A stretch of DNA of 64,000 nt from Mesorhizobium sp. M1D.F.Ca.ET.043.01.1.1 (GTDB taxonomy: Bacteria; Pseudomonadota; Alphaproteobacteria; Rhizobiales; Rhizobiaceae), in NCBI RefSeq assembly GCF_003952385.1, contig NZ_CP034444.1:3534001-3598000 (forward strand), read 5' to 3'. Both the position numbers and the translations under genes were made by a program. The notes beneath the pieces were generated by a model that was not told where the DNA came from, did no database searches, and was given only the letters and a program-made list of their open reading frames with translations. This document shows, piece after piece, positions 1 through 64,000 of the stretch (the first letter of the stretch is position 1; each line of letters starts with the position of its first letter).

Positions 1-44
1 AGGCGGATGAGCGCTGCCCTGGATTCTGTTCTTGACACCGCCGC

Positions 45-73
45 TTGACTCGGCCGGCGGCCTCTCGTATAGA
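45..73 (+). promoter_or_regulatory. Sigma-70 type promoter of the ArsR-family gene
   Basis: A -35 box TTGACT (45-50) and a -10 box TATAGA (68-73) are separated by exactly 17 bases, close to the housekeeping consensus. Transcription would begin near position 80, about 30 bases before the GTG start at 109. The -10 box overlaps the left arm of a palindrome at 72-101. Confidence 0.7.
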
Positions 74-101
74 ACCAAAAGGTTAAATAACCATCTGGTT
101 C
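72..101. promoter_or_regulatory. Probable autoregulatory operator of the ArsR-family repressor
   Basis: A 30-bp nested palindrome is centred between 86 and 87. The outer arms are GAACCA (72-77) and TGGTTC (96-101) and the inner arms GGTTA (81-85) and TAACC (88-92), all exact and with the same centre. It covers the -10 box and the expected transcription start and ends 7 bases before the start codon. ArsR-family repressors commonly bind such dyads in their own promoters, so autorepression is a reasonable inference. Confidence 0.65.
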
Positions 102-108
102 AATAAAC

Positions 109-453
109 GTGACGACGGACAGCCTCAGCCTGACCCTCTCGGCGCTTGCCGACCCGACCCGCCGTGCCATCCTGGCGCGGCTGTCGCTCGGTGAGGCCTC
201 GGTGACGGAACTGGCGGAGCCGTTTGCCATGAGCTTTCCGGCGGTGTCGAAGCATCTCAAGGTGCTCGAGCGCGCTGGCCTGGTGGCGCGCGGCCGCGAC
301 GCACAATTTCGGCCGCGCCGCCTGCAGCCGGAACCATTGCGTGAGATCGACGAATGGCTCGAGACCTATCGCGCGCTGTGGGACGCCCGCTTCGACCGGC
401 TGGAAACCTATCTGCAAGCCTTGCAGGTTGATCCGGGCGGAGATCGAAATTGA
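109..453 (+). CDS. ArsR-family winged-helix transcriptional regulator
   Basis: The 114-residue protein has the compact ArsR fold: an N-terminal helix (LSALADPTRRAILARL, about residues 9-24) and a helix-turn-helix with recognition segment MSFPAVSKHLKVLERAGL (about 41-58). Its C-terminal helix is rich in Trp, Tyr and Arg, as in regulators paired with AHSA1/SRPBCC genes. The metal-binding ELCVCD motif of true arsenic sensors is absent, so it is probably not a metal sensor. The start is GTG at 109, which fits the -35/-10 promoter and the operator just upstream. It leads a cluster with an SRPBCC protein 55 bases downstream, then a DoxX-like and a second SRPBCC protein. The effector is unknown. Confidence 0.85.
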   Translation: MTTDSLSLTLSALADPTRRAILARLSLGEASVTELAEPFAMSFPAVSKHLKVLERAGLVARGRDAQFRPRRLQPEPLREIDEWLETYRALWDARFDRLETYLQALQVDPGGDRN

Positions 454-508
454 AACCGGCTAACCAGCAAGCCGCTCATGTGCTGCAAGACAAGCCAGAG
501 AGGGGAAC

Positions 509-1000
509 ATGACAGATCAGACCATCGACATTCCATCCGACGACCCGGTGATCGTCATCACCCGGACCTTCGATCCGCCACGCGCGCTGATGTTCAAGTT
601 GTTCACCGATCCATACCATCTGGTGCGGTTCTGGGGACCGGAAGGGTCGACCTATCCGGTCTGCGAGATGGATGTGCGGCCGGGCGGGCAATGGCGTCTG
701 ACCATGCGCTTTGCCGACGGCAGCGAATATCCGACCAACAGCGTCTATCTGGAAATCGCTCCGCCGGAGCGGATCGTCTATCGCGACGCGCCGCTCGACC
801 ACAGCCAATGGCAGGATACCTTGCCGCCGCCCAACATGGTGACGACCATCCTGTTCGAGGATGCCGGCGGCAAGACGCGCATCGTCGCCAACATCCGCGC
901 CAACTCGGTCGCCGCTCGCGACATGGCGGTGAAGATGGGCTTCGGCCAGATGGTTACGGCGAGCTACGCGCGGCTGGATGCCTATCTCAAGACGCTCTGA
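509..1000 (+). CDS. SRPBCC / AHSA1-like domain protein
   Basis: The 163-residue protein matches the activator of Hsp90 ATPase homologue 1-like branch of the SRPBCC (START-like) superfamily: VITRTFDPPRALMFKLFTDP near residues 13-32, WGPEGSTYPVCEMDVRPGGQW near 40-60, and a C-terminal amphipathic helix. These proteins form a helix-grip cavity for hydrophobic ligands. The ATG at 509 follows a strong purine-rich site (GAGAGGGG). Pairing with an upstream ArsR regulator is a recurrent arrangement in alphaproteobacteria, so the regulator probably controls it. The ligand cannot be deduced. Confidence 0.85.
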   Translation: MTDQTIDIPSDDPVIVITRTFDPPRALMFKLFTDPYHLVRFWGPEGSTYPVCEMDVRPGGQWRLTMRFADGSEYPTNSVYLEIAPPERIVYRDAPLDHSQWQDTLPPPNMVTTILFEDAGGKTRIVANIRANSVAARDMAVKMGFGQMVTASYARLDAYLKTL

Positions 1001-1149
1001 GCGAGAGTGCCGTCTGGCGCGTCGGAATGAGCCGCGCCTCGGTGAAAAAGATTCCGGGACGTGTCGGACCGTCAATTCGTGCCGCGTCCTTGGTTCGAGC
1101 CTGGCAAGGACGGCCAGCGTTCGAACCAAGATACCAGGAGGGAACGTCA

Positions 1150-1560
1150 ATGAGCATTTCTCAAACCGCGACCGTGTCGTCGGGCGCCCTGTGGACCGGT
1201 CGTGTGCTGAGCGCCATCATCGTGCTCTTCATGATCTTCGACGGTGCCATCAAACTGCCGCCGCTCGACATCGTCACCCAGACGATGGTGCCGCTCGGTT
1301 GGCCGGCCGATCCCAATGTCGCGCGCATGCTCGGCATCATCGGACTGATTTCGACCGCGCTCTACGCACTGCCGCGCACCTCGGTGCTCGGCGCCATCCT
1401 GCTCACCGCCTATCTGGGCGGCGCCATCGCCACCAAGGTGCGGGTGGACAGCCCGCTGTTCTCCCACACGCTGTTCGGCGTCTATCTCGGCATCATCCTG
1501 TGGGCCGGCCTGTTCCTCAGGGATCCCAGGCTGCGCGCGCTGATCCCGTTCAGTCGTTAA
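1150..1560 (+). CDS. DoxX-like integral membrane protein
   Basis: The 136-residue protein has four hydrophobic segments: about residues 15-35, 58-76, 80-97 and 104-123. The motif FDGAIKL in the first helix and the overall length fit the DoxX-like family of small four-helix membrane proteins. The ATG at 1150 is preceded by AGGAGGGAAC; longer in-frame extensions upstream lack such a site. It lies between two SRPBCC genes and is probably co-transcribed with them under the ArsR-type regulator. Biochemical function is unknown; DoxX relatives are linked to quinone or redox metabolism. Confidence 0.8.
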   Translation: MSISQTATVSSGALWTGRVLSAIIVLFMIFDGAIKLPPLDIVTQTMVPLGWPADPNVARMLGIIGLISTALYALPRTSVLGAILLTAYLGGAIATKVRVDSPLFSHTLFGVYLGIILWAGLFLRDPRLRALIPFSR

Positions 1561-1585
1561 GCCCGCGGGCAGGGAGAAGAAGACA

Positions 1586-2110
1586 ATGCTCACCATTCTT
1601 GTCATCCTGGTCGTCATCATCGCCGCCGTGCTCATCTATGCCGCCACACGGCCGAACGATTTCGTCGTCAGCCGCTCGGCCAGGATCAAGGCGCCGGTCG
1701 AGGCGATCTTCCCGCTGATCAACGACTTCAAGCGCTGGCCCGAATGGTCGCCCTTCGAAAAGCTCGATCCGAACATGAAACGCACGCTCTCGGGCGCTGA
1801 AAGCGGCAAAGGCGCCGCCTATGCCTGGGAAGGCAACAGCAAGGCCGGAAAGGGCCGCATGGAGATCGTCAACGCGGTGCCGTCGTCGCTGGTCTCGATG
1901 AAGCTCGATTTCGAAAAGCCGTTCCGGGCGAACAACACCGTCGACTTCACCCTGGCGCCGTCGGGCGGGAACACGACCGTCACCTGGGCGATGCGGGGCG
2001 GCCGGCCGTTCATCGTCAAGCTCATGGGCCTGTTCATGAATTTCGACGCGCTGATCGGCAAGGACTTCGAGGCCGGGCTCGACAATCTGAAGCGCGCCAC
2101 CGAGCGGTGA
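1586..2110 (+). CDS. SRPBCC family protein with N-terminal membrane anchor
   Basis: The 174-residue protein begins with one transmembrane helix (about residues 2-20, rich in Ile, Leu and Val). A polyketide-cyclase/dehydrase-like SRPBCC domain follows: SRSARIKAPVEAIFPLINDF at 29-48, the Trp-rich RWPEWSPFEKLDP after it, and a C-terminal helix. A purine-rich site (GGGAGAAGAAG) precedes the ATG. It is the last gene of the ArsR-SRPBCC-DoxX-SRPBCC cluster. The anchor suggests it acts at the membrane face. A role with the DoxX-like protein is an inference from position. Confidence 0.8.
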   Translation: MLTILVILVVIIAAVLIYAATRPNDFVVSRSARIKAPVEAIFPLINDFKRWPEWSPFEKLDPNMKRTLSGAESGKGAAYAWEGNSKAGKGRMEIVNAVPSSLVSMKLDFEKPFRANNTVDFTLAPSGGNTTVTWAMRGGRPFIVKLMGLFMNFDALIGKDFEAGLDNLKRATER

Positions 2111-2255
2111 AACGCCAATAATTTCAATGATCCAGGTGAGGTTAGGAGCCCTGCGCCGGCGCTGGTATCGGCAATCTTCGATGTCCTCGGGATCAAATTA
2201 GCCGTCCGAGAGTTAACGGCATGGCGGCGAGGACGGCGTGTGAGAGGAACGACAA

Positions 2256-2519
2256 ATGAAGAAAGCGATGATCATCCTGGCGTTGGCGACGGCACTCGGT
2301 GCCTGCTCGCAGACGGAAAAGGGTGCCGCAGTCGGCGGCCTGGGCGGCGCGGCCGTAGGTGCCGCCGTGGCAAATGATCCGGTGGAAGGCGCTGTGGTCG
2401 GTGGTGCCGTCGGCGCCGTCGCGGGCGCGCTGATCGGTCGTGCCAGCGAACCGGACCGCTGCCGCTACCGCGATCGCTACGGGCGGGTCTACATCGCCCG
2501 TTGCCCGCAAGGCTACTGA
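2256..2519 (+). CDS. Glycine-zipper small lipoprotein
   Basis: The 87-residue precursor has a short signal peptide ending in the lipobox LGAC (Cys about residue 17). An Ala/Gly/Val-rich glycine-zipper stretch (about 27-66) and a basic, aromatic tail with two Cys follow. This is the architecture of small outer-membrane 'glycine zipper' or 17-kDa surface antigen-like lipoproteins. The start follows GAGAGGAACGACAA. A strong hairpin terminator follows at 2545-2569 and is shared with rpsP from the other strand. Function is probably structural, in the envelope. Confidence 0.8.
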   Translation: MKKAMIILALATALGACSQTEKGAAVGGLGGAAVGAAVANDPVEGAVVGGAVGAVAGALIGRASEPDRCRYRDRYGRVYIARCPQGY

Positions 2520-2544
2520 CTCCTTCCGGGACGCCTGAAACAAG

Positions 2545-2569
2545 AACGGCGGGCAAAGCCCGCCGTTTT
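2545..2569. terminator. Intrinsic terminator, probably bidirectional
   Basis: Perfect 10-bp stem AACGGCGGGC / GCCCGCCGTT with an AAA loop, followed by TTTTC on the plus strand. It lies between the convergent lipoprotein gene and rpsP and can serve both. Confidence 0.75.
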
Positions 2570-2590
2570 CGTTAACCGATTCGGGCCGGA

Positions 2591-2992
2591 TTACTCGGCG
2601 GTAGCGGCTTCCGCCTCGACCGGTGCTGCGCTCGCCGCGGCAACGGCAGCGGCGGCGTCTTCCTGGGCCTTCTTCAGCAGGGCGGCGCGCTCCTGCGCCT
2701 TCTTGCCGGGCAGGGCCTTGTTCGGGTTCGAGCGGGCCTCGCGCTTGGCGATGCCGGCCTCGTCGAGGAAGCGCAGCACGCGGTCGGTCGGCTGGGCGCC
2801 GTGCGAGAGCCAATGCTTGAGGCGGTCGGCGTCGACCTTCACGCGTTCGCCGTCCTTCGGCAGCAGCGGGTTCCAGGAACCCAGCGCCTCGATAAAACGG
2901 CCGTCGCGCGGCGAGCGGGCGTCGGCGACGACGACGTGGTAGTAAGGACGCTTCTTCGAGCCCGCACGGGCCAGTCTGATCTTCAGTGCCAT
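2591..2992 (-). CDS. rpsP: 30S ribosomal protein S16
   Basis: The protein begins with the S16 hallmark [19 protein letters not shown] and continues with [21 protein letters not shown], a conserved S16 core. At 133 residues it is longer than the roughly 80-residue E. coli protein because of an Ala/Glu-rich C-terminal tail (about 90-133), usual in Rhizobiales. S16 binds 16S rRNA and helps assemble the 30S body. It is third in the ffh-chorismate mutase-rpsP unit. rimM, normally the next gene, is instead at the far right end of the window on the opposite strand, while downstream of rpsP is a terminator and a convergent gene. Confidence 0.97.
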
Positions 2993-3039
2993 TCTTTATC
3001 TCCTAAAAGCTCTGATTTCTTTCATTGATCTCCGGCTGG

Positions 3040-3348
3040 TTAGCCGGCTTTCGTCACGCCGTTGGCAGCGGCGATCTGTTCGTGATGACGGATCACTTCG
3101 CGGATGACGAAGTTCAGGAACTTCTCCGCGAAATCCGGATCGAGATGCGCATCCTTCGCCAGCTGGCGAAGGCGGGCGATCTGCTGCTGCTCGCGCGCCG
3201 GATCGGCAGGCGGCAGACCATGCTCGGCCTTGAGCACGCCGACCGCCTTGGTGCAGCGGAAGCGCTCGGCCAGCATATGGATGAGGGCGGCGTCGATGTT
3301 GTCGATCGAAGCGCGGTAGCCCGCCAGAACGGCGCGTGCGTCGGCCAT
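3040..3348 (-). CDS. Chorismate mutase, AroQ class
   Basis: This small all-helical chorismate mutase converts chorismate to prephenate on the way to phenylalanine and tyrosine. Key features are LAGYRASIDNIDAALIHML at the N terminus (the catalytic Arg and the substrate-binding helix), then FRCTKAVGVLKAEHGLPPADPARE and a C-terminal helix. I chose the ATG at 3348 (MADARAVL, 102 aa) because GAGGAGAAGGAC lies right in front. An alternative ATG at 3366 adds six residues (MNEEKD) and also has a purine-rich leader. It sits between ffh and rpsP, a conserved rhizobial arrangement. Confidence 0.85.
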   Translation of the reverse strand: MADARAVLAGYRASIDNIDAALIHMLAERFRCTKAVGVLKAEHGLPPADPAREQQQIARLRQLAKDAHLDPDFAEKFLNFVIREVIRHHEQIAAANGVTKAG

Positions 3349-3372
3349 GTCCTTCTCCTCGTTCATCGCCCC

Positions 3373-4962
3373 TCACTTCTTTTTCCCGAGACCAGGCAAC
3401 CCGCCGCCGCCGAGGCCGGGAAGGCCCGGCAACTTCATGCCGCCGGGCAGGCCCGGCAACCCGCCACCGGGAAGCCCGCCGGGCAACCCGCCCGGCAGGC
3501 CTTTGCCGAGACCGGCAGCCTGGGCCTGCTTCTGCAGGGCCTCGAGCTGCTTCGGATCCATCTTGGAGAGGTCGGGCATGCCGCCGCCCGGCATCATGCC
3601 GCCAAGGCCCATCTTCGAGGCAAGGCCGCCCATCATGCCGCGCATCAGGCCGCCGCCTTTGCCCTTGCCGCCCATCGCCTTCATCATGTCGGCCATGCCG
3701 CGATGCATCTTCAGAAGCTTGTTGATCTCGGCGGCATCCGTGCCGGAGCCGGAAGCGATGCGTTTCTTGCGCGAGTGCTTCAGGATGTCGGGGTTGGCGC
3801 GCTCGGCCTTGGTCATCGAGGAGATGATGGCGAGCTGGCGGCGGAACATCTTGTCGTCGAAACCGGCCGCGGCAAGCTGGTCCTTCATCTTGCCCATGCC
3901 GGGCATCATGCCCATGATGCCGCCCATGCCGCCCATCTTCGACATCTGCTGAAGCTGCGCGGCAAGGTCGTTCAGGTCGAACTTGCCCGACTGCATCTTC
4001 CTGGCCATCGCCGCCGCCTGCTCGGCGTCGATGGTCTCGGCGGCCTTCTCGACGAGCGAGACGATGTCGCCCATGCCGAGGATGCGGTCGGCGATGCGCT
4101 TGGGATGGAATTCCTCCAGCCCGTCCATCTTTTCGCCGGTACCGATCAGCTTGATCGGCTTGCCGGTGACGGCGCGCATCGAAAGCGCCGCGCCGCCGCG
4201 GCCGTCGCCATCCATACGGGTCAGCACCAGGCCGGTGATGCCGACGCGCTCGTCGAAGCTCTTTGCGAGGTTGACGGCGTCCTGGCCGGTGAGCGAGTCG
4301 GCGACCAGCAGGATCTCGTGCGGCGACGACACCTTCTTGATGTCGGCCATCTCGACCATCAGCGGCTCGTCGATATGGGTGCGGCCGGCGGTATCGAGGA
4401 TGACGACGTCATGGCCGCCGAGCCTGGCCGCCTGCACGGCGCGCTTGGCGATGTCGACAGGGCTCTGGCCGGCGATGATCGGCAGCGTCGCCACCTTGGT
4501 CTGCTCGCCGAGCTGGCGCAGCTGTTCCTGAGCGGCCGGTCGACGCGTGTCGAGCGAGGCCATCAGGACCTTCTTGTTCTGGCGCTCGGTCAGGCGCTTG
4601 GCGATCTTGGCCGAGGTCGTCGTCTTGCCGGAGCCCTGCAGGCCGACCATCATCACGACGACGGGCGCCGGCGCGTTGAGGTCGATGGCGACGCCTTCGG
4701 CGCCCAGCATGTCGACCAGCTCGTCATGGACGATCTTGACGACCATCTGTCCGGGCTTGATCGACTTCAGCACAGCGGCGCCGACGGCCTTCTCGCGCAC
4801 CTTGTCGGTGAAGGAACGCACCACCTCCAGCGCGACGTCGGCCTCGAGCAGCGCCCGGCGCACCTCGCGCAGCGCCGCCGAGACATCCGCCTCGGACAGC
4901 GCGCCGCGGCCCGTCAGGCCGTTCAGGATGGAGCCAAGGCGCTCCTGGAGGGATTCAAACAT
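3373..4962 (-). CDS. ffh: Signal recognition particle protein Ffh (SRP54)
   Basis: Ffh is the GTPase of the signal recognition particle. It binds 4.5S RNA and signal peptides and docks with FtsY, also encoded here. From the ATG at 4962 (529 aa) the N domain begins MFESLQERLGSIL. The G domain has the P-loop GLQGSGKT (107-114), DTAGR and TRMDGDGRGG. A Met-rich M domain carries the signal-peptide and RNA-binding region. The ATG follows AAGGACGACCG; the open frame continues upstream but has no ribosome site there. The tail (last about 60 residues) is an unusual Gly/Pro/Leu repeat of GLPGG-type units ending in KKK. Confidence 0.97.
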   Translation of the reverse strand: MFESLQERLGSILNGLTGRGALSEADVSAALREVRRALLEADVALEVVRSFTDKVREKAVGAAVLKSIKPGQMVVKIVHDELVDMLGAEGVAIDLNAPAPVVVMMVGLQGSGKTTTSAKIAKRLTERQNKKVLMASLDTRRPAAQEQLRQLGEQTKVATLPIIAGQSPVDIAKRAVQAARLGGHDVVILDTAGRTHIDEPLMVEMADIKKVSSPHEILLVADSLTGQDAVNLAKSFDERVGITGLVLTRMDGDGRGGAALSMRAVTGKPIKLIGTGEKMDGLEEFHPKRIADRILGMGDIVSLVEKAAETIDAEQAAAMARKMQSGKFDLNDLAAQLQQMSKMGGMGGIMGMMPGMGKMKDQLAAAGFDDKMFRRQLAIISSMTKAERANPDILKHSRKKRIASGSGTDAAEINKLLKMHRGMADMMKAMGGKGKGGGLMRGMMGGLASKMGLGGMMPGGGMPDLSKMDPKQLEALQKQAQAAGLGKGLPGGLPGGLPGGGLPGLPGGMKLPGLPGLGGGGLPGLGKKK

Positions 4963-5173
4963 CGGTCGTCCTTCGATCTCGGTTCGGTTCGACCCGAGAG
5001 GTAGTGCGTTCGCGCCGGGTCGCCAAGCAAAAGTCCAAAGCCAAAAAGCACCCGGGGGCGCATCGCGCTGCCGGGTGTTGGCCTCCAGGATCGGTTTACA
5101 GCTCTGGCCCCAAAGGGCGTCGGCGTCCTGGTCGGCTTTCGCGGAGGTGTACTCGTCGCGGAATTCGTGCGCG

Positions 5174-5202
5174 TCTAGACAGGAAATCGGCGGCGGAGTC
5201 AA
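5174..5202 (-). promoter_or_regulatory. Probable promoter of the ffh-chorismate mutase-rpsP unit
   Basis: On the minus strand TTGACT (complement of 5197-5202) and TCTAGA (5174-5179) are separated by exactly 17 bases. They lie about 210 bases upstream of the ffh start in the otherwise empty 275-base gap between ffh and the glycosyltransferase gene. Confidence 0.55.
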
Positions 5203-5237
5203 GGCTGGGGGTGGGAACGGAGCCAAAACGCCGCGAT

Positions 5238-6179
5238 CTAGGCCAGCTTTTCGCCGTCGAGGATGCGCGTGTAGAGATCGAGATAGCCTTTTGCAGTCTT
5301 TGCGATCGGAAACCGGTCGGCGGCGGATTCACGGCACCGTTCGGGCGAAAGCGCGGCGATGTCGGCCAAGGCCTGCGCGAACTCGGCATCGGTGTCGAAG
5401 AGGCGGCCGGTGGCGTCGTCGACGATTTCCGGCAGCGCGCCGCGCGGCGTTGTCAGCACCGGCGTGCCGCACAGCATCGCTTCGACCGGCGCCATGCCGA
5501 ACGGCTCCTCCCAGGCGATCGGATTAAGGAAGGCCCTGGCCTCGCCGAGCAGGCGCAGCTTCTCATCGCCGTCGACTGTGCCGTGGTAACGGAAGCGGCG
5601 GCCCAGGCTCTTGAAGAAGACGCCCTGGCGGCGAACCTTCGTGCGCAGCAGGAGCTGCCAGCGCGCGCCGCCGGCGATGTCGAGCTGGAAATCGAAGGCC
5701 CTGGCGAGATCGACGGCCCGGTTGAGGTTCTTGCCGGCCCGGGCGATGCCGGCCAGGAACAGCAGCCGGCTCGTATTGCTGGCGGACAGCCGATAGGCAT
5801 CGATCGGAAAGCCGTTGTAGACGAAGGTTTCCCGCCCGTGATTGCGCGCATGGTTGGCGCTGACGAAGCTCCAGTTCTGCCCCTGTTTCTGGTATCCCGG
5901 GGCAAAGCCGTGCATGGTGTAGAGCGCCGGGCGCGACGTCTCGACGTACCAGCCGTTGAAATGCACGATGTCGGCGTCGGCCGGGATCGCGGCGCGGCAT
6001 TCGGCGGCCGAAGACGCCTGCCGCACTTCGCAAAGCGGGTGGCTCGAGCCGCGACCGGCGATCAGGACCACCTTGTGGCCGAGGCGCGAAAGCTCATTTG
6101 CCAGCCAGTCGACCTGCCGCTCGGTGCCGCCATAGCCTTGGCAGGGAATGGTGCGTTCCGCCACCAGCGTGATGCGCAT
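5238..6179 (-). CDS. Glycosyltransferase, GT4-like (GT-B fold)
   Basis: The 313-residue protein starts MRITLVAERTIPCQGYGGTE, the GGTE loop typical of GT4 enzymes that bind the acceptor in the N-terminal Rossmann half. The C-terminal half carries the E-x7-E nucleotide-sugar motif in EEPFGMAPVEAMLCGTPVL, followed by TTPRGALPEIV. It is shorter than many GT4 enzymes (350-400 aa) but both halves are present. Donor and acceptor cannot be read from sequence. Position next to ffh suggests no pathway, and a role in envelope polysaccharide is only a guess. Confidence 0.85.
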   Translation of the reverse strand: MRITLVAERTIPCQGYGGTERQVDWLANELSRLGHKVVLIAGRGSSHPLCEVRQASSAAECRAAIPADADIVHFNGWYVETSRPALYTMHGFAPGYQKQGQNWSFVSANHARNHGRETFVYNGFPIDAYRLSASNTSRLLFLAGIARAGKNLNRAVDLARAFDFQLDIAGGARWQLLLRTKVRRQGVFFKSLGRRFRYHGTVDGDEKLRLLGEARAFLNPIAWEEPFGMAPVEAMLCGTPVLTTPRGALPEIVDDATGRLFDTDAEFAQALADIAALSPERCRESAADRFPIAKTAKGYLDLYTRILDGEKLA

Positions 6180-6208
6180 CAGCTGAGCCCGCCGTTCTTC
6201 TGCCCGAC

Positions 6209-6251
6209 CCTGATCCGGTCCAGAAGCCGGTTTCCGCCTTTCCGGATCATG
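6209..6251. repeat. Short palindromic repeat, family R8 (degenerate copy)
   Basis: An imperfect palindrome begins CCTGATCCGG and ends CCGGATCATGG, with GCCGGTTTCC in the middle. It resembles the better copy at 25676-25722. Its right arm supplies the TGA stop codon of the CPBP protease gene (6247-6249 on the minus strand). Confidence 0.5.
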
Positions 6252-7188
6252 GTGCCTCCGGCCCGACTTTCAGGGGCGAGCGGCGATGCAGAAGCAAGAA
6301 CATCGTCAGCAGCGTGCTCGCGACGCCGATCGCGGCGATGAGAGCAGCGTCCCAATTCGTCCAGCCGGGGCCTTCGAGCGGCCTGGCGGTGAAGAGGGCG
6401 AAGGAATTGTAGCTCTGCTGGTGCGAGATGAGCAGGAAGCCGGTCAGGTTGTTGCCGAGATGGGCGCCGAAAACGGCGCCCAAATTGCCGGTCACATAGA
6501 CCAGCAGCGTCAGCAGCAGCGCGAATGTGCCGATCGAGACCAGCACGCAGGCATTGATGGCGAGCGTCGAAGCCGCGCTCCAATGCAGCGCGGAGAACAG
6601 GAGCGCCGGCAGCAGCGCCCAGATCAGCGGGCTGCCAAACCGGTTGCTGAGGCCGCGCAGCAGATAGCCGCGGAACAGGGCCTCCTCCGCCGAGGTCTGC
6701 AGGAAGGCGAGCGGCACGATCGGAACGAGGAAGAGCAGCCAGGACGAGAAGGCGATCGATCCGCGAGCGATCTCCGGCTGCAGCCAATAGAGCAGGACCT
6801 CCGAGAACAGCGAGGTGATCAGGACAGCGACCAGGCCCTTGAGAAAGCTGCCGCGCGAGATGCGGCGGTTGGTCCCGATCAGCGCCGAGAGCGGCTCGCC
6901 ATGCACGAAGCGCATCGCCACCCAAAGGCCGATCCAGATGCCGGCAAAGGACGCCAGCGCGGTGAGGATGCCGACGGGCGAGGCAAGGAAATCCTGGATC
7001 GGCTGTCCGGTCGCCGGTCCAGGGAGGCGCAAGACGATGAAGGCGGTGGTGCCGGCGACGAGCACGACAAGCGTCATGGCGAGCCAGAAGAAAACGACGA
7101 TCGCCGCTCCAAGCAGGAGCCGGAGCGGGGTGGTCTTCTCGTTCGGCGAGCGCCGGTAACGCTCGAAGGCGGCACTGTCGATGATCAC
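6247..7188 (-). CDS. CPBP-family intramembrane metalloprotease (CAAX protease-like)
   Basis: The 313-residue protein has about eight hydrophobic helices. It carries the family motifs: EEALFRGYLLRG (EExxxR), LLFSALHW (FxxxH) and a later helix with HLGNN, the Glu and His residues expected to coordinate zinc within the membrane. Bacterial members act in membrane-protein processing or peptide immunity; the substrate here is unknown. It is 67 bases upstream of the glycosyltransferase on the same strand and may be co-transcribed. Its stop codon falls inside a palindromic repeat (6209-6251). Confidence 0.85.
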   Translation of the reverse strand: MIIDSAAFERYRRSPNEKTTPLRLLLGAAIVVFFWLAMTLVVLVAGTTAFIVLRLPGPATGQPIQDFLASPVGILTALASFAGIWIGLWVAMRFVHGEPLSALIGTNRRISRGSFLKGLVAVLITSLFSEVLLYWLQPEIARGSIAFSSWLLFLVPIVPLAFLQTSAEEALFRGYLLRGLSNRFGSPLIWALLPALLFSALHWSAASTLAINACVLVSIGTFALLLTLLVYVTGNLGAVFGAHLGNNLTGFLLISHQQSYNSFALFTARPLEGPGWTNWDAALIAAIGVASTLLTMFLLLHRRSPLKVGPEAP

Positions 7189-7357
7189 GCGGCTCCCCTG
7201 CCGGACGCTTCCGGGTCGCCTGATCTAGGGGATTGGCGTTTTCGGCGCAATCGCTCGCGTCGAATCCGGCAACGGGTCGGATCGCTTGAGGCCGGTCGGA
7301 AACAATTTCGGCCGCGGATTAACCGTTTTGCCGCTTTTTCCGCTTAAGAAGCTCACC

Positions 7358-8422
7358 ATGAAACGCGTCATCGCCATCGCCGACCGCGCGGCCCTCGTCT
7401 CGTTGAGACTGCTCGCAGCGCTCAACATGTTGTTTTTCCTGTCGTTCCTCGTCGTCCTGCTGCTGGCCGGCAGGGCGCATGCCGAAGCGCCCGCCTGCGC
7501 CGGCAGCGATCTGCTGGCAAGTCTCGCAAAGACCGATCCCGCCGCCTTCAAGAAGGTCGAGACCGAGGCCGCCGCCGTTCCGAACGGCAAGAGCCTGCTG
7601 TGGAAGCTGGAGAAACCGGGCGAAAGGCCGTCCTTCCTGTTCGGCACCATGCATATCACCGACCAGCGCGTCACGACGCTGCCGGCCGCGGCGCAGCAAG
7701 CCTATGACGGCGCCGACACCGTCATCATCGAAACCACCGACGCGCTCGATAAGGCCAAGATGATGGCCGCCTTGGCCGCCGAGCCTGGCCTGATGATGTT
7801 CACCGACAACACGACGCTGTCCTCGTTGCTGTCGCCCGAGGACGTGGCGGTGCTGAACAAGGGGCTCGACGCGCGCGGCATCCCGCCCCTGACGGTCGCC
7901 AAGATGAAGCCGTGGATCCTGTCCGCCATGGTGGCGCTGCCGGCCTGCGAGGTGGCGCGCCAGGCCGCCGGCGCGCCGGTGCTGGACGTCAAGCTGGCCG
8001 CCGAGGCCAAAGCGTCCGGCAAGGACGTCGAGGGATTGGAAACCGCCGCCGACCAGTTGCGCGCCATGGCCTCGCTGCCGCTCGCCTACCACATGAAGGG
8101 GCTGGTGGAGACGCTGAAGCTCGGCGACAGGGTGAACGACGTCAACGAGACCATGATCATCCTCTACCAACGCGGCGAGGTCGGCATGTTCTGGCCGCTG
8201 TTCCGCGCCGTGCTGCCCGACGCCGCGGACGACCAGGCCGGCTATGCCGCCTTCGAGCAGACCATGATCACCAGCCGCAACAAGGTCATGGTCGCCCATG
8301 CCATGCCGATGCTGGCCAAGGGCAATGCCTTCATGGCGGTCGGCGCGCTGCATCTGCCCGGCCCTGACGGACTGGTCGAAGATTTCCGCAAGGCGGGGTA
8401 TACTGTTACCGCCGTCAACTGA
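7358..8422 (+). CDS. TraB/GumN family protein, secreted or membrane-anchored
   Basis: From the ATG at 7358 (354 aa) a hydrophobic segment (about residues 17-36) ends with GRAHAEA, a likely signal peptidase site. The TraB/GumN domain follows: LLWKLEKPGERPSFLFGTMH near 85-104, then QQAYDGADTVIIET with conserved acidic residues, and at the C terminus FMAVGALHLPGPDGL. These are the GTxH and GxxHL signatures of the family, distantly related to metal-dependent TIKI proteases. AAGAAG precedes the chosen ATG; an in-frame ATG at 7286 would spoil the signal peptide. Substrate unknown. Confidence 0.8.
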   Translation: MKRVIAIADRAALVSLRLLAALNMLFFLSFLVVLLLAGRAHAEAPACAGSDLLASLAKTDPAAFKKVETEAAAVPNGKSLLWKLEKPGERPSFLFGTMHITDQRVTTLPAAAQQAYDGADTVIIETTDALDKAKMMAALAAEPGLMMFTDNTTLSSLLSPEDVAVLNKGLDARGIPPLTVAKMKPWILSAMVALPACEVARQAAGAPVLDVKLAAEAKASGKDVEGLETAADQLRAMASLPLAYHMKGLVETLKLGDRVNDVNETMIILYQRGEVGMFWPLFRAVLPDAADDQAGYAAFEQTMITSRNKVMVAHAMPMLAKGNAFMAVGALHLPGPDGLVEDFRKAGYTVTAVN

Positions 8423-8554
8423 GTCGTCTGGCGGCTGGGGAGCGGAAAACGCCGGTTTTTCAGCGCTTTCCGTCCGCCTGCGTGAAACCGATTGGTGGGA
8501 TCGCGCGTTGATGGCTGTTGATTGAAGCCTTTCATTCCAAGGAGGACACGTTTT

Positions 8555-8878
8555 ATGGCGAACCCTAACGACCCCTTCACCCCTCCGAGCACGCCTCCCT
8601 CGTCGGGCGGTGGCGGCAGCGGGTGGCTGATCGCCCTTGTTGTCATTATCCTGGCCATTGTTGCGTATTATGTTTTTGGCAGAACCGGCGGCGAAAAGGC
8701 CCCGGCGCCCGCCGAGCCGCCGGCCGCCAGCACGCCGGCTCCGGCGCCCGAGCCTGCAACTCCTGCTCCGGCTCCCGCGCCAGCACCGGCTGAGCCAGCG
8801 CCTGCACCGGCTCCTGCCCCTGCGCCCGCCCCGGCCCCTGCGCCGGCTCCTGCTCCGTCACCCGCTCCGGCTCAGTAA
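8555..8878 (+). CDS. Single-pass membrane protein with Pro/Ala-rich tail
   Basis: The 107-residue protein has a short N terminus rich in Pro, Ser and Gly, one transmembrane helix (about residues 24-41), and a low-complexity tail of Pro-Ala repeats (about 48-107) with scattered Glu. The ATG at 8555 follows GGAGG at 8541-8545, nine bases away. Pro-Ala arms of this type act as rigid spacers crossing the periplasm, as in TonB, but no recognisable C-terminal domain is present. I cannot assign a function. The gene ends in a strong terminator. Confidence 0.7.
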   Translation: MANPNDPFTPPSTPPSSGGGGSGWLIALVVIILAIVAYYVFGRTGGEKAPAPAEPPAASTPAPAPEPATPAPAPAPAPAEPAPAPAPAPAPAPAPAPAPAPSPAPAQ

Positions 8879-8897
8879 CCAGATCGCGATTCTTGGA

Positions 8898-8930
8898 AAG
8901 ACGGCCCGCCTTTCGGCGGGCCGTCTTGTG
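8898..8930. terminator. Intrinsic terminator hairpin
   Basis: Perfect 13-bp stem AAGACGGCCCGCC / GGCGGGCCGTCTT with a four-base loop, just after the Pro/Ala-rich protein gene. Runs of T are short on both strands. Confidence 0.6.
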
Positions 8931-8937
8931 CTGGAGC

Positions 8938-9004
8938 ACCACGCCTCGTCACCCAAGGGTCTGCGCGCGTCGCTTCGCTCCCTGCTTCGCCCTGGGATGA
9001 CGAA
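8938..9004. repeat. Palindromic intergenic repeat, family R1
   Basis: Inverted repeat bounded by CGTCACCC and GGGATGACG with the core GGGTCTGCGCGCGTCGCTTC. The complement matches the longer element at 22843-22910 almost base for base. It lies directly downstream of lpdA (its 3' end) and the terminator at 8898. Confidence 0.65.
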
Positions 9005-9031
9005 GCGATGGAGGTTCGGCGCCAAGCGCGG

Positions 9032-10438
9032 TCAAATGTGGATCGGCTTGAAGAACGTGGCCAGCGCCGCTTCCTTGACCGCTTCCGACATCGTCGGATG
9101 CGCATGGCAGGTGCGGGCGAGGTCTTCCGAGGAACCGCCGAATTCCATCAGCACCGCCGCTTCGTGGATCATCTCGCCGGCGCCGAAGCCGACGATATGG
9201 ACGCCGAGCACGCGGTCGCCAGCCTTGTCGGCCAGGATCTTCACGAAGCCGTCGGTGTGCAGCATGGCGCGCGCGCGGCCATTGGCGGTGAATGGGAATT
9301 TGCCGACCTTGTAGTCGATGCCGGCCCTCTTCAGCTCCTCCTCGGTCTTGCCGACGGAGGCGATTTCCGGGCTGGTGTAGACGACGCTCGGGATGACGTC
9401 GTAGTTCACGTGACCGGCCTGGCCGGCGATCATCTCGGCCACCGCCACGCCCTCGTCCTCGGCCTTGTGCGCCAGCATCGGCCCGGCGATGACGTCGCCG
9501 ATGGCATAGATGCCCGGCACGCTGGTCCTCAAATGCGCGTCGGTCTTGACCCGGCCGCGCTCGTCCGTCTCGACGCCCGCTTCCTTCAAGCCAAGGCTGT
9601 CGGCATAGGGGCGACGTCCGGTGGCGACCAGCACGACGTCCGCCTCGATGGTTTCGGCCGCGCCACCCTTGACCGGCTCGAAGGTGACGCTGGCGCCTTT
9701 CTTCGATTTGGCGACGCCGGTGACCTTGGCGCCGAGCCTGAACTCGAAGCCCTGCTTGGACAAGAGCCGCTGGAACTGCTTCGAGACCTCGCCGTCCATG
9801 CCGCCGAGGATGATGTCGAGGAACTCCACGACGGTGACCTTGGCGCCGAGCCTGGCCCACACCGAGCCTAGCTCCAGCCCGATGACGCCGCCGCCCACCA
9901 CCACGAGGCTGCCGGGTACCTTCGGCAGCGACAGCGCGCCGGTCGAGGACACGATCACCTTCTCGTCGAAATCAACCTTGACACCCGGAATGCCGGCGAC
10001 GTCGGAACCGGTGGCAATCACGATGTTCTTGGTCTCGAGCTCCTCGACCTTGCCGTCCTCGCCGGTGACGGAAACCTTGCCGGCGCCGATCACCTTGCCG
10101 GTGCCGCGGAAGCTATCGATCTTGTTCTTCTTGAACAGGAAGGCGACGCCGTTGACGTTGGAGGCCACGGTCGCATCCTTATGCGCCAGCATCTTCTTGA
10201 GGTTGAGCTTCGGCGCGCCGACCTCGATACCCAGCGTGTCGAAGGAATGCGCGGTTTCCGCGAACATCTCGGAGGCGTGGAGCAGCGCCTTCGACGGGAT
10301 GCAGCCGATGTTGAGGCAGGTGCCGCCGAAGGTGGCGTTCTTCTCGACCACAGCCGTCTTCAGGCCGAGCTGCGCCGCCTTGATGGCGCAGACATAGCCG
10401 CCCGGTCCCGATCCGATGATAACGACGTCATAAGCCAT
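9032..10438 (-). CDS. lpdA: Dihydrolipoyl dehydrogenase (E3)
   Basis: This E3 flavoprotein reoxidises the dihydrolipoyl groups of 2-oxo acid dehydrogenases using NAD+. The 468-residue protein has the FAD-binding [10 protein letters not shown] (9-18), the redox disulfide CLNIGC (Cys41, Cys46), an NAD-binding glycine motif [13 protein letters not shown], the second FAD motif YAIGDV, and the C-terminal active-site HAHPTMSE. It closes the mdh-suc cluster downstream of sucB and therefore most likely serves the 2-oxoglutarate dehydrogenase complex. Between sucB and lpdA lie three other genes on the same strand. Confidence 0.95.
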
Positions 10439-10498
10439 GGTCTTGTCCCTTGTTCTGGCGCAGGAACGGTTCGAGCCGCCCCCGGTATTTCTTTCTAC

Positions 10499-10547
10499 GC
10501 AATTCCGGATGGAAAACCGCTACGCACCTTTCCTGGAATTGCTCTAG
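10499..10547. repeat. Palindromic repeat R2, copy a
   Basis: Begins GCAATTCCGGATGG and ends GGAATTGCTCTAG, with AAAACCGCTACGC between. Near-identical cores occur at 32049, 51576 and 63605. The terminal CTAG provides the TAG stop codon of the adjacent SDR gene (10544-10546 read on the minus strand). Confidence 0.75.
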
Positions 10548-11299
10548 CGGCCGCCGCTCACATCGAGGATCGCGCCCGTTATATAGGAGGCCGCATCCGA
10601 CAGAAGATAGAGAACCGCGCTGGCGACCTCGTCGGCCGTGCCGGCGCGCTTCATCGGCAGCATCTCCCGCATCCGCGCCACGCGATCGGGCTGGCCGCCG
10701 GAGGCATGGATCTCGGTTTCGGTGATGCCGGGGCTGACCGCGTTGACGCGGATGCCCTCCAGCGCCACCTCGCGCGCCAGGCCGATGGTCATGGTGTCGA
10801 TCGCGCCCTTGGAGGCGGCGTAGTCGACATATTCGCCGGGCGAGCCCAGCCTGGCCGCCGCCGAAGAGAGGTTGACGATGGCGCCGCCCTTGCCGCCATG
10901 CCGGGTCGACATGCGCTTCACCGCCTCGCGCGCGCAGAGGAAGGAGCCGACGACGTTGACGCGCATCATGCGCTCGACCCGCTCGGCGCTCATCTCGTCG
11001 ACACGCGCCTTGACGTCGACGATGCCGGCATTGTTGACGAAAGCGTCGAGCCGGCCGAAGGCCCGGTCCACCGCCTCGAACATCGCCATGACATCGGCCT
11101 CGCTGCCGACATCGCCCTTGACCGAGAAGGCCTCGCCGCCGGCGGCTTCGAGCTCGGCGACCAGCGCGTCGGCCGCAGCCCGGTTGGAAAGATAGTTGAC
11201 CGCCACGCGATAACCGGCCAGGACGGCCTGCCGGCAGATGGCGGCGCCGATGCCGCGGCTGCCGCCGGTGACCAGCAGCGTCTTTTTCTCCGGGCTCAT
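10544..11299 (-). CDS. Short-chain dehydrogenase/reductase (SDR)
   Basis: The 251-residue classical SDR has the NAD(P)-binding TGGSRGIG near residues 10-17, NNAG at about 88, catalytic Ser in NLSSAAARLG, and the YxxxK pair in YAASK, followed by SPGITETEI. NADP preference is suggested by the basic SRG turn. The start at 11299 overlaps the stop of the upstream gene (ATGA), so translation is probably coupled. The substrate is unknown. An SDR at this place between sucB and lpdA also occurs, as far as I recall, in other rhizobia. The stop codon is supplied by repeat R2. Confidence 0.88.
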   Translation of the reverse strand: MSPEKKTLLVTGGSRGIGAAICRQAVLAGYRVAVNYLSNRAAADALVAELEAAGGEAFSVKGDVGSEADVMAMFEAVDRAFGRLDAFVNNAGIVDVKARVDEMSAERVERMMRVNVVGSFLCAREAVKRMSTRHGGKGGAIVNLSSAAARLGSPGEYVDYAASKGAIDTMTIGLAREVALEGIRVNAVSPGITETEIHASGGQPDRVARMREMLPMKRAGTADEVASAVLYLLSDAASYITGAILDVSGGR

Positions 11300-11808
11300 T
11301 CCTGGCAGCCTTTCAGCATGAAGATGTCCCACGGCACTTTCGAGAAGCCGCCGGGACCATAAGCGGCCGACATTTCGAGCGACGGCCCGAGATCGGGCAA
11401 GACCAGGCTTTTCGGCGCGTCGGCACCCTCGGCCGGCAGCAGGCCGACGCTGCCCTTCTCATCGGCGCTGTAGATGACGCCTTCCCAGACCGTGCAGGCG
11501 GCAAGCTCCTCGCCGGTGACATCGCCGGTCGGGCATTTGTACATCAGCGAGCCGTGCGGGCGCCCGGCGTTCCCCTCGGTCCACATGGCGATGCCGTCGA
11601 GCACGGTATTGTTGTCGAGGATCATGCGGAAGGTGTTGGTGATCGTCGCCGAGGTGCCGGTCGGGGTGAAGTCGATCTCGGCGCCGCTCTTCGCCTCGCC
11701 ATAGACGGCAAGCTGGATCGGGCAGGCGGCCTGGGCAGCGGAATTCGAGGCTGTGAGAGCCAGCGACCCAGCCAGAAGTCCGATCATGGGCGAGGTAACG
11801 CTCGTCAT
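11296..11808 (-). CDS. Secreted protein of unknown function
   Basis: From the ATG at 11808 (170 aa) there is a typical signal peptide (hydrophobic about residues 8-22, ending SNSAAQAAC). The mature part is acidic with four or more Cys, including pairs near MYKCPTGD and LAACTVWEG and one close to the C terminus, suggesting disulfides in the periplasm. I do not recognise a family. The start overlaps the stop of the DUF4241 gene (ATGA) and the stop overlaps the SDR start, so the three genes form a tightly coupled set between sucB and lpdA. Confidence 0.7.
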   Translation of the reverse strand: MTSVTSPMIGLLAGSLALTASNSAAQAACPIQLAVYGEAKSGAEIDFTPTGTSATITNTFRMILDNNTVLDGIAMWTEGNAGRPHGSLMYKCPTGDVTGEELAACTVWEGVIYSADEKGSVGLLPAEGADAPKSLVLPDLGPSLEMSAAYGPGGFSKVPWDIFMLKGCQE

Positions 11809-12515
11809 CGATTGGCCCGGTTGCTTTCGCGGCCGTCGGCGTTTTCGAGCACTTCGAAGTCGGTCATCAGGAGCAAGGGCTCGCCGGTCGCGTCCAGTCC
11901 CCAAAAAGATCGATACGCGCCATCGCCATAGCCAGTGTCGAACATGGCGACATTGAGCGGATTCCCATCGATCGGACTATCCATGCCAAACGTGTCGAGA
12001 GAAGACGCAACATTAGCCAAATAGTCGTCAAGTTCCTCTTGGTCAGACATTATCGTCAGGAAAGACTTGTCCATAAACGACGCAACCGCGTCATCAACGA
12101 TAAATTCAAACTCATAGCCCGATGGGCGGTCTCGAGCAAAGGTCGCCAATTCCCAACGCACCGGCAAGCCAGAGCCGAAACGCAATGCCGCCACGGCAAT
12201 CTTGGTCCGAACCTGAAGCAATATGACCGGGTAGCTCCCCGGCTTTACCTTGCGGCTAAACGGCGGCCGTCCCAGTCCGGTGATCAGCGGATCGCAGGCG
12301 ACGATTTCGCCGGTGGGCAATTCAAGCTCACCGATCGTGATGGCGGTGATTTTCCGTTCCGCCATTTCGGCAGAGCTGAGAGCGAAGACGCCGAGGTTGC
12401 TGCTGATCTCAGAGGCGCCCCAATCGGCGGGCGAAGCGACCACGGGCAAATCGGAGAAAAGCCAGACCCGTCCACGCCGAAGGAATCGGCGTAAGGCATC
12501 TGACCAACCACTCAT
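11805..12515 (-). CDS. DUF4241-like protein
   Basis: The 236-residue protein contains the pattern I associate with DUF4241: a β-rich N-terminal half with IGELELPTGEIVACDPLI and PFSRKVKPGSYPVILLQ (about 60-100), then VRWELATFAR and a C-terminal GYGDGAYRSFWGLDATGEP. It has no signal peptide. The biochemical role of the family is not established. Its start is 16 bases after sucB and it is translationally linked to the secreted protein downstream by an ATGA overlap. Assignment rests on remembered motif order, so the family name is moderately certain. Confidence 0.65.
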   Translation of the reverse strand: MSGWSDALRRFLRRGRVWLFSDLPVVASPADWGASEISSNLGVFALSSAEMAERKITAITIGELELPTGEIVACDPLITGLGRPPFSRKVKPGSYPVILLQVRTKIAVAALRFGSGLPVRWELATFARDRPSGYEFEFIVDDAVASFMDKSFLTIMSDQEELDDYLANVASSLDTFGMDSPIDGNPLNVAMFDTGYGDGAYRSFWGLDATGEPLLLMTDFEVLENADGRESNRANR

Positions 12516-12531
12516 TGCGGATACGCTCCGA

Positions 12532-13818
12532 TCACAGATCGAGCACCAGCCGCTCGGGATCCTCGAGGCTTTCCTTGACGCGCACGAGGAAGGTCACCGC
12601 TTCCTTGCCGTCGACGATGCGGTGGTCGTAGCTGAGCGCGAGGTACATCATCGGCCGGATGACGATCTGGCCGCCGACCACGACCGGCCGGTCCTGGATC
12701 TTGTGCATGCCGAGGATGCCCGACTGCGGCGCATTGAGGATCGGCGTCGACATCAGCGAGCCATAGACGCCGCCATTGGAGATGGTGAAGGTGCCGCCCT
12801 GCATGTCCGCCACCGACAGCTTGCCGTCGCGCGCGGCGAGGCCCAGCCGGCCGATTTCCTTCTCGATCTCGGCGATGGACATCTGGTCGGCGTCGCGCAC
12901 CACCGGCACCACCAGACCCTTGTCGGTACCCACCGCAACGCCGACATGGGCGAAGTTCTTGTAGATGATGTCGGTGCCGTCGATCTCGGCATTGACCGCC
13001 GGGATTTCCTTCAGCGCATGGGTGACGGCCTTGGTGAAGAAGCCCATGAAGCCGAGCTTCACGCCATGCTTCTTCTCGAACACGTCCTTGTACTTGGCTC
13101 TCAGCGCCATCACCGCGCTCATGTCCACCTCGTTGAAGGTGGTCAGCATGGCGGCGGTCGACTGCGCCTCCTTGAGGCGGCGGGCGATCGTCTGGCGGAG
13201 CTTGGTCATGCGCACGCGTTCCTCGCGCGAGGCATCGTCGGCCGTGGATGGCGCGCGGGCAGCAGCGGGAGCCGGCGCGGGCGCCGCCTTCGGCGTCTCG
13301 GCAGGCTGCGAGGGCGCGCCCTTGGCAATCGCGTCGAGCACGTCGCCCTTCAGCACCTGACCGCGCTTGCCCGAACCCGACAGGTGGTCGACCGCGAGAT
13401 TGTGCTCGGCGATGAGCTTGGCCGCGGCCGGCGCCGGCGGCATGGTGCGCGGTTCGATCGGACCGCCGCCGCCGGCAACCTTGGCGGTTTCGGCCGCGGC
13501 CTGCTTGGTCGTGGACGCGGCGTCCGGGCTCGAGGCCTGCGCCACCGCGTGCGGCTTGGCGGCGGGAGCTGCCGCTTCGCCACCGGCGGAGATGGAGCCG
13601 AGCAGCGCGCCGACATTGACCGTCTCGCCTTCCTTGACGGTGATCTCGGAAAGCGTTCCGGCACCCGCGGCAGGCACCTCCACCGTCACCTTGTCGGTTT
13701 CGAGCTCGACCAGCGGCTCATCGGCGGCGATCGCGTCGCCGACCTTCTTGAACCACTTGCCGACGGTCGCCTCGGTCACGGATTCGCCGAGAGTGGGGAC
13801 GCGGATTTCGGTAGCCAT
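12532..13818 (-). CDS. sucB: 2-oxoglutarate dehydrogenase E2, dihydrolipoyl succinyltransferase
   Basis: SucB (OdhB) moves the succinyl group from the E1 active site to CoA. The 428-residue protein has one lipoyl domain with the lipoylated lysine in ETDKVTVEV (Lys43), an Ala/Pro-rich linker (about 80-135), a peripheral subunit-binding segment ([10 protein letters not shown] near 151) and the catalytic acyltransferase domain ending in [16 protein letters not shown], with the active-site His and Asp. It lies 66 bases downstream of sucA. Together with SucA and the Lpd encoded at 9.0 kb it forms the complete complex. Confidence 0.96.
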
Positions 13819-13884
13819 TGTGCCTGTCCGTTCTTTTCTCTTCTTGAGGTCTGTTCGTCCGGTCTGCTTATTCGCCCAACCTGC

Positions 13885-16872
<2,988 letters not shown>

Positions 16873-16910
16873 GTCGTTCCGCGGGGCCTTGGCTCCGTCT
16901 CCTTCTTGGA

Positions 16911-17002
16911 GCGAATAGTGAGTAGCGAATAGCGAGTAGGGAATTCCCCGGTCGCCGTCGTACTCTGTTTTCCCTATTCGCTATTCACTATTCGCTACTC
17001 AC
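16911..17002. repeat. Inverted repeat of short 'GAATAGYGAGTAG' words (family R7, copy a)
   Basis: The left arm consists of reiterated words such as GCGAATAGTGAGTAGCGAAT. The right arm is its complement (ATTCGCTATTCACTATTCGC). About 18 unique bases separate them. It fills the gap between sucD and sucA and abuts the sucD stop. Similar constructions with other words are at 40218 and 42390. Confidence 0.6.
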
Positions 17003-17905
17003 TTAACCCTTGATCGCCTCGACGAGCGTCGTGCCGAGCCTTGCCGGCGACGGCGAAACCTTGATGCCCGCTGATTCCATCGCCGCGATCTTGTCTTCCG
17101 CACCGCCCTTGCCGCCGGAGATCACCGCGCCCGCATGGCCCATGGTGCGGCCGGCCGGCGCCGTGCGCCCGGCGATGAAGCCCGCCATCGGTTTCCTGCG
17201 GCCGCGCTTGGCCTCGTCCTTCAGGAACTGCGCGGCGTCTTCCTCGGCCGAGCCGCCGATCTCGCCGATCATGATGATCGACTTGGTCTCGTCGTCGGCG
17301 AGGAACATCTCGAGCACGTCGATGAATTCGGTGCCCTTGACCGGGTCGCCGCCGATGCCGACCGCGGTGGTCTGGCCGAGGCCGACATTGGTGGTCTGGA
17401 AGACCGCCTCATAGGTAAGCGTTCCCGAGCGGGAAACAACGCCGACCGAGCCCTTGCGGAAGATGTTGCCGGGCATGATGCCGATCTTGCATTCGTCAGG
17501 CGTGAGCACGCCAGGGCAGTTCGGACCGATCAGCCGCGAGGTAGAGCGGTCGAGCCACGCCTTGACCCTGACCATGTCCATCACCGGGATACCCTCGGTG
17601 ATGCAGACGATCAGCGGGATCTCGGCCTCGATCGCCTCGATGATCGCTTCGCCCGCGCCCGCCGGCGGCACATAGATGACGGAAGCGTTGGCGCCGGTCT
17701 TTTCCTTGCCCTCGGCGACGGTGGCGAAGATCGGCAGGCTCTCGCCCTTGGAGCCGGTCCAGGTCTCGCCGCCCTTCTTCGGATGGATGCCGCCCACCAT
17801 CCTGGTGCCGTGATAGGCCAGCGCCTGCTCGGTATGGAACGTGCCGGTCTTGCCGGTCAGGCCCTGAACCAGCACCTTGGTGTTCTTGTCGACGAGAATG
17901 GACAT
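17003..17905 (-). CDS. sucD: Succinyl-CoA synthetase, alpha subunit
   Basis: SucD carries the phosphorylated histidine and the CoA-binding domain of succinyl-CoA synthetase. The 300-residue protein starts [21 protein letters not shown], has the conserved IGPNCPGVL, and the catalytic His in [12 protein letters not shown] near residue 250. Its partner SucC is encoded 2 kb upstream at 19935, not adjacent as is usual. The intervening DNA holds five other genes on the same strand; the closest, a VapC-like toxin, ends 27 bases before the sucD start. Confidence 0.97.
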
Positions 17906-17932
17906 GGGTGGGAACGCCTCTGACTTCAGCGA

Positions 17933-18349
17933 TTACAGGAAAGGATTGACGGCCCGGACCGAGCCATAGACCTGGTTGTGGTTGAGATCTTCGGTGTAGA
18001 AAACCGGCGCGCCGAGATACGCCGCCGCCGCAAGCAGCGCGGCGTCGTAGTAGTGAATTCCGTAGCGCCGCGCGAGGTCCAAACCCGCACGGACATAAGT
18101 TTCGTCGACAGGTGCCAGCGGGCAGGTTCCGAGGAACACCAGCCATTGGTCGAGCAGATCATCCCCGACAAGGGACTTCCCACGCGCCACGGCGACGAAT
18201 TCAGCCAAGATCTGCCCAGACACGCCAAAGACGGTCCGCGAGATAAGCTCTTCGGCGATTGGCGCGCGGCGCGGATCACGATTTTTCTCCGAAGCCGCGT
18301 AGATCAGGACGTTCGTGTCGAGAAAGCAATCGATCTTCCCGGTCGGCAT
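17933..18349 (-). CDS. PIN-domain ribonuclease toxin, VapC-like
   Basis: The 138-residue protein has the PIN fold with its acidic metal-binding residues: Asp11 in FLDTN, Glu50 in LAEF, Asp102 in YYDAAL and Asp121 in YTEDL. VapC enzymes cleave RNA, often tRNA or rRNA. The gene overlaps the 3' end of its upstream partner by 74 bases (18276-18349), the tight coupling usual for toxin-antitoxin pairs. It is inserted between sucC and sucD. All four catalytic residues are present, so the toxin may be active. Confidence 0.88.
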   Translation of the reverse strand: MPTGKIDCFLDTNVLIYAASEKNRDPRRAPIAEELISRTVFGVSGQILAEFVAVARGKSLVGDDLLDQWLVFLGTCPLAPVDETYVRAGLDLARRYGIHYYDAALLAAAAYLGAPVFYTEDLNHNQVYGSVRAVNPFL

Positions 18350-18581
18350 AGGCGTCCCTTCGATCCCATTTGTAGGGAGTGTCGGCGCTGTCGCTTCGTT
18401 TCGCCGCCTCGTCCATGAGCCGCTTCATTCCGGCCTTGGCCCAGGCAATCCTGTCTTCCTGCTCGACCTCATGCTCAAGCAGCGCACGGATAAGGGCGTT
18501 GAGCGTCGTCTTGCGACGCCCGGCAAGACCACGCGCCCTTTCGAGCAGGCCTTCGTCCACAGCCAGGGTGACGTTCTTCAT
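18276..18581 (-). CDS. Antitoxin of the VapBC-like module
   Basis: The 101-residue protein begins MKNVTLAVDEGLLERARGLA, a ribbon-helix-helix-like DNA-binding segment of the kind in VapB antitoxins (a β strand, then two helices with NALIRALLEHE). A basic, flexible C-terminal half would wrap the toxin. The ATG at 18581 follows GGAGATGACCG. Directly upstream is a 37-bp dyad, the likely operator, supporting autoregulation. The 74-base overlap with the toxin gene is longer than usual and uses another frame. Confidence 0.82.
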   Translation of the reverse strand: MKNVTLAVDEGLLERARGLAGRRKTTLNALIRALLEHEVEQEDRIAWAKAGMKRLMDEAAKRSDSADTPYKWDRRDAYADREDRLLSRHERPDLRGFGEKS

Positions 18582-18591
18582 CGGTCATCTC

Positions 18592-18628
18592 CACATAAAT
18601 ACACAGGGTATATATGTGTGATTATGTG
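18592..18628. promoter_or_regulatory. Operator/promoter of the toxin-antitoxin module
   Basis: AT-rich 37-bp dyad centred on 18610. Outer arms CACATAA (18592-18598) and TTATGTG (18622-18628) and inner arms ACACA (18601-18605) and TGTGT (18615-18619) share one centre. On the minus strand TATATA near 18610 could be the -10 box. It lies 11 bases from the antitoxin start, as expected for autorepression by antitoxin or toxin-antitoxin complex. Confidence 0.65.
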
Positions 18629-18665
18629 TAGTTCTTCAACCGCCTTGCCCGCGATCTCCATCGGT

Positions 18666-19151
18666 TCAGCCTTCCCCGGAAGGCGAGACGCGCCGGTAGA
18701 GGCCGCTCACCATGTCTTGCCAGGCATCGCTGCCGGCGGGCTTGAATTGAAGCTTCATGCGGTAGATATCGGCGCCTTCAAAAACATAGGTCACGCGCGC
18801 GGCGCCGCGCGGGGACGACCGTTCGAGCACAAGCTCGTTGCCGCTCCAGGCGCCTGTGGCCGGCGCCGCCGGCACAAACCCCATCGAATCGAACTGATGC
18901 ATGGTGACGACGCCGTTCTGCTGGTCGAAGCCGAACACATTGTGCGCGCCGAACGAGATCGTGCCGTCACGGCGCTGGCGATAGCGCTGCACCACGAACA
19001 GGCCGCCGAACTCGGGCTGCGCCTGCACTTCCGAAGTCGCCGTGCCGGCATCGGCCCATTGCGTGGCCGACACCTCCTCCTCGCCGCGCCACGCGCCGAC
19101 CAGCGCCTGCAGGCGCTGGTGGTCGGCCGAAAGCGAAGAGAAGGCGTTCAT
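18666..19151 (-). CDS. DUF1579-like protein
   Basis: The 161-residue protein has the pattern of the DUF1579 family, a lipocalin-like β-barrel: LVGAWRGEEEVS near residue 17, FGGLFVVQRYRQRRDG near 48, FGFDQQNGVVTMHQFDSMG near 73, and a final LYRRV. It has no signal peptide. Function of the family is unknown. It lies two bases downstream of the cupin gene, so the two are surely co-transcribed, and both are among the genes that separate sucC from sucD. Confidence 0.7.
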   Translation of the reverse strand: MNAFSSLSADHQRLQALVGAWRGEEEVSATQWADAGTATSEVQAQPEFGGLFVVQRYRQRRDGTISFGAHNVFGFDQQNGVVTMHQFDSMGFVPAAPATGAWSGNELVLERSSPRGAARVTYVFEGADIYRMKLQFKPAGSDAWQDMVSGLYRRVSPSGEG

Positions 19152-19153
19152 GG

Positions 19154-19525
19154 TCAGAGCCGCTTCAGATCGATGACGGTGAGGTCGCTCTTGGCGTTGC
19201 CGGTGTTGAGCGTCGTCGCCGGCTCGAACATCAGCACCACCGGCTCCTTGGTCAGCGAGCGCGGCCGGTGCTCGACGCCGCGCGGCACGACGATGAAATC
19301 GCCCTCGCCGAGCTCGACCGGCCCGTCGCGGAAATCGATGGCGATGCGGCCACGCAGCACCAGGAAGGCTTCATCCTCGTTGTCATGCGCGTGCCAGTCG
19401 AAGATCTCGCCGAACTTGGCGACCTTGGCCTGGCTGTCATTGACGTCGCCGGCGACATGCGGATCGAAGACCCTGGCGATCTTCGCATCCGCCGCCTCGA
19501 CCAGGTTTATCTTGCGCGGAGGCAT
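19154..19525 (-). CDS. Cupin-domain protein
   Basis: The 123-residue single-domain cupin has the two cupin motifs. The first is WHAHDNEDEAFLVLRGRI (about residues 44-61), with His and Glu metal ligands. The second is ELGEGDFIVVPRGVEHRP (about 71-88), with the third His. It can therefore bind a divalent metal; the reaction is unknown. It starts 15 bases after the preceding hypothetical gene and ends 2 bases before the DUF1579-like gene. Confidence 0.85.
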   Translation of the reverse strand: MPPRKINLVEAADAKIARVFDPHVAGDVNDSQAKVAKFGEIFDWHAHDNEDEAFLVLRGRIAIDFRDGPVELGEGDFIVVPRGVEHRPRSLTKEPVVLMFEPATTLNTGNAKSDLTVIDLKRL

Positions 19526-19540
19526 TGCTTCATTCCTCTT

Positions 19541-19921
19541 TCATCTGGCGTCCGCAAGGCGCTGGTCGCCAATCTCAACGTTCAAATAATGCTCTGGTGC
19601 AAGACCAAGAACATTCTCCTTGCCGTACATCCAACCTCTCATCTTCATTGAAGGCTTGAACGGACTTTTCCCGCTTCCAACGACAACGTACCACTCACGC
19701 CCAACCTCGTCTGATGCCTGGTACAGCCAGAAATGCCGCCCATCTTCCGTTTGCTCGGCGACGGCGCCGCGCACTTCGTAGTGCATCGGCTTCTCATCCA
19801 ACATCCAATGATTGTGGCACCACCAAAGATACTGTTCGATTTCATCGATCGAATAGGGACACACGACCGACTGATCGAGGCTCTGAACTTCTTCCTCCCA
19901 ATGGACTGGGAAGCTACTCAA
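19541..19921 (-). CDS. Hypothetical Trp-rich cytosolic protein
   Basis: The 126-residue protein is rich in Trp and Tyr ([20 protein letters not shown] near 21-40, [21 protein letters not shown] near 64-84) and has no signal peptide or membrane segment. I do not recognise a family. The sucC start-proximal arrangement is tight: it begins 13 bases after the sucC stop. Its base composition is slightly lower in GC than its neighbours, which suggests it arrived later. An immunity-type role is possible but nothing shows it. Confidence 0.6.
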
Positions 19922-19934
19922 CTCAGCCTCCTCC

Positions 19935-21128
<1,194 letters not shown>

Positions 21129-21151
21129 GCGCTTGGTCTCCGGAGAGGAAC

Positions 21152-22252
<1,101 letters not shown>

Positions 22253-22351
22253 TCAAACGATTATTTTGAGCCTAGTGTTTTCAATCGGTTAGATGCATTG
22301 GGACTTACGTAAACGTCAAAACTTGTGAGCCGACTGAGGAGAATTTACACA

Positions 22352-22786
22352 ATGAACGTCGAAATCAGAAGGCTTCATCCCGGCGATGACGCCCTTGTGA
22401 TGCAGGTGGCCGAAGAAGTGTTCGACGAGCCGGTCCGGCCCGATCGCCTCGCCGCCTATCTCGCCTCGCCCGGCCATTTCATGATCGTGGCGATAGTCGA
22501 CCAAATTGTGGTCGGGCAGTGCGCCGCCGTCATCCACCGCCATCCGGACAAGGTGAGCGAGCTCTATATCGACGAGGTTGGCGTCGCGCCCGCCTTCCAG
22601 CGCCAGGGCATAGCGCGCAAGATGCTGGACGCCATGTTCGCGCTCGGCCGCGAGCATGGCTGCGAGGAAGCATGGGTGGGGACGGAGCCCGACAATGGGC
22701 CGGCGCGGGCGCTTTATGAATCGCGGAACGAGCCGCATGGACCGGCGGAGGATTTCATGATGTATGTGTACGGGCTTCGAGATTAG
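22352..22786 (+). CDS. GNAT acetyltransferase, AAC(3)-I-like
   Basis: The 144-residue protein has a GNAT fold with the acetyl-CoA-binding signature RQGIARKMLDAM (about 88-99), preceded by ELYIDEVGVAPAFQ and followed by DNGPARALYESR. This order (YIDEVGV, RQGIA, PA.ALY) resembles AAC(3)-I aminoglycoside acetyltransferases, but chromosomal homologues are common and the substrate is unknown. The ATG at 22352 follows GAGGAGAATTTACACA; a GTG at 22325 would add nine residues without a better site. It is divergent from mdh. Confidence 0.8.
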   Translation: MNVEIRRLHPGDDALVMQVAEEVFDEPVRPDRLAAYLASPGHFMIVAIVDQIVVGQCAAVIHRHPDKVSELYIDEVGVAPAFQRQGIARKMLDAMFALGREHGCEEAWVGTEPDNGPARALYESRNEPHGPAEDFMMYVYGLRD

Positions 22787-22804
22787 CCGAAAAACCCTCC
22801 GCTT

Positions 22805-23051
22805 CGTCATTCTAGGGCGGCTGGCGGAGCCGTCCCTCCAGTCGTCATTCTAGGGCGGAGCAAGGAGCGAAGCGACGCGCGCAGACCCTAGAATCCATTC
22901 CGTGACATAGAAGCGATGCCACGAGGCAGAACGATCTAACAGAGAGGCGTCGGCAAGACTCCACTCTGAACCGCTGCATTCTATGTCCTAAGTCACGGAA
23001 TGGATTCTAGGGTCTGCGCGACGCTTTGCGTCGCTCCGCCCTAGAATGACG
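22805..23051. repeat. Composite palindromic repeat, family R1
   Basis: A partial unit CGTCATTCTAGGGCGG at 22805 precedes a full unit at 22843-22910 and its inverted copy at 22981-23051, separated by 70 bases. Full units contain GGGCGGAGCAAGGAGCGAAG or the complement and end with GGAATGGATTCTAGGG-type sequence. The element fills the gap between the GNAT gene and zapE. A solo relative is at 8938. Confidence 0.7.
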
Positions 23052-23078
23052 AAGGTCACGACAGCTTTAGGCCCCCAC

Positions 23079-24278
23079 CTACCCCTGCGCCTGCCGCGCC
23101 TCTGCCGGCGCCTCACGCTCGCGCCGTTCCGCCCAGCCTTCCAGCCAGTCACGGCTCTGCATCTCGACCAGCCGCGAGGCCGTTCGCTCGAATTCGAACA
23201 CCTCCGTGCCGCGCCTGGCGGTGTAGAGCCCTTCGGGCTGCGCCGCTGCGCTCATCACCAGCCGCATGCGGTGGTCGTAGAGCGTGTCGACCAAGAGGAT
23301 GAAGCGCTTGGCCTCGTTGCGCTTGCCTTCGCCGAGCACCGGCACATGGTCGATGAAGATGGTCGAGAAGCGGCCGGCGATCGCCAGGTAGTCGCGCGCG
23401 CCGAGCGGCTTTTCGCAAAGATCGGCGAAGGAGAAACGCGCGGCTTCGCCGGCGGCGCGGGGCACGACGAGCTGGCGCCCTTTAAGCGTCAGCGTCACCG
23501 CTTCCTCCGGCCTGCCATGCGTCATCGTCTTCCAGGCCTCGTCGAGCGCCCGGTCGGCCGCCGCGTCGGCCGGCGTCACATAGACCGGCAGGCGGTTGAG
23601 CTTTTCCTGCCGATAGTCCTTTTCGGCATCGAGCGTCAGTACCTCGGCATTGCGTTCGAGCAGGCCGATGAAGGGCAGGAAGAGCTGGCGGTTCAGCCCG
23701 TCGCGGTAAAGGTCCCCCGGCGCGACATTGGAGGTGGCGACCAGCACGACGCCGTTGGCAAACAGCGCCGAAAACAGCCGCGACAGGATCATCGCATCGG
23801 CGATATCGGTGACCGAAAATTCATCGAAGCACAGCACCCAGGCTTGCTCGGCCAGCGCGCGCGCCACCGGCGGGATCGGATCGTCTTCCTTGACGTCGCC
23901 GTTCTTACGCGCCGCCCGGTGCTTCTGGATGCGGTCCTGCACGTCGGCCATGAAGTCGTTGAAATGGACGCGGCGCTTGCGCCGGACCGGCAGCAGCTCG
24001 AAGAAAACGTCCATCAGCATGGTCTTGCCGCGCCCGACACCGCCATGGATGTAGAGGCCCTTGACTGCCTCGTGCGGCTTTTTGCTGCGCGCGAACAGCC
24101 AGCCCAGCGCGCTCGATTTCTGCGCCAGCCTTTTTGCCGAGATTTCGTCGGTCAGCCGGTCGAGCGCGGCGACGACGCGCTCCTGCGCCGGATCGCGTTC
24201 GACCACGCCGGTTTCGACAAGATGGTCGTAACGCTGCCTGACGGTCACATGGGTCTGGAGGCCGTCACGCAGATGCAT
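23079..24278 (-). CDS. zapE: Cell division protein ZapE (AFG1-like ATPase)
   Basis: ZapE/AFG1 proteins are single-domain P-loop ATPases; the bacterial protein stabilises the FtsZ ring late in division. The 399-residue protein has the Walker A GGVGRGKT (79-86), then VHFNDFMADVQ, Walker B CFDEFSVTDIADAM, and the sensor region VATSNVAPGDLYRDGLNR, all conserved in the family. The C terminus has many Arg and Glu. The neighbouring mdh is a common neighbour of this gene in alphaproteobacteria. Repeat elements lie on both sides. Confidence 0.93.
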   Translation of the reverse strand: MHLRDGLQTHVTVRQRYDHLVETGVVERDPAQERVVAALDRLTDEISAKRLAQKSSALGWLFARSKKPHEAVKGLYIHGGVGRGKTMLMDVFFELLPVRRKRRVHFNDFMADVQDRIQKHRAARKNGDVKEDDPIPPVARALAEQAWVLCFDEFSVTDIADAMILSRLFSALFANGVVLVATSNVAPGDLYRDGLNRQLFLPFIGLLERNAEVLTLDAEKDYRQEKLNRLPVYVTPADAAADRALDEAWKTMTHGRPEEAVTLTLKGRQLVVPRAAGEAARFSFADLCEKPLGARDYLAIAGRFSTIFIDHVPVLGEGKRNEAKRFILLVDTLYDHRMRLVMSAAAQPEGLYTARRGTEVFEFERTASRLVEMQSRDWLEGWAERREREAPAEARQAQG

Positions 24279-24325
24279 AAGTCACGTCGTTTGCTCTGAG
24301 CAGAATGCTCTAGAAAGAGTTAGGG

Positions 24326-24465
24326 TGTGTTGAGATTCAGGTCAGGCCGAGCCGAGAATGGCGGCTTTCGAGAACCGGAGCGGAGCGTACCTGAAGTACG
24401 TGAGCACCGGAAGCGGAGAAAGCCGCCGTTTCGCAGGCCGGCATCACCTGAATATCAGCATACCC
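24326..24465. repeat. Palindromic repeat R3, long form
   Basis: Begins GTTGAGATTCAGGTCAGGCC and ends GGCATCACCTGAATATCA. The 80-base centre is itself palindromic (GGCGGCTTTC ... GAAAGCCGCC, with GCGTACCTGAAGTACG inside). A short form lacking most of the centre is at 34815-34885. It lies between zapE and the Omp19-like gene. Confidence 0.7.
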
Positions 24466-24470
24466 TAGCC

Positions 24471-25010
24471 TTACCTTGTAAACGATATCGGCTGCCCACT
24501 GGAAGTCTGGCCGTCGAACTTTTCGCCGCCGGAGGAATAGAGTCTGGCCAGGGCGCCGCCGTTTTCGTCGTAAAGCGTCAGCTGCTTGCCGGCGACGTTC
24601 CACGACTTGATGCCGTCGATCGGGGCCGGGCAATGCAGCGGCCCGGCGCGGTAGCCGGCGCCGAACTTGGTCTGCGGCGTCGCCACCTTGCAGCCCTGAC
24701 CGCCGACGCTGACGTTCCAGACACCGGCGACGCTGGCCGCGGTCAGGTCCGTGGCGCCAGCGGGCGCGGTGCCGTCCGGCGGCAGCGAGGCGACCTGGCT
24801 GTTCTTCGGCGCATTCGGGAATTGCGACGGGTCGGTGGTGCCCGGAGCGGCCGGCGGCGGCAGCTGGTTCTGCGTCACCGTGCCGGACGGCGCCGGCGTG
24901 AGCGGCGCCGGCTGCTGGTCATCCATCGACGAGAAGCGCGAGGTCGAGCAGCCGCTCGCAACGAGCGCGGCCAGCGATACGGCCAAAAGGCCAGTCCTAT
25001 AAAAAGTCAT
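24471..25010 (-). CDS. Omp19-like lipoprotein, protease inhibitor Inh family
   Basis: The 179-residue lipoprotein has a signal peptide with the lipobox VASGC (Cys about 21), a long Pro/Ala/Thr-rich spacer (about 35-85), and a C-terminal β-barrel: VAGVWNVSVGGQGCKV ... GPLHCPAPIDGIKSWNV with a Cys pair. This matches the Inh/Omp19 domain of Brucella Omp19 and bacterial metalloprotease inhibitors. It is likely in the outer membrane. The start at 25010 follows GGAGGTTGGA. A plausible promoter is at 25108-25136. Confidence 0.85.
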   Translation of the reverse strand: MTFYRTGLLAVSLAALVASGCSTSRFSSMDDQQPAPLTPAPSGTVTQNQLPPPAAPGTTDPSQFPNAPKNSQVASLPPDGTAPAGATDLTAASVAGVWNVSVGGQGCKVATPQTKFGAGYRAGPLHCPAPIDGIKSWNVAGKQLTLYDENGGALARLYSSGGEKFDGQTSSGQPISFTR

Positions 25011-25107
25011 TCCAACCTCCGTCGGATCCGGTGGGGGGCGCCGTCCGCGTAAAATACCTGCTTCACCAAGATGGCGAAGGTGGCAGAATTTCAACCCGAT
25101 ATGGTTA

Positions 25108-25136
25108 AAATAGGGTTTTCGGGGCCGCTGTTGCAA
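25108..25136 (-). promoter_or_regulatory. Possible promoter of the Omp19-like gene
   Basis: On the minus strand TTGCAA (25131-25136) and CTATTT (complement of 25108-25113) are 17 bases apart, about 100 bases upstream of the start. GTTGC ... GCAAC arms surround the -35 box. Both boxes deviate from consensus, so this is tentative. Confidence 0.4.
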
Positions 25137-25201
25137 ATTTATCGCAACCGCCATCGTCACCCGGTCCGGACCGCGAACGTGGGTCCTAACGTGTTGAAAT
25201 C

Positions 25202-25645
25202 TCAGGCCTGCAGCCGCGCGCTGGGCACGAAGACATAGCCGTCCGGACCGACAATATAGCATTCGCGCAAGCCATGCGGCTTGTCGATCGAGCCCGCCAG
25301 CACGATGTGGCCGAGCGCTGCCGCCTTTTTCTCGGCCGCATCCGGATCGGCGCCATAGAGACGCAGCTCGATGCCGGCGCCGCGCATTTCGGCACCCGTG
25401 GTCACGCCGGTCATGGGATTGTCGAGATAGGAGTGGTCGGCATGCAGCATGAAGATCGAGCCCAGCAGCTCGATCGCCGCGAAATCCTCGTCGGCATAGA
25501 TGATGCGCGCGCCAAGCACGTCGCTGCAGAAAGCCTCCATCGCCGCCATGTCAGTGACCAAAAGGTTGACGCCCAGCCCATGCGGCAGCGAGCGGCCGAA
25601 ATCCTCGGCCTTCATCCACGGTGTCCTGGTCCGCTTCATCGCCAC
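25202..25645 (-). CDS. Glyoxalase/VOC-fold protein
   Basis: The 147-residue protein carries one VOC domain: LGVNLLVTDMAAMEAFCSDV near residue 24, YADEDFAAIELLGSIFMLHAD near 50, and GPDGYVFVPS at the end, with βαβββ spacing. It probably forms a dimer with a metal site. The reaction is unknown; members include dioxygenases and glutathione transferases. A palindromic repeat (R8) begins 30 bases upstream of the start. The lipoprotein gene downstream is 191 bases away. Confidence 0.75.
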   Translation of the reverse strand: MAMKRTRTPWMKAEDFGRSLPHGLGVNLLVTDMAAMEAFCSDVLGARIIYADEDFAAIELLGSIFMLHADHSYLDNPMTGVTTGAEMRGAGIELRLYGADPDAAEKKAAALGHIVLAGSIDKPHGLRECYIVGPDGYVFVPSARLQA

Positions 25646-25675
25646 GATGATGTCCCTCCGCAGGGCTGATCCCAG

Positions 25676-25722
25676 AGCATGATCCGGAAAAGTTGCAGAC
25701 TTTTCGGAGAAGAATCATGCTT
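25676..25722. repeat. Palindromic repeat R8
   Basis: AGCATGATCCGGAAAAGT on the left is mirrored by TCGGAGAAGAATCATGCTT on the right. It lies in the divergent gap between the VOC and MBL genes. A degenerate copy is at 6209-6251. Confidence 0.65.
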
Positions 25723-25841
25723 CAAAAACAAGAAGCCTAGTCGAAGCCGGACTTCGGCCCTTGGCATTCGCCGGCGAAACGCTTGCGCCAGGCTCCGGCG
25801 CCCTTATTTCAGGACAAGGGATAGCGAATAGGCGGAGAACG

Positions 25842-26852
25842 ATGGTCGCAAGAAAAGCAGCAGCCAACCGCTATTACAGCGGCCCGCCCAGCGACCATTT
25901 CGACGGCACCCTGTTTTTCAATCCCGACGGCAAGCCGCCCGGGCGCTTCGCCGATCTTCTCAAATGGCAATTGAGCGGCGGGCGTTCGAAATGGCCGCCG
26001 GCCTCGCCGAGCCCCTATCCGCAGGCGAAGCCCGAGCAACGGATCGAAGGCGCGGCGCTTCGGGTCACGATGGTCGGCCATGCCTCGCTGCTTATCCAGA
26101 CCGCCGGGCTGAACATCCTGACAGATCCGGTCTGGTCCGGGCGCGCCTCGCCCTTCGCGTTCGCCGGGCCGAAGCGGGTCAATGTGCCGGGCATCGGCTT
26201 CTCCGACCTGCCGCCGATCGACCTGGTGCTGGTCAGCCACAATCACTACGACCATCTCGACCTCGCGACGCTCGAGCGGCTGAAGCAAAGCCACGACCCG
26301 CGAGTGCTCACGCCGCTCGGCAACGACGCCATCATCGGCGCCGCCGTGCCCGGCATGCGAGTGTCGGCGCATGACTGGGGCGACAGGATCGAGTTCGGCA
26401 ACGGCGCGGTCATCCATATCGAGCCGACGCATCACTGGTCGGCGCGCGCCGCGCGCGACCGCCGCATGGCGCTGTGGGCGGGGTTCGTCATCGAAGCGCC
26501 AGGCGGCAAGCTCTATTTCGCCGGCGACACCGGCTTCCATGGCGGCGCCAACTACCGGCTGATGGCGGAAAAGCATGGCGGCTTTCGGCTGGCCATCCTG
26601 CCGATCGGCGCCTACGAGCCGCGCTGGTTCATGGCGCCGCAGCATCAGAACCCGGAGGAAGCGGTGCAGGGCATGAGACTGTGCAACGCCGCCCATGCCG
26701 CCGGCTGCCACTGGGGCACGTTTCAGCTGACCGACGAGCCGATCGAGGAGCCGGCGCAAAAGCTCGCGGAGGCATTGGCGGCAGAGCGCATGTCGCATGA
26801 GCGATTTCGCGCCATGCGCCCGGGCGAAGTGTGGGATGTGCCGTCCGCCTAG
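25842..26852 (+). CDS. MBL-fold metallo-hydrolase, NAPE-PLD/UlaG-like
   Basis: The 336-residue protein has the metallo-β-lactamase metal motif HxHxDH in VSHNHYDHLD, preceded by LRVTMVGHASLLIQTAGLNI and TDPVWSGRASP. Later come HHWSARAARDR, YFAGDTGFHGG, and a final HWGTF. This order is typical of NAPE-PLD/UlaG-like hydrolases, which cleave phosphodiester or lactone bonds. The ATG at 25842 follows GGCGGAGAACG. Substrate is unknown; in bacteria an N-acylphosphatidylethanolamine or related lipid is conceivable. Confidence 0.85.
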   Translation: MVARKAAANRYYSGPPSDHFDGTLFFNPDGKPPGRFADLLKWQLSGGRSKWPPASPSPYPQAKPEQRIEGAALRVTMVGHASLLIQTAGLNILTDPVWSGRASPFAFAGPKRVNVPGIGFSDLPPIDLVLVSHNHYDHLDLATLERLKQSHDPRVLTPLGNDAIIGAAVPGMRVSAHDWGDRIEFGNGAVIHIEPTHHWSARAARDRRMALWAGFVIEAPGGKLYFAGDTGFHGGANYRLMAEKHGGFRLAILPIGAYEPRWFMAPQHQNPEEAVQGMRLCNAAHAAGCHWGTFQLTDEPIEEPAQKLAEALAAERMSHERFRAMRPGEVWDVPSA

Positions 26853-26927
26853 CCCGCTCGGGCGACGGAACCGGAAGCACATGGCCGCGTTGCTTCCTTG
26901 ACACAATTCGGCAGGGAGCCGTCTCTC

Positions 26928-27089
26928 ATGATCAAGTGGATCATCATCCTTCTGATTGTCGCGGCCGCCGCGAGCCTGCTCGGCATGCCGGCGCTGGCCG
27001 GCACCGCCGCCCTGGGCGCGCGCATCCTGATCGGCATCGTGCTGATCCTGTTCCTGCTGCTCCTGCTCGGCGTCTTCGCGGTAACCTAG
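26928..27089 (+). CDS. DUF1328-type small membrane protein
   Basis: The 53-residue protein starts MIKWIIILLIVAAAASLLG and is almost entirely hydrophobic, with two membrane helices around a GTAALGAR turn. Size, start and helix order match the DUF1328 family of small inner-membrane proteins (YtjA type). The ATG at 26928 was chosen over the upstream in-frame start at 26898 because it matches the family and has GGCAGGGAGC upstream. It is often linked to stress responses; function unknown. Confidence 0.75.
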   Translation: MIKWIIILLIVAAAASLLGMPALAGTAALGARILIGIVLILFLLLLLGVFAVT

Positions 27090-27221
27090 GCACGACCACT
27101 TGGTCGTCGCCGGCGCGGCGTCTTCGCCGCAGCCAGGTCCGCGCCTTCGCCGTGGCCAGGCCCGCGCCGGACTGGTAATTCCCGCCCGTTTCCGCCATAT
27201 AGCGCCAAACGGTACACGGAA

Positions 27222-28118
27222 ATGACGGGATCGATGGCAGGCACCGCCCCCTTCGCCAAGATGAACGGCATCGGCAACGAGATCATCGTCGCCGATATGC
27301 GCGGTCGTGCCGACAAGGTGACGGCGGCTGCCGCGATCGCGCTCAATGCCGACGCGGCGACCAAGTTCGACCAGATCATGGCGATCCATGATGCGAGGAC
27401 GGCGGGCACCGCCTACTATGTCGACATCCTGAATTCCGACGGCTCAGGTGCGCAGGCCTGCGGCAACGGCATGCGCTGCGTGGTGCAGGCCTTGGCCGCC
27501 GAGACCGGCCAGAAGGTCTTCACCTTCGAGACCCGTGCCGGCATCCTCAACGCAAAGGAACATGCCGACGGCACGATCTCGGTCGACATGGGCAAGCCGC
27601 GCTTCGGCTGGCAGGAGATCCCGCTCGCGGAGGAGTTCCGCGACACGCGCATGATCGAATTGCAGATCGGCCCGATCGACGCGCCGGTGCTGCATTCGCC
27701 CTCCGTCGTGTCGATGGGCAATCCGCACGCCATCTTCTGGGTCGACCGCGACGTCTGGTCCTATGAGCTCGACCGTTTCGGCCCGCTGCTCGAGAACCAC
27801 CCGATCTTCCCCGAGCGGGCCAACATCACCATTGCCCAGGTGACGTCGCCGCAGACGATGATCATCCGCACCTGGGAACGCGGCGCCGGCCTCACCAAGG
27901 CCTGTGGCTCGGCCGCATGCGCCGCCGTGGTGGCCGCGGCCCGCACCAAGCGCACCGGCCGCAGCGTGTCGCTGCTCACGCCGGGCGGCGGCGAGCTCAA
28001 TGTCGAATGGCGCGACGACGACCACGTCATCCTGACCGGCGCCGCCGAATGGGAGTTTTCCGGCAGCTTCGATCCCTCGACCGGCGCCTGGGCCCGCGAT
28101 ACCGAAAGCGCCGCCTGA
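27222..28118 (+). CDS. dapF: Diaminopimelate epimerase
   Basis: DapF interconverts LL- and meso-diaminopimelate for lysine and peptidoglycan synthesis. The 298-residue protein has the two catalytic cysteines in matching contexts: ACGNGMRCV (Cys80) and [10 protein letters not shown] (Cys228), plus [13 protein letters not shown] at the N terminus. The start is ATG at 27222; an ATG at 27234 is also possible. Its stop overlaps the mtaB start by one base (TGATG), so translation is coupled. It is first in dapF-mtaB-ftsY-yciB. Confidence 0.96.
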
Positions 28119-29446
28119 TGTCCGCTCTGCAAAAAGGTCCGGTTTCTGCGGACCCCATCTCTAAAGGAATCGACGTCGTCACGTTCGGCTGCCGCCTCAA
28201 CACCTATGAATCCGAGGTGATGCGCCGCGAGGCCGAGAACGCCGGCCTCGGCGCGCTGGAGGGCGGCGCCGTCATCTTCAACACCTGCGCCGTCACCGCA
28301 GAGGCCGTGCGCCAGGCCAAGCAGGCGATCCGCAAGGCGCGCCGCGAGAACCCTGAAGCGCGCATCATCGTCACCGGTTGCGCGGCACAGACCGAACCGC
28401 AGAATTTCGTCGCCATGGACGAGGTCGATCTCGTGCTCGGCAATGAGGAGAAGGTCAAGGCGAACTCCTACCGCGCGCTGCCCGATTTCGGCGTCAACGA
28501 CACCGAGAAGGCGCGCGTCAACGACATTTTTTCGGTGCGCGAGACCGCAGGCCACATGGTCGACGCCATCGAAGGCCGGGCGCGCGCCTTCGTGCAGGTG
28601 CAGAACGGCTGCGACCACCGCTGCACCTTCTGCATCATCCCCTACGGCCGCGGCAATTCGCGCTCGGTGCCGATGGGCGCCGTGGTCGAGCAGATCAAGC
28701 GCCTTGCCGGCAACGGCTATGCCGAGATTGTTCTCACCGGCGTCGACATGACCGGTTGGGGCGCCGACCTGCCCGGCAGCCCGAAGCTCGGCAAACTCGT
28801 AAAGACGATCCTGCGCCAGGTGCCGGAGGTGAAGCGTCTCAGGCTCTCCTCGATCGATTCCATCGAGGCCGACGAAGATCTGCTCGATGCTATCGCCACC
28901 GAGCCCAGGCTGATGCCGCATCTGCATCTGTCGCTGCAGTCGGGGGACGACATGATCCTGAAGCGCATGAAGCGCCGGCATTTGCGCGATCAGTCGATCC
29001 GCTTCTGCGAGGACGTGCGCAAGCTGCGCCCCGGCATCGTGTTCGGTGCCGACATCATCGCCGGCTTCCCGACCGAGACCGAGGCGATGTTCGAAAATTC
29101 GGAAAAGATAGTCGAGGAATGCGGGCTGACGCATCTGCACGTCTTCCCGTTCAGCCCGCGCGAGGGCACGCCCGCCGCGCGCATGCCGCAAGTCCGCCGC
29201 GAGGTGGTCAAGCAGCGCGCCGCCAGGCTGCGCGCCGCAGGCGAGGCGGCCTACCGCCGTCATCTCATGTCCCTTGGCGGCACGCGCCAGTCGATCCTGG
29301 TCGAGCGCGACGGGCTCGGCCGCACCGAAGGTTTCACGCTTGCCGCGATCGCCATTGGACAGCCGGGCGAGATCGTCGATGCTGTCGTCACCGGCCATGA
29401 CGGCGCCCGTCTGATCGCGGCACCGCTCGCCGCCCAAGCCGCCTGA
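28118..29446 (+). CDS. mtaB: tRNA t6A37 methylthiotransferase MtaB
   Basis: MtaB is a radical-SAM enzyme that adds a methylthio group to t6A37 of tRNAs. The 442-residue protein has the UPF0004 N-terminal domain with three Fe-S cysteines (FGCRLNTYES, FNTCAV, TGCAAQTEP), the radical-SAM CxxxCxxC in NGCDHRCTFC followed by IIPYGRGNSRSVP, and a C-terminal TRAM-like end. The FGCRLN start and length distinguish MtaB from MiaB. It overlaps dapF by one base and precedes ftsY by 13 bases. Confidence 0.94.
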   Translation: MSALQKGPVSADPISKGIDVVTFGCRLNTYESEVMRREAENAGLGALEGGAVIFNTCAVTAEAVRQAKQAIRKARRENPEARIIVTGCAAQTEPQNFVAMDEVDLVLGNEEKVKANSYRALPDFGVNDTEKARVNDIFSVRETAGHMVDAIEGRARAFVQVQNGCDHRCTFCIIPYGRGNSRSVPMGAVVEQIKRLAGNGYAEIVLTGVDMTGWGADLPGSPKLGKLVKTILRQVPEVKRLRLSSIDSIEADEDLLDAIATEPRLMPHLHLSLQSGDDMILKRMKRRHLRDQSIRFCEDVRKLRPGIVFGADIIAGFPTETEAMFENSEKIVEECGLTHLHVFPFSPREGTPAARMPQVRREVVKQRAARLRAAGEAAYRRHLMSLGGTRQSILVERDGLGRTEGFTLAAIAIGQPGEIVDAVVTGHDGARLIAAPLAAQAA

Positions 29447-29459
29447 GACTGCGAGACGC

Positions 29460-31340
29460 ATGGCTGGTTTCTTCAAGAAGGTATTTTCGTTCGGCAGGAA
29501 AGAGGTCGTCGAGGAGCGCGTCGACGAGACTGCGCCGCTGCCGCCGATCAAATGGGACGCGCTGGAGGCGCTGAAGCCGGAGGCGCAGCCGGCGCCCCAC
29601 CCTCCCCTCGATGGGGAGGGTCGCCACGAAGTGGCGGGGCGGGGTGACGGCGCCGACGCTGGTGCCGATCGCCCCCACGCCCGAACTGCGCTCGGGACCT
29701 CTCCCATCGAGGGGGAGGTAGAGGCCGCGCCTCAACCGGCTCCCGAGGAACCGAAGCCCGAGCCTTCACCGGCTATCCCACAGCCGCCGGAACCGACAAT
29801 TCCCGCCGAGCCGGAACCGCTGCCGCAGCCCAAGCCGGAAGAAGAACCGCAACCGGCTCCGGAGACACCCGAACCGCCGGCGCCGGAGGTGGTGCCGGTG
29901 CCGCCGGCGGAACCCGAACCAGAGCCGGCACCCGAGCCGCAGCCGCAGGAAGTACCGCCGCCCGCCCCGGTCGAGCCGGAGATCGTGCCCTCGCAACCGG
30001 AGCCCCAGCCGGAACCCGCGCCGGTCGAGATACCCGCGACGGTGCCGGAAATTCCCGTCGAGGCACCCACGCCCGAGATTCCGCCGGCCGAGGTCATGCC
30101 GCCCGTTCGCCAGCCTGCGCCCGTCGAGCCTGAGCCGGTGCGTGCCGAGATCGCTCCGGAGATCGAAGCTGCGCCAACGCCCCACCCTCCCCTCGATGGG
30201 GAGGGTCGCCACGAAGTGGCGGGGCGGGGTGCCAGCGCCGACGCTGGCGCCAGTCACCCCCACCCCCGAGCTGCGCTCGGGACCTCCCCCATCGAGGGGG
30301 AGGTAGGGCCGGCACCCGTCAGTCAACCTTCGCCAAAGCCCGCGCCGTCCGCCGGCAAAGTAACCGTCGCGAAAAAGGTCGAGCAGAAGGCCGAGCCGCA
30401 AAAGGCGCCGGAACCGGCGCCGCGGCGCTCCTGGTTCCAGCGCATGCGGGACGGGCTTGCCCGTTCGTCGCGCGAGCTCACCGGCAACATCGCCGGCGTC
30501 TTCACCAAGCGCAAGCTGGACGAGGACACGCTGCAGGATCTGGAAGACGTGCTGATCCGCGCCGATCTCGGCGTCGAGACGGCCTTGCGCGTCACCGATT
30601 CGCTCGCCTCCAGCCGCTACGGCAAGGACGTTTCCGACACGGAAGTCCGCGCCGTGATGGCGGCGGAGGTCGAGAAGGTTTTGACGCCGGTCGCCAAACC
30701 GCTGGAGGTCGACCTCAGCCACAAGCCGCATGTCATCCTGGTCGTCGGCGTCAACGGCACCGGCAAGACCACGACCATCGGCAAGCTGGCGGCCAAGCTG
30801 ACCGAAGGCGGGCTCTCGGTGATGCTCGCCGCCGGCGATACGTTCCGCGCGGCCGCAATCGAGCAGCTGAAGATCTGGGGCGAGCGCACCAAGTCGCCGG
30901 TCATCGCCTCGAAGCTCGGCGCCGATGCCGCAGGCCTCGCCTATGATGCCTTCGAGAAGGCCAAGGAGGCCGGCTCGGACGTGCTGATCATCGACACGGC
31001 CGGGCGCCTGCAGAACAAGGCCGAGCTGATGGCGGAGCTGGAAAAGATCGTGCGCGTGCTGGGCAAGCTCGATCCGGAAGCGCCGCACACCGTGCTGCAG
31101 ACGGTCGACGCCACCACCGGCCAGAATGCGCTCAGCCAGGTCGAGATCTTCCGCAATGTCGCCGGCGTCAACGGCTTGGTCATGACCAAGCTGGACGGCA
31201 CGGCGCGCGGCGGTATTCTGGTGGCGATCGCCGCCAAGCACAGGCTGCCGGTCTATTTCATCGGCGTCGGCGAGCAGGTCGACGACCTCGAACCTTTTTC
31301 GGCCGGCGAATTCGCCAGGGCGATTGCCGGTGTAGCTTGA
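29460..31340 (+). CDS. ftsY: Signal recognition particle receptor FtsY
   Basis: FtsY docks Ffh-ribosome complexes at the membrane. The 626-residue protein ends in a normal SRP NG domain (from about residue 322): [21 protein letters not shown]-loop [21 protein letters not shown] and [10 protein letters not shown]. The first 320 residues are a Pro/Glu-rich acidic region, which in FtsY mediates membrane contact. It is unusually long because of two in-frame palindromic repeats, residues about 46-88 and 240-283, both translated as [16 protein letters not shown] followed by a degenerate part ending in TSPIEGEV. The start ATG at 29460 is 13 bases after mtaB. Confidence 0.95.
29595..29722. repeat. 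Palindromic repeat R4, copy 1, inside ftsY
   Basis: Starts CCACCCTCCCCTCGATGGGG and ends with ATCGAGGGGGAGGTA; the ends are inverted relative to each other. It has the form of an intergenic repeat but is translated in frame in ftsY without a stop. The middle (GACGGCGCCGACGC) differs from copy 2. Confidence 0.85.
30178..30307. repeat. Palindromic repeat R4, copy 2, inside ftsY
   Basis: Repeats the first 50 bases of copy 1 exactly and about 90% of the whole by eye, in the same reading frame, 585 bases downstream. The end TCCCCCATCGAGGGGGAGG again mirrors the start. Confidence 0.85.
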
Positions 31341-31382
31341 ACGATCCCAAAAGCGCCGACTTTCGGGACAACAAGGACTTTC

Positions 31383-32048
31383 ATGAACATCCTCGAACGC
31401 GACCCGTCCGACCCGCAGAAGCAGAAGAAGGAAGGCCTCAACCCGCTGCTCAAGCTGGTGCTGGAGCTCGGGCCGTTGCTGGTCTTCTTCTTCGCCAATG
31501 CGCGCGGCGAATGGCTGGTGCAGAAGGTTCCGGCGCTGGGCGAGCTCGGCGGCCCGATCTTCGTCGCCACCGGCCTGTTCATGGCCGCGACCGCGATCGC
31601 GCTCATCGCCTCCTGGTTGCTCACCCGCACCTTGCCGATCATGCCGCTGGTGTCGGGCGTCGTCGTCCTTATCTTCGGCGCGCTGACGCTTTATCTGCAG
31701 GACGACATCTTCATCAAGATGAAGCCGACCATCGTCAACACGCTGTTCGGCTGCGTGCTGCTCGGCGGCCTTTTCTTCGGCAAGTCGCTGCTCGGCTATG
31801 TTTTTGACTCGGCCTTCAGCCTCGATGCCGAAGGCTGGCGCAAGCTGACCTTCCGATGGGGTCTGTTCTTCCTGTTCCTGGCCCTCGTCAACGAGGTGGT
31901 GTGGCGGAATTTTTCGACCGACGCCTGGGTTACCTTCAAGGTCTGGGGCATCATGCCGATCACGCTGCTCTTCACCTTCAGCCAGATGCCGCTGATCATG
32001 CGCCACTCGCTGGAGGAAAAGGCCAAGGGAGAGAACGCCGGCAAATAA
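31383..32048 (+). CDS. Inner membrane protein YciB/IspZ (septation protein A)
   Basis: The 221-residue protein has five to six hydrophobic helices and the family signatures: [16 protein letters not shown] near 29-44, [21 protein letters not shown] near 98-118, NEVVWR near 170, and SQMPLIMRH at the C-terminal end. YciB homologues (named IspZ or septation protein A) keep membrane and septum integrity. Presence after ftsY is conserved in rhizobia. The R2 repeat starts one base after its stop codon TAA (32046-32048). Confidence 0.93.
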
Positions 32049-32093
32049 AGCAATTCCAGGAAAAGTGCGTGGCGGTTTTCCATCCGGAATTGC
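32049..32093. repeat. Palindromic repeat R2, copy b
   Basis: Complement of the R2 core: AGCAATTCCAGG ... ATCCGGAATTGC with GGCGGTTTTCC inside. It abuts the yciB stop codon. A second fragment CCGGACAATTCCGG lies just after it (32108-32121). Confidence 0.7.
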
Positions 32094-32129
32094 GGCGAGA
32101 CAAACCGGACAATTCCGGGAGGGGACGGC

Positions 32130-32750
32130 ATGGAATTTCTCACCACGCGCGACGAGCTGAGGACGATCTATAAGACGCCGCGTCCGACCGACGGATCGAT
32201 CCGCAAGGAATTGAAGGCGCTCGACGGCCACTGCCGCTCCTTCATCGGCAAGAGCCCCTTCGTGCTGATCGGCTCCTCGGACGGCGCCGGCAATGCCGAT
32301 GTGACCCCGAAGGGTGACAAACCCGGCTTCGCCGCTATCCTCGACAACGCCACCATCGCCATCCCCGACCGTCCCGGCAACAACCGGCTGGACACGCTGG
32401 AAAACGTCATCCGCAATCCGTCGGTCGGGCTGCTGTTCCTCATTCCCGGCATGAACGAGACGCTGCGCGTCAACGGCGACGCCCGCATCACCGTCGATGC
32501 GAGCTTGCGCGAGCGGCTGGCCGTCGACGGCAAGGAGCCGCAAAGCGTCATCGTGGTGACGGTCAAGGCCACCTATATGCATTGCGCCAAGGCCTTCATG
32601 CGCTCCGACCTGTGGAAGCCGGAGACCTGGTACGACCGCGCGACCCTGCCGACGCTCGGCCAGATCATCCGTGACCAGCTGGCGCTCTCCGAGACCGCCA
32701 ATGAGATAGACCGCGAGCTCGACGACGATTACCGGCAGACCATGTGGTAG
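32130..32750 (+). CDS. Pyridoxamine 5'-phosphate oxidase-like flavoprotein
   Basis: The 206-residue protein has a split β-barrel FMN-binding fold: CRSFIGKSPFVLIGSSDGAG near residues 31-50, DVTPKGDKPGFAAI near 52-65, IAIPDRPGNNRLDTLENVI near 75-93, and NPSVGLLFLIPGMNETLRVNG near 95-115, then VTVKATYMHCAKAFMRSDLW. This matches the MSMEG_1061-type subfamily of PPOX proteins rather than true PdxH. The start follows GGGAGGGGACGGC. Substrate unknown; a flavin- or F420-dependent reduction is typical. Confidence 0.83.
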   Translation: MEFLTTRDELRTIYKTPRPTDGSIRKELKALDGHCRSFIGKSPFVLIGSSDGAGNADVTPKGDKPGFAAILDNATIAIPDRPGNNRLDTLENVIRNPSVGLLFLIPGMNETLRVNGDARITVDASLRERLAVDGKEPQSVIVVTVKATYMHCAKAFMRSDLWKPETWYDRATLPTLGQIIRDQLALSETANEIDRELDDDYRQTMW

Positions 32751-32790
32751 GCTTGGGGCACGATTCGCCTGAGCAACCCGCCTCCTCCCC

Positions 32791-33324
32791 GTGCTGAATA
32801 TCCTCGCCATCTCCGGCAGCCTCCGCGCCGCCTCGACCAATTCGGCCCTCATCGCGGCTTTAGCCGCCAACGCGCCGGCGGATTGCCGCGTCACCGTCTA
32901 TGACGGGCTCGGCCGGCTGCCGATCTTCAACCCGGACGACGAAGGCGAGCGGACGCCGCCGGAAGCGGCGCGCCTGATCGACGCCGTCACCCGCGCCGAC
33001 GGCCTCATCGTCTCCTGTCCCGAATATGCGCATGGCGTGCCGGGCGGCATGAAGAACGCGCTCGACTGGCTGGTGTCGCGCGACGCCGCCGTCGGCAAGC
33101 CTGCGATGCTGGTGCACGCCTCGCCGCGCTCGCTCTATGCGCGCGCGGCGCTTGCCGAGATCATGCGCACGATGTCTTTTGCGCTCCACGAAGAGGCCGC
33201 GCTCGAGATCGCCCTGCTCGGCAAGAAGCCGCCGGAGATCGAGGCGATCCTGGCGAAGGCCGAGAACCGGCAGGCGATGCGCGAGGCGGTCCAGGCATTC
33301 GCCGGCTTCATCGGGGCTCGCTGA
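32791..33324 (+). CDS. NADPH-dependent FMN reductase family protein
   Basis: The 177-residue flavodoxin-like protein begins with GTG at 32791: MLNILAISGSLRAASTNSAL holds the phosphate-binding GSLR loop. A second motif, SCPEYAHGVPGGMKNALDWL near 73-92, fits the family and binds flavin isoalloxazine. It probably reduces FMN or quinones with NAD(P)H. An upstream Shine-Dalgarno (CCTCCTCCCC is on the wrong strand) is not evident, so translation may depend on coupling to the preceding gene 40 bases away. Confidence 0.82.
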   Translation: MLNILAISGSLRAASTNSALIAALAANAPADCRVTVYDGLGRLPIFNPDDEGERTPPEAARLIDAVTRADGLIVSCPEYAHGVPGGMKNALDWLVSRDAAVGKPAMLVHASPRSLYARAALAEIMRTMSFALHEEAALEIALLGKKPPEIEAILAKAENRQAMREAVQAFAGFIGAR

Positions 33325-33357
33325 GCGGCCGCTCCCGCCAACATGCGGCATCTTCGA

Positions 33358-33393
33358 GTTGCCTCAGCCCCGCGTGTTGCCTCAGCCCCGCGT
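33358..33393. repeat. Tandem 18-bp repeat, two copies
   Basis: GTTGCCTCAGCCCCGCGT occurs twice without change, 33358-33375 and 33376-33393, between the flavin reductase and the convergent SMP-30 gene. Confidence 0.85.
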
Positions 33394-33421
33394 GGCGGCA
33401 GCGTATGCGACGATCACAGCC

Positions 33422-34339
33422 TCAATAGGTCTTCGCCCCATTGACCATCAGCCGCACCATGTAGAGCGAGGTGGTGCCGGCGATGTAGAGGCAGTTGCGC
33501 TTGATGCCGCCGAACACGCAATTGGCGGTCACCTCCGGCACCTTGACCTTGCCGATCAGCGTGCCATCCGGATCGTAGCAATGAATGCCGTCGGCCGCGC
33601 TCGTCCAGATGCGCCCTGCATCGTCGAGCCGGAAACCGTCGAACAGGCCAGCCGTGCAGTCGGCGAACACCTTGCCTCCCGAGACCTTCTTGCCGCCCTT
33701 GCCGACATTGAACACGCGGATATGCGCAGGGTTCTGGGCGCCATGCGTGCGGCCGGTGTCGGCGACGTAGAGAAGGCTCTCGTCGGGCGAGAAGGCAAGC
33801 CCGTTCGGCCTGACCATATCGGTGACGACGGCCTCGATATCGCCCGTGCCCGGATCGACGCGAAATACGTAACAGGCGCCGATCTCGCTCTCGGCCTTGT
33901 CGCCCTCATAGTCGCTGTCGATGCCGTAGGACGGATCGGTGAACCAGATCGATCCGTCCGACTTCACGACCACGTCATTGGGCGAGTTGAGCCGCTTGCC
34001 CTTCCATGTGTCGGCGATGGTGGTGATCGAGCCGTCATGCTCGGTGCGGCTGACGCGGCGGCCCGAATGCTCGCAAGTGACCATCCGGCCTTGCCGGTCG
34101 ACCGTGTTGCCGTTGGAATTGCCCGACGGCTGGCGGAAGACGCTGACGCTGCCGTCGGTCTCGTCATAGCGCAGCATTCGGTTATTGGGGATGTCCGACC
34201 ATACCACATAGCGGCCGGCGGCGAACCAGGCCGGACCCTCCGCCCAGCGGCAGCCGGTGAACAGCTTGTCCACCTGCGCGTTGCCGACGAACAGGCGCGC
34301 GAAGCGCGGATCGAGAACTTCGTAGTCGGCGGCCGCCAT
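33422..34339 (-). CDS. SMP-30/gluconolactonase-like protein
   Basis: The 305-residue protein is a six-bladed β-propeller of the SMP-30/gluconolaconase type: CRWAEGPAWFAAGRYVVWSD near 29-48 (the Glu metal ligand), NSPNDVVVKSDGSIWFTDP near 122-140, NGLAFSPDESLLYVADTG near 189-206 (Asn and Asp ligands), and DGFRLDDAGRIWTSA near 242-256. The likely activity is hydrolysis of sugar lactones. The ATG at 34339 follows GGGAGGAAAGC. No signal peptide from this start. Confidence 0.85.
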   Translation of the reverse strand: MAAADYEVLDPRFARLFVGNAQVDKLFTGCRWAEGPAWFAAGRYVVWSDIPNNRMLRYDETDGSVSVFRQPSGNSNGNTVDRQGRMVTCEHSGRRVSRTEHDGSITTIADTWKGKRLNSPNDVVVKSDGSIWFTDPSYGIDSDYEGDKAESEIGACYVFRVDPGTGDIEAVVTDMVRPNGLAFSPDESLLYVADTGRTHGAQNPAHIRVFNVGKGGKKVSGGKVFADCTAGLFDGFRLDDAGRIWTSAADGIHCYDPDGTLIGKVKVPEVTANCVFGGIKRNCLYIAGTTSLYMVRLMVNGAKTY

Positions 34340-34508
34340 GCTTTCCTCCCGGCACGATGTGACGCGCGGATCAAGCCAGCCGATGACAAAGAAGGCAAGG
34401 CCAATGATGGCAGCTTCACCGCGTCTTGAGCGTCCTGGGGCAGCCATGGCGATCCAGTTTGGACCGACGGCTGGGTAACGGCCGGTTAACCGGCTATGCG
34501 CTGGCTGC

Positions 34509-34548
34509 AATGGTGCATTGCAACATCTTTCTTTTGCAATGCACCATT
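34509..34548. promoter_or_regulatory. Perfect 15-bp inverted repeat upstream of the DUF1127 gene
   Basis: AATGGTGCATTGCAA (34509-34523) and its exact complement (34534-34548) flank a ten-base T-rich loop. No T-run follows, so it is not an obvious terminator. It lies 74 bases before the DUF1127 start and 170 bases before the divergent SMP-30 gene, where an operator or a 5' UTR hairpin would be. The regulator is unknown; I have seen similar TTGCAATGCA words upstream of PhaR-controlled genes but cannot confirm this. Confidence 0.6.
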
Positions 34549-34621
34549 CCTATGTCATGCTGGCAATCGATCAAGGGAGGAACAAACCGCCGCGTGAATG
34601 CGGCAGAGAAGGAACCTCGTC

Positions 34622-34789
34622 ATGATCTTCGACAACTTCGTCTCCCGCGCTCGCAACAACATCGCCAAGCGCCGCCAGTACAACCGTCTCGTCGCCGAAA
34701 TCGAGAACCTGTCGAGCCGCGATCTCGCCGATCTGCGTGCCGACCGCTCCGAGATGCTCTACCAGATCCACAAGCAGGTCTACGGCTGA
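34622..34789 (+). CDS. DUF1127-like small protein
   Basis: The 55-residue basic protein MIFDNFVSRARNNIAKRRQY... has the length and helical pattern of DUF1127 proteins: RLVAEIENLSSRDLADLRADR in the centre, with an Arg-rich N terminus. Such proteins in Rhizobiales are strongly expressed and some bind RNA or affect phosphate and carbon metabolism. The ATG at 34622 follows AGAAGGAACCTCGTC. A perfect palindrome upstream suggests regulation. It is one of few genes here with a plainly structured leader. Confidence 0.8.
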   Translation: MIFDNFVSRARNNIAKRRQYNRLVAEIENLSSRDLADLRADRSEMLYQIHKQVYG

Positions 34790-34814
34790 GTCTTTTTGCC
34801 GACCAGCGCGGCCC

Positions 34815-34885
34815 GACGGCGCGTTGAGATTCAGGTCAGGCCGAGTCGAAAATGGCCGGCATCACCTGAATATCAATGCGCCGTC
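34815..34885. repeat. Palindromic repeat R3, short form
   Basis: Holds the ends of R3 (GTTGAGATTCAGGTCAGGCC and GGCATCACCTGAATATCA) but lacks the 80-base centre. It is bracketed by an 8-bp inverted repeat GACGGCGC (34815-34822) and GCGCCGTC (34878-34885). The ccmG stop codon (34873-34875, minus) lies inside it. Confidence 0.7.
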
Positions 34886-35451
34886 AGCGCTTTCTCGATC
34901 TGCGGCAACAGCAGATCCCGGGCCGACTCCGGCGTCAGCGGCCCGACATGCTTGTAGGCAATCCTGCCGTCCTTGCCGACGACGAAGGTTTCCGGCACGC
35001 CGTAGACGCCCCAGTCGATCGCCGCTCGCCCGGCCGGATCGACGCCGATCGCCTGGTAAGGATTGCCGAGATCGCCAAGGAAGCGGCGGGCATTTTCCGG
35101 CTGGTCCTTGTAGTTCAGCCCCGCCAGCGTGAATCGCCTGTCCTGCGACAGCCCGAGAAGCACCGGATGCTCTTCCCGGCACGGCAGGCACCACGATCCA
35201 AAGACATTGACCAGCGTCACCTTGCCGGCGAAGGATTTTGGGTCCAGCCCCGGCAGGCTCAACCCTTCGAGCGGCGGCAGCTTCGTCTGCGGGGCCGGCT
35301 GGCCGATCAGCGCCGAGGGGATTTCCGAAACGTCGCGGCCGGACAGAAGCTGCGCCAGGAACAGTCCGGCCAATCCCAGGAAAATCAGCAGCGGCAGAAG
35401 CACCAACAGGCGACGACGGGGCGGCGCCGAGGATCCGGTTTCGATGCTCAT
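34873..35451 (-). CDS. ccmG: Cytochrome c biogenesis thioredoxin CcmG (DsbE)
   Basis: CcmG is the membrane-anchored periplasmic thioredoxin that reduces apocytochrome c before heme attachment. The 192-residue protein has one N-terminal helix (about 14-36) and the active-site WCLPC (Cys88, Cys91) after VTLVNVFGS, with the cis-Pro loop YGVPETFV. The conserved acidic CcmG region and GVDPAGRAAIDWGVYG are present. It overlaps ccmD by four bases (ATGA). It is the last gene of a ccmA-ccmB-ccmD-ccmG cluster. Confidence 0.95.
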   Translation of the reverse strand: MSIETGSSAPPRRRLLVLLPLLIFLGLAGLFLAQLLSGRDVSEIPSALIGQPAPQTKLPPLEGLSLPGLDPKSFAGKVTLVNVFGSWCLPCREEHPVLLGLSQDRRFTLAGLNYKDQPENARRFLGDLGNPYQAIGVDPAGRAAIDWGVYGVPETFVVGKDGRIAYKHVGPLTPESARDLLLPQIEKALTAH

Positions 35452-35621
35452 GGCTTCGCCGTCCCGGCCTTGTCGGAGCGGCGCCGCACGCCGGCGGCTT
35501 CGAGCGCCGCGAGCTCGCGCCTGCGTGCCCGCTGGTCGAGCAGGATCCAGCCGATCAGGCCGATGAGCACAATCGCCGTGATGGCATAGGCGGCGGCGAC
35601 ATAGAGGGCATGCGCGCTCAT
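35448..35621 (-). CDS. ccmD: Heme exporter protein CcmD
   Basis: The 57-residue protein has one N-terminal membrane helix (about 8-28: VAAAYAITAIVLIGLIGWIL) and a basic tail with RARRRELAALEAAGVRRR, the standard form of CcmD. CcmD releases holo-CcmE from the CcmABC complex. The start ATG at 35621 is one base after a TGA that ends a 17-codon ORF. The stop overlaps the ccmG start. It should follow ccmC but no such gene is present. Confidence 0.9.
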   Translation of the reverse strand: MSAHALYVAAAYAITAIVLIGLIGWILLDQRARRRELAALEAAGVRRRSDKAGTAKP

Positions 35622-35622
35622 C

Positions 35623-35676
35623 TCAGCCGCTCCGCGCGCGCAGCTTCCGCGCCTGCCATGTCAATCCGCTTGTCAT
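35623..35676 (-). pseudogene. 17-codon ORF where ccmC is expected; possible ccmC remnant
   Basis: ATG at 35676 follows AAAGGAAGG and encodes MTSGLTWQARKLRARSG, then TGA one base before the ccmD start. In System I clusters ccmC (about 240-250 codons) lies between ccmB and ccmD and often ends just at ccmD. Here only 129 bases separate ccmB and ccmD. The short ORF has the position, Shine-Dalgarno and junction expected for ccmC but nothing of its core (no WWDP or tryptophan-rich heme motif). An internal in-frame deletion would give this picture; whether its residues derive from CcmC cannot be read from the window. Confidence 0.45.
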
Positions 35677-35750
35677 GCCTTCCTTTAACCTTGCGCCGCC
35701 GGTCCGGCAATCAGTCGCGGTGCCGCAGACTTGAGAACGTCCGACAGACC

Positions 35751-36416
35751 TCAATCCGTTCCGTGGCGCAACGCCAGCGCCGCCGACAGCGGCCCGACCA
35801 CCGCAAGAAACAGCGTCAGCGCGGCAAGAATGAGGAAGGGCTGCAGGAACGGCGCCGGATCGGCCACCGCGCCGTAGCTCGCCGAGACGCCGAAGATCAG
35901 CACCGGGATGGTGAGCGGCAGCACAAGCACCGAGATCAGCAGCCCGCCGCGCGGCAGCGCCACCGCCACGGCAGCGCCAGCGGCGCCGATGAAGGTGATG
36001 GCCGGCGTGCCGACAAGCAGCGTCAGCGCCGTGGCGCCGATGCCCGTCGGCTCCATGTTCATGAACAGGCCGAGCAGGGGTGCCGCGACCACCAGCGGCA
36101 GCACGCTGCCGGTCCAGTGCGCCAGGCACTTCACCAGCACCGTCAGCGCCAGCATCTGGCGGTCGCTGTTCAGCACAAGGAGATCGAGCGCGCCGTCCTC
36201 GCGGTCGGCTTGGAACAGCCGATCGAGCCCGAGCAGGCAGGCGAGCAGGGCGGCGATCCACAGGATCGCCGGGCCGATGCGGGACAAGAGGTTGAGATCG
36301 GGCCCGACGCCGAACGGGATGGTGGCGATGACGGCCAGGAAGAAGATGACGCCGATCAGCGCGCCGCCGCCGGCGCGGATCGAAAGGCGGATGTCGCGGA
36401 GGAAGAGGGACCACAT
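35751..36416 (-). CDS. ccmB: Heme exporter membrane protein CcmB
   Basis: CcmB is the six-helix membrane partner of the CcmA ATPase in releasing CcmE-heme. The 221-residue protein starts MWSLFLRDIRLSIRAGGGAL and has FQADREDGALDLLVLNSD near residue 68, the conserved cytoplasmic loop. The ATG at 36416 follows GGAAGAGGGACC in the coding frame but no better start lies upstream. It lies upstream of the ccmC gap and downstream of a palindromic repeat that separates it from ccmA. Confidence 0.94.
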   Translation of the reverse strand: MWSLFLRDIRLSIRAGGGALIGVIFFLAVIATIPFGVGPDLNLLSRIGPAILWIAALLACLLGLDRLFQADREDGALDLLVLNSDRQMLALTVLVKCLAHWTGSVLPLVVAAPLLGLFMNMEPTGIGATALTLLVGTPAITFIGAAGAAVAVALPRGGLLISVLVLPLTIPVLIFGVSASYGAVADPAPFLQPFLILAALTLFLAVVGPLSAALALRHGTD

Positions 36417-36452
36417 TATGAGGCGATCCCCTCGTAAGGTATGCGTTCCTTC

Positions 36453-36613
36453 GCGCCCCCCTCTGTCCTGCCGGACATCTCCCCCACAAGGGGGGAGATC
36501 AGACGTCGCCGGCGATTTCGCCAGCCTCCAACGTTGAAGGCGGGGCGCCGTCGGCGAAGCTGCCAATCTCCCCACTTGTGGGGGAGATGTCCGGCAGGAC
36601 AGAGGGGGGCGCC
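36453..36613. repeat. Large palindromic repeat between ccmA and ccmB (family R5)
   Basis: The arms CGCCCCCCTCTGTCCTGCCG and its complement frame a centre of about 60 bases. Nested GACATCTCCCCCACAAGGGG (left) is mirrored by CTCCCCACTTGTGGGGGAG (right). It resembles the R4 and R6 elements. It separates ccmB from ccmA by 211 bases, so the ccm genes are not tightly packed here. Confidence 0.75.
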
Positions 36614-36627
36614 GTAGAGCGCCGACA

Positions 36628-37236
36628 TCAATGGCCAACCCTCATTTGCAGCTCGCGCGCCCCTTCCAACCCCAGCGGCAGATGCGTCGCCGCCACCACA
36701 ATCCCCCCATCCGCCAGATGCACCCTCATCAACCCCGCGAACCTCTCCTCCGAGGCCTTGTCCAGCCCCGCCGTCGGCTCGTCGAGCAGCCAGACCGGCC
36801 GCCGGCTGATCAGAAGCTTGGCGATCGAAGCCCGACGCCTCTGCCCGGTCGAAAGATAGCCGAACGGCAGGTGGCCAATGCCGCCCAGCCCCACCGTCTC
36901 CAGCGCCTCCTCGACGCCCAGTCCCGGCTCGCCCTGGAAGGCGCGCCAGAAATCCAGGTTTTCGTCGACGCTGAGCGCCATCTTCATCGCATTGAGATGG
37001 CCGAGATAGTGCGAGGCCGAAGCGACCGAGGGGAATTCATCGCCGCCGCCTTCGACCGTCACCCGGCCCCCGGCCGCCGGCAGCAGGCCGGCGATCACCC
37101 TCAGAAGCGTCGATTTGCCGGCGCCGTTCGGCCCGGTGACGATCAGCGCCTCGCCCTTTTCGAGCGCGAATCCGATGCCGGAAAAAACCGTCTCGCCGCC
37201 GCGCTCGCCGCCCAGATTTTCGGCGATCAGCCGCAT
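36628..37236 (-). CDS. ccmA: Heme exporter ATP-binding protein CcmA
   Basis: CcmA is the ABC ATPase of the CcmAB(CD) complex. The 202-residue protein has Walker A GPNGAGKST near residue 35, signature LSTGQRRRASIAKLL near 124, Walker B VWLLDEPTAGLD near 143, and the H-loop in VVAATHLPL. The ATG at 37236 (MRLIAENLGG) follows GGGACGGGCAAGG. It is the first ccm gene, 284 bases from the divergent acnA. Confidence 0.94.
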   Translation of the reverse strand: MRLIAENLGGERGGETVFSGIGFALEKGEALIVTGPNGAGKSTLLRVIAGLLPAAGGRVTVEGGGDEFPSVASASHYLGHLNAMKMALSVDENLDFWRAFQGEPGLGVEEALETVGLGGIGHLPFGYLSTGQRRRASIAKLLISRRPVWLLDEPTAGLDKASEERFAGLMRVHLADGGIVVAATHLPLGLEGARELQMRVGH

Positions 37237-37520
37237 CCTTGCCCGTCCCGAAAGCACCGTTTCGCGGCCGCCGCCGCATCGCACAAATTTGCCTTTCGAC
37301 TGTCTAGAACTATTCCAGGAAATTCTCTATATGCGGTTCATCCGTGCCAGCGGTCGGCGCGGGAACAGAATTTGCGCCGAACCAGCGCGCGCGCCGCCTT
37401 GAACGGCTCGGGTTGCTCGGGAGCGGACAGCGGAAATGGCCGTACCCGCACCTTTGCGCGTGATTGCATGCCATCGGCGTCCGTTCCCTTTCAGGCTGAA
37501 CAGACAAGGACGGATCGCAC

Positions 37521-40211
<2,691 letters not shown>

Positions 40212-40578
40212 GCAAGCGAATAAGGGGGGTAGGGCAGTAAGGGAGTAGGGAAAAGGTACGCTACTTCCTACCCCCTCCTGCCCAATCTCCAACAATGAAA
40301 CCGCAGCCGGCCAAGCATTCGCCGGCGCGGTTCAAAGTCCAAGTCCGGCCCGCTCGCAATAGAGATCGGCCGGCATCGGAAAAGTTTACCGCATGGCGGC
40401 GATGCGGCCCCGAAATCGAACCGCGTCGAAAAATGCAGTGGCCTCTCTGTCGCCACCTTACCTGCGGCCGCGGCAACAAAAATTTCACCGCAACGTGACT
40501 TCCCGTTGACTGTCCGTTCTGCCACATATTTTGGCAATCAGAACAAGGCCGGCGTCACCGGCGGGAATTGGAACAGTC
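40212..40578. other. 367-base gene-free stretch between acnA and the DUF1223 gene
   Basis: It holds the R7-type inverted repeat at 40218-40284 and then AT-rich, C-poor sequence. TTGACT at 40506-40511 could be a -35 box for the next gene, but the only -10-like word (TATTTT) is 15 bases away, so I do not call a promoter. No convincing ORF, tRNA or terminator is present. Confidence 0.6.
40218..40284. repeat. Inverted repeat of 'GGGAGTAGG' words (family R7, copy b)
   Basis: GGGGGGTAGGGCAGTAAGGG on the left is answered by CTACTTCCTACCCCCTCCTG on the right, around a few unpaired bases. The words differ from the copies at 16911 and 42390 but the plan is the same. Confidence 0.55.
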
Positions 40579-41412
40579 ATGGCTTCTCGAGGACCATTGC
40601 GGCTTGCGGCAGTTGCGCTGGCCCTTTCAACATTTGCCGGCGCCGCGCCGGCAAGCGAGCCCGATAAGCCGCAAAACGACAAGCTCCAGGCCGAAAAGCC
40701 TCAAGCCGAAAAGCCTCAAGCCGAAAAACCTCAAGCCGAAAAACCTCTGGGCGTGGTCGAGCTTTTCACCAGCCAGGGCTGCAGCTCCTGCCCGCCGGCC
40801 GATGAATTCTTCGCCGAGCTGGCTGCCAAGGAAAACGTCGTCGCGCTCGCCTACCACGTCAACTACTGGGACTATCTGGGCTGGCAGGACACGCTGAGCA
40901 ACAAAGAGAACACCGACCGGCAGTATGACTATATGCGCGCCTTCGGCAGCCGCTCGGTCTATACCCCGCAAGCCGTCATCAACGGCCGCAGCCACGTCAA
41001 CGGCGCCAGCCGCAAGGATGTCGACGGCGCGCTGGCCCGGATGGACAGGACCGGCGAGGGCATGCGGGTCGGCATCAAGGTGAGCCGCACCAGCGACCGC
41101 GTCATGATCGATGCCGGCGACGCCGGCAACGGCCCGACCGACGCTCATGTTGTGATCGTCTATTTCGATCCGCCGCAGACGGTGCAGATCGGCCAGGGCG
41201 AGAACAGCGGCCGCAACCTGACCTACTGGAATTCCGTCTCCGACATCCAGACAGCCGGCATGTGGCACGGCAAGGCGCAACGCTACGAGCTGCCGATGAC
41301 CGAGATTGCCAAGAAGGGCGGCTGCGCGGTGCTGCTGCAGTCGGTCGGCAAGGACGGCATGCCCGGCCCGATCCTCGGCGCCGCCTTCATCCGCAAGCCC
41401 GAGCGGCTTTAG
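40579..41412 (+). CDS. DUF1223 secreted thioredoxin-like protein
   Basis: The 277-residue protein has a signal peptide (about 1-26, ending in PASEPD). A four-fold repeat of QAEKP follows (residues 37-56). The DUF1223 thioredoxin-like domain has a redox-type CxxC in FTSQGCSSCPPADEFF, then NYWDYLGWQDTL, and QAVINGRSHVNGAS. It is probably periplasmic; a redox role is inferred. The ATG at 40579 was preferred to the upstream TTG at 40531 because it begins a good signal peptide. Confidence 0.85.
   Translation: MASRGPLRLAAVALALSTFAGAAPASEPDKPQNDKLQAEKPQAEKPQAEKPQAEKPLGVVELFTSQGCSSCPPADEFFAELAAKENVVALAYHVNYWDYLGWQDTLSNKENTDRQYDYMRAFGSRSVYTPQAVINGRSHVNGASRKDVDGALARMDRTGEGMRVGIKVSRTSDRVMIDAGDAGNGPTDAHVVIVYFDPPQTVQIGQGENSGRNLTYWNSVSDIQTAGMWHGKAQRYELPMTEIAKKGGCAVLLQSVGKDGMPGPILGAAFIRKPERL
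40687..40746. repeat. 15-bp tandem repeat, four copies, inside the DUF1223 gene
   Basis: Four successive units of CAAGCCGAAAAGCCT-type sequence (40687, 40702, 40717, 40732), each encoding QAEKP, with small differences. The unit length is a multiple of three, so copy-number changes keep the frame. Confidence 0.9.
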
Positions 41413-41422
41413 CGGCTCCTTT

Positions 41423-41608
41423 CCCTTCTCCCCTTGTGGGAGAAGGTGTCGCCGAAGGCGACGGATGAGGGGTGTTCCAGCTTGGCGAAGACATCCGTCG
41501 AGGTAGGGCGCTTGGCGGCAGGATTGCCAGCGTTTCACTCCGCTGGAACACCCCTCATCCGTCTCGGCGCTGCGCGCCGATCCACCTTCTCCCGCAAGGG
41601 GAGAAGGG
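41423..41608. repeat. Palindromic repeat R6 downstream of the DUF1223 gene
   Basis: CCTTCTCCCCTTGTGGGAGA on the left answers TTCTCCCGCAAGGGGAGAAG on the right. Inner arms GACGGATGAGGGGTGTTCC and GGAACACCCCTCATCCGTC also pair. The centre is a unique stretch of about 50 bases. It is placed directly after the stop codon of the DUF1223 gene. Confidence 0.75.
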
Positions 41609-41625
41609 CATCCCGCTCCAGCCAA

Positions 41626-41790
41626 TAAAAAACCGGCGTCAGCTTGCTTCTGACGCCGGTCATTCAGGTTTTGGGATCGTCGCACCTGATTTTTCCAAGG
41701 AAAAACCGAGGTTGGTTCGATCCGACGCTGACCCGTGGGCGGGGGGCTTGGGGTTTACGAGCCGGTGCCGGACCGAACCGTCTCAGGCAA
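41626..41790 (-). ncRNA. Candidate structured small RNA with intrinsic terminator
   Basis: On the minus strand four hairpins follow each other. The first is an 11-bp stem (41769-41779 with 41714-41724, one G-U pair) closing a 44-base loop with a C-rich run (CCCCAAGCCCCCCGCCC). Then a 7-bp stem (41690-41696 with 41699-41705) and a 6-bp stem (41664-41669 with 41684-41689). Last comes an 11-bp terminator stem ACCGGCGTCAG/CTGACGCCGGT (41632-41642, 41650-41660) followed by TTTTTTA. No protein gene on this strand uses this terminator. C-rich single-stranded loops in rhizobial sRNAs pair with Shine-Dalgarno sites. The 5' end and the family are unknown; it is not clearly 6S RNA. Confidence 0.5.
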
Positions 41791-41996
41791 CGCCGGTAAA
41801 GTCGTCGGACATTGGGGCATGAGCGCGGATTATTTGTGGCGAGAATGTGGCGGAGCATCACCAATTCCAACACGCGTTTTGCAAACGTGACTGGACCTTT
41901 CGGAAACCGCGCAGGCCCCGCATGCTTGGCCGGCCCTTGCAATTCGGCCGCGAAAGCGCGAACCTCGGCTGCGAGATTCAAGTGAAGGATCGAAGC

Positions 41997-42383
41997 ATGA
42001 CCGATCACGGCTGCGGGACGGAGGATGGGGAAGCATCCGGAATATTGATCCCGCTGCATGAGGCGCGCAGCGCGCGCCTCGACCAGCCGGTGCGCTTCGA
42101 CCGGCGCGAACTCGACCAGATCCTGAGGCTTTACGGGCGTATGGTGGCGGCCAATGAATGGCGCGACTATGCGATCGACCATCTCACTGATCGCGCTGTC
42201 TTTTCGGTCTTCCGCCGGGCCAGCGAAGTGCCGCTGTTCCAGATCGTCAAGGACCCGAAACTGGCGCGCCGGCAAGGCGCCTTCGCTGTCATCGCCGCCG
42301 GCGGACGTATCCTCAAGCGCGGCCAGGAGCTCGGCCGCGTGCTCGGCGTGTTCGATCCCAAGCTGAAGCTGGTCCAGGCGTGA
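41997..42383 (+). CDS. DUF2794-like protein
   Basis: The 128-residue protein has the DUF2794 core: VRFDRRELDQILRLYGRMVAANEWRDYAIDHL near 35-66, then AVFSVFRRASEVPLFQIVKDP near 71-91 and QGAFAVIAAGGRILKRGQEL. The family is restricted to alphaproteobacteria and its role is unknown. The ATG at 41997 (MTDHGCGTE) follows GAAGGATCGAAGC. It has no signal peptide or membrane segment. Confidence 0.8.
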   Translation: MTDHGCGTEDGEASGILIPLHEARSARLDQPVRFDRRELDQILRLYGRMVAANEWRDYAIDHLTDRAVFSVFRRASEVPLFQIVKDPKLARRQGAFAVIAAGGRILKRGQELGRVLGVFDPKLKLVQA

Positions 42384-42389
42384 AGAGGA

Positions 42390-42499
42390 ACTGGAGAATT
42401 GAAGAACTGAAGAATTGAGGAAAAGAGGCGCTAAGCGCCTGATATAAAATTGTCTTTCTTCAATTCTTCAATTCCCCAGTTCTTCAATTCCCAATTCCC
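42390..42499. repeat. Inverted repeat of 'GAATTGAAGAACT' words (family R7, copy c)
   Basis: Left arm words GAATTGAAGAACTGAAGAAT are mirrored by CTTCAATTCTTCAATTCCCC on the right. The centre is an exact palindrome AGGCGCTAAGCGCCT (42426-42440). It lies between two convergent genes. Confidence 0.6.
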
Positions 42500-42505
42500 A
42501 TTTTC

Positions 42506-43078
42506 TCATTTCCCTCCGAGCCGGAACTTCCGCTCCGGCAGCGAATCAGCATCCGGCGGCAGTGCCGCGCCGCCGTTGAGCGGCAGCTGCATGAACACCG
42601 TGTCCAACCAGCGTCCGTGCTTGTAGCCCGATCCTTCCAGGCGTCCTGAATGACGGAAGCCAAGCTTCTCGTGCAGCCGCACCGAGGCGCTGTCGGCATG
42701 GCCGTCGCCGATCACCGCGATGATCTGGCGAAAGCCCGCAGCGCGCGCCGCCTCGATCAGAGCCTGCATCAGCAGGAAACCGACGCCCTGGCCCTTGGCC
42801 TCGGGCGCGACATAGACCGAATCCTCGATGACGAATCGGTAGGCGGGACGCGGCCGGAACGGCCCCGCATAGGCATAGCCGAGCACGATGCCGTCCTTTT
42901 CCGCCGCGAGATAGGGAAAGTCGCCTGCCGTCAGGCTGTCGAATCGATTGCCCATTTCGGCGCGGCTGGGCGGTTCCAACTCGTAGCTCGCGGTGCCGTG
43001 CGTGACGGCGTCGGCATAAATTTCCGTGATTCGGTCGAGGTCGGCCGTGGTGGCGGCCCTGATCGCAATATTGCTCAT
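42506..43078 (-). CDS. GNAT acetyltransferase, phosphinothricin acetyltransferase-like
   Basis: The 190-residue protein has the PAT-type order: IRAATTADLDRITEIYADAV near 6-25, THGTASYELEPPS (the substrate loop), YAYAGPFRPRPAYRFVIEDSVYV near 68-90, acetyl-CoA motif AKGQGVGFLLMQALIEAA near 94-111 and a terminal KHGRWLDTVFMQ. It may acetylate amino acids such as methionine sulfone or phosphinothricin; that is from family knowledge. Downstream is the R7-type repeat shared with DUF2794. Confidence 0.83.
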   Translation of the reverse strand: MSNIAIRAATTADLDRITEIYADAVTHGTASYELEPPSRAEMGNRFDSLTAGDFPYLAAEKDGIVLGYAYAGPFRPRPAYRFVIEDSVYVAPEAKGQGVGFLLMQALIEAARAAGFRQIIAVIGDGHADSASVRLHEKLGFRHSGRLEGSGYKHGRWLDTVFMQLPLNGGAALPPDADSLPERKFRLGGK

Positions 43079-43130
43079 AATTTATGCAGGTCGTTTTCCT
43101 GCCTCGATAACAGCAGAGGGACGCGCAAAA

Positions 43131-43159
43131 GGAAAGGGCGGCCGTTGGGCCGCCCTTCC
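43131..43159 (-). terminator. Terminator of the BI-1 family gene
   Basis: 10-bp stem AAGGGCGGCC / GGCCGCCCTT (43134-43143, 43148-43157) with a GTTG loop. On the minus strand it is followed by TCCTTTTGCG. It is 35 bases after the stop of the gene at 43194. Confidence 0.65.
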
Positions 43160-43193
43160 GAAGTCTATGGTCCAGCAGAACCGGGTGCTCGCC

Positions 43194-43934
43194 TTAGCGG
43201 CGGTCGCCCATGAACTGCAGCAGGAACATGAACAGGTTGATGAAGTCGAGGTAGAGCTGCAGCGCGCCCATGATCGCCTTGCGGCCGGCAACATCCGCGA
43301 CGTCACCCTCGTAATACATCTCCTTGATCCGCTGCGTGTCGTAGGCGGTCAGGCCGGCGAACACCAGCACGCCGACCGCCGAGATGGCGAAGGCCAGCGC
43401 CGACGACGCCAGGAAGAAGTTGATGACCATGGCGATCAGCAGGCCTATCACGCCCATGATCAGGAACGAGCCGAACGCCGTCAGGTCGCGCCTGGTGGTG
43501 TAGCCGTAGAGCGACAGCGCGCCGAAGGCGGCGGCGGTGGCGAAGAAGGTCTGGGTGATGCTGGTGCCGGTGTAGACGAGGAAGATCGTCGACAGCGACA
43601 GGCCGACAAGGCCGGCATAGACCCAGAAGGTGGTCTGAGCCGCAGCCACGCTCATCGACTGGATCCTGAAGGACAGGAACATCACGGCAGCGAGCGGCGC
43701 CAGGATGACGACCCAGCGGAACGCGCTTGCGTAGATGAGCTGGCCGAAGGCGGTCAGCTGGCCGTCGCCGGTGACGGCGAGCTGGAACGCGCCCCAGGCG
43801 GCAAGGCCGGTGATGAGCAGGCCAAGCCCCATCAGGTTGTAGACCTTGATCATATAGGCCCTGAGGCCCTGATCGATATCGACGCGCGCGCCGGGGGCGG
43901 CGGACGTCTGGTAGTTGCGAATGGGATCAGCCAT
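43194..43934 (-). CDS. Bax inhibitor-1/YccA family membrane protein
   Basis: The 246-residue protein has seven hydrophobic helices and begins MADPIRNYQTSAAPGARVDID with a charged N terminus. The signature region is DVADVAGRKAIMGALQLYLDFINLFMFLLQ near the C terminus. BI-1 proteins influence calcium and pH homeostasis or act as FtsH partners (YccA). The ATG at 43934 follows AGAGGATTTCCA. It is followed by its own terminator. Confidence 0.88.
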   Translation of the reverse strand: MADPIRNYQTSAAPGARVDIDQGLRAYMIKVYNLMGLGLLITGLAAWGAFQLAVTGDGQLTAFGQLIYASAFRWVVILAPLAAVMFLSFRIQSMSVAAAQTTFWVYAGLVGLSLSTIFLVYTGTSITQTFFATAAAFGALSLYGYTTRRDLTAFGSFLIMGVIGLLIAMVINFFLASSALAFAISAVGVLVFAGLTAYDTQRIKEMYYEGDVADVAGRKAIMGALQLYLDFINLFMFLLQFMGDRR

Positions 43935-44114
43935 TGGAAATCCTCTGTTGCTTCTGCCCCGTCCGGTGACAGGTCGCCCGATCATCACTTTGGGATGACC
44001 TCTTCGGGACCAGGCGCCGCTGGCGGGGCTCCAGCATGCCTGCGCAAAATATGAGCGTTCTCGACGTCAAGAACAAGACGGTAACGAGGGGTAACGCTTC
44101 GTGAGATAGCAAAA

Positions 44115-44142
44115 GCCCGGTTTTCGGCCGTTTCGGCCGGGC
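44115..44142 (-). terminator. Terminator of the ABC exporter operon
   Basis: GCCCGG (44115-44120) and CCGGGC (44137-44142) pair across a loop that has its own GGCCG arms. On the minus strand TTTTGC follows. It is 44 bases after the stop of the permease gene. Confidence 0.6.
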
Positions 44143-44185
44143 ATTCTTACAAAGATTTAAGACGCGCAGTTCCCGGCATGCCGGG

Positions 44186-46726
44186 TCAAAGGTTGCGCAG
44201 CACCGGCGCCGCCTTGTGGCCGAGCACCCGCCAGGTGCCGGCAAGGCCGATACCGACGGTAACAGCCAGCGACACGAGGATCGTCGCCACCGCCACTTCC
44301 GGCATGAAGTGCGACGGCAGCGTCATGATATGCGCGACGACGAACCATGCCGCGATGCCGCCCGCGGCAAGCGCGAACAATGCGGTCGCAAGGCCGATCA
44401 GCACATATTCCAGCGAGAAGGCGACGATCAGCGTTTGCCTTGTCGCGCCAAGCGTCTTCAGCACCACCGCGTCATGGATGCGCGCCCGGTTGCCGGCGGC
44501 CAAAGCGCCGGAGAGAACCAGCACCGAGGCGATCAGCGCCACGCCGGCGGCGGCGCGGATCGCCGTGCCCAATTGGGCGACCAACCGGTTGACGATGTCG
44601 AGCGCGTCCTTGACCCGCACGGTCGTCACCGCCGGAAAGGCGCGGGTGACCGCGTTGAGCAGCCTGGCGTCGTCGGCCGTGGTGGTGCTCTTGTCGGTCA
44701 GCGTCGCCAGCCAGCCATGCGGCGCGCCGGCGAAGGTGTTGGGCGAGAACACCATGACGAAATTGATGCCCATGGTTTCCCACTCGACCTGGCGGAAATT
44801 GGCGATCCTTGCCATCACGTTGCGGCCGAGCACGTTGACGGTGACGGTGTCGCCAAGCTTCAGCCCGATCGCCTTGCCCTCCTCGGCCGAGAACGACACC
44901 AGCGGCTCGCCGGAATAGTTCTGCGGCCACCACGTCCCCTCTGTCAGGGTGGCGTTGGCCGGCTGCTTCGCATCATAGGTCAGCCCGCGGTCGCCGCGCA
45001 GCACCCACGCGCCGTCGGCGGAGACCTTCACCTTGTCGACGTCGACGCCGTTGAGCGCCATGATACGGCCGCGCAGCATCGGCACCTTGACCAGCGTTCC
45101 CCGCGGCGCCTCTTTGCCGACCAGGCCGGCGAAGGCATCGACGTCGCTGCTCTGGATGTCGACGAAGAAGAAATTCGGCGCCCGCTCCGGCAGGCTGCCG
45201 GAGATCTGGCGCCTGAGATTGCCGTCGATCAGCGCCAGCGTCACCAGGAGCGTCAGGCCGAGCCCGAGCGACAGCACCACCGACGGCGTCAACGCGCCGG
45301 GGCGGTGGATGTTGCCGAGCGCCAGCCTGAGCGACACGAAACGCGCGCGCGGGCTCTGCTGGGCAGCCCACTGCACCAGCGCGGCCACCAGCCGCAGCAC
45401 CAGGAAGGCAAAGACCGTGGCGCCGACGAAGATCGAGGCGATGCGCCGATCGTCGGCGGAAAGGATGGCGAGCGCGGCCAGCGCCAGCACGATCGCGAGG
45501 GCGGCGCCGACATAGGGCAGGCGCGGCCAGCCGCGGCTCTCAAAACCCATCTCGCGAAACAGCGCCGTCGCCGGCACGTCGCGGGCGCGCCCGAGCGGCA
45601 ACAGCGCGAAGGCCAGCGTCACCAGGAGACCAAAGAGCGCGGCCATGGCGAGCGCGCCAGGATAGAAGCCGCCCTCCGCCGGCACCGGGATGACCGACCG
45701 CAGAAGCGCGCTCGCCACGAACGGCATCGCCGCGCCCAGGATCAGGCCGAGCACGATGCCGAGGCCGGCGATCAAGAGGATCTGCACGAGATAGACCGTG
45801 AAGACGAAGCCGCCTGAGGCGCCGAGGCTCTTGAAGGTGGCGATGACGCCCCGCTTGCCGTCGAGATAGGCGCGCACCGCGTTGGCCACGCCGACGCCGC
45901 CGACCACCAGCGCCGTCAGCCCGACCAGCGTCAGGAACTGCGAGAAGCGCTCGATGTTGGAGGACAGCGCGGGCGCCGCATTGCTGCGCGTGCGGATCGA
46001 CCAGCCCGCTTGTGGAAAATCTTTCGCGGCCTCGGCCTGGATCGCCTTGATCCGCGCCTCACCGGCGCGGTCGGGCAGCCGGACCTTGTAGGCGTTCTCG
46101 ACCAGGCTGCCGGGCTGGATCAGTCCGGAGGCGGCAAGCCCGTCGTTCGAGATCATCAGCCGCGGCGCGAAGCCGAAGCCGTCGGATATCGCATCGGGCT
46201 CGCTGACCAGCCTGGCTCTCAGTTCGAAGGTGGCGCCGCCAAGCTTCAGCCGGTCGCCGATCTTGAGATTGAGGCGATCGAACAAGAGATCGGGCGCGGC
46301 GGCGCCGAAGATGCCGGCTTTCTCGCCGAACAGCTCCTTCTTCGGCAGCGGCGGGTCGGTTTCCAGCGAGCCGTAAAGCGGATAGGCGTCGTCGACCGCC
46401 TTGGCCTCGACCAGCGCCTGGTCCGAGCCGTCCTCGAGCCGCGCCATGGAACGCATGCCGGAATTCAGCGAGACCGTGCCAAGGCTGTCGAGGAAGCCAA
46501 GCTCCGCATTCGAGGCGCTGCGCTGGTTGATCTGGAAGCGCAGATCGCCGCCAAGCAGCGTCTGGCCCTGATTGGCGACGCCTGCCGTGATCGCCTGCGC
46601 CACCGAATTAACGCCGCCGATCGCGGCCACGCCGAGCGCGATGCAGGCGAGGAAGATCATGAAGCCGGACAGGCCGCCGCGCATCTCGCGCAGCGAGAAG
46701 CGGATGGCGAGCTTCAGGGTCCGCAT
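44186..46726 (-). CDS. ABC transporter permease, FtsX-like (YbbP type)
   Basis: The 846-residue protein has an N-terminal helix (about 20-42), a large periplasmic domain, and two FtsX four-helix modules: about residues 265-390 and 710-840, with further helices near 415-460 and 485-510. This duplicated arrangement is that of YbbP and LolC-type exporters. Its start overlaps the ATPase stop by one base, so they are coupled. With the ATPase and divergent TesA-like esterase it repeats the ybbA-ybbP / tesA arrangement of E. coli. A lipid or lipoprotein substrate is inferred. Confidence 0.88.
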   Translation of the reverse strand: MRTLKLAIRFSLREMRGGLSGFMIFLACIALGVAAIGGVNSVAQAITAGVANQGQTLLGGDLRFQINQRSASNAELGFLDSLGTVSLNSGMRSMARLEDGSDQALVEAKAVDDAYPLYGSLETDPPLPKKELFGEKAGIFGAAAPDLLFDRLNLKIGDRLKLGGATFELRARLVSEPDAISDGFGFAPRLMISNDGLAASGLIQPGSLVENAYKVRLPDRAGEARIKAIQAEAAKDFPQAGWSIRTRSNAAPALSSNIERFSQFLTLVGLTALVVGGVGVANAVRAYLDGKRGVIATFKSLGASGGFVFTVYLVQILLIAGLGIVLGLILGAAMPFVASALLRSVIPVPAEGGFYPGALAMAALFGLLVTLAFALLPLGRARDVPATALFREMGFESRGWPRLPYVGAALAIVLALAALAILSADDRRIASIFVGATVFAFLVLRLVAALVQWAAQQSPRARFVSLRLALGNIHRPGALTPSVVLSLGLGLTLLVTLALIDGNLRRQISGSLPERAPNFFFVDIQSSDVDAFAGLVGKEAPRGTLVKVPMLRGRIMALNGVDVDKVKVSADGAWVLRGDRGLTYDAKQPANATLTEGTWWPQNYSGEPLVSFSAEEGKAIGLKLGDTVTVNVLGRNVMARIANFRQVEWETMGINFVMVFSPNTFAGAPHGWLATLTDKSTTTADDARLLNAVTRAFPAVTTVRVKDALDIVNRLVAQLGTAIRAAAGVALIASVLVLSGALAAGNRARIHDAVVLKTLGATRQTLIVAFSLEYVLIGLATALFALAAGGIAAWFVVAHIMTLPSHFMPEVAVATILVSLAVTVGIGLAGTWRVLGHKAAPVLRNL

Positions 46727-47424
46727 CAGGCCGGCACCTTCACCTGCTTGGGCGCATCCTCGATGCGTCCCGAGCGCATCGATACCTGGCGCGCGCAGCG
46801 GGCGGCAAGCGCCGGGTCATGTGTGACCAGCACCAGCGTCATGCCGCGCTCGGCCGCCTTGGCGAACAGAAGGTCGGCGATCTGTTTCCCCGTCGCCTGG
46901 TCGAGGTTGCCGGTCGGCTCGTCGGCAATCAGGATGCGCGGCGAGGGCGCCAGCGCCCTGGCGATCGCCACGCGCTGCTGCTCGCCGCCGGAGAGCTCGC
47001 CGGGATAGTGCGTCACACGGTCGCTCAAGCCGACCGCCGCCAGCTCCTGCGCCGCCACGGCGAACGGATCGGCATGGCCGGCGAGCTCCAGCGGCACCGC
47101 GACGTTCTCGAGCGCCGTCATGTTGGGGATCAGGTGGAAGGACTGGAAGACGATGCCGATGTTTCGCCCCCGAAACGAAGCAATCTGGTCCTCGCTTTTG
47201 CCGTTGAGCAGTTCGCCGGCGATCCGCACGGTTCCTGAATCGACCCTCTCCAGCCCGGCCAGAACCATCAGCAAGGTGGACTTGCCGGATCCCGACGGGC
47301 CGACGATGCCGGTGGCCTCGCCGCCGGCCACGTCGAGGCTAATGCCCTTCAGCACATGGACGGAGGACGCACCCTCGCCGAGCGTCAGCGAGACATCCCT
47401 CAGTGCGATGACGGCTTCTGTCAC
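46726..47424 (-). CDS. ABC transporter ATP-binding protein, YbbA type
   Basis: The 232-residue ATPase has Walker A GPSGSGKSTLLM near 42, signature LSGGEQQRVAIARAL near 143, Walker B ILIADEPTGNLD near 164, and LVTHDPALAARC near 199. Subfamily is MacB/LolD-like (short, single domain). It is the first gene of the ABC operon, followed by the 846-residue permease. The gap of 81 bases to the divergent esterase should hold both promoters. Confidence 0.92.
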   Translation of the reverse strand: MTEAVIALRDVSLTLGEGASSVHVLKGISLDVAGGEATGIVGPSGSGKSTLLMVLAGLERVDSGTVRIAGELLNGKSEDQIASFRGRNIGIVFQSFHLIPNMTALENVAVPLELAGHADPFAVAAQELAAVGLSDRVTHYPGELSGGEQQRVAIARALAPSPRILIADEPTGNLDQATGKQIADLLFAKAAERGMTLVLVTHDPALAARCARQVSMRSGRIEDAPKQVKVPA

Positions 47425-47505
47425 AATGAAAGCGTCCTATATGGTGGAAAAGGGAGACGAGAATGCCTCCTCCAACGATCGTTTCGGTCATATGGGGCTC
47501 GCCGC

Positions 47506-48150
47506 ATGGCTTTCAAACATACTCTTGCCGCGGCCCTCGTCCTTTTCCTTTCGGTTTGCGGCGCCATGGCGCCGGCGGGCGCGGAGACCTTCAACATCGT
47601 CGGCTTCGGTGACAGCCTGACGGCAGGCTTCGGGCTCGGCCCGGGTCAGGGGTTCACCGACAGGCTACAGGCGGCGCTGAAAGCGAAGGGCCATGATGTC
47701 GCCGTCGCCAATGCCGGCGTTTCCGGCGATACCACGAGCGGCGGATTGGCGCGGCTCGACTGGTCGGTGCCGTACGGCACGGGGCTCGTCATCCTCGAGC
47801 TCGGAGCCAACGACATGCTGCGCGGCGTCGCGCCCGACATCGCTGAAAAGAATCTCGATGCGATGCTGGCCAAGCTCAAGCAGCGCAAAATCCCGGTGCT
47901 CCTGGCCGGCATGCGCGCGGCGCCCAATCTTGGCGCCGACTACCAGAAGGCCTTCGACGCGATCTATCCGCGGCTGGCCGCAAAGTACGGCATTCCTCTC
48001 TACCCGTTCTTTCTCGACAACGTCGCCGGCCATCCGGACCTGCAGCTGGAGGACGGCCTGCATCCCAACCCGAACGGAGTTGATGTCATGATTGAGGGCA
48101 TTCTGCCGGTCGTCGAAAAGGCCATCGCCGCCAATGGCGGTCCGTCGTGA
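47506..48150 (+). CDS. SGNH-hydrolase, TesA-like arylesterase/lysophospholipase
   Basis: The 214-residue precursor has a signal peptide (to about residue 25, ending in PAGA-ETF) and the four SGNH blocks: block I GFGDSLTAGFG, block II NAGVSGDTT, block III GANDML, block V DGLHPN. The catalytic Ser, Gly, Asn and His are all present. TesA-type enzymes cleave thioesters or lysophospholipids in the periplasm. The ATG at 47506 is closest to the signal peptide. Divergent from the YbbA-like ATPase. Confidence 0.9.
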   Translation: MAFKHTLAAALVLFLSVCGAMAPAGAETFNIVGFGDSLTAGFGLGPGQGFTDRLQAALKAKGHDVAVANAGVSGDTTSGGLARLDWSVPYGTGLVILELGANDMLRGVAPDIAEKNLDAMLAKLKQRKIPVLLAGMRAAPNLGADYQKAFDAIYPRLAAKYGIPLYPFFLDNVAGHPDLQLEDGLHPNPNGVDVMIEGILPVVEKAIAANGGPS

Positions 48151-48267
48151 GTCCCAAACGCCACGGTTTCCGTTGGGGAAACCTTGTGGACAACAAACCG
48201 CTTGCCCCGCGCCGATATCGATGATTCGCTAGGGGTAGAGTTTCGATTCGAGGACAGGAGGCTTCTC

Positions 48268-48864
48268 ATGCCACGTCTTTTCACCGCCCTCGAAATTCCG
48301 CGCGACGCTGCTCTTTCGCTGTCCCTGCTGCGGGGCGGCCTTCCCGGAGCCCGCTGGATCGATGTCGAAAACTATCATCTGACGCTGCGCTTCATCGGCG
48401 ACATCGAAGGCCATGTCGCCGACGAGATCGCCAACGCGCTCGACCGCGTCAACCGTCCCTCCTTCCCCTTGACGCTCTCCGGCGTGGGCGCCTTCGGCGG
48501 CAAGAAGCCGCATGCGGTGTGGGCCGGCGTGTCCGCCTCGCCCGACCTGGTGGCGCTGCAGGGCGAGATCGATCGCATCTGCCAGCGGCTCGGCCTCCCG
48601 GCCGACCCGCGCAAGTTCTCGCCGCATGTGACGCTCGCCCGCCTGCGCAATGCGAGCCCGCTCGACGTCGCCCAATATCTTTCGGCGCGCGGCAACTTTT
48701 CCGCGCTGCCCTTCCGGGTCGGCCGCTTCGTCCTGATGTCGTCGCGCGATTCGGTCGGCGGCGGCCCCTACATCGTCGAGGAAGCCTGGCCGCTGGTTGG
48801 TGCTGACACACGCGCGTCCAGCCGCTTCGCCAGCGCCTCCGACGCCTCGCGGATCATGCGGTAG
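48268..48864 (+). CDS. thpR: RNA 2',3'-cyclic phosphodiesterase ThpR
   Basis: ThpR is a 2H phosphoesterase (LigT-type) acting on 2',3'-cyclic phosphates of RNA. The 198-residue protein has both HxTx motifs: HLTL (His37) and HVTL (His120), and starts MPRLFTALEIP. The ATG at 48268 follows GGACAGGAGG. Its last 97 bases overlap the C-terminal codons of the convergent LMW-phosphatase gene, and both frames stay open there, which is unusual at this length. Confidence 0.9.
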   Translation: MPRLFTALEIPRDAALSLSLLRGGLPGARWIDVENYHLTLRFIGDIEGHVADEIANALDRVNRPSFPLTLSGVGAFGGKKPHAVWAGVSASPDLVALQGEIDRICQRLGLPADPRKFSPHVTLARLRNASPLDVAQYLSARGNFSALPFRVGRFVLMSSRDSVGGGPYIVEEAWPLVGADTRASSRFASASDASRIMR

Positions 48865-49286
48865 ACCGAAGCAAAGGCCTGCTGGTCTTCATAGTAGGGG
48901 TCCGGCACGTCGCGCGCGTGTCCGTTGGCAAACTCCAGGAACAGGTGGATGCGGTCGCGCGCGGCCTCAGGCGCCAGCGCCTTGAGGTCGCGCACGTTCG
49001 ACCGGTCCATGCCGAGGATCAGGTCGAAACGGGAAAAGTCTTCCGGCGCGATTCTGCGCGCCCTTTGCCCGGAAATATCGATGCCGTGGCGAATGGCGAC
49101 CGCGATCGAGCGCGGATCGGGAGCGGAGCCGGCCTCCCAGCCGCCGGTCGCGGCCGAATCGAGCACGATGCCCTGATCGTCGCCGCGCTCGCTCAGCACG
49201 GCGCGAAAAACAGCTTCAGCCAGCGGCGAGCGGCAGATGTTGCCGAGGCAGACGAACAGAATGGATTTTATGGGCTTTATGCTCAT
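48768..49286 (-). CDS. Low-molecular-weight protein tyrosine phosphatase
   Basis: The 172-residue protein has the active-site CLGNICRS (Cys13 to Arg19, the CX5R loop) after ILFV, and the general acid in DVPDPYY (about 130). It removes phosphate from tyrosine; some relatives act in exopolysaccharide control. The ATG at 49286 (MSIKPIK) is preferred to one at 49328 which has no homology. The C-terminal tail (about 155-172) is encoded in the region shared with thpR. Confidence 0.9.
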
Positions 49287-49389
49287 TCGATATGCGCCGT
49301 TTGTGCATCTGGAACCCCAAAACCGCAAAGCACCTTTGGGCGACTTGCGTTATGGTGAGGTCAAATTCGAGATAGCACGGGAAATCATC

Positions 49390-49683
49390 ATGACGAGAGA
49401 AAAACTCAGCAAGGACGCCATCACCGCTGCGCTTGCCGAACTCCAAGGCTGGTCGCTGGCCGCCGACGGCGCCTCCATCAAGCGCAGCTTCGGCTTCAAG
49501 AACTTCTCGGAGGCCTTCGCCTTCATGACGCGCGTGGCACTGGCAGCCGAGAAGATGGACCACCACCCCGACTGGTCGAATGTCTACAAGGTCGTCGACG
49601 TGACCCTGAACACGCACGACGCCGGCGGCGTGACGGCGCTGGATATCGAGCTTGCCAAGCGGATGAACCGTTATTTCGGATAG
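49390..49683 (+). CDS. phhB: 4a-hydroxytetrahydrobiopterin dehydratase (PCD)
   Basis: The 97-residue protein has the family core [25 protein letters not shown] (about 60-84, split here for the His residues HHPDW and TH) after [20 protein letters not shown]. It regenerates pterin cofactor in aromatic hydroxylation or helps molybdopterin metabolism. The ATG at 49390 gives the usual length; upstream in-frame starts lack family residues. It is the next gene after the divergent phosphatase. Confidence 0.9.
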
Positions 49684-49819
49684 GGCCGACCAACCGCGTG
49701 CAGTCCGATTTTCCGGGCCCGGCAACGCGCGAAGTCTTGCAGCAGGCTCCCGCTTTCACCACATCTTTGCGCGGCGGGCTTGCCACGCAAGGTTGCGCGC
49801 GGCCGCCAAGGAGAGATGA

Positions 49820-50182
49820 ATGGCGCAGGAATCCCGTTTCGATTTCTTCGGTTTCGGCGACAGGCTCGCAGGCGAAGGAGAGGTGCGCGAGAAGTTCTGG
49901 CGCACCGCCAAGAAAGCCGCCCGGCAGATCCCGTTCATGGACGAGGTGGTCGCCGCCTATTACTGCGCCATGGACAAGGACACGCCGCTGCGCGCCAAGG
50001 GCACCCTGCTTGCCGCGCTCGGCTATTTCGTGCTGCCGGTGGATTTCATCCCCGACTTCGTCTTGGGTCTCGGCTTCACCGACGACCTTGCCGTGCTGAC
50101 CGCCGCGATCGCCGCCGTCAGCGCCCACATCACGCCCGCGCACCGGCAGGCCGCCAGGGACGCGCTGGCCGACAAGCGTTGA
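49820..50182 (+). CDS. DUF1232 (YkvA-like) protein
   Basis: The 120-residue protein has the DUF1232 segment PLRAKGTLLAALGYFVLPVDFIPDF (about 52-76, the two halves of which form a membrane-associated hairpin) then VLGLGFTDDLAVLTAAIAAV. The family is small, membrane-linked and of unknown function. The ATG at 49820 follows AAGGAGAGATGA. The 278 bases after it (50183-50460) hold no ORF or clear signal beyond the leader of the next gene. Confidence 0.83.
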   Translation: MAQESRFDFFGFGDRLAGEGEVREKFWRTAKKAARQIPFMDEVVAAYYCAMDKDTPLRAKGTLLAALGYFVLPVDFIPDFVLGLGFTDDLAVLTAAIAAVSAHITPAHRQAARDALADKR

Positions 50183-50460
50183 CCCTTGGGGTTGACCCTG
50201 GCTTACATTTCGGCACGACGAGGCCGCGAAAGCGCCCGCGCGAAAAGACAAACTCTTGCCGTTTTCGTGGCCTCCAAGTTCGCGCCGGGACGTCGTGATC
50301 GCCGCACTACCAGCGGCGGCGCGAATGGTGGCGGTTTCCTGGGGTGAGCTCCTTTTCTTGAGGACAATTCACCGTTTGGTAACCCTGATTAAATCAAAAT
50401 GAAGCGACGGCAGGACGCCACGCGGCCCGCCTCCGCACCAGTTGGAATACGGGAAGAACG

Positions 50461-50967
50461 ATGCGCGGATTGATTGCTACAGTTTCCAGCCTGGTCCTGG
50501 CGGCCGCCTTCGTGACGTCGGCCATGGCCCAGCAGGCGACCAAGATCGGCCAGCACAACGCCTGGGGCACCTACAGCTATCAGTCGCAGGCCGGCAAGGT
50601 CTGCTACGTGCTGACCGTGCCGACCGACAAGCAGCCGCCGTCGCTCGACCACGGCGACATGTTCTTCTTCGTCAGCCAGCGCCCGGGCCAGCAGGTTTCC
50701 TACGAGCCGCAGTTCATCGCCGGCTACAATTTCCAGGAAGGCTCCAAGGCCACCGTCACCATCGACAAGAAGTCCTTCTCGATGTTCACCCGCGGCAAGT
50801 CGGCCTGGGTCGAGAACGCGGCCGAAGAGCCGGTGCTGATCGCCGCCATGAAGACCGGCACCGACATGAAGGTGCAGGCCAAGTCCGGCCGCGGCAACCC
50901 GACATCCTATGTCTTTTCGCTGAAAGGCATCTCGGCCGCGCTGGCCTCGATCGCCAAGTGCAAGTAG
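50461..50967 (+). CDS. Invasion-associated locus B (IalB) family protein
   Basis: The 168-residue precursor has a signal peptide (about 1-23, ending AMAQQ). The mature protein has the IalB pattern: WGTYSYQSQAGKVCYVLTVP near 35-54 with a Cys, then DHGDMFFFVSQRPGQQVSYEPQ and a second Cys near the C terminus (IAKCK), probably a disulfide. Family members are periplasmic; in Bartonella IalB promotes erythrocyte invasion, but related proteins are common in free-living Rhizobiales. ATG at 50461 follows GGGAAGAACG. Confidence 0.85.
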   Translation: MRGLIATVSSLVLAAAFVTSAMAQQATKIGQHNAWGTYSYQSQAGKVCYVLTVPTDKQPPSLDHGDMFFFVSQRPGQQVSYEPQFIAGYNFQEGSKATVTIDKKSFSMFTRGKSAWVENAAEEPVLIAAMKTGTDMKVQAKSGRGNPTSYVFSLKGISAALASIAKCK

Positions 50968-51008
50968 TCGCGAAGGCTCCGCGCGACTAGGCAGGCGTGG
51001 CTGCCCGG

Positions 51009-51419
51009 CTATGCGTCGCTCGGCATTTTTCGCGTCAACGACCAATCATTGGCCACGACCTCGATGGTGTCGTCTCGGAAACAGAGCAGGAAATGCCGCG
51101 AATCAGGGCCGTCCGGCGCCAGGACATCCCAATCATCCTCGCTGACTGCCCGGCTGTCCCCGGTCACCTCGTAGAACTCTCCCCATTTTGGAGCCTGCTG
51201 GCCGTTAAACCAAGCGTGGTCGTCTGAGGCATCCCATCGGATTCGGCTACAGCCAACAAAGTGAAGCGTTCCCATCTCTCTGAGCTTGGCGCCGTCGGCC
51301 GCTGGGTTCATGAGAAAGGAAAGCCGCGCCGAATTGCCCTCGATATGCAACTCAACGTCGGGAGCACTCGGCTCGGCGTTCCAGTCGAGGCTCAGGTGCC
51401 GGAAAGTCAACTCGCTCAT
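51009..51419 (-). CDS. Hypothetical cytosolic protein, immunity-like size
   Basis: The 136-residue protein from the ATG at 51419 (MSELTFRHLSLDWN) is acidic with several Trp, in alternating β-strand pattern (FVGCSRIRWDASDDHAWFNG, DSRHFLLCFRDDTIEVVAND). No signal peptide, no membrane segment, no family that I recognise. Its form is like many small proteins found near polymorphic toxins, but no toxin is adjacent. It stands alone between IalB and a repeat. Confidence 0.55.
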   Translation of the reverse strand: MSELTFRHLSLDWNAEPSAPDVELHIEGNSARLSFLMNPAADGAKLREMGTLHFVGCSRIRWDASDDHAWFNGQQAPKWGEFYEVTGDSRAVSEDDWDVLAPDGPDSRHFLLCFRDDTIEVVANDWSLTRKMPSDA

Positions 51420-51523
51420 GCATCGATATTGCACGCCGGCGCGGCACCTTCCATCCATAGTCGCCCACTGGGCTTGTTGCAGGACCAGCCGATTGCTGTG
51501 TTGGGATGTCGCTCAGTCCTAGT

Positions 51524-51623
51524 GCGTTTCACCGTTTCACGGAAACGGCGAAACGCCCTATCTCCTTGTTTTTACGCAATTCCGGACGGAAAACCGCTCA
51601 CAATTTTCCTGGAATTGCTCTAG
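51524..51623. repeat. Composite palindromic repeat R2, copy c with variable stem
   Basis: A stem GCGTTTCACCGTTTC / GAAACGGCGAAACGC (51524-51538 and 51542-51556, one mismatch) is followed by the linker TCCTTGTTTTTACGC and the R2 core (51576-51623). The terminal CTAG supplies the stop codon of the clcA-like gene. Compare 63551-63653. Confidence 0.75.
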
Positions 51624-52966
51624 TGGGTTCCCGGCGCCGTCTCCGCCCGCCGCCGCCGGATCGCCTCGGCGACGAACACGCGCGACAGCGCGTGATAGAG
51701 CGGCTCGTTGGAGATCAGCCGCGCCGTGCCGTAGCCCAGCACCGCCGCGCACATCAGCGCGATGACATTGTCGTGATTGCCGGTCATCTCGAGGATGATG
51801 ACGAAGGCCGTCATCGGCGCCTGCACGACGCCAGCGAAATAGCCGGCCATGCCGAGCAGCGCGGCGAGGCCGGTGCCGGCGCCGAGGACAAGGCCGAGCG
51901 TGCTGCCGAGACCGGCGCCGACCGCAAGCGACGGCGCGAAGATGCCGCCCGGAATGCCCGACACCATCGACAGCACCCCGGCGGCAAATTTTTCGAGGAA
52001 GAAGAACGCCGGCAGCGGCGCGCCTTCGACGGCGCCGCGGGCCTGCGCATAGCCGGTGCCGAAGGTAAGGCCGCCTGAAGCAAGCCCGATCACCGCCACC
52101 GCCAGGCCGCAGATGCCCGCCACAAGCAGCGCGCGCCACAAGGGCTGCAGCGCGTTCCAGCGCCGGATGCGCCGGGTGACCTTCAGCGCCAGCAGCGAGA
52201 ACAGCGCGCCGAAACCGCCGCCGATGACGCCGCAGGCGATCACCAGCGGCCAGTCGGTGGCAAAGGCCACCGTGTCCCTGGCGACGCCGAAATAGGTGTA
52301 GTTGCCGAGCAGGCCGAGCGAGGCGAGGCCGGCGAGGATCACCGCCGTCAGCACCAGCCCGTTGGTGCGCGATTCATAGGCGCGGCCCATCTCCTCGATG
52401 GCGAAGACGATGCCGGCGAGCGGCGTGTTGAAGGCGGCGGCGATGCCGGCCGCCGAGCCCGCCAGGATCAGGCCGCGGGCCTGTGCCATGCCGCCCCAGC
52501 GCGCCGCCTGCAGCATCAGCGACGCCCCGACCTGCACCGTCGGACCCTCGCGGCCGATCGAGGCGCCGCAGGCGAGGCCGATAACGGTGAGCGCGATCTT
52601 GCCCGCCGCCAGTCGCAGCGAAAGCAGATGCCCGCGATCCTCGTCGTCGCGCAGGTGGCGCGCGGCGATCGCCTGCGGAATGCCGCTGCCTTGCGATCCC
52701 GGGAAGAAGGAGTGGGCAAGCCAGGCGCAGGCGACGAAGCCCGCCGGCGTCATGATCAACGGCAGATAGAAGCGCCAGCCGCTGCCGCCGGTGACGATAT
52801 GGAACAGCGCCTGCGCCCTGTCGGCCAGCATGGCGAACAGGACGCTGATCAGGCCGATCGAGACGGCGCCGGCCCAGAAGACGAGCCGCGGCTGCCAGAC
52901 ACGGCGCGAGGCCCACATCGCCTGCGAGCGCCGCAGCATCGGGTGTCTTCGCGATATGCCGGCCAT
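51620..52966 (-). CDS. ClC-family chloride channel/antiporter
   Basis: The 448-residue protein has the ClC signature sequences: GSGIPQ near residue 97, GREGPTVQVGAS with the gating Glu near 136, and GIFAPSLAVGA near 345, over about 12 helices. The GSGIPQ form (Gln instead of Glu) occurs in the family. The gating Glu suggests Cl-/H+ exchange. The start at 52966 (MAGISRRHP) is the first in frame. It ends within an R2 repeat. Confidence 0.92.
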   Translation of the reverse strand: MAGISRRHPMLRRSQAMWASRRVWQPRLVFWAGAVSIGLISVLFAMLADRAQALFHIVTGGSGWRFYLPLIMTPAGFVACAWLAHSFFPGSQGSGIPQAIAARHLRDDEDRGHLLSLRLAAGKIALTVIGLACGASIGREGPTVQVGASLMLQAARWGGMAQARGLILAGSAAGIAAAFNTPLAGIVFAIEEMGRAYESRTNGLVLTAVILAGLASLGLLGNYTYFGVARDTVAFATDWPLVIACGVIGGGFGALFSLLALKVTRRIRRWNALQPLWRALLVAGICGLAVAVIGLASGGLTFGTGYAQARGAVEGAPLPAFFFLEKFAAGVLSMVSGIPGGIFAPSLAVGAGLGSTLGLVLGAGTGLAALLGMAGYFAGVVQAPMTAFVIILEMTGNHDNVIALMCAAVLGYGTARLISNEPLYHALSRVFVAEAIRRRRAETAPGTH

Positions 52967-53104
52967 GCCTTGTCCTCATGATGATCACCCGCCCCTAGCA
53001 TACTGAAGGGGGCGATCAAGCCTGTGAGGTCAGGCCGGAAAGCGGGGCCGACGACGAACATCGGAGATCAGGCTACCGGGCAGGATCCGCGCATTTGGAC
53101 ATAT

Positions 53105-53126
53105 CCCGCCGGCTTTTGCCGGCGGG
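53105..53126. other. 9-bp hairpin with TTTT loop downstream of the Met-rich protein gene
   Basis: CCCGCCGGC / GCCGGCGGG is exact with a T tetraloop. It is downstream of the gene at 53158 (minus), which would place it as a terminator, but no run of T follows on either strand. Confidence 0.4.
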
Positions 53127-53157
53127 CAGCGCGAGGGTTGGCGAGGTCCAGATATCC

Positions 53158-53457
53158 TCACATCGCCATTTTTTCACATTCGGCCTGGGCCTTCTTGGTC
53201 GACGTATCGACCATGTAGGTTTTGCCCTTGGCGTCGGTGATCATCATCATGCAATGCTTGACCGGCTTCGCCATCTTCATCATTTCGGCGCTCGTCTTGG
53301 CGTCCGGCATCATGGTGCCCATATGGCCGTCCGGCATGATCGCCGTCACTTGCCCGCCCTTCATCATGGTCATTGTGCCCATCGCGTCCTCGGCGAATGC
53401 CTGCGAGGCGCAAAGGCTTGCAAGACCGGCCATGGCAACAAGCTTGATCGAATGCAT
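53158..53457 (-). CDS. Met-rich secreted protein
   Basis: From the ATG at 53457 (MHSIKLVAMAGL, 99 aa) there is a signal peptide ending in SQAFA-ED. The mature part of about 76 residues has about 17 Met, two His and two Cys, in runs such as GTMTMMKGG, GTMMPDAKTS and KHCMMM. Met/His-rich secreted proteins often bind copper(I) or silver. A Shine-Dalgarno (GGGAG, eight bases before) supports this start. I know no named family. It is divergent from rlmN. Confidence 0.7.
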   Translation of the reverse strand: MHSIKLVAMAGLASLCASQAFAEDAMGTMTMMKGGQVTAIMPDGHMGTMMPDAKTSAEMMKMAKPVKHCMMMITDAKGKTYMVDTSTKKAQAECEKMAM

Positions 53458-53684
53458 TCCGCGTACTCCCATTTTTGCAAGGGCATGGTCGCCCCTTTCA
53501 GGTTCGCGGGCGCGCTTCGAGCTGTTACGCCTACACGAATATGTGATCTGTTTCCGCGGCGGGATTGGCGACACCGGCCGTATGGGCCGCCTACATGACT
53601 CCGCCTGCAAGCTGTGCTATGCGCCGCGCTTCATTTCGGGCACGATGCTGAAATCGGCCGCAAACCGCTTATATTGGCGCAACC

Positions 53685-54917
53685 ATGACCCTTTCATTCG
53701 ATCTGACCGCCGAAGGCGCGCGCGACGCCTTGCGCCGCGCAACACCGGCCGAGACGCCGTCGCTGATCGGCCTGACCCGCGCCGAGCTCGGCGCGGCGCT
53801 GGTTGCCGCCGGCATCGTGCCGGAGCGCCAGGCGAAAATGCGCGCCCAGCAGCTCTGGCACTGGATGTATGTGCGCGGCGTTTCCGACTTCGCCCACATG
53901 TTCAACATCTCCAAGGATTTGCGCGCCGCGCTCGACAGGCATTTCACCGTCGCGCGGCCCGAGATCGTCGAGGAGCAGATCTCTTCCGACGGCACGCGCA
54001 AGTGGCTGTTCCGCTTTCCGCCGCGCGGCGCCGGCCGCCCGGTCGAGATCGAAACCGTCTATATCCCGGAGGAGGGCCGCGGCACGCTCTGCATCTCCTC
54101 GCAGGTCGGCTGCACGCTGACCTGCTCCTTCTGCCACACCGGCACGCAGAAGCTGGTGCGCAACCTGACGACGGAAGAGATCCTGGCGCAGTTGCTCACC
54201 GCCCGCGACCGGCTCGGCGACTTCCCCGACCGCGACACGCCGGACGGCGCCATCGTGCCGGCCGAAGGCAGGAAAGTCTCCAACATCGTCATGATGGGCA
54301 TGGGCGAGCCGCTCTACAATTTCGAGGCGGTGAAGAAGGCGCTGCTGATCGCTTCCGACGGCGACGGCCTGTCCCTGTCGAAGCGCCGCATAACGCTCTC
54401 GACCTCCGGCGTGGTGCCGGAGATCGCCCGCACCGGCGAGGAGATCGGCGTCATGCTGGCGATCTCGCTGCACGCCACCAATGACGATCTGCGCGACCTT
54501 TTGGTGCCGATCAACAAGAAGTTCCCGCTGAAGGAACTGATCGCCGCCTGCCGCGCCTATCCGGGGCTGTCCAACGCCCGCCGCATCACCTTCGAATATG
54601 TGATGCTGAAGGACGTCAACGATTCGCTCGAGGACGCCAAGGCGCTGGTCAAGCTGCTCAAGGGCATTCCGGCCAAGATCAACCTGATCCCGTTCAACCC
54701 ATGGCCCGGCACCAACTACCAGTGCTCGGATTGGGAGACGATCGAGAAGTTCGCCGATTACATCAACAATGCCGGCTATGCCTCGCCGATCCGCACCCCG
54801 CGCGGCCGCGATATCCTCGCTGCCTGCGGCCAGTTGAAGTCGGAGTCCGAGCGCATGCGCAAGGTGGACCGGCTGGCGCTGGAAGCCATGATGATCGCGG
54901 GGCATGGCGAGGCGTGA
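53685..54917 (+). CDS. rlmN: 23S rRNA (adenine-2503)-C2 methyltransferase RlmN
   Basis: RlmN is a radical-SAM enzyme that methylates A2503 of 23S rRNA and A37 of some tRNAs. The 410-residue protein has the N-terminal HhH-like region ([11 protein letters not shown]), the CxxxCxxC motif at Cys143, 147 and 150 in [25 protein letters not shown], and a C-terminal [12 protein letters not shown] with the catalytic Cys. The ATG at 53685 starts [11 protein letters not shown]. The stop overlaps the next gene's GTG by four bases (GTGA). Confidence 0.95.
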
Positions 54918-55381
54918 GGCGTATCATCGCCTATCTCGTCCGCTTCGCCGCCATCCTGATCGGCTATGCCATCGCCTCGCTGGCGGCGAGCGCCTTTCTT
55001 AACGTGCTTTTCCTCGGCCATTTCGGCTATGCGCCGGAGCCCGGTCATCCGACGATCGCGCCGGCGCTCTATTTTTCGGTGCCTTTCGTGGCGCTGTTCG
55101 TCGCCTATTTCGGCTTCATGCCGGCGGCAATCGTCATCCTGATCGCCGAGGTGCTCGGCCGGCGCGACTGGCTGTTCTACGCGCTCGGCGGCGCCGCCGT
55201 CGCCGTCGTCTTCCTCGGCTTCGCGCACAATGTCGGCGATGGCGATTTCGATGTCGCCGACAACAATGTCAGGCTCGCGCTGGTCGGCAGCGGCATGGTC
55301 GGCGGCATCTTCTACTGGCTCTGCGCCGGCCGCTGGGCCGGCGCCTGGCGCCGCGAGCCGCTGCCCGACGCCGAAGCCTGA
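54914..55381 (+). CDS. Hypothetical four-helix membrane protein
   Basis: From a GTG at 54914 (155 aa) there are four hydrophobic helices: about residues 5-27, 47-66, 68-85 and 92-110, plus a fifth near 125-142. The gene overlaps rlmN by GTGA and is probably translated by coupling. The sequence [20 protein letters not shown] is conserved-looking but I know no family name. Its place after rlmN occurs in related genomes as far as I recall. The 3' end is 24 bases from the convergent LysE-family gene. Confidence 0.65.
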
Positions 55382-55404
55382 GATCGGCGCCAGCGAGGCG
55401 AGGC

Positions 55405-56046
55405 TTACTTCGCCTGCGCTGTCAGGATCTTCAGCGCGAAGGCCGAGAACACGCCGCCGAACAGATAGTCGACCACGCGCGTGACGCGCGGGCTCGCCTT
55501 CATCGCAGCCGCGAATTTCTCTGCCGCCAGCACCATCGGCGCCGTCACCGGGATCGACAGCACGATGAACATGACGCCGAGGAAGAACAGTTTTCCCGGC
55601 GCGTTCGGATCGTGCGCGGAGACGAATTGCGGCAGGAAGGTCATGAAGAACAGGATGATCTTCGGGTTGAGCAGGTTGACGCCGAGACCGGCCGCCCAGC
55701 TGCGGAACAGCGAGATCTGCGGCCCGCTCTTCTTCTCCGGCGAGAAGGCCGACCCCTTGGCGATCGCCTGCCAGGCCAGGAAGACGAGATAGCCGGCGCC
55801 GAAGATCTTCAGCGCGAAGAAGGCCATCGGCGAGGCGACGATCAGCGCCGAGACGCCGACCACCACCAGCGTGGTGTGGATCAGCGTGCCGGTGAGCGCG
55901 CCGGCCATCGAGGCAAAGCCGGTGGCGCGGCCCTGGCTCAGTGTTCGCGACACGAACAGCGTCATGTCCGGTCCCGGCGTGATCGCCAGGATGACGGTCG
56001 CGATGGCGAACTGGATCAGCGTCGTGGTGTCGGGAATGAAGGACAT
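55405..56046 (-). CDS. LysE/RhtB-family amino acid exporter
   Basis: The 213-residue protein has six hydrophobic helices with the RhtB signature at the start: TVILAITPGPDMTLFVSRTL near 19-38 and GRATGFASMAGALTG near 42-56, then NPKIILFFMTFLPQFV near 126-141. It likely exports amino acids such as homoserine or threonine. The ATG at 56046 follows GGAGCGAGCA. It is convergent with the membrane protein and divergent from argG. Confidence 0.9.
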   Translation of the reverse strand: MSFIPDTTTLIQFAIATVILAITPGPDMTLFVSRTLSQGRATGFASMAGALTGTLIHTTLVVVGVSALIVASPMAFFALKIFGAGYLVFLAWQAIAKGSAFSPEKKSGPQISLFRSWAAGLGVNLLNPKIILFFMTFLPQFVSAHDPNAPGKLFFLGVMFIVLSIPVTAPMVLAAEKFAAAMKASPRVTRVVDYLFGGVFSAFALKILTAQAK

Positions 56047-56225
56047 TGCTCGCTCCTGGGAAGCTTTGCGCAGCCTATAACGCAGCCATTTCCCCGCCGC
56101 CAGCATCTGCTGCAAGAAGTATCTGGCCCAGCCTCTGCCTAGGCCCTGCGCCCGTTCGTCTCTTGCGCCACCCGGAAACCCCGTGATACCTCGCCCGCGA
56201 ACACTGTCCCTGCGGAACCGCCAAG

Positions 56226-57449
56226 ATGTCCAAGACCAAAGACGTGAAGAAAGTCGTGCTCGCCTATTCCGGCGGCCTCGACACCTCCATCATCCTGAAA
56301 TGGCTGCAGACCGAGCTCGGCGCCGAGGTCGTCACCTTCACCGCCGATCTTGGCCAGGGCGGCGAGTTGGAGCCGGCGCGCCGCAAGGCCGAGATGATGG
56401 GCATCAAGGACATCCGCATCGTCGACGTGCGCGAGGAATTCGTCGCCGACTTCGTCTTCCCGATGTTCCGCGCCAATGCCGTCTATGAAGGCACTTATCT
56501 GCTCGGCACCTCGATCGCCCGGCCGCTGATCTCGAAGCATCTGGTCGAGATCGCCAGGGAGACCGGCGCCGACGCGATCGCGCATGGCGCCACCGGCAAG
56601 GGCAACGACCAGGTCCGTTTCGAGCTCTCGGCTTACGCGCTCAATCCCGACATCAAGGTCATCGCGCCGTGGCGCGACTGGTCGTTCAAGTCGCGCACCG
56701 ACCTGATCAACTTCGCCGAGCAGCACCAGATCCCGGTGCCGAAGGACAAGCGCGGCGACGCGCCCTTCTCGGTCGACGCCAACCTTTTGCACTCCTCCTC
56801 CGAGGGCAAGGTGCTGGAGGATCCGTGGAGCGAGCCGCCGGAATTCGTCCACCAGCGCACCGTCTCGCCGATGGACGCGCCCGACGCCGTCACCGAGATC
56901 GAGATCGAATTCCTCAAGGGCGATCCGATCGCGCTCAACGGCAAGAAGCTGTCGCCAGCCACCATGCTGGCGGCGCTCAACGACCTCGGCCGCGACAACG
57001 GCATCGGCCGCCTCGACCTGGTCGAGAACCGCTTCGTCGGCATGAAATCGCGCGGCGTCTATGAAACCCCCGGCGGCACCATCTTGATCGCCGCCCACCG
57101 TGCGATCGAATCGATCACGCTCGACAGGGGTGCCGCGCACCTCAAGGACGAGTTCATGCCGCGCTACGCAGAGCTCATCTACAACGGCTTCTGGTTCTCG
57201 CCCGAGCGGGTCATGCTGCAGGCGATGATCGACAAGAGCCAGGAAGACGTCGAAGGCAAGGTGCGGCTGAAGCTCTACAAGGGCAATGTCATCGTCACCG
57301 GCCGCAAGTCGAAGAAGACGCTTTATTCCGACGCGCTCGTCACCTTCGAGGACGACCGCGGCGCCTACGACCAGAAGGACGCAGCCGGCTTCATTCGCCT
57401 CAACGCGCTCCGGCTCAGGACGCTGGCGGCGAGAAGCCGCAAGGGCTGA
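56226..57449 (+). CDS. argG: Argininosuccinate synthase
   Basis: ArgG joins citrulline and aspartate using ATP in arginine synthesis. The 407-residue protein has the pyrophosphatase loop AYSGGLDTS near residue 15, then [12 protein letters not shown] near 118, SPMDAPD and the GIGR ... [14 protein letters not shown] region. The length is normal. It stands alone with a strong terminator after it. Divergent LysE is next. Confidence 0.97.
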
Positions 57450-57480
57450 TGTCCGAACGTCGAAAGTTGAGATGAGCGGG

Positions 57481-57509
57481 AACCCGGCGGCGACGCCGGG
57501 TTTTTATTT
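57481..57509 (+). terminator. Intrinsic terminator after argG
   Basis: 9-bp stem AACCCGGCG / CGCCGGGTT with a GCGA loop, then TTTTTATTT. Thirty-one bases after the argG stop. Confidence 0.85.
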
Positions 57510-57609
57510 CACAAAGCTAATATAATAGAAGTTCAGTCCACTTCAGAGAAATTATCGTTTGACCTTTCCGCCGCTCCAATTAAGTTCGCCAGCGGGGTGG
57601 GGGTTGACA

Positions 57610-58194
57610 GTGAAAAGTAGTATTTCTCTTTTGCTTGCGGCGGCGTTGACCTTAATGGCGTGCGGGTCTTCGCAAGCAGGCACACAGCAGGCACCTGAGG
57701 CTAATTTGGACGGGTGCATCTCCGCTGTGCATTTATGGAGCATCACGTTCAAGCACGAAATCGCCTCTTTCATGGGCGTCTCGCAGGAGCGCATGCCGGC
57801 CTTGTTCTGCCAGCGCATTGCCGAGGGGATACGCAGCGGGCGGATCAACTACTCCGATTTGAATAGAGTGCAGTTGGACCTACCGACCGAGATATGGCTG
57901 GTCATCAAGGGCAAGTCCAAGGCTGCGGCTACGGCCACGGTGGCGCCGCGGACGTCCAGCTTCCGTACCTGCTATCGTAACAACGGCGCCTTCCAGATTC
58001 CCGCTTCCCGGAAATGCCCGTTGAGCGGCCACGCACAGTTTGACCAACCGACCAAAATCGACATGAAGGGTAAGTCAAAGACGCCTACCCCAGCGCCGCG
58101 GAACCCCAAATTCCGTACCTGCAACGGCATTACCGGTACCTTCCAGATTCCCGTTTCCCGGAAATGCCCGTTGAGCGGCTACGCGAATGATTGA
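57610..58194 (+). CDS. Lipoprotein with two copies of a Cys-containing module
   Basis: From a GTG at 57610 (194 aa) there is a signal peptide with lipobox LMAC, then a region with a Cys and helices (LDGCISAVHLWS), then a module about 45 residues long repeated twice: DLPTEIW...KGKSK...FRTC....G.FQIP.SRKCPLSG, starting near residues 90 and 140. Each copy has two Cys and the invariant SRKCPLSG. No family is known to me. The upstream 100 bases are AT-rich. The GTG is preceded by GGGGTGGGGG. A perfect terminator follows. Confidence 0.7.
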   Translation: MKSSISLLLAAALTLMACGSSQAGTQQAPEANLDGCISAVHLWSITFKHEIASFMGVSQERMPALFCQRIAEGIRSGRINYSDLNRVQLDLPTEIWLVIKGKSKAAATATVAPRTSSFRTCYRNNGAFQIPASRKCPLSGHAQFDQPTKIDMKGKSKTPTPAPRNPKFRTCNGITGTFQIPVSRKCPLSGYAND

Positions 58195-58257
58195 GAGTTA
58201 GGACATGAGATCGAACCCGGTCGTTCCGGGTGGTTGGGTTTTGACCCTTGCTCCGTA

Positions 58258-58290
58258 ACAAAAAGCCCGGCGCCTGGCCGGGCTTTTTGT
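58258..58290. terminator. Strong bidirectional terminator
   Basis: Perfect 14-bp stem ACAAAAAGCCCGGC / GCCGGGCTTTTTGT with a five-base loop. It ends both the lipoprotein gene and the convergent transglycosylase gene, with T-runs on both strands. Confidence 0.9.
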
Positions 58291-58309
58291 CTATGTCAGA
58301 TAGGTTCCA

Positions 58310-59107
58310 TCAGTTGGCGTCGATCGCCTCGGCTATGCGGGCGATGGCCTGCTGGTAGACGCTGGCCGAATTCCAGCCGGCGATGGCGCCCATATTCGCC
58401 TCATAGCTCGCGCCGGCGCGCCAGCCGTGACCCTTGAGGAAGTTGGCGGTTGAGGCGAGCGCGGTGTTCCTGTCGCGCAGGTTTCCGTTGCCGACGCCAT
58501 ATTGCAAGACATTTCCGGGCAGGAACTGCGTGTGGCCGATCTCGCCATGCATGGCGCCGACCGAGGAAGCGCTCAGCGCGCCGCGATCGACCAGCTTCAG
58601 CGCCGCGATGGCGTGCGGGGTAAAATAGTCCGGACGGCGGCAATCATAGGCAAGCGTCAGAATGGCGGAGACCGTGTTCTGGTTGCCCATGGAGGCGCCG
58701 AAGCCGGTCTCCATGCCCCAGATGGCGAGCAACACACCCGGCGGCACGCCGTAGTTCTGTTCGATCCTGTCGAACATCGCCGCGTTCTGCTTCTTCAGCG
58801 CGCGGCCCCTGGAAATGATCGCTGCCCCGCCCCGGCGCTTCATGAAAGCCTCAACCGAGCCGCTGAAAGCCTTGTGGATGGCGCGGTCGGCGGCGATCGT
58901 CCTTGTCGCGTAGGTCGCGCCGGCCAGCGCCGACAGGCCCTTCTGGCCAACGCCGTTGGCCTGTGCTTCCGCGGCAAACTGCTGTTTCCACGCGTCGAAG
59001 CCGGCGCCGTTCTTGCCACAGCTGCCCGCTGCCTGAGCGGCCGTCGCCAGCCCGAAAACCGCCACAGCGGCGGCCACGAAAATCCTTCCCTTGGCAAAAA
59101 ATGCCAT
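58310..59107 (-). CDS. Lytic murein transglycosylase, MltB/SLT_2 family
   Basis: The 265-residue precursor has a signal peptide (to AAQAAG) and an SLT_2 domain: FDAWKQQFAAEAQANGVGQKGL near 37-58, catalytic Glu in IWGMETGFGASMG near 150, and GEIGHTQFLPGNVL near 205, then DRNTALASTANFLKGHGW. The enzyme cleaves the β-1,4 bond of peptidoglycan. The ATG at 59107 follows AGGAGAGACAGA. It is not lipidated, as the mature N terminus lacks a lipobox. Confidence 0.92.
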   Translation of the reverse strand: MAFFAKGRIFVAAAVAVFGLATAAQAAGSCGKNGAGFDAWKQQFAAEAQANGVGQKGLSALAGATYATRTIAADRAIHKAFSGSVEAFMKRRGGAAIISRGRALKKQNAAMFDRIEQNYGVPPGVLLAIWGMETGFGASMGNQNTVSAILTLAYDCRRPDYFTPHAIAALKLVDRGALSASSVGAMHGEIGHTQFLPGNVLQYGVGNGNLRDRNTALASTANFLKGHGWRAGASYEANMGAIAGWNSASVYQQAIARIAEAIDAN

Positions 59108-59278
59108 TCTGTCTCTCCTGGTTGCCTGAATCACGTCCCGGTTGCGAATTTGCCAGTGAAACGCCCGGTTGTCACCGCCCACACGGGGCTGCGCGGCGCT
59201 CGGCGCTGGCGAATGCCGGGGAATTTGCGCATGATCAAGCATTAATTATGGCGCAAGCTCATTGTGGCGGGGGTCTTT

Positions 59279-60526
59279 ATGGAAGACGTTGATGTTGTGA
59301 TCATTGGCGCAGGCTCGGCAGGGCTTTCCGCGGCCAAGACGCTCAGGGCAGCCGGACTTTCCTTCACGCTCCTGGAGGCGATGAGCCGCATCGGCGGCCG
59401 CGCCTGGACCAGCGACCGGCATTTCGGCGTACCCTTCGACATCGGCTGCGCCTGGCTGCACGCCGCCGACCGCAATCCCTATTTTCCCGAAGCGCAGGCC
59501 GCCGGCTGGACGCTGCATCACCACGACATGAATGTCGACCACCTCTATTACCGCGAGCGCAAGGCGAGCGAGGCGGAAGAGGCCGCGATGAAGGCCGCCG
59601 ACGCAAGGCTGTTCGAGCTGCTTGCCGCCCATCAGGTCGAGGAAGGCGACGACGACCGGCTGTCGGCGCTGCTCGCCAAGGGCCACGCGCCGCGCGCCGC
59701 CGCCACTTTCGCCGGTCCGATGGATTTCGGCGCCGACGAGGACGAGATCTCGATCCGCGATTTCCAGGCCGCCGCCGACCTCGATCCGAATTATTTCACC
59801 AAGGAGGGCCTCGGCGCGCTGGTCGCGCATTTCGGCGCCGACGTGCCGGTCGAGCTGTCGACGCCGGTGCGCAAGATCCTTTGGGACGTGCCGGGGGTCG
59901 CCTGCGTCACCGACCGCGGCACCATCCGCGCCAAGGCGGTCATCGTCACCGCCTCGCCGGCGGTGCTCGCCTTCGAGGAGATCGAGTTCGCGCCGGCGCT
60001 GCCCGACACGCATTTCGGCGCCTTCTTCGACCTGCCCATGGGCATGCTCACCAAGCTGCCGGTGGAGATCAAGGGTACCCGGCTCGGCCTCGAGCCCTTT
60101 GACGACCTCTTGATCGAGCGGATGGCCAGGCACGACATCTATTTCCTCTGCTTCCCGTTCGACCTCGACCTGATGGTGGGGTTTGTCGGCGGCGACTTCG
60201 CCTGGGAGATGTCGGCCGCCGGCGAGGCGGCGGGCGTCGACTTCGTCGTCGACCGGCTGTGCGGCATCTTCGGCGGCGACGTGAGGAAACATGTCGGCCG
60301 CGCCATGATGACCAATTGGGGCGCGGAGCGCTTCGTGCGCGGCGCCTATGCGGCGGCCCGTCCCGGCCGTTCCGAAGCGCGCGCCACGCTGATGCAGCCG
60401 GTGGCGGAAAAGATCTTCTTCGCCGGCGAGCATGTCGCCGGACCGCTCATCCAGACCTGCGGCGGCGCGCGGTTGTCGGGCGAAAGCGTGGCCAGGCAAG
60501 TCATTGCGCAGCTCGCGACGAAATAG
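59279..60526 (+). CDS. FAD-dependent amine oxidase family protein
   Basis: The 415-residue protein begins MEDVDVVIIGAGSAGLSAAK with the GxGxxG FAD motif, then EAMSRIGGRAWT (the GGR motif), and near the C terminus the second FAD segment IFFAGEHVAGPLIQTCGGARLSG. It resembles flavin monoamine oxidases (spermidine and plant MAO type). The ATG at 59279 follows GGCGGGGGTCTTT; a GTG at 59264 would add five residues. Substrate unknown. Confidence 0.88.
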   Translation: MEDVDVVIIGAGSAGLSAAKTLRAAGLSFTLLEAMSRIGGRAWTSDRHFGVPFDIGCAWLHAADRNPYFPEAQAAGWTLHHHDMNVDHLYYRERKASEAEEAAMKAADARLFELLAAHQVEEGDDDRLSALLAKGHAPRAAATFAGPMDFGADEDEISIRDFQAAADLDPNYFTKEGLGALVAHFGADVPVELSTPVRKILWDVPGVACVTDRGTIRAKAVIVTASPAVLAFEEIEFAPALPDTHFGAFFDLPMGMLTKLPVEIKGTRLGLEPFDDLLIERMARHDIYFLCFPFDLDLMVGFVGGDFAWEMSAAGEAAGVDFVVDRLCGIFGGDVRKHVGRAMMTNWGAERFVRGAYAAARPGRSEARATLMQPVAEKIFFAGEHVAGPLIQTCGGARLSGESVARQVIAQLATK

Positions 60527-60601
60527 CGTCGGAACGACGGGCGACGACGGGCGTTTGGGCGATGCCCGACGCCGTCACCCCATGCTGTGGTTCGATTACC
60601 G

Positions 60602-61699
60602 ATGAAGCTGTTCGACTGTCCTCATTGCGGTCACCGCCTTTATTTCGAAAACGCGCAATGCCTGAACTGTTCCAGCCTGGTGCTCTATGACCCGGAGCGC
60701 GCGCGTTTCACGCTTTCCGGCGCCGACGACGCCGTTCCATGCGGCAATGCCGACGAATGCGCCTGCAACTGGCGGGCCGAGCCGGGCAGGACCTTCTGCC
60801 GCGCCTGCGGGCTCAACCAATTGATCCCCGACCTCTCGGTGGACGGCAACCGCCAGCGCTGGATCCGCGTCGAGGCGGCCAAGAAACGCGCCGTCTATTC
60901 GCTGCTCGCCTTCGGCCTGCCGGTCGCGCCCAAGGCCGGACCCCAGGACGAGGCGGGACTCGCTTTCGACTTCCTCGCCGATCCGATCGGCGGCGGACCG
61001 GGCGGCGAGCGCATCCTGACCGGCCACGACAACGGCCTGATCACCCTCAACGTCGGTGAGGCCGATTCCGCCGAGCGCGAGCGGCGGCGCGTCGAGATGG
61101 GCGAGAACTACCGCACCTTGCTGGGCCATTTCCGCCACGAACTCGGCCACTATTACTGGGACCGGCTGATCCGCGACGATCCCGGGCGGCTTTCGGCCTT
61201 TCGCGCTCTGTTCGGCGACGAGCGGGCCGACTACGAGCAGGCGCTGAAGGCCCATTATGCCAATGGCGCTCCGCTGGACTGGCAACAGCGCCACATCTCG
61301 GCCTATGCGACGTCCCACCCCTGGGAAGACTGGGCCGAGACCTGGGCGCACCACCTGCACATCACCGACACGCTGGAGATGGTGCATGCGCTGAATTTTC
61401 CGCTCGGCCGGCTGGAGACGGTGGAAGCCAACGAACTGCCGCGTGGCGACACCGGCGGGCATGCGCAGCCGACGCCCGCCGAGCCCGATCCGGCGCCGGA
61501 ACCGTTCGAAAAGATCCTCGCCCGCTGGCTGGTGCTGTCGGAGGCCTCGAATTCGATCAACCGCTGCATGGGACTGCCCGATCTCTACCCCTTCGTCATT
61601 TCGGACGTGACGGCTCAAAAACTGGCCTTCGTTCACCAGCTTTTGACCAGTACGCCGAAAAAACCTGGAACAATTCGTGAGCAGGCGACGGCACTTTAG
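60602..61699 (+). CDS. Zinc-ribbon protein with HExxH-like metallopeptidase domain
   Basis: The 365-residue protein begins with a zinc ribbon: CPHCGH and CLNC (about residues 6-24), then a second Cys set (CNWRAEPGRTFCRACGL). The catalytic-type motif is HELGHYYWDRL near residue 185, after LLGHFRHELGH, a HExGH zincin form. A long helical C-terminal half follows. It fits the 'putative zinc-binding metallopeptidase' family of unknown substrate. It has no signal peptide. Confidence 0.82.
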   Translation: MKLFDCPHCGHRLYFENAQCLNCSSLVLYDPERARFTLSGADDAVPCGNADECACNWRAEPGRTFCRACGLNQLIPDLSVDGNRQRWIRVEAAKKRAVYSLLAFGLPVAPKAGPQDEAGLAFDFLADPIGGGPGGERILTGHDNGLITLNVGEADSAERERRRVEMGENYRTLLGHFRHELGHYYWDRLIRDDPGRLSAFRALFGDERADYEQALKAHYANGAPLDWQQRHISAYATSHPWEDWAETWAHHLHITDTLEMVHALNFPLGRLETVEANELPRGDTGGHAQPTPAEPDPAPEPFEKILARWLVLSEASNSINRCMGLPDLYPFVISDVTAQKLAFVHQLLTSTPKKPGTIREQATAL

Positions 61700-61765
61700 C
61701 CGGAACGCATAAGGCCCGGTTTCGTTTTCGAGCCCGAGGGAGCGTTGAAAACGGAGAGTAAAACC

Positions 61766-62368
61766 ATGAAACGCATACTGTTTCCGGCGGTTGCCGGCGC
61801 GCTGCTCGCCATGTCGGGCGCGACCCTTGCCGACACGCCCGTCTCGGCAGTGGCGGATTTGAACGTCCGCGCCGGCCCGGGTCCGCAATATCCCGTGATC
61901 GGCGTGCTGGCCGCCGGCCAGTCGGCCACTCTTACTGGCTGCATCGCAAACAGCAAATGGTGCACCATCGCCGAGGCCGGCGGCAACGGCTGGGTCTATT
62001 CCGACTATGTGACGGGTGATTTCGGCGGCAGCCGGGTTGTCGTCACACGTCGACCGGCCGAGGCCAGTATCGCTGTCGTGGCGCCGCCGACCGACGATAT
62101 CTATTCGCAGGACGACTACACCGGCGCCATCGTTTCGGGCGATGCGGTCGAGCCGATCGCCAGGCCGCCGGCCGAGGTCGGCACCTATGTCACCACCCAC
62201 AGGGTCGACCCGGTCTATCTCGAAGGCGAGGTGGTCACGGGCGCAACGCTGCCCGACACGGTCGAGCTGCGCGAGATTCCGGACTACAATTACCGCTATG
62301 TCTATGTGAACAACCAGCCGGCGCTGGTCGATCCGGGCACGCGGCGCATCGTCTATGTGATGCGCTGA
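61766..62368 (+). CDS. Secreted SH3-domain protein with DUF1236-like tail
   Basis: The 200-residue precursor has a signal peptide (to about 22, ATLADT), then a bacterial SH3 domain: ADLNVRAGPGPQYPVIGVL near 29-47 and GWVYSDYVTG near 81-90. The C-terminal part (about 155-200) has the DUF1236-like LPDTVELREIPDYNYRYVYV and ends RRIVYVMR. SH3 domains bind cell wall peptides. The ATG at 61766 follows GGAGAGTAAAACC. A terminator follows. Confidence 0.85.
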   Translation: MKRILFPAVAGALLAMSGATLADTPVSAVADLNVRAGPGPQYPVIGVLAAGQSATLTGCIANSKWCTIAEAGGNGWVYSDYVTGDFGGSRVVVTRRPAEASIAVVAPPTDDIYSQDDYTGAIVSGDAVEPIARPPAEVGTYVTTHRVDPVYLEGEVVTGATLPDTVELREIPDYNYRYVYVNNQPALVDPGTRRIVYVMR

Positions 62369-62386
62369 TCAACGGTGATTTTGGTA

Positions 62387-62419
62387 GAGCGGCCGCCGGA
62401 GATGGGCGGCCGCTCGTTT
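62387..62419 (+). terminator. Terminator after the SH3 protein gene
   Basis: 11-bp stem GAGCGGCCGCC / GGCGGCCGCTC with a seven-base loop, then GTTTG. Moderate T content. Confidence 0.55.
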
Positions 62420-62538
62420 GAAGAAGCGCCGACGCCAGGTCGGGCTGCCTGCATCCGCTCGCCGGCGTCGACCCTCCTGCCCTCCACCAGATCGGTATGA
62501 CGTTTGGTTGAGCCGTTATCCTGATCTTCGCCAGAGCT

Positions 62539-63477
62539 TCACGCCCGCGGATGCGCCCGTTCGTAGACTTCGAGCAGCCTTGCCGTGTCGACGCCGGTAT
62601 AGACCTGCGTGGTCGACAGGCTGGCATGGCCGAGCAGCTCCTGGATGGTGCGCAGGTCGCCGCCGCGGCCAAGCAGATGCGTGGCGAAGGAATGACGCAA
62701 GGCGTGCGGGGTAGCGGTGTCAGGCAGGTTCAGCGCCGAGCGCAACTTCGCCATCTCGCGCTGGACGATTGCCGGGTTCAGCGGGCCGCCTCGCGCGCCG
62801 CGGAACAGCAGGCCCTTCGGATCGATATGGAAAGGACAGAGCCGCCGGTATTCGGCGACCGCGCGTGACGCCACCGGCAGCACCGGCACCAATCTTGTCT
62901 TGCCGCCCTTGCCGGTGACGCGCAGCACGGTGTCGGCCTCCGAGGCGAGGTCGGCGCCGGCGAGGCCAAGCGCTTCCGAGATGCGCAGTCCGGAGCCGTA
63001 GAGCAGCGTGAGCACGGCCGCGTTGCGGGCGGCGATCCACGGCTCTTCCGCCAGCTGGCCCTCCACGGCCACGACCTGTTTCGCATCGCTCGCCGTCAGC
63101 GGCTTGGGCAGCGATTTCGGCTGGCGCGGCGCGCGCAGCGCCGCCGCGCCCGCCGCGTTGGCGAGGCCGCGCCGCTCGAGGAAGCGCAGCAGCGAGCGGA
63201 TGCCGGCCAAGCCGCGGCCGAGCGTGCGGGCGCCGGCGCCCGAGTTGCGGCGCGCGGCGAGGAAGCCGCGCAGATCGGCCGGCCGCAAATCGGCGATCTC
63301 GGAGATGCCGGGCGGTCCGCCGCAATGCCCGGTCAAAAAATGCAGGAATTGGCGCGTGTCGCGTTCATAGGCCTCGACCGTCTCCGGCGACAGCCGGCGC
63401 TCGCGCGCCAGCATTTTCAGCCAGGCCTCGCGTGCCGCTTGAAGATCCGGCTTTGCCGGGATGAGGAATTCCTGCAT
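62539..63477 (-). CDS. xerC: Site-specific tyrosine recombinase XerC
   Basis: XerC with XerD resolves chromosome dimers at dif. The 312-residue protein has a SAM-like N-terminal core-binding region (AREAWLKMLARERRLSPETV) and the catalytic set: Arg in SGLRISEALGL, Lys in TGKGGKTRLVPV, HALRHSFATHLLG with His and Arg, and LGHASLSTTQVYT with His and the nucleophile Tyr. It is about 180 bases from rimM, divergent. Confidence 0.93.
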   Translation of the reverse strand: MQEFLIPAKPDLQAAREAWLKMLARERRLSPETVEAYERDTRQFLHFLTGHCGGPPGISEIADLRPADLRGFLAARRNSGAGARTLGRGLAGIRSLLRFLERRGLANAAGAAALRAPRQPKSLPKPLTASDAKQVVAVEGQLAEEPWIAARNAAVLTLLYGSGLRISEALGLAGADLASEADTVLRVTGKGGKTRLVPVLPVASRAVAEYRRLCPFHIDPKGLLFRGARGGPLNPAIVQREMAKLRSALNLPDTATPHALRHSFATHLLGRGGDLRTIQELLGHASLSTTQVYTGVDTARLLEVYERAHPRA

Positions 63478-63550
63478 GGCGGCAGTTTCGGGCAGCGAGG
63501 TTAGGAAGCGGTGAAGAGGCCGTCATTGAAATGGCGGCTCGAGGGCGTTA

Positions 63551-63653
63551 GAGCAGTTCAGCGATTGGCAAAATCGCTGAACTGCTCCAACTACTTGTTT
63601 TTCCGCAATTCCGAACGGAAAACCGCTACACACTGTTCCTGGAATTGCTCTAG
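63551..63653. repeat. Composite palindromic repeat R2, copy d with variable stem
   Basis: A perfect 16-bp stem GAGCAGTTCAGCGATT / AATCGCTGAACTGCTC (63551-63566, 63572-63587) is followed by a linker ACTTGTTTTTCCGCAATTCC and the R2 core (63605-63653). It lies between xerC and rimM. The stem sequence has no similarity to that of copy c, but its self-pairing is perfect. Confidence 0.8.
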
Positions 63654-63677
63654 AGCAAGGCAAAGGAAGCGCTGCCG

Positions 63678-64000
63678 ATGTCCAAGCTCGAGAACCCCGT
63701 CCAGATGGCCGTGATCGGCGCCGCGCACGGCATCAAGGGCGAATTGCGAGTAAAAACCTTCACCGGCGATCCGCTGGCGCTCGCCGATTACGGGCCGCTC
63801 CACGCCAAGGATGGCCGCGCCTTCCAGATCCTCGACATCAGGCCGGCCGGCACGGTGGTGGTGGTGCGCTTCAAGGGCATCAACGACCGCAACGCCGCCG
63901 AGGCGCTCGCCGGCACCGAACTGTTCGTCGACCGTTCGGTGCTGCCGGACGACGGCGAGGAGGACGAGTTCTACCACGCCGACCTGATCGGCCTGGAGGT
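63678..64000 (+). CDS. rimM: Ribosome maturation factor RimM (incomplete, runs off the window)
   Basis: The first 107 residues are visible from the ATG at 63678, preceded by [34 protein letters not shown] is the RimM N-terminal domain with the [11 protein letters not shown] core. It helps mature the 30S head and binds S19. The gene continues beyond 64000. In most relatives it follows rpsP on the same strand; here rpsP is at the other end of the window and reversed. Confidence 0.92.

Follow-up and report, generated by a model that had tools for sequence, protein, structure and literature searches.

Palindromic Elements Translated within FtsY of a Mesorhizobium Strain and Their Relatives around DUF559 Nuclease Genes

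Two Palindromic Elements Are Translated within FtsY

The window, i.e., the whole stretch of 64,000 nucleotides analysed here, belongs to a host genome of 7.1 Mb on one contig and contains ftsY as an open frame of 626 aa (Table 1). A pair of repeats of 144 nt (29588-29731 and 30173-30316) with 90% identity lies inside the coding sequence, both copies falling in the proline/glutamate-rich linker. Due to their spacing of 585 nt, i.e., 195 codons, the copies share one frame. The element proper, named element A, is a chain of hairpins with GTAG at its right end; each copy of approximately 124 bp accounts for about 42 residues, and both together add about 84. This bears out a preceding reading of the window from its letters alone (the sequence-only reading), which had described two in-frame palindromic copies without a stop in FtsY and a lengthening of the protein by about 85 residues. 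Folding was assessed for copy 2, which is far more stable than its dinucleotide shuffles both as DNA (z -6.0) and as RNA (z -6.8), with none of 200 shuffles equal in either case.

Table 1. Features of the window, in positions of the window; A, D and E denote arm families.
Feature	Position	Strand	Description	Basis
ftsY	29460..31340	+	MAGFF.. N-terminus; proline/glutamate-rich linker ending near residue 324, followed by the NG GTPase domain	Relatives with FtsY Pfam domains
Family A element, copy 1 (site 1)	29597..29720	+	Translated	Orthologous site unfilled in the alignment of L032, L028, L020
Family A element, copy 2 (site 2)	30182..30305	+	Translated	Orthologous site unfilled in the alignment of L028, L032, L033, L025
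Family D gene-less palindromic element	36453..36612	.	Intergenic; outer G-rich tails, inner hairpins	
Family E gene-less palindromic element	41423..41608	.	Follows the end of an open frame; outer hairpins	

With up to three mismatches, the arm pattern of the element occurs at three places in the host genome, two of which are those within FtsY. Relatives of the FtsY element outside FtsY in the same genome are a gene-bearing copy (G000:C1:1357413-1357937) and a short intergenic copy (3714005-3714110). In line with the sequence-only reading, the repeats are not confined to FtsY; relatives are found at other places of the host and in other genomes.

Distribution of the Elements among FtsY of Related Strains

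Our survey of FtsY comprised 36 loci of the same genus, which was inferred to be Mesorhizobium from the names that databases give to the nearest FtsY proteins and to related loci. A regular expression identified element A in 15 of the 36 loci, with 23 copies in total, a search that overlooks degenerate copies, e.g., in L013, L011, and L027. On a tree of the NG domain, for which 35 loci were scored, 12 loci hold an insert at site 1 and 13 at site 2. Two other palindromes, which share the FtsY linker with element A in other species, occur in 20 (element B, PHPPAGTFSPYRDGEK) and 8 (element C, PPSPRPSRGEGKGEG) of the scored loci. The tree requires 7 changes for site 1, 11 for site 2, 10 for B, and 8 for C, numbers that do not separate gain from loss and to which recombination of the linker may have contributed. 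Codon alignments show filled and unfilled states at site 1 as well as at site 2. FtsY of L018, L040, and L042 contains none of the three elements A, B, and C; together with the truncated L041, these loci were set as the outgroup. A comparison of FtsY among relatives had been proposed on the basis of the window, and it reveals inserts that vary, one or both being absent in other species, and that are not conserved throughout. We regard it as nearly certain that FtsY harbors in-frame palindromic elements whose presence varies by species.

At the protein level, a search of 61 genomes for element A returned 40 matches in 26 genomes. By place or open-frame length, 33 of these (22 genomes) were assigned to FtsY, and the other seven are diverged copies outside FtsY, two of them in a gene-bearing A unit. 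As a separate observation, the FtsY of genome G016 (locus L016) shows a linker segment of approximately 100 residues that is repeated along with element A, such that three A copies are present.

Translated Copies in Other Proteins

Used as a query, the peptide of element A matched 95 proteins (candidates of about 344-1095 aa), every one with FtsY Pfam domains; element A was seen translated in FtsY only. The peptide of the compound B-C element matched 142 proteins. Among the 120 matches listed, 29 are non-FtsY proteins according to their Pfam domains, namely 23 molybdopterin oxidoreductases, three HrpB helicases, two amidases, and one domain-less protein. Of the 13 non-FtsY proteins inspected, 12 contain all or part of the B-C insert, read in the same frame. 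Consequently, FtsY is not alone in taking up such elements in frame.

All 23 FtsY copies of element A are free of stops in frames +0, +1, and -0; frame -2 is stop-free in 18 of them, and frames +2 and -1 in two each. The copies have a mean column identity of 92%, and their four hairpins show standard pairs in 97.0% of the cells. Paired changes occur in hairpins 2 and 3 (4 pairs, 13 cells; for cells, 0 of 500 shuffles), and further pair types are no more frequent than in shuffles, 498 of 500 being as high. These paired changes may reflect element subtypes that predate insertion.

A DUF559 Gene Lies between Palindromic Arms

The gene-bearing family A copy of the host genome encloses an open frame with the domain PF04480 (DUF559). 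DUF559 is a nuclease of the Vsr/EDxHD fold with approximately 120-140 aa, and it conforms to the catalytic-domain fold of EDxHD homing endonucleases; six of six proteins scored 104-132 bits with the PF04480 profile, whose curated cut-off is 20.6. Membership in a defence system was considered and rejected, the PADLOC matches of the six proteins being partial and weak, with no more than 22.9 bits. PF04480 was found in 30 of 41 relatives with up to eight matches per genome.

Inverted arms bracket 60 of 90 DUF559 loci, and the median unit has 534 bp. The 90 loci are the best matches among the relatives, some split or weak matches being left out, and a bracket is defined by Pfam core coordinates, flanks of 300 bp, and an alignment score of at least 18. 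Identical settings gave brackets at 1 of 334 displaced places and at 1 of 208 window positions; the sole positive displaced control, in L132, is situated near a second DUF559 fragment. With flanks of 600 bp, 58 of 89 loci exceed a score of 20 (one flank was too short). The bounds of our own HMM, which overrun long open frames, yielded 47 of 90 bracketed loci, and the Pfam core coordinates were used instead.

Each arm is composed of a C/T-G/A hairpin, often a second hairpin, and a G-rich tail. A unit of approximately 530 bp thus consists of inverted arms with the DUF559 gene between inward-pointing tails, the G-rich half of the left arm being directed inward in 55 of the 60 bracketed units. A mirror half outside the arms was present on both sides in none of 53 units and on one side in five.

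Visual inspection, uncontrolled, showed a C/T-rich hairpin in one or both flanks of each of the 30 unbracketed loci, and 13 of the 30 precede one common downstream gene. In all 13 (L096-L099, L101, L119, L121, L122, L103, L108, L123, L127, and L136) the downstream gene is the same MIDHLGI.. gene, and DUF559 adjoins a family D palindrome or hairpin. The DUF559 copy before this gene looks like a settled, possibly domesticated one.

Arm Families Correspond to DUF559 Groups

Eight arm families, named by regular expressions, coincide with eight groups on the DUF559 core tree, one group each. Arm family requires 7 changes on this tree, which is the minimum, against a mean of 34.1 after shuffling; the test includes 53 labelled of 90 rows, with the 7 bracketed units classed as "other" and the 30 unbracketed loci unlabelled. 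Separate orthologous sites amount to at least seven for family D, two each for C, E, and G, and one each for A, F, and H, and B shares one with C. Since many copies of a family stand at one orthologous site, part of the agreement between arms and gene is due to descent. At the site shared by B and C, which is intergenic, either C arms with DUF559-C or B arms with DUF559-B are found depending on the genome (L110, L133, L135, L137, L154 and L151, L155, L160), i.e., arms and gene differ together between genomes.

The FtsY inserts belong to family A. The halves of copy 2 agree with the ends of four DUF559-A units in 83-90% of aligned bases, and the short elements are identical in kind to the unit ends. 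In the gene-less A and E copies inspected, the order of the arms is that of the gene-bearing unit. The gene-less B, C, and D copies inspected have their arms in the opposite order, with G-rich tails outside in the D and the compound B-C copies, and thus they are not simply gene-bearing units minus the gene. For the FtsY inserts we consider it likely that they are gene-less forms of DUF559 units.

The two other palindromes of Table 1 had been taken for relatives of the FtsY element by the sequence-only reading. They are real and similar in kind, but their ends match different families and we reject them as copies of the FtsY element: the halves of the element at 36453 agree with the ends of five DUF559-D units in 82-98% over 51-79 aligned bases, and those of the element at 41423 with the ends of five DUF559-E units in 88-96% over 58-89 aligned bases. 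Other genomes are needed to see the B and C palindromes, the copies read in frame in three further enzymes, and the DUF559 gene, which is why these escaped that reading.

The window contains further repeats. A nested inverted repeat at 22842-23052 (arms 22878-22910/22988-23020 and 22842-22861/23033-23052) includes TCGTCATTCTAGGG; it is reminiscent of published CGTC-type repeats and unrelated to the FtsY-type elements. Two inverted repeat clusters at 42385-42499 and 16910-17003 are composed of GAATTGAAGAACTG-like and AGCGAATAGTGAGTAGCG-like units. An Rfam scan of the window at gathering thresholds gave two matches, both on the minus strand and none at the palindromic elements: an ffh sRNA at 5041-5092 (60 bits) and a ybhL leader at 43952-44042 (51 bits, cut-off 50).

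Full, Partial and Empty Sites

Whole units are present or absent at two orthologous sites. For 17 of 61 genomes, the match at the A locus ran straight through the unit; an alignment of 13 sequences comprises two full units, three solo arms, eight empty sites, and not a single gene-less pair. The E locus, aligned for nine sequences, shows two full units, two gene-less E elements (for one of which, in G002, the left flank alone had matched), three empty sites, and two other elements. The alignments established no target duplication, their junctions at the A locus, the E locus, and the FtsY sites being ragged. Empty versus full orthologous sites do not tell gain from loss.

Element A occurs in FtsY of 13 of 17 genomes with a DUF559-A unit versus 9 of 44 without (Fisher, 8e-5). 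Corrected for descent, this association is under-powered, with three supported pairs, approximately 2.0 for and 0.2 against. The E locus leans likewise with respect to FtsY element A (6/10 vs. 16/51, p 0.09). Further arm copies of family G were found in 7 of 7 genomes with DUF559-G and in 3 of 18 without, a comparison that ignores kinship and in which several copies look orthologous. Short copies of family B do not track DUF559-B, numbering 4, 12, and 1 in genomes with the gene versus 0-10 in those without. For the two consensus patterns tested, copy number is low, with 0-14 per genome.

DUF559 Units beyond the Genus

In a draw across the class, PF04480 was detected in 93 of 289 genomes. 17 of 30 class-wide loci, taken as best matches, are bracketed versus none of 118 displaced controls; L215, which was measured at the wrong place, is scored as unbracketed. 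In the 13 unbracketed loci, a similar palindrome was noted in at least one flank (by eye, uncontrolled). A set of 80 named loci, which includes Bradyrhizobium, Acidovorax, and Xanthomonas, revealed brackets in 37 of 79 measurable loci versus 2 of 148 controls. One locus, L295 of the bacterium isolate RGIG6833, carries AT-rich inverted arms around its DUF559 gene (score 41.5), so GC-rich palindromes may not be a requirement of the arrangement.

Origin of the FtsY Inserts

The explanation we favor somewhat over the others is that the FtsY inserts are MITE-like, gene-less copies of mobile DUF559 units whose spread is driven by the nuclease. A role of DUF559 as mobiliser of the arms is plausible, and we hold it to be evenly balanced. 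The nuclease would recognise the arms of its own family, as hairpin or cruciform, and would cut either these or a target. Copying of the arms, alone or together with the gene, to another location, in many cases directly behind a gene, would then be left to host repair or template switching. Insertions into a gene would persist only when in frame, stop-free, and located in a tolerant segment. We regard the FtsY linker between the membrane-anchoring start and the NG GTPase as one, and the FtsY copies of element A inspected leave three or four frames open. We infer repair-based copying, a direction of gain instead of loss at individual sites, and neutrality of the added peptides.

Palindromes could instead have spread by other means and been invaded by DUF559 as a homing-type gene, the FtsY inserts then being ordinary palindromic repeats. 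The homing endonuclease fold of DUF559 would suit this scenario, as would gene-less E elements at a site that carries the gene in other genomes, DUF559 genes that stand beside rather than inside a complete gene-less element, and short family B copies that also exist without a gene. Against an invasion of existing palindromes speaks the A locus, where 8 of 13 sequences have no palindrome, three a solo arm, two the full unit, and none a gene-less pair, as if arms and gene had arrived together. It also has to account for the agreement of arm family and DUF559 group in eight of eight families and for the joint change of arms and gene at the site shared by B and C, and we consider it rather unlikely. 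A movement by the Y1 tyrosine transposase of REP/RAYT-type elements, suggested by an architecture like that of REP pairs and by the GTAG at the right end of element A, is far less probable still: the gene it calls for, PF01797, was found in 0 of 16 same-genus genomes, the host included, and in 3 of 25 overall.

A purely internal origin, with the inserts as ancestral FtsY sequence or as products of internal duplication, might be suspected from the sharing of sites 1 and 2 by many species and from the three A copies of L016, two of which lie in the longer repeated linker segment. Duplication thus contributes in L016. As a general explanation it is highly improbable: the outgroup loci L018, L040, and L042 are devoid of all three elements, homologous elements are intergenic or surround DUF559 genes, and unrelated proteins share B-C in one and the same frame. 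Finally, the insert could be retained because it is useful, as a hairpin of the ftsY mRNA or as a functional peptide. The very strong predicted RNA fold, the paired changes in hairpins 2 and 3, and the high column identity of the 23 copies are consistent with a function, but presence often changes between close species, other palindromes occupy the same linker, and the paired changes may stem from subtypes that existed before insertion. We deem retention for a function improbable.

Relation to Known Systems

The likeness to Rickettsia palindromic elements, drawn by the sequence-only reading, holds insofar as an intergenic-type palindrome lies in frame in a gene; family membership finds no support, no CGTC tag having been seen. 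According to a 2013 survey (PMC3733652), the RPEs of R. conorii are palindromic repeats that lie in frame within genes whose proteins are likely functional, and CGTC repeats occur mostly in Alphaproteobacteria, apparently without a dedicated transposase. The FtsY elements are likewise palindromic and, judged from open-frame and protein predictions, translated in frame. They differ in their C/T-G/A-rich hairpins, in the several families found per linker, and, with regard to the CGTC repeats, in arms that bracket a gene. The CGTC tag is absent from the ends of all 23 FtsY copies of element A, and the motif CGTCATTGCGAG from loci L087-L226, where shorter motifs gave 15 scattered matches; identity with CGTC REPs thus finds no support.

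With REP/RAYT systems (REPtrons), DUF559 units share inverted palindrome pairs flanking a putative mover gene, gene-less copies elsewhere, and several families per genome. The gene itself is different, an HUH tyrosine transposase in REPtrons and a Vsr/EDxHD-fold nuclease here. As in MITEs, short copies have terminal inverted repeats in common with a longer gene-bearing unit, as seen in families A and E and, with a reversed arm order of the gene-less copy, in D, whereas the parent of a MITE encodes a transposase, PF04480 has a nuclease fold, and the arms are multi-hairpin unlike MITE ends. In comparison with EDxHD homing endonucleases (I-Bth0305I) and Vsr, DUF559 is a small single domain between palindromic arms. 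Caulobacter VsrA (CCNA_02930), a Vsr-like protein with a DUF559 domain, was studied with respect to the DNA damage response of cells lacking the methylase ScmA, and the string "palindrom" is absent from the main text (PMC12907096). The accessible literature searched, including PMC12907096 and PMC9403480, contained no link between DUF559 and palindromic repeats.

Significance

Many bacterial genomes are rich in short palindromes, whose mobiliser is, REP/RAYT apart, often unclear. What is newly seen here is that such palindromes are the arms of approximately 530-bp units around a DUF559 gene, a family which Pfam still labels "of unknown function". C/T-rich palindromes, distinct from the CGTC group, gain a candidate partner enzyme, and the question of their mobiliser becomes directly testable. 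Tentatively, and with rather more doubt than confidence, DUF559 with palindromic arms might constitute a class of transposase-free mobile elements, about 0.5 kb when complete, widespread in Alphaproteobacteria and also present in other groups, from which the C/T-rich palindromes between genes in the host genomes would derive and which would occasionally lengthen proteins by new peptide segments, even essential proteins like FtsY. A complete DUF559 unit would also rank among the smallest complete mobile units. With at least three palindrome families in frame in the linker of one essential GTPase within one genus, FtsY offers a natural series for the study of new protein segments.
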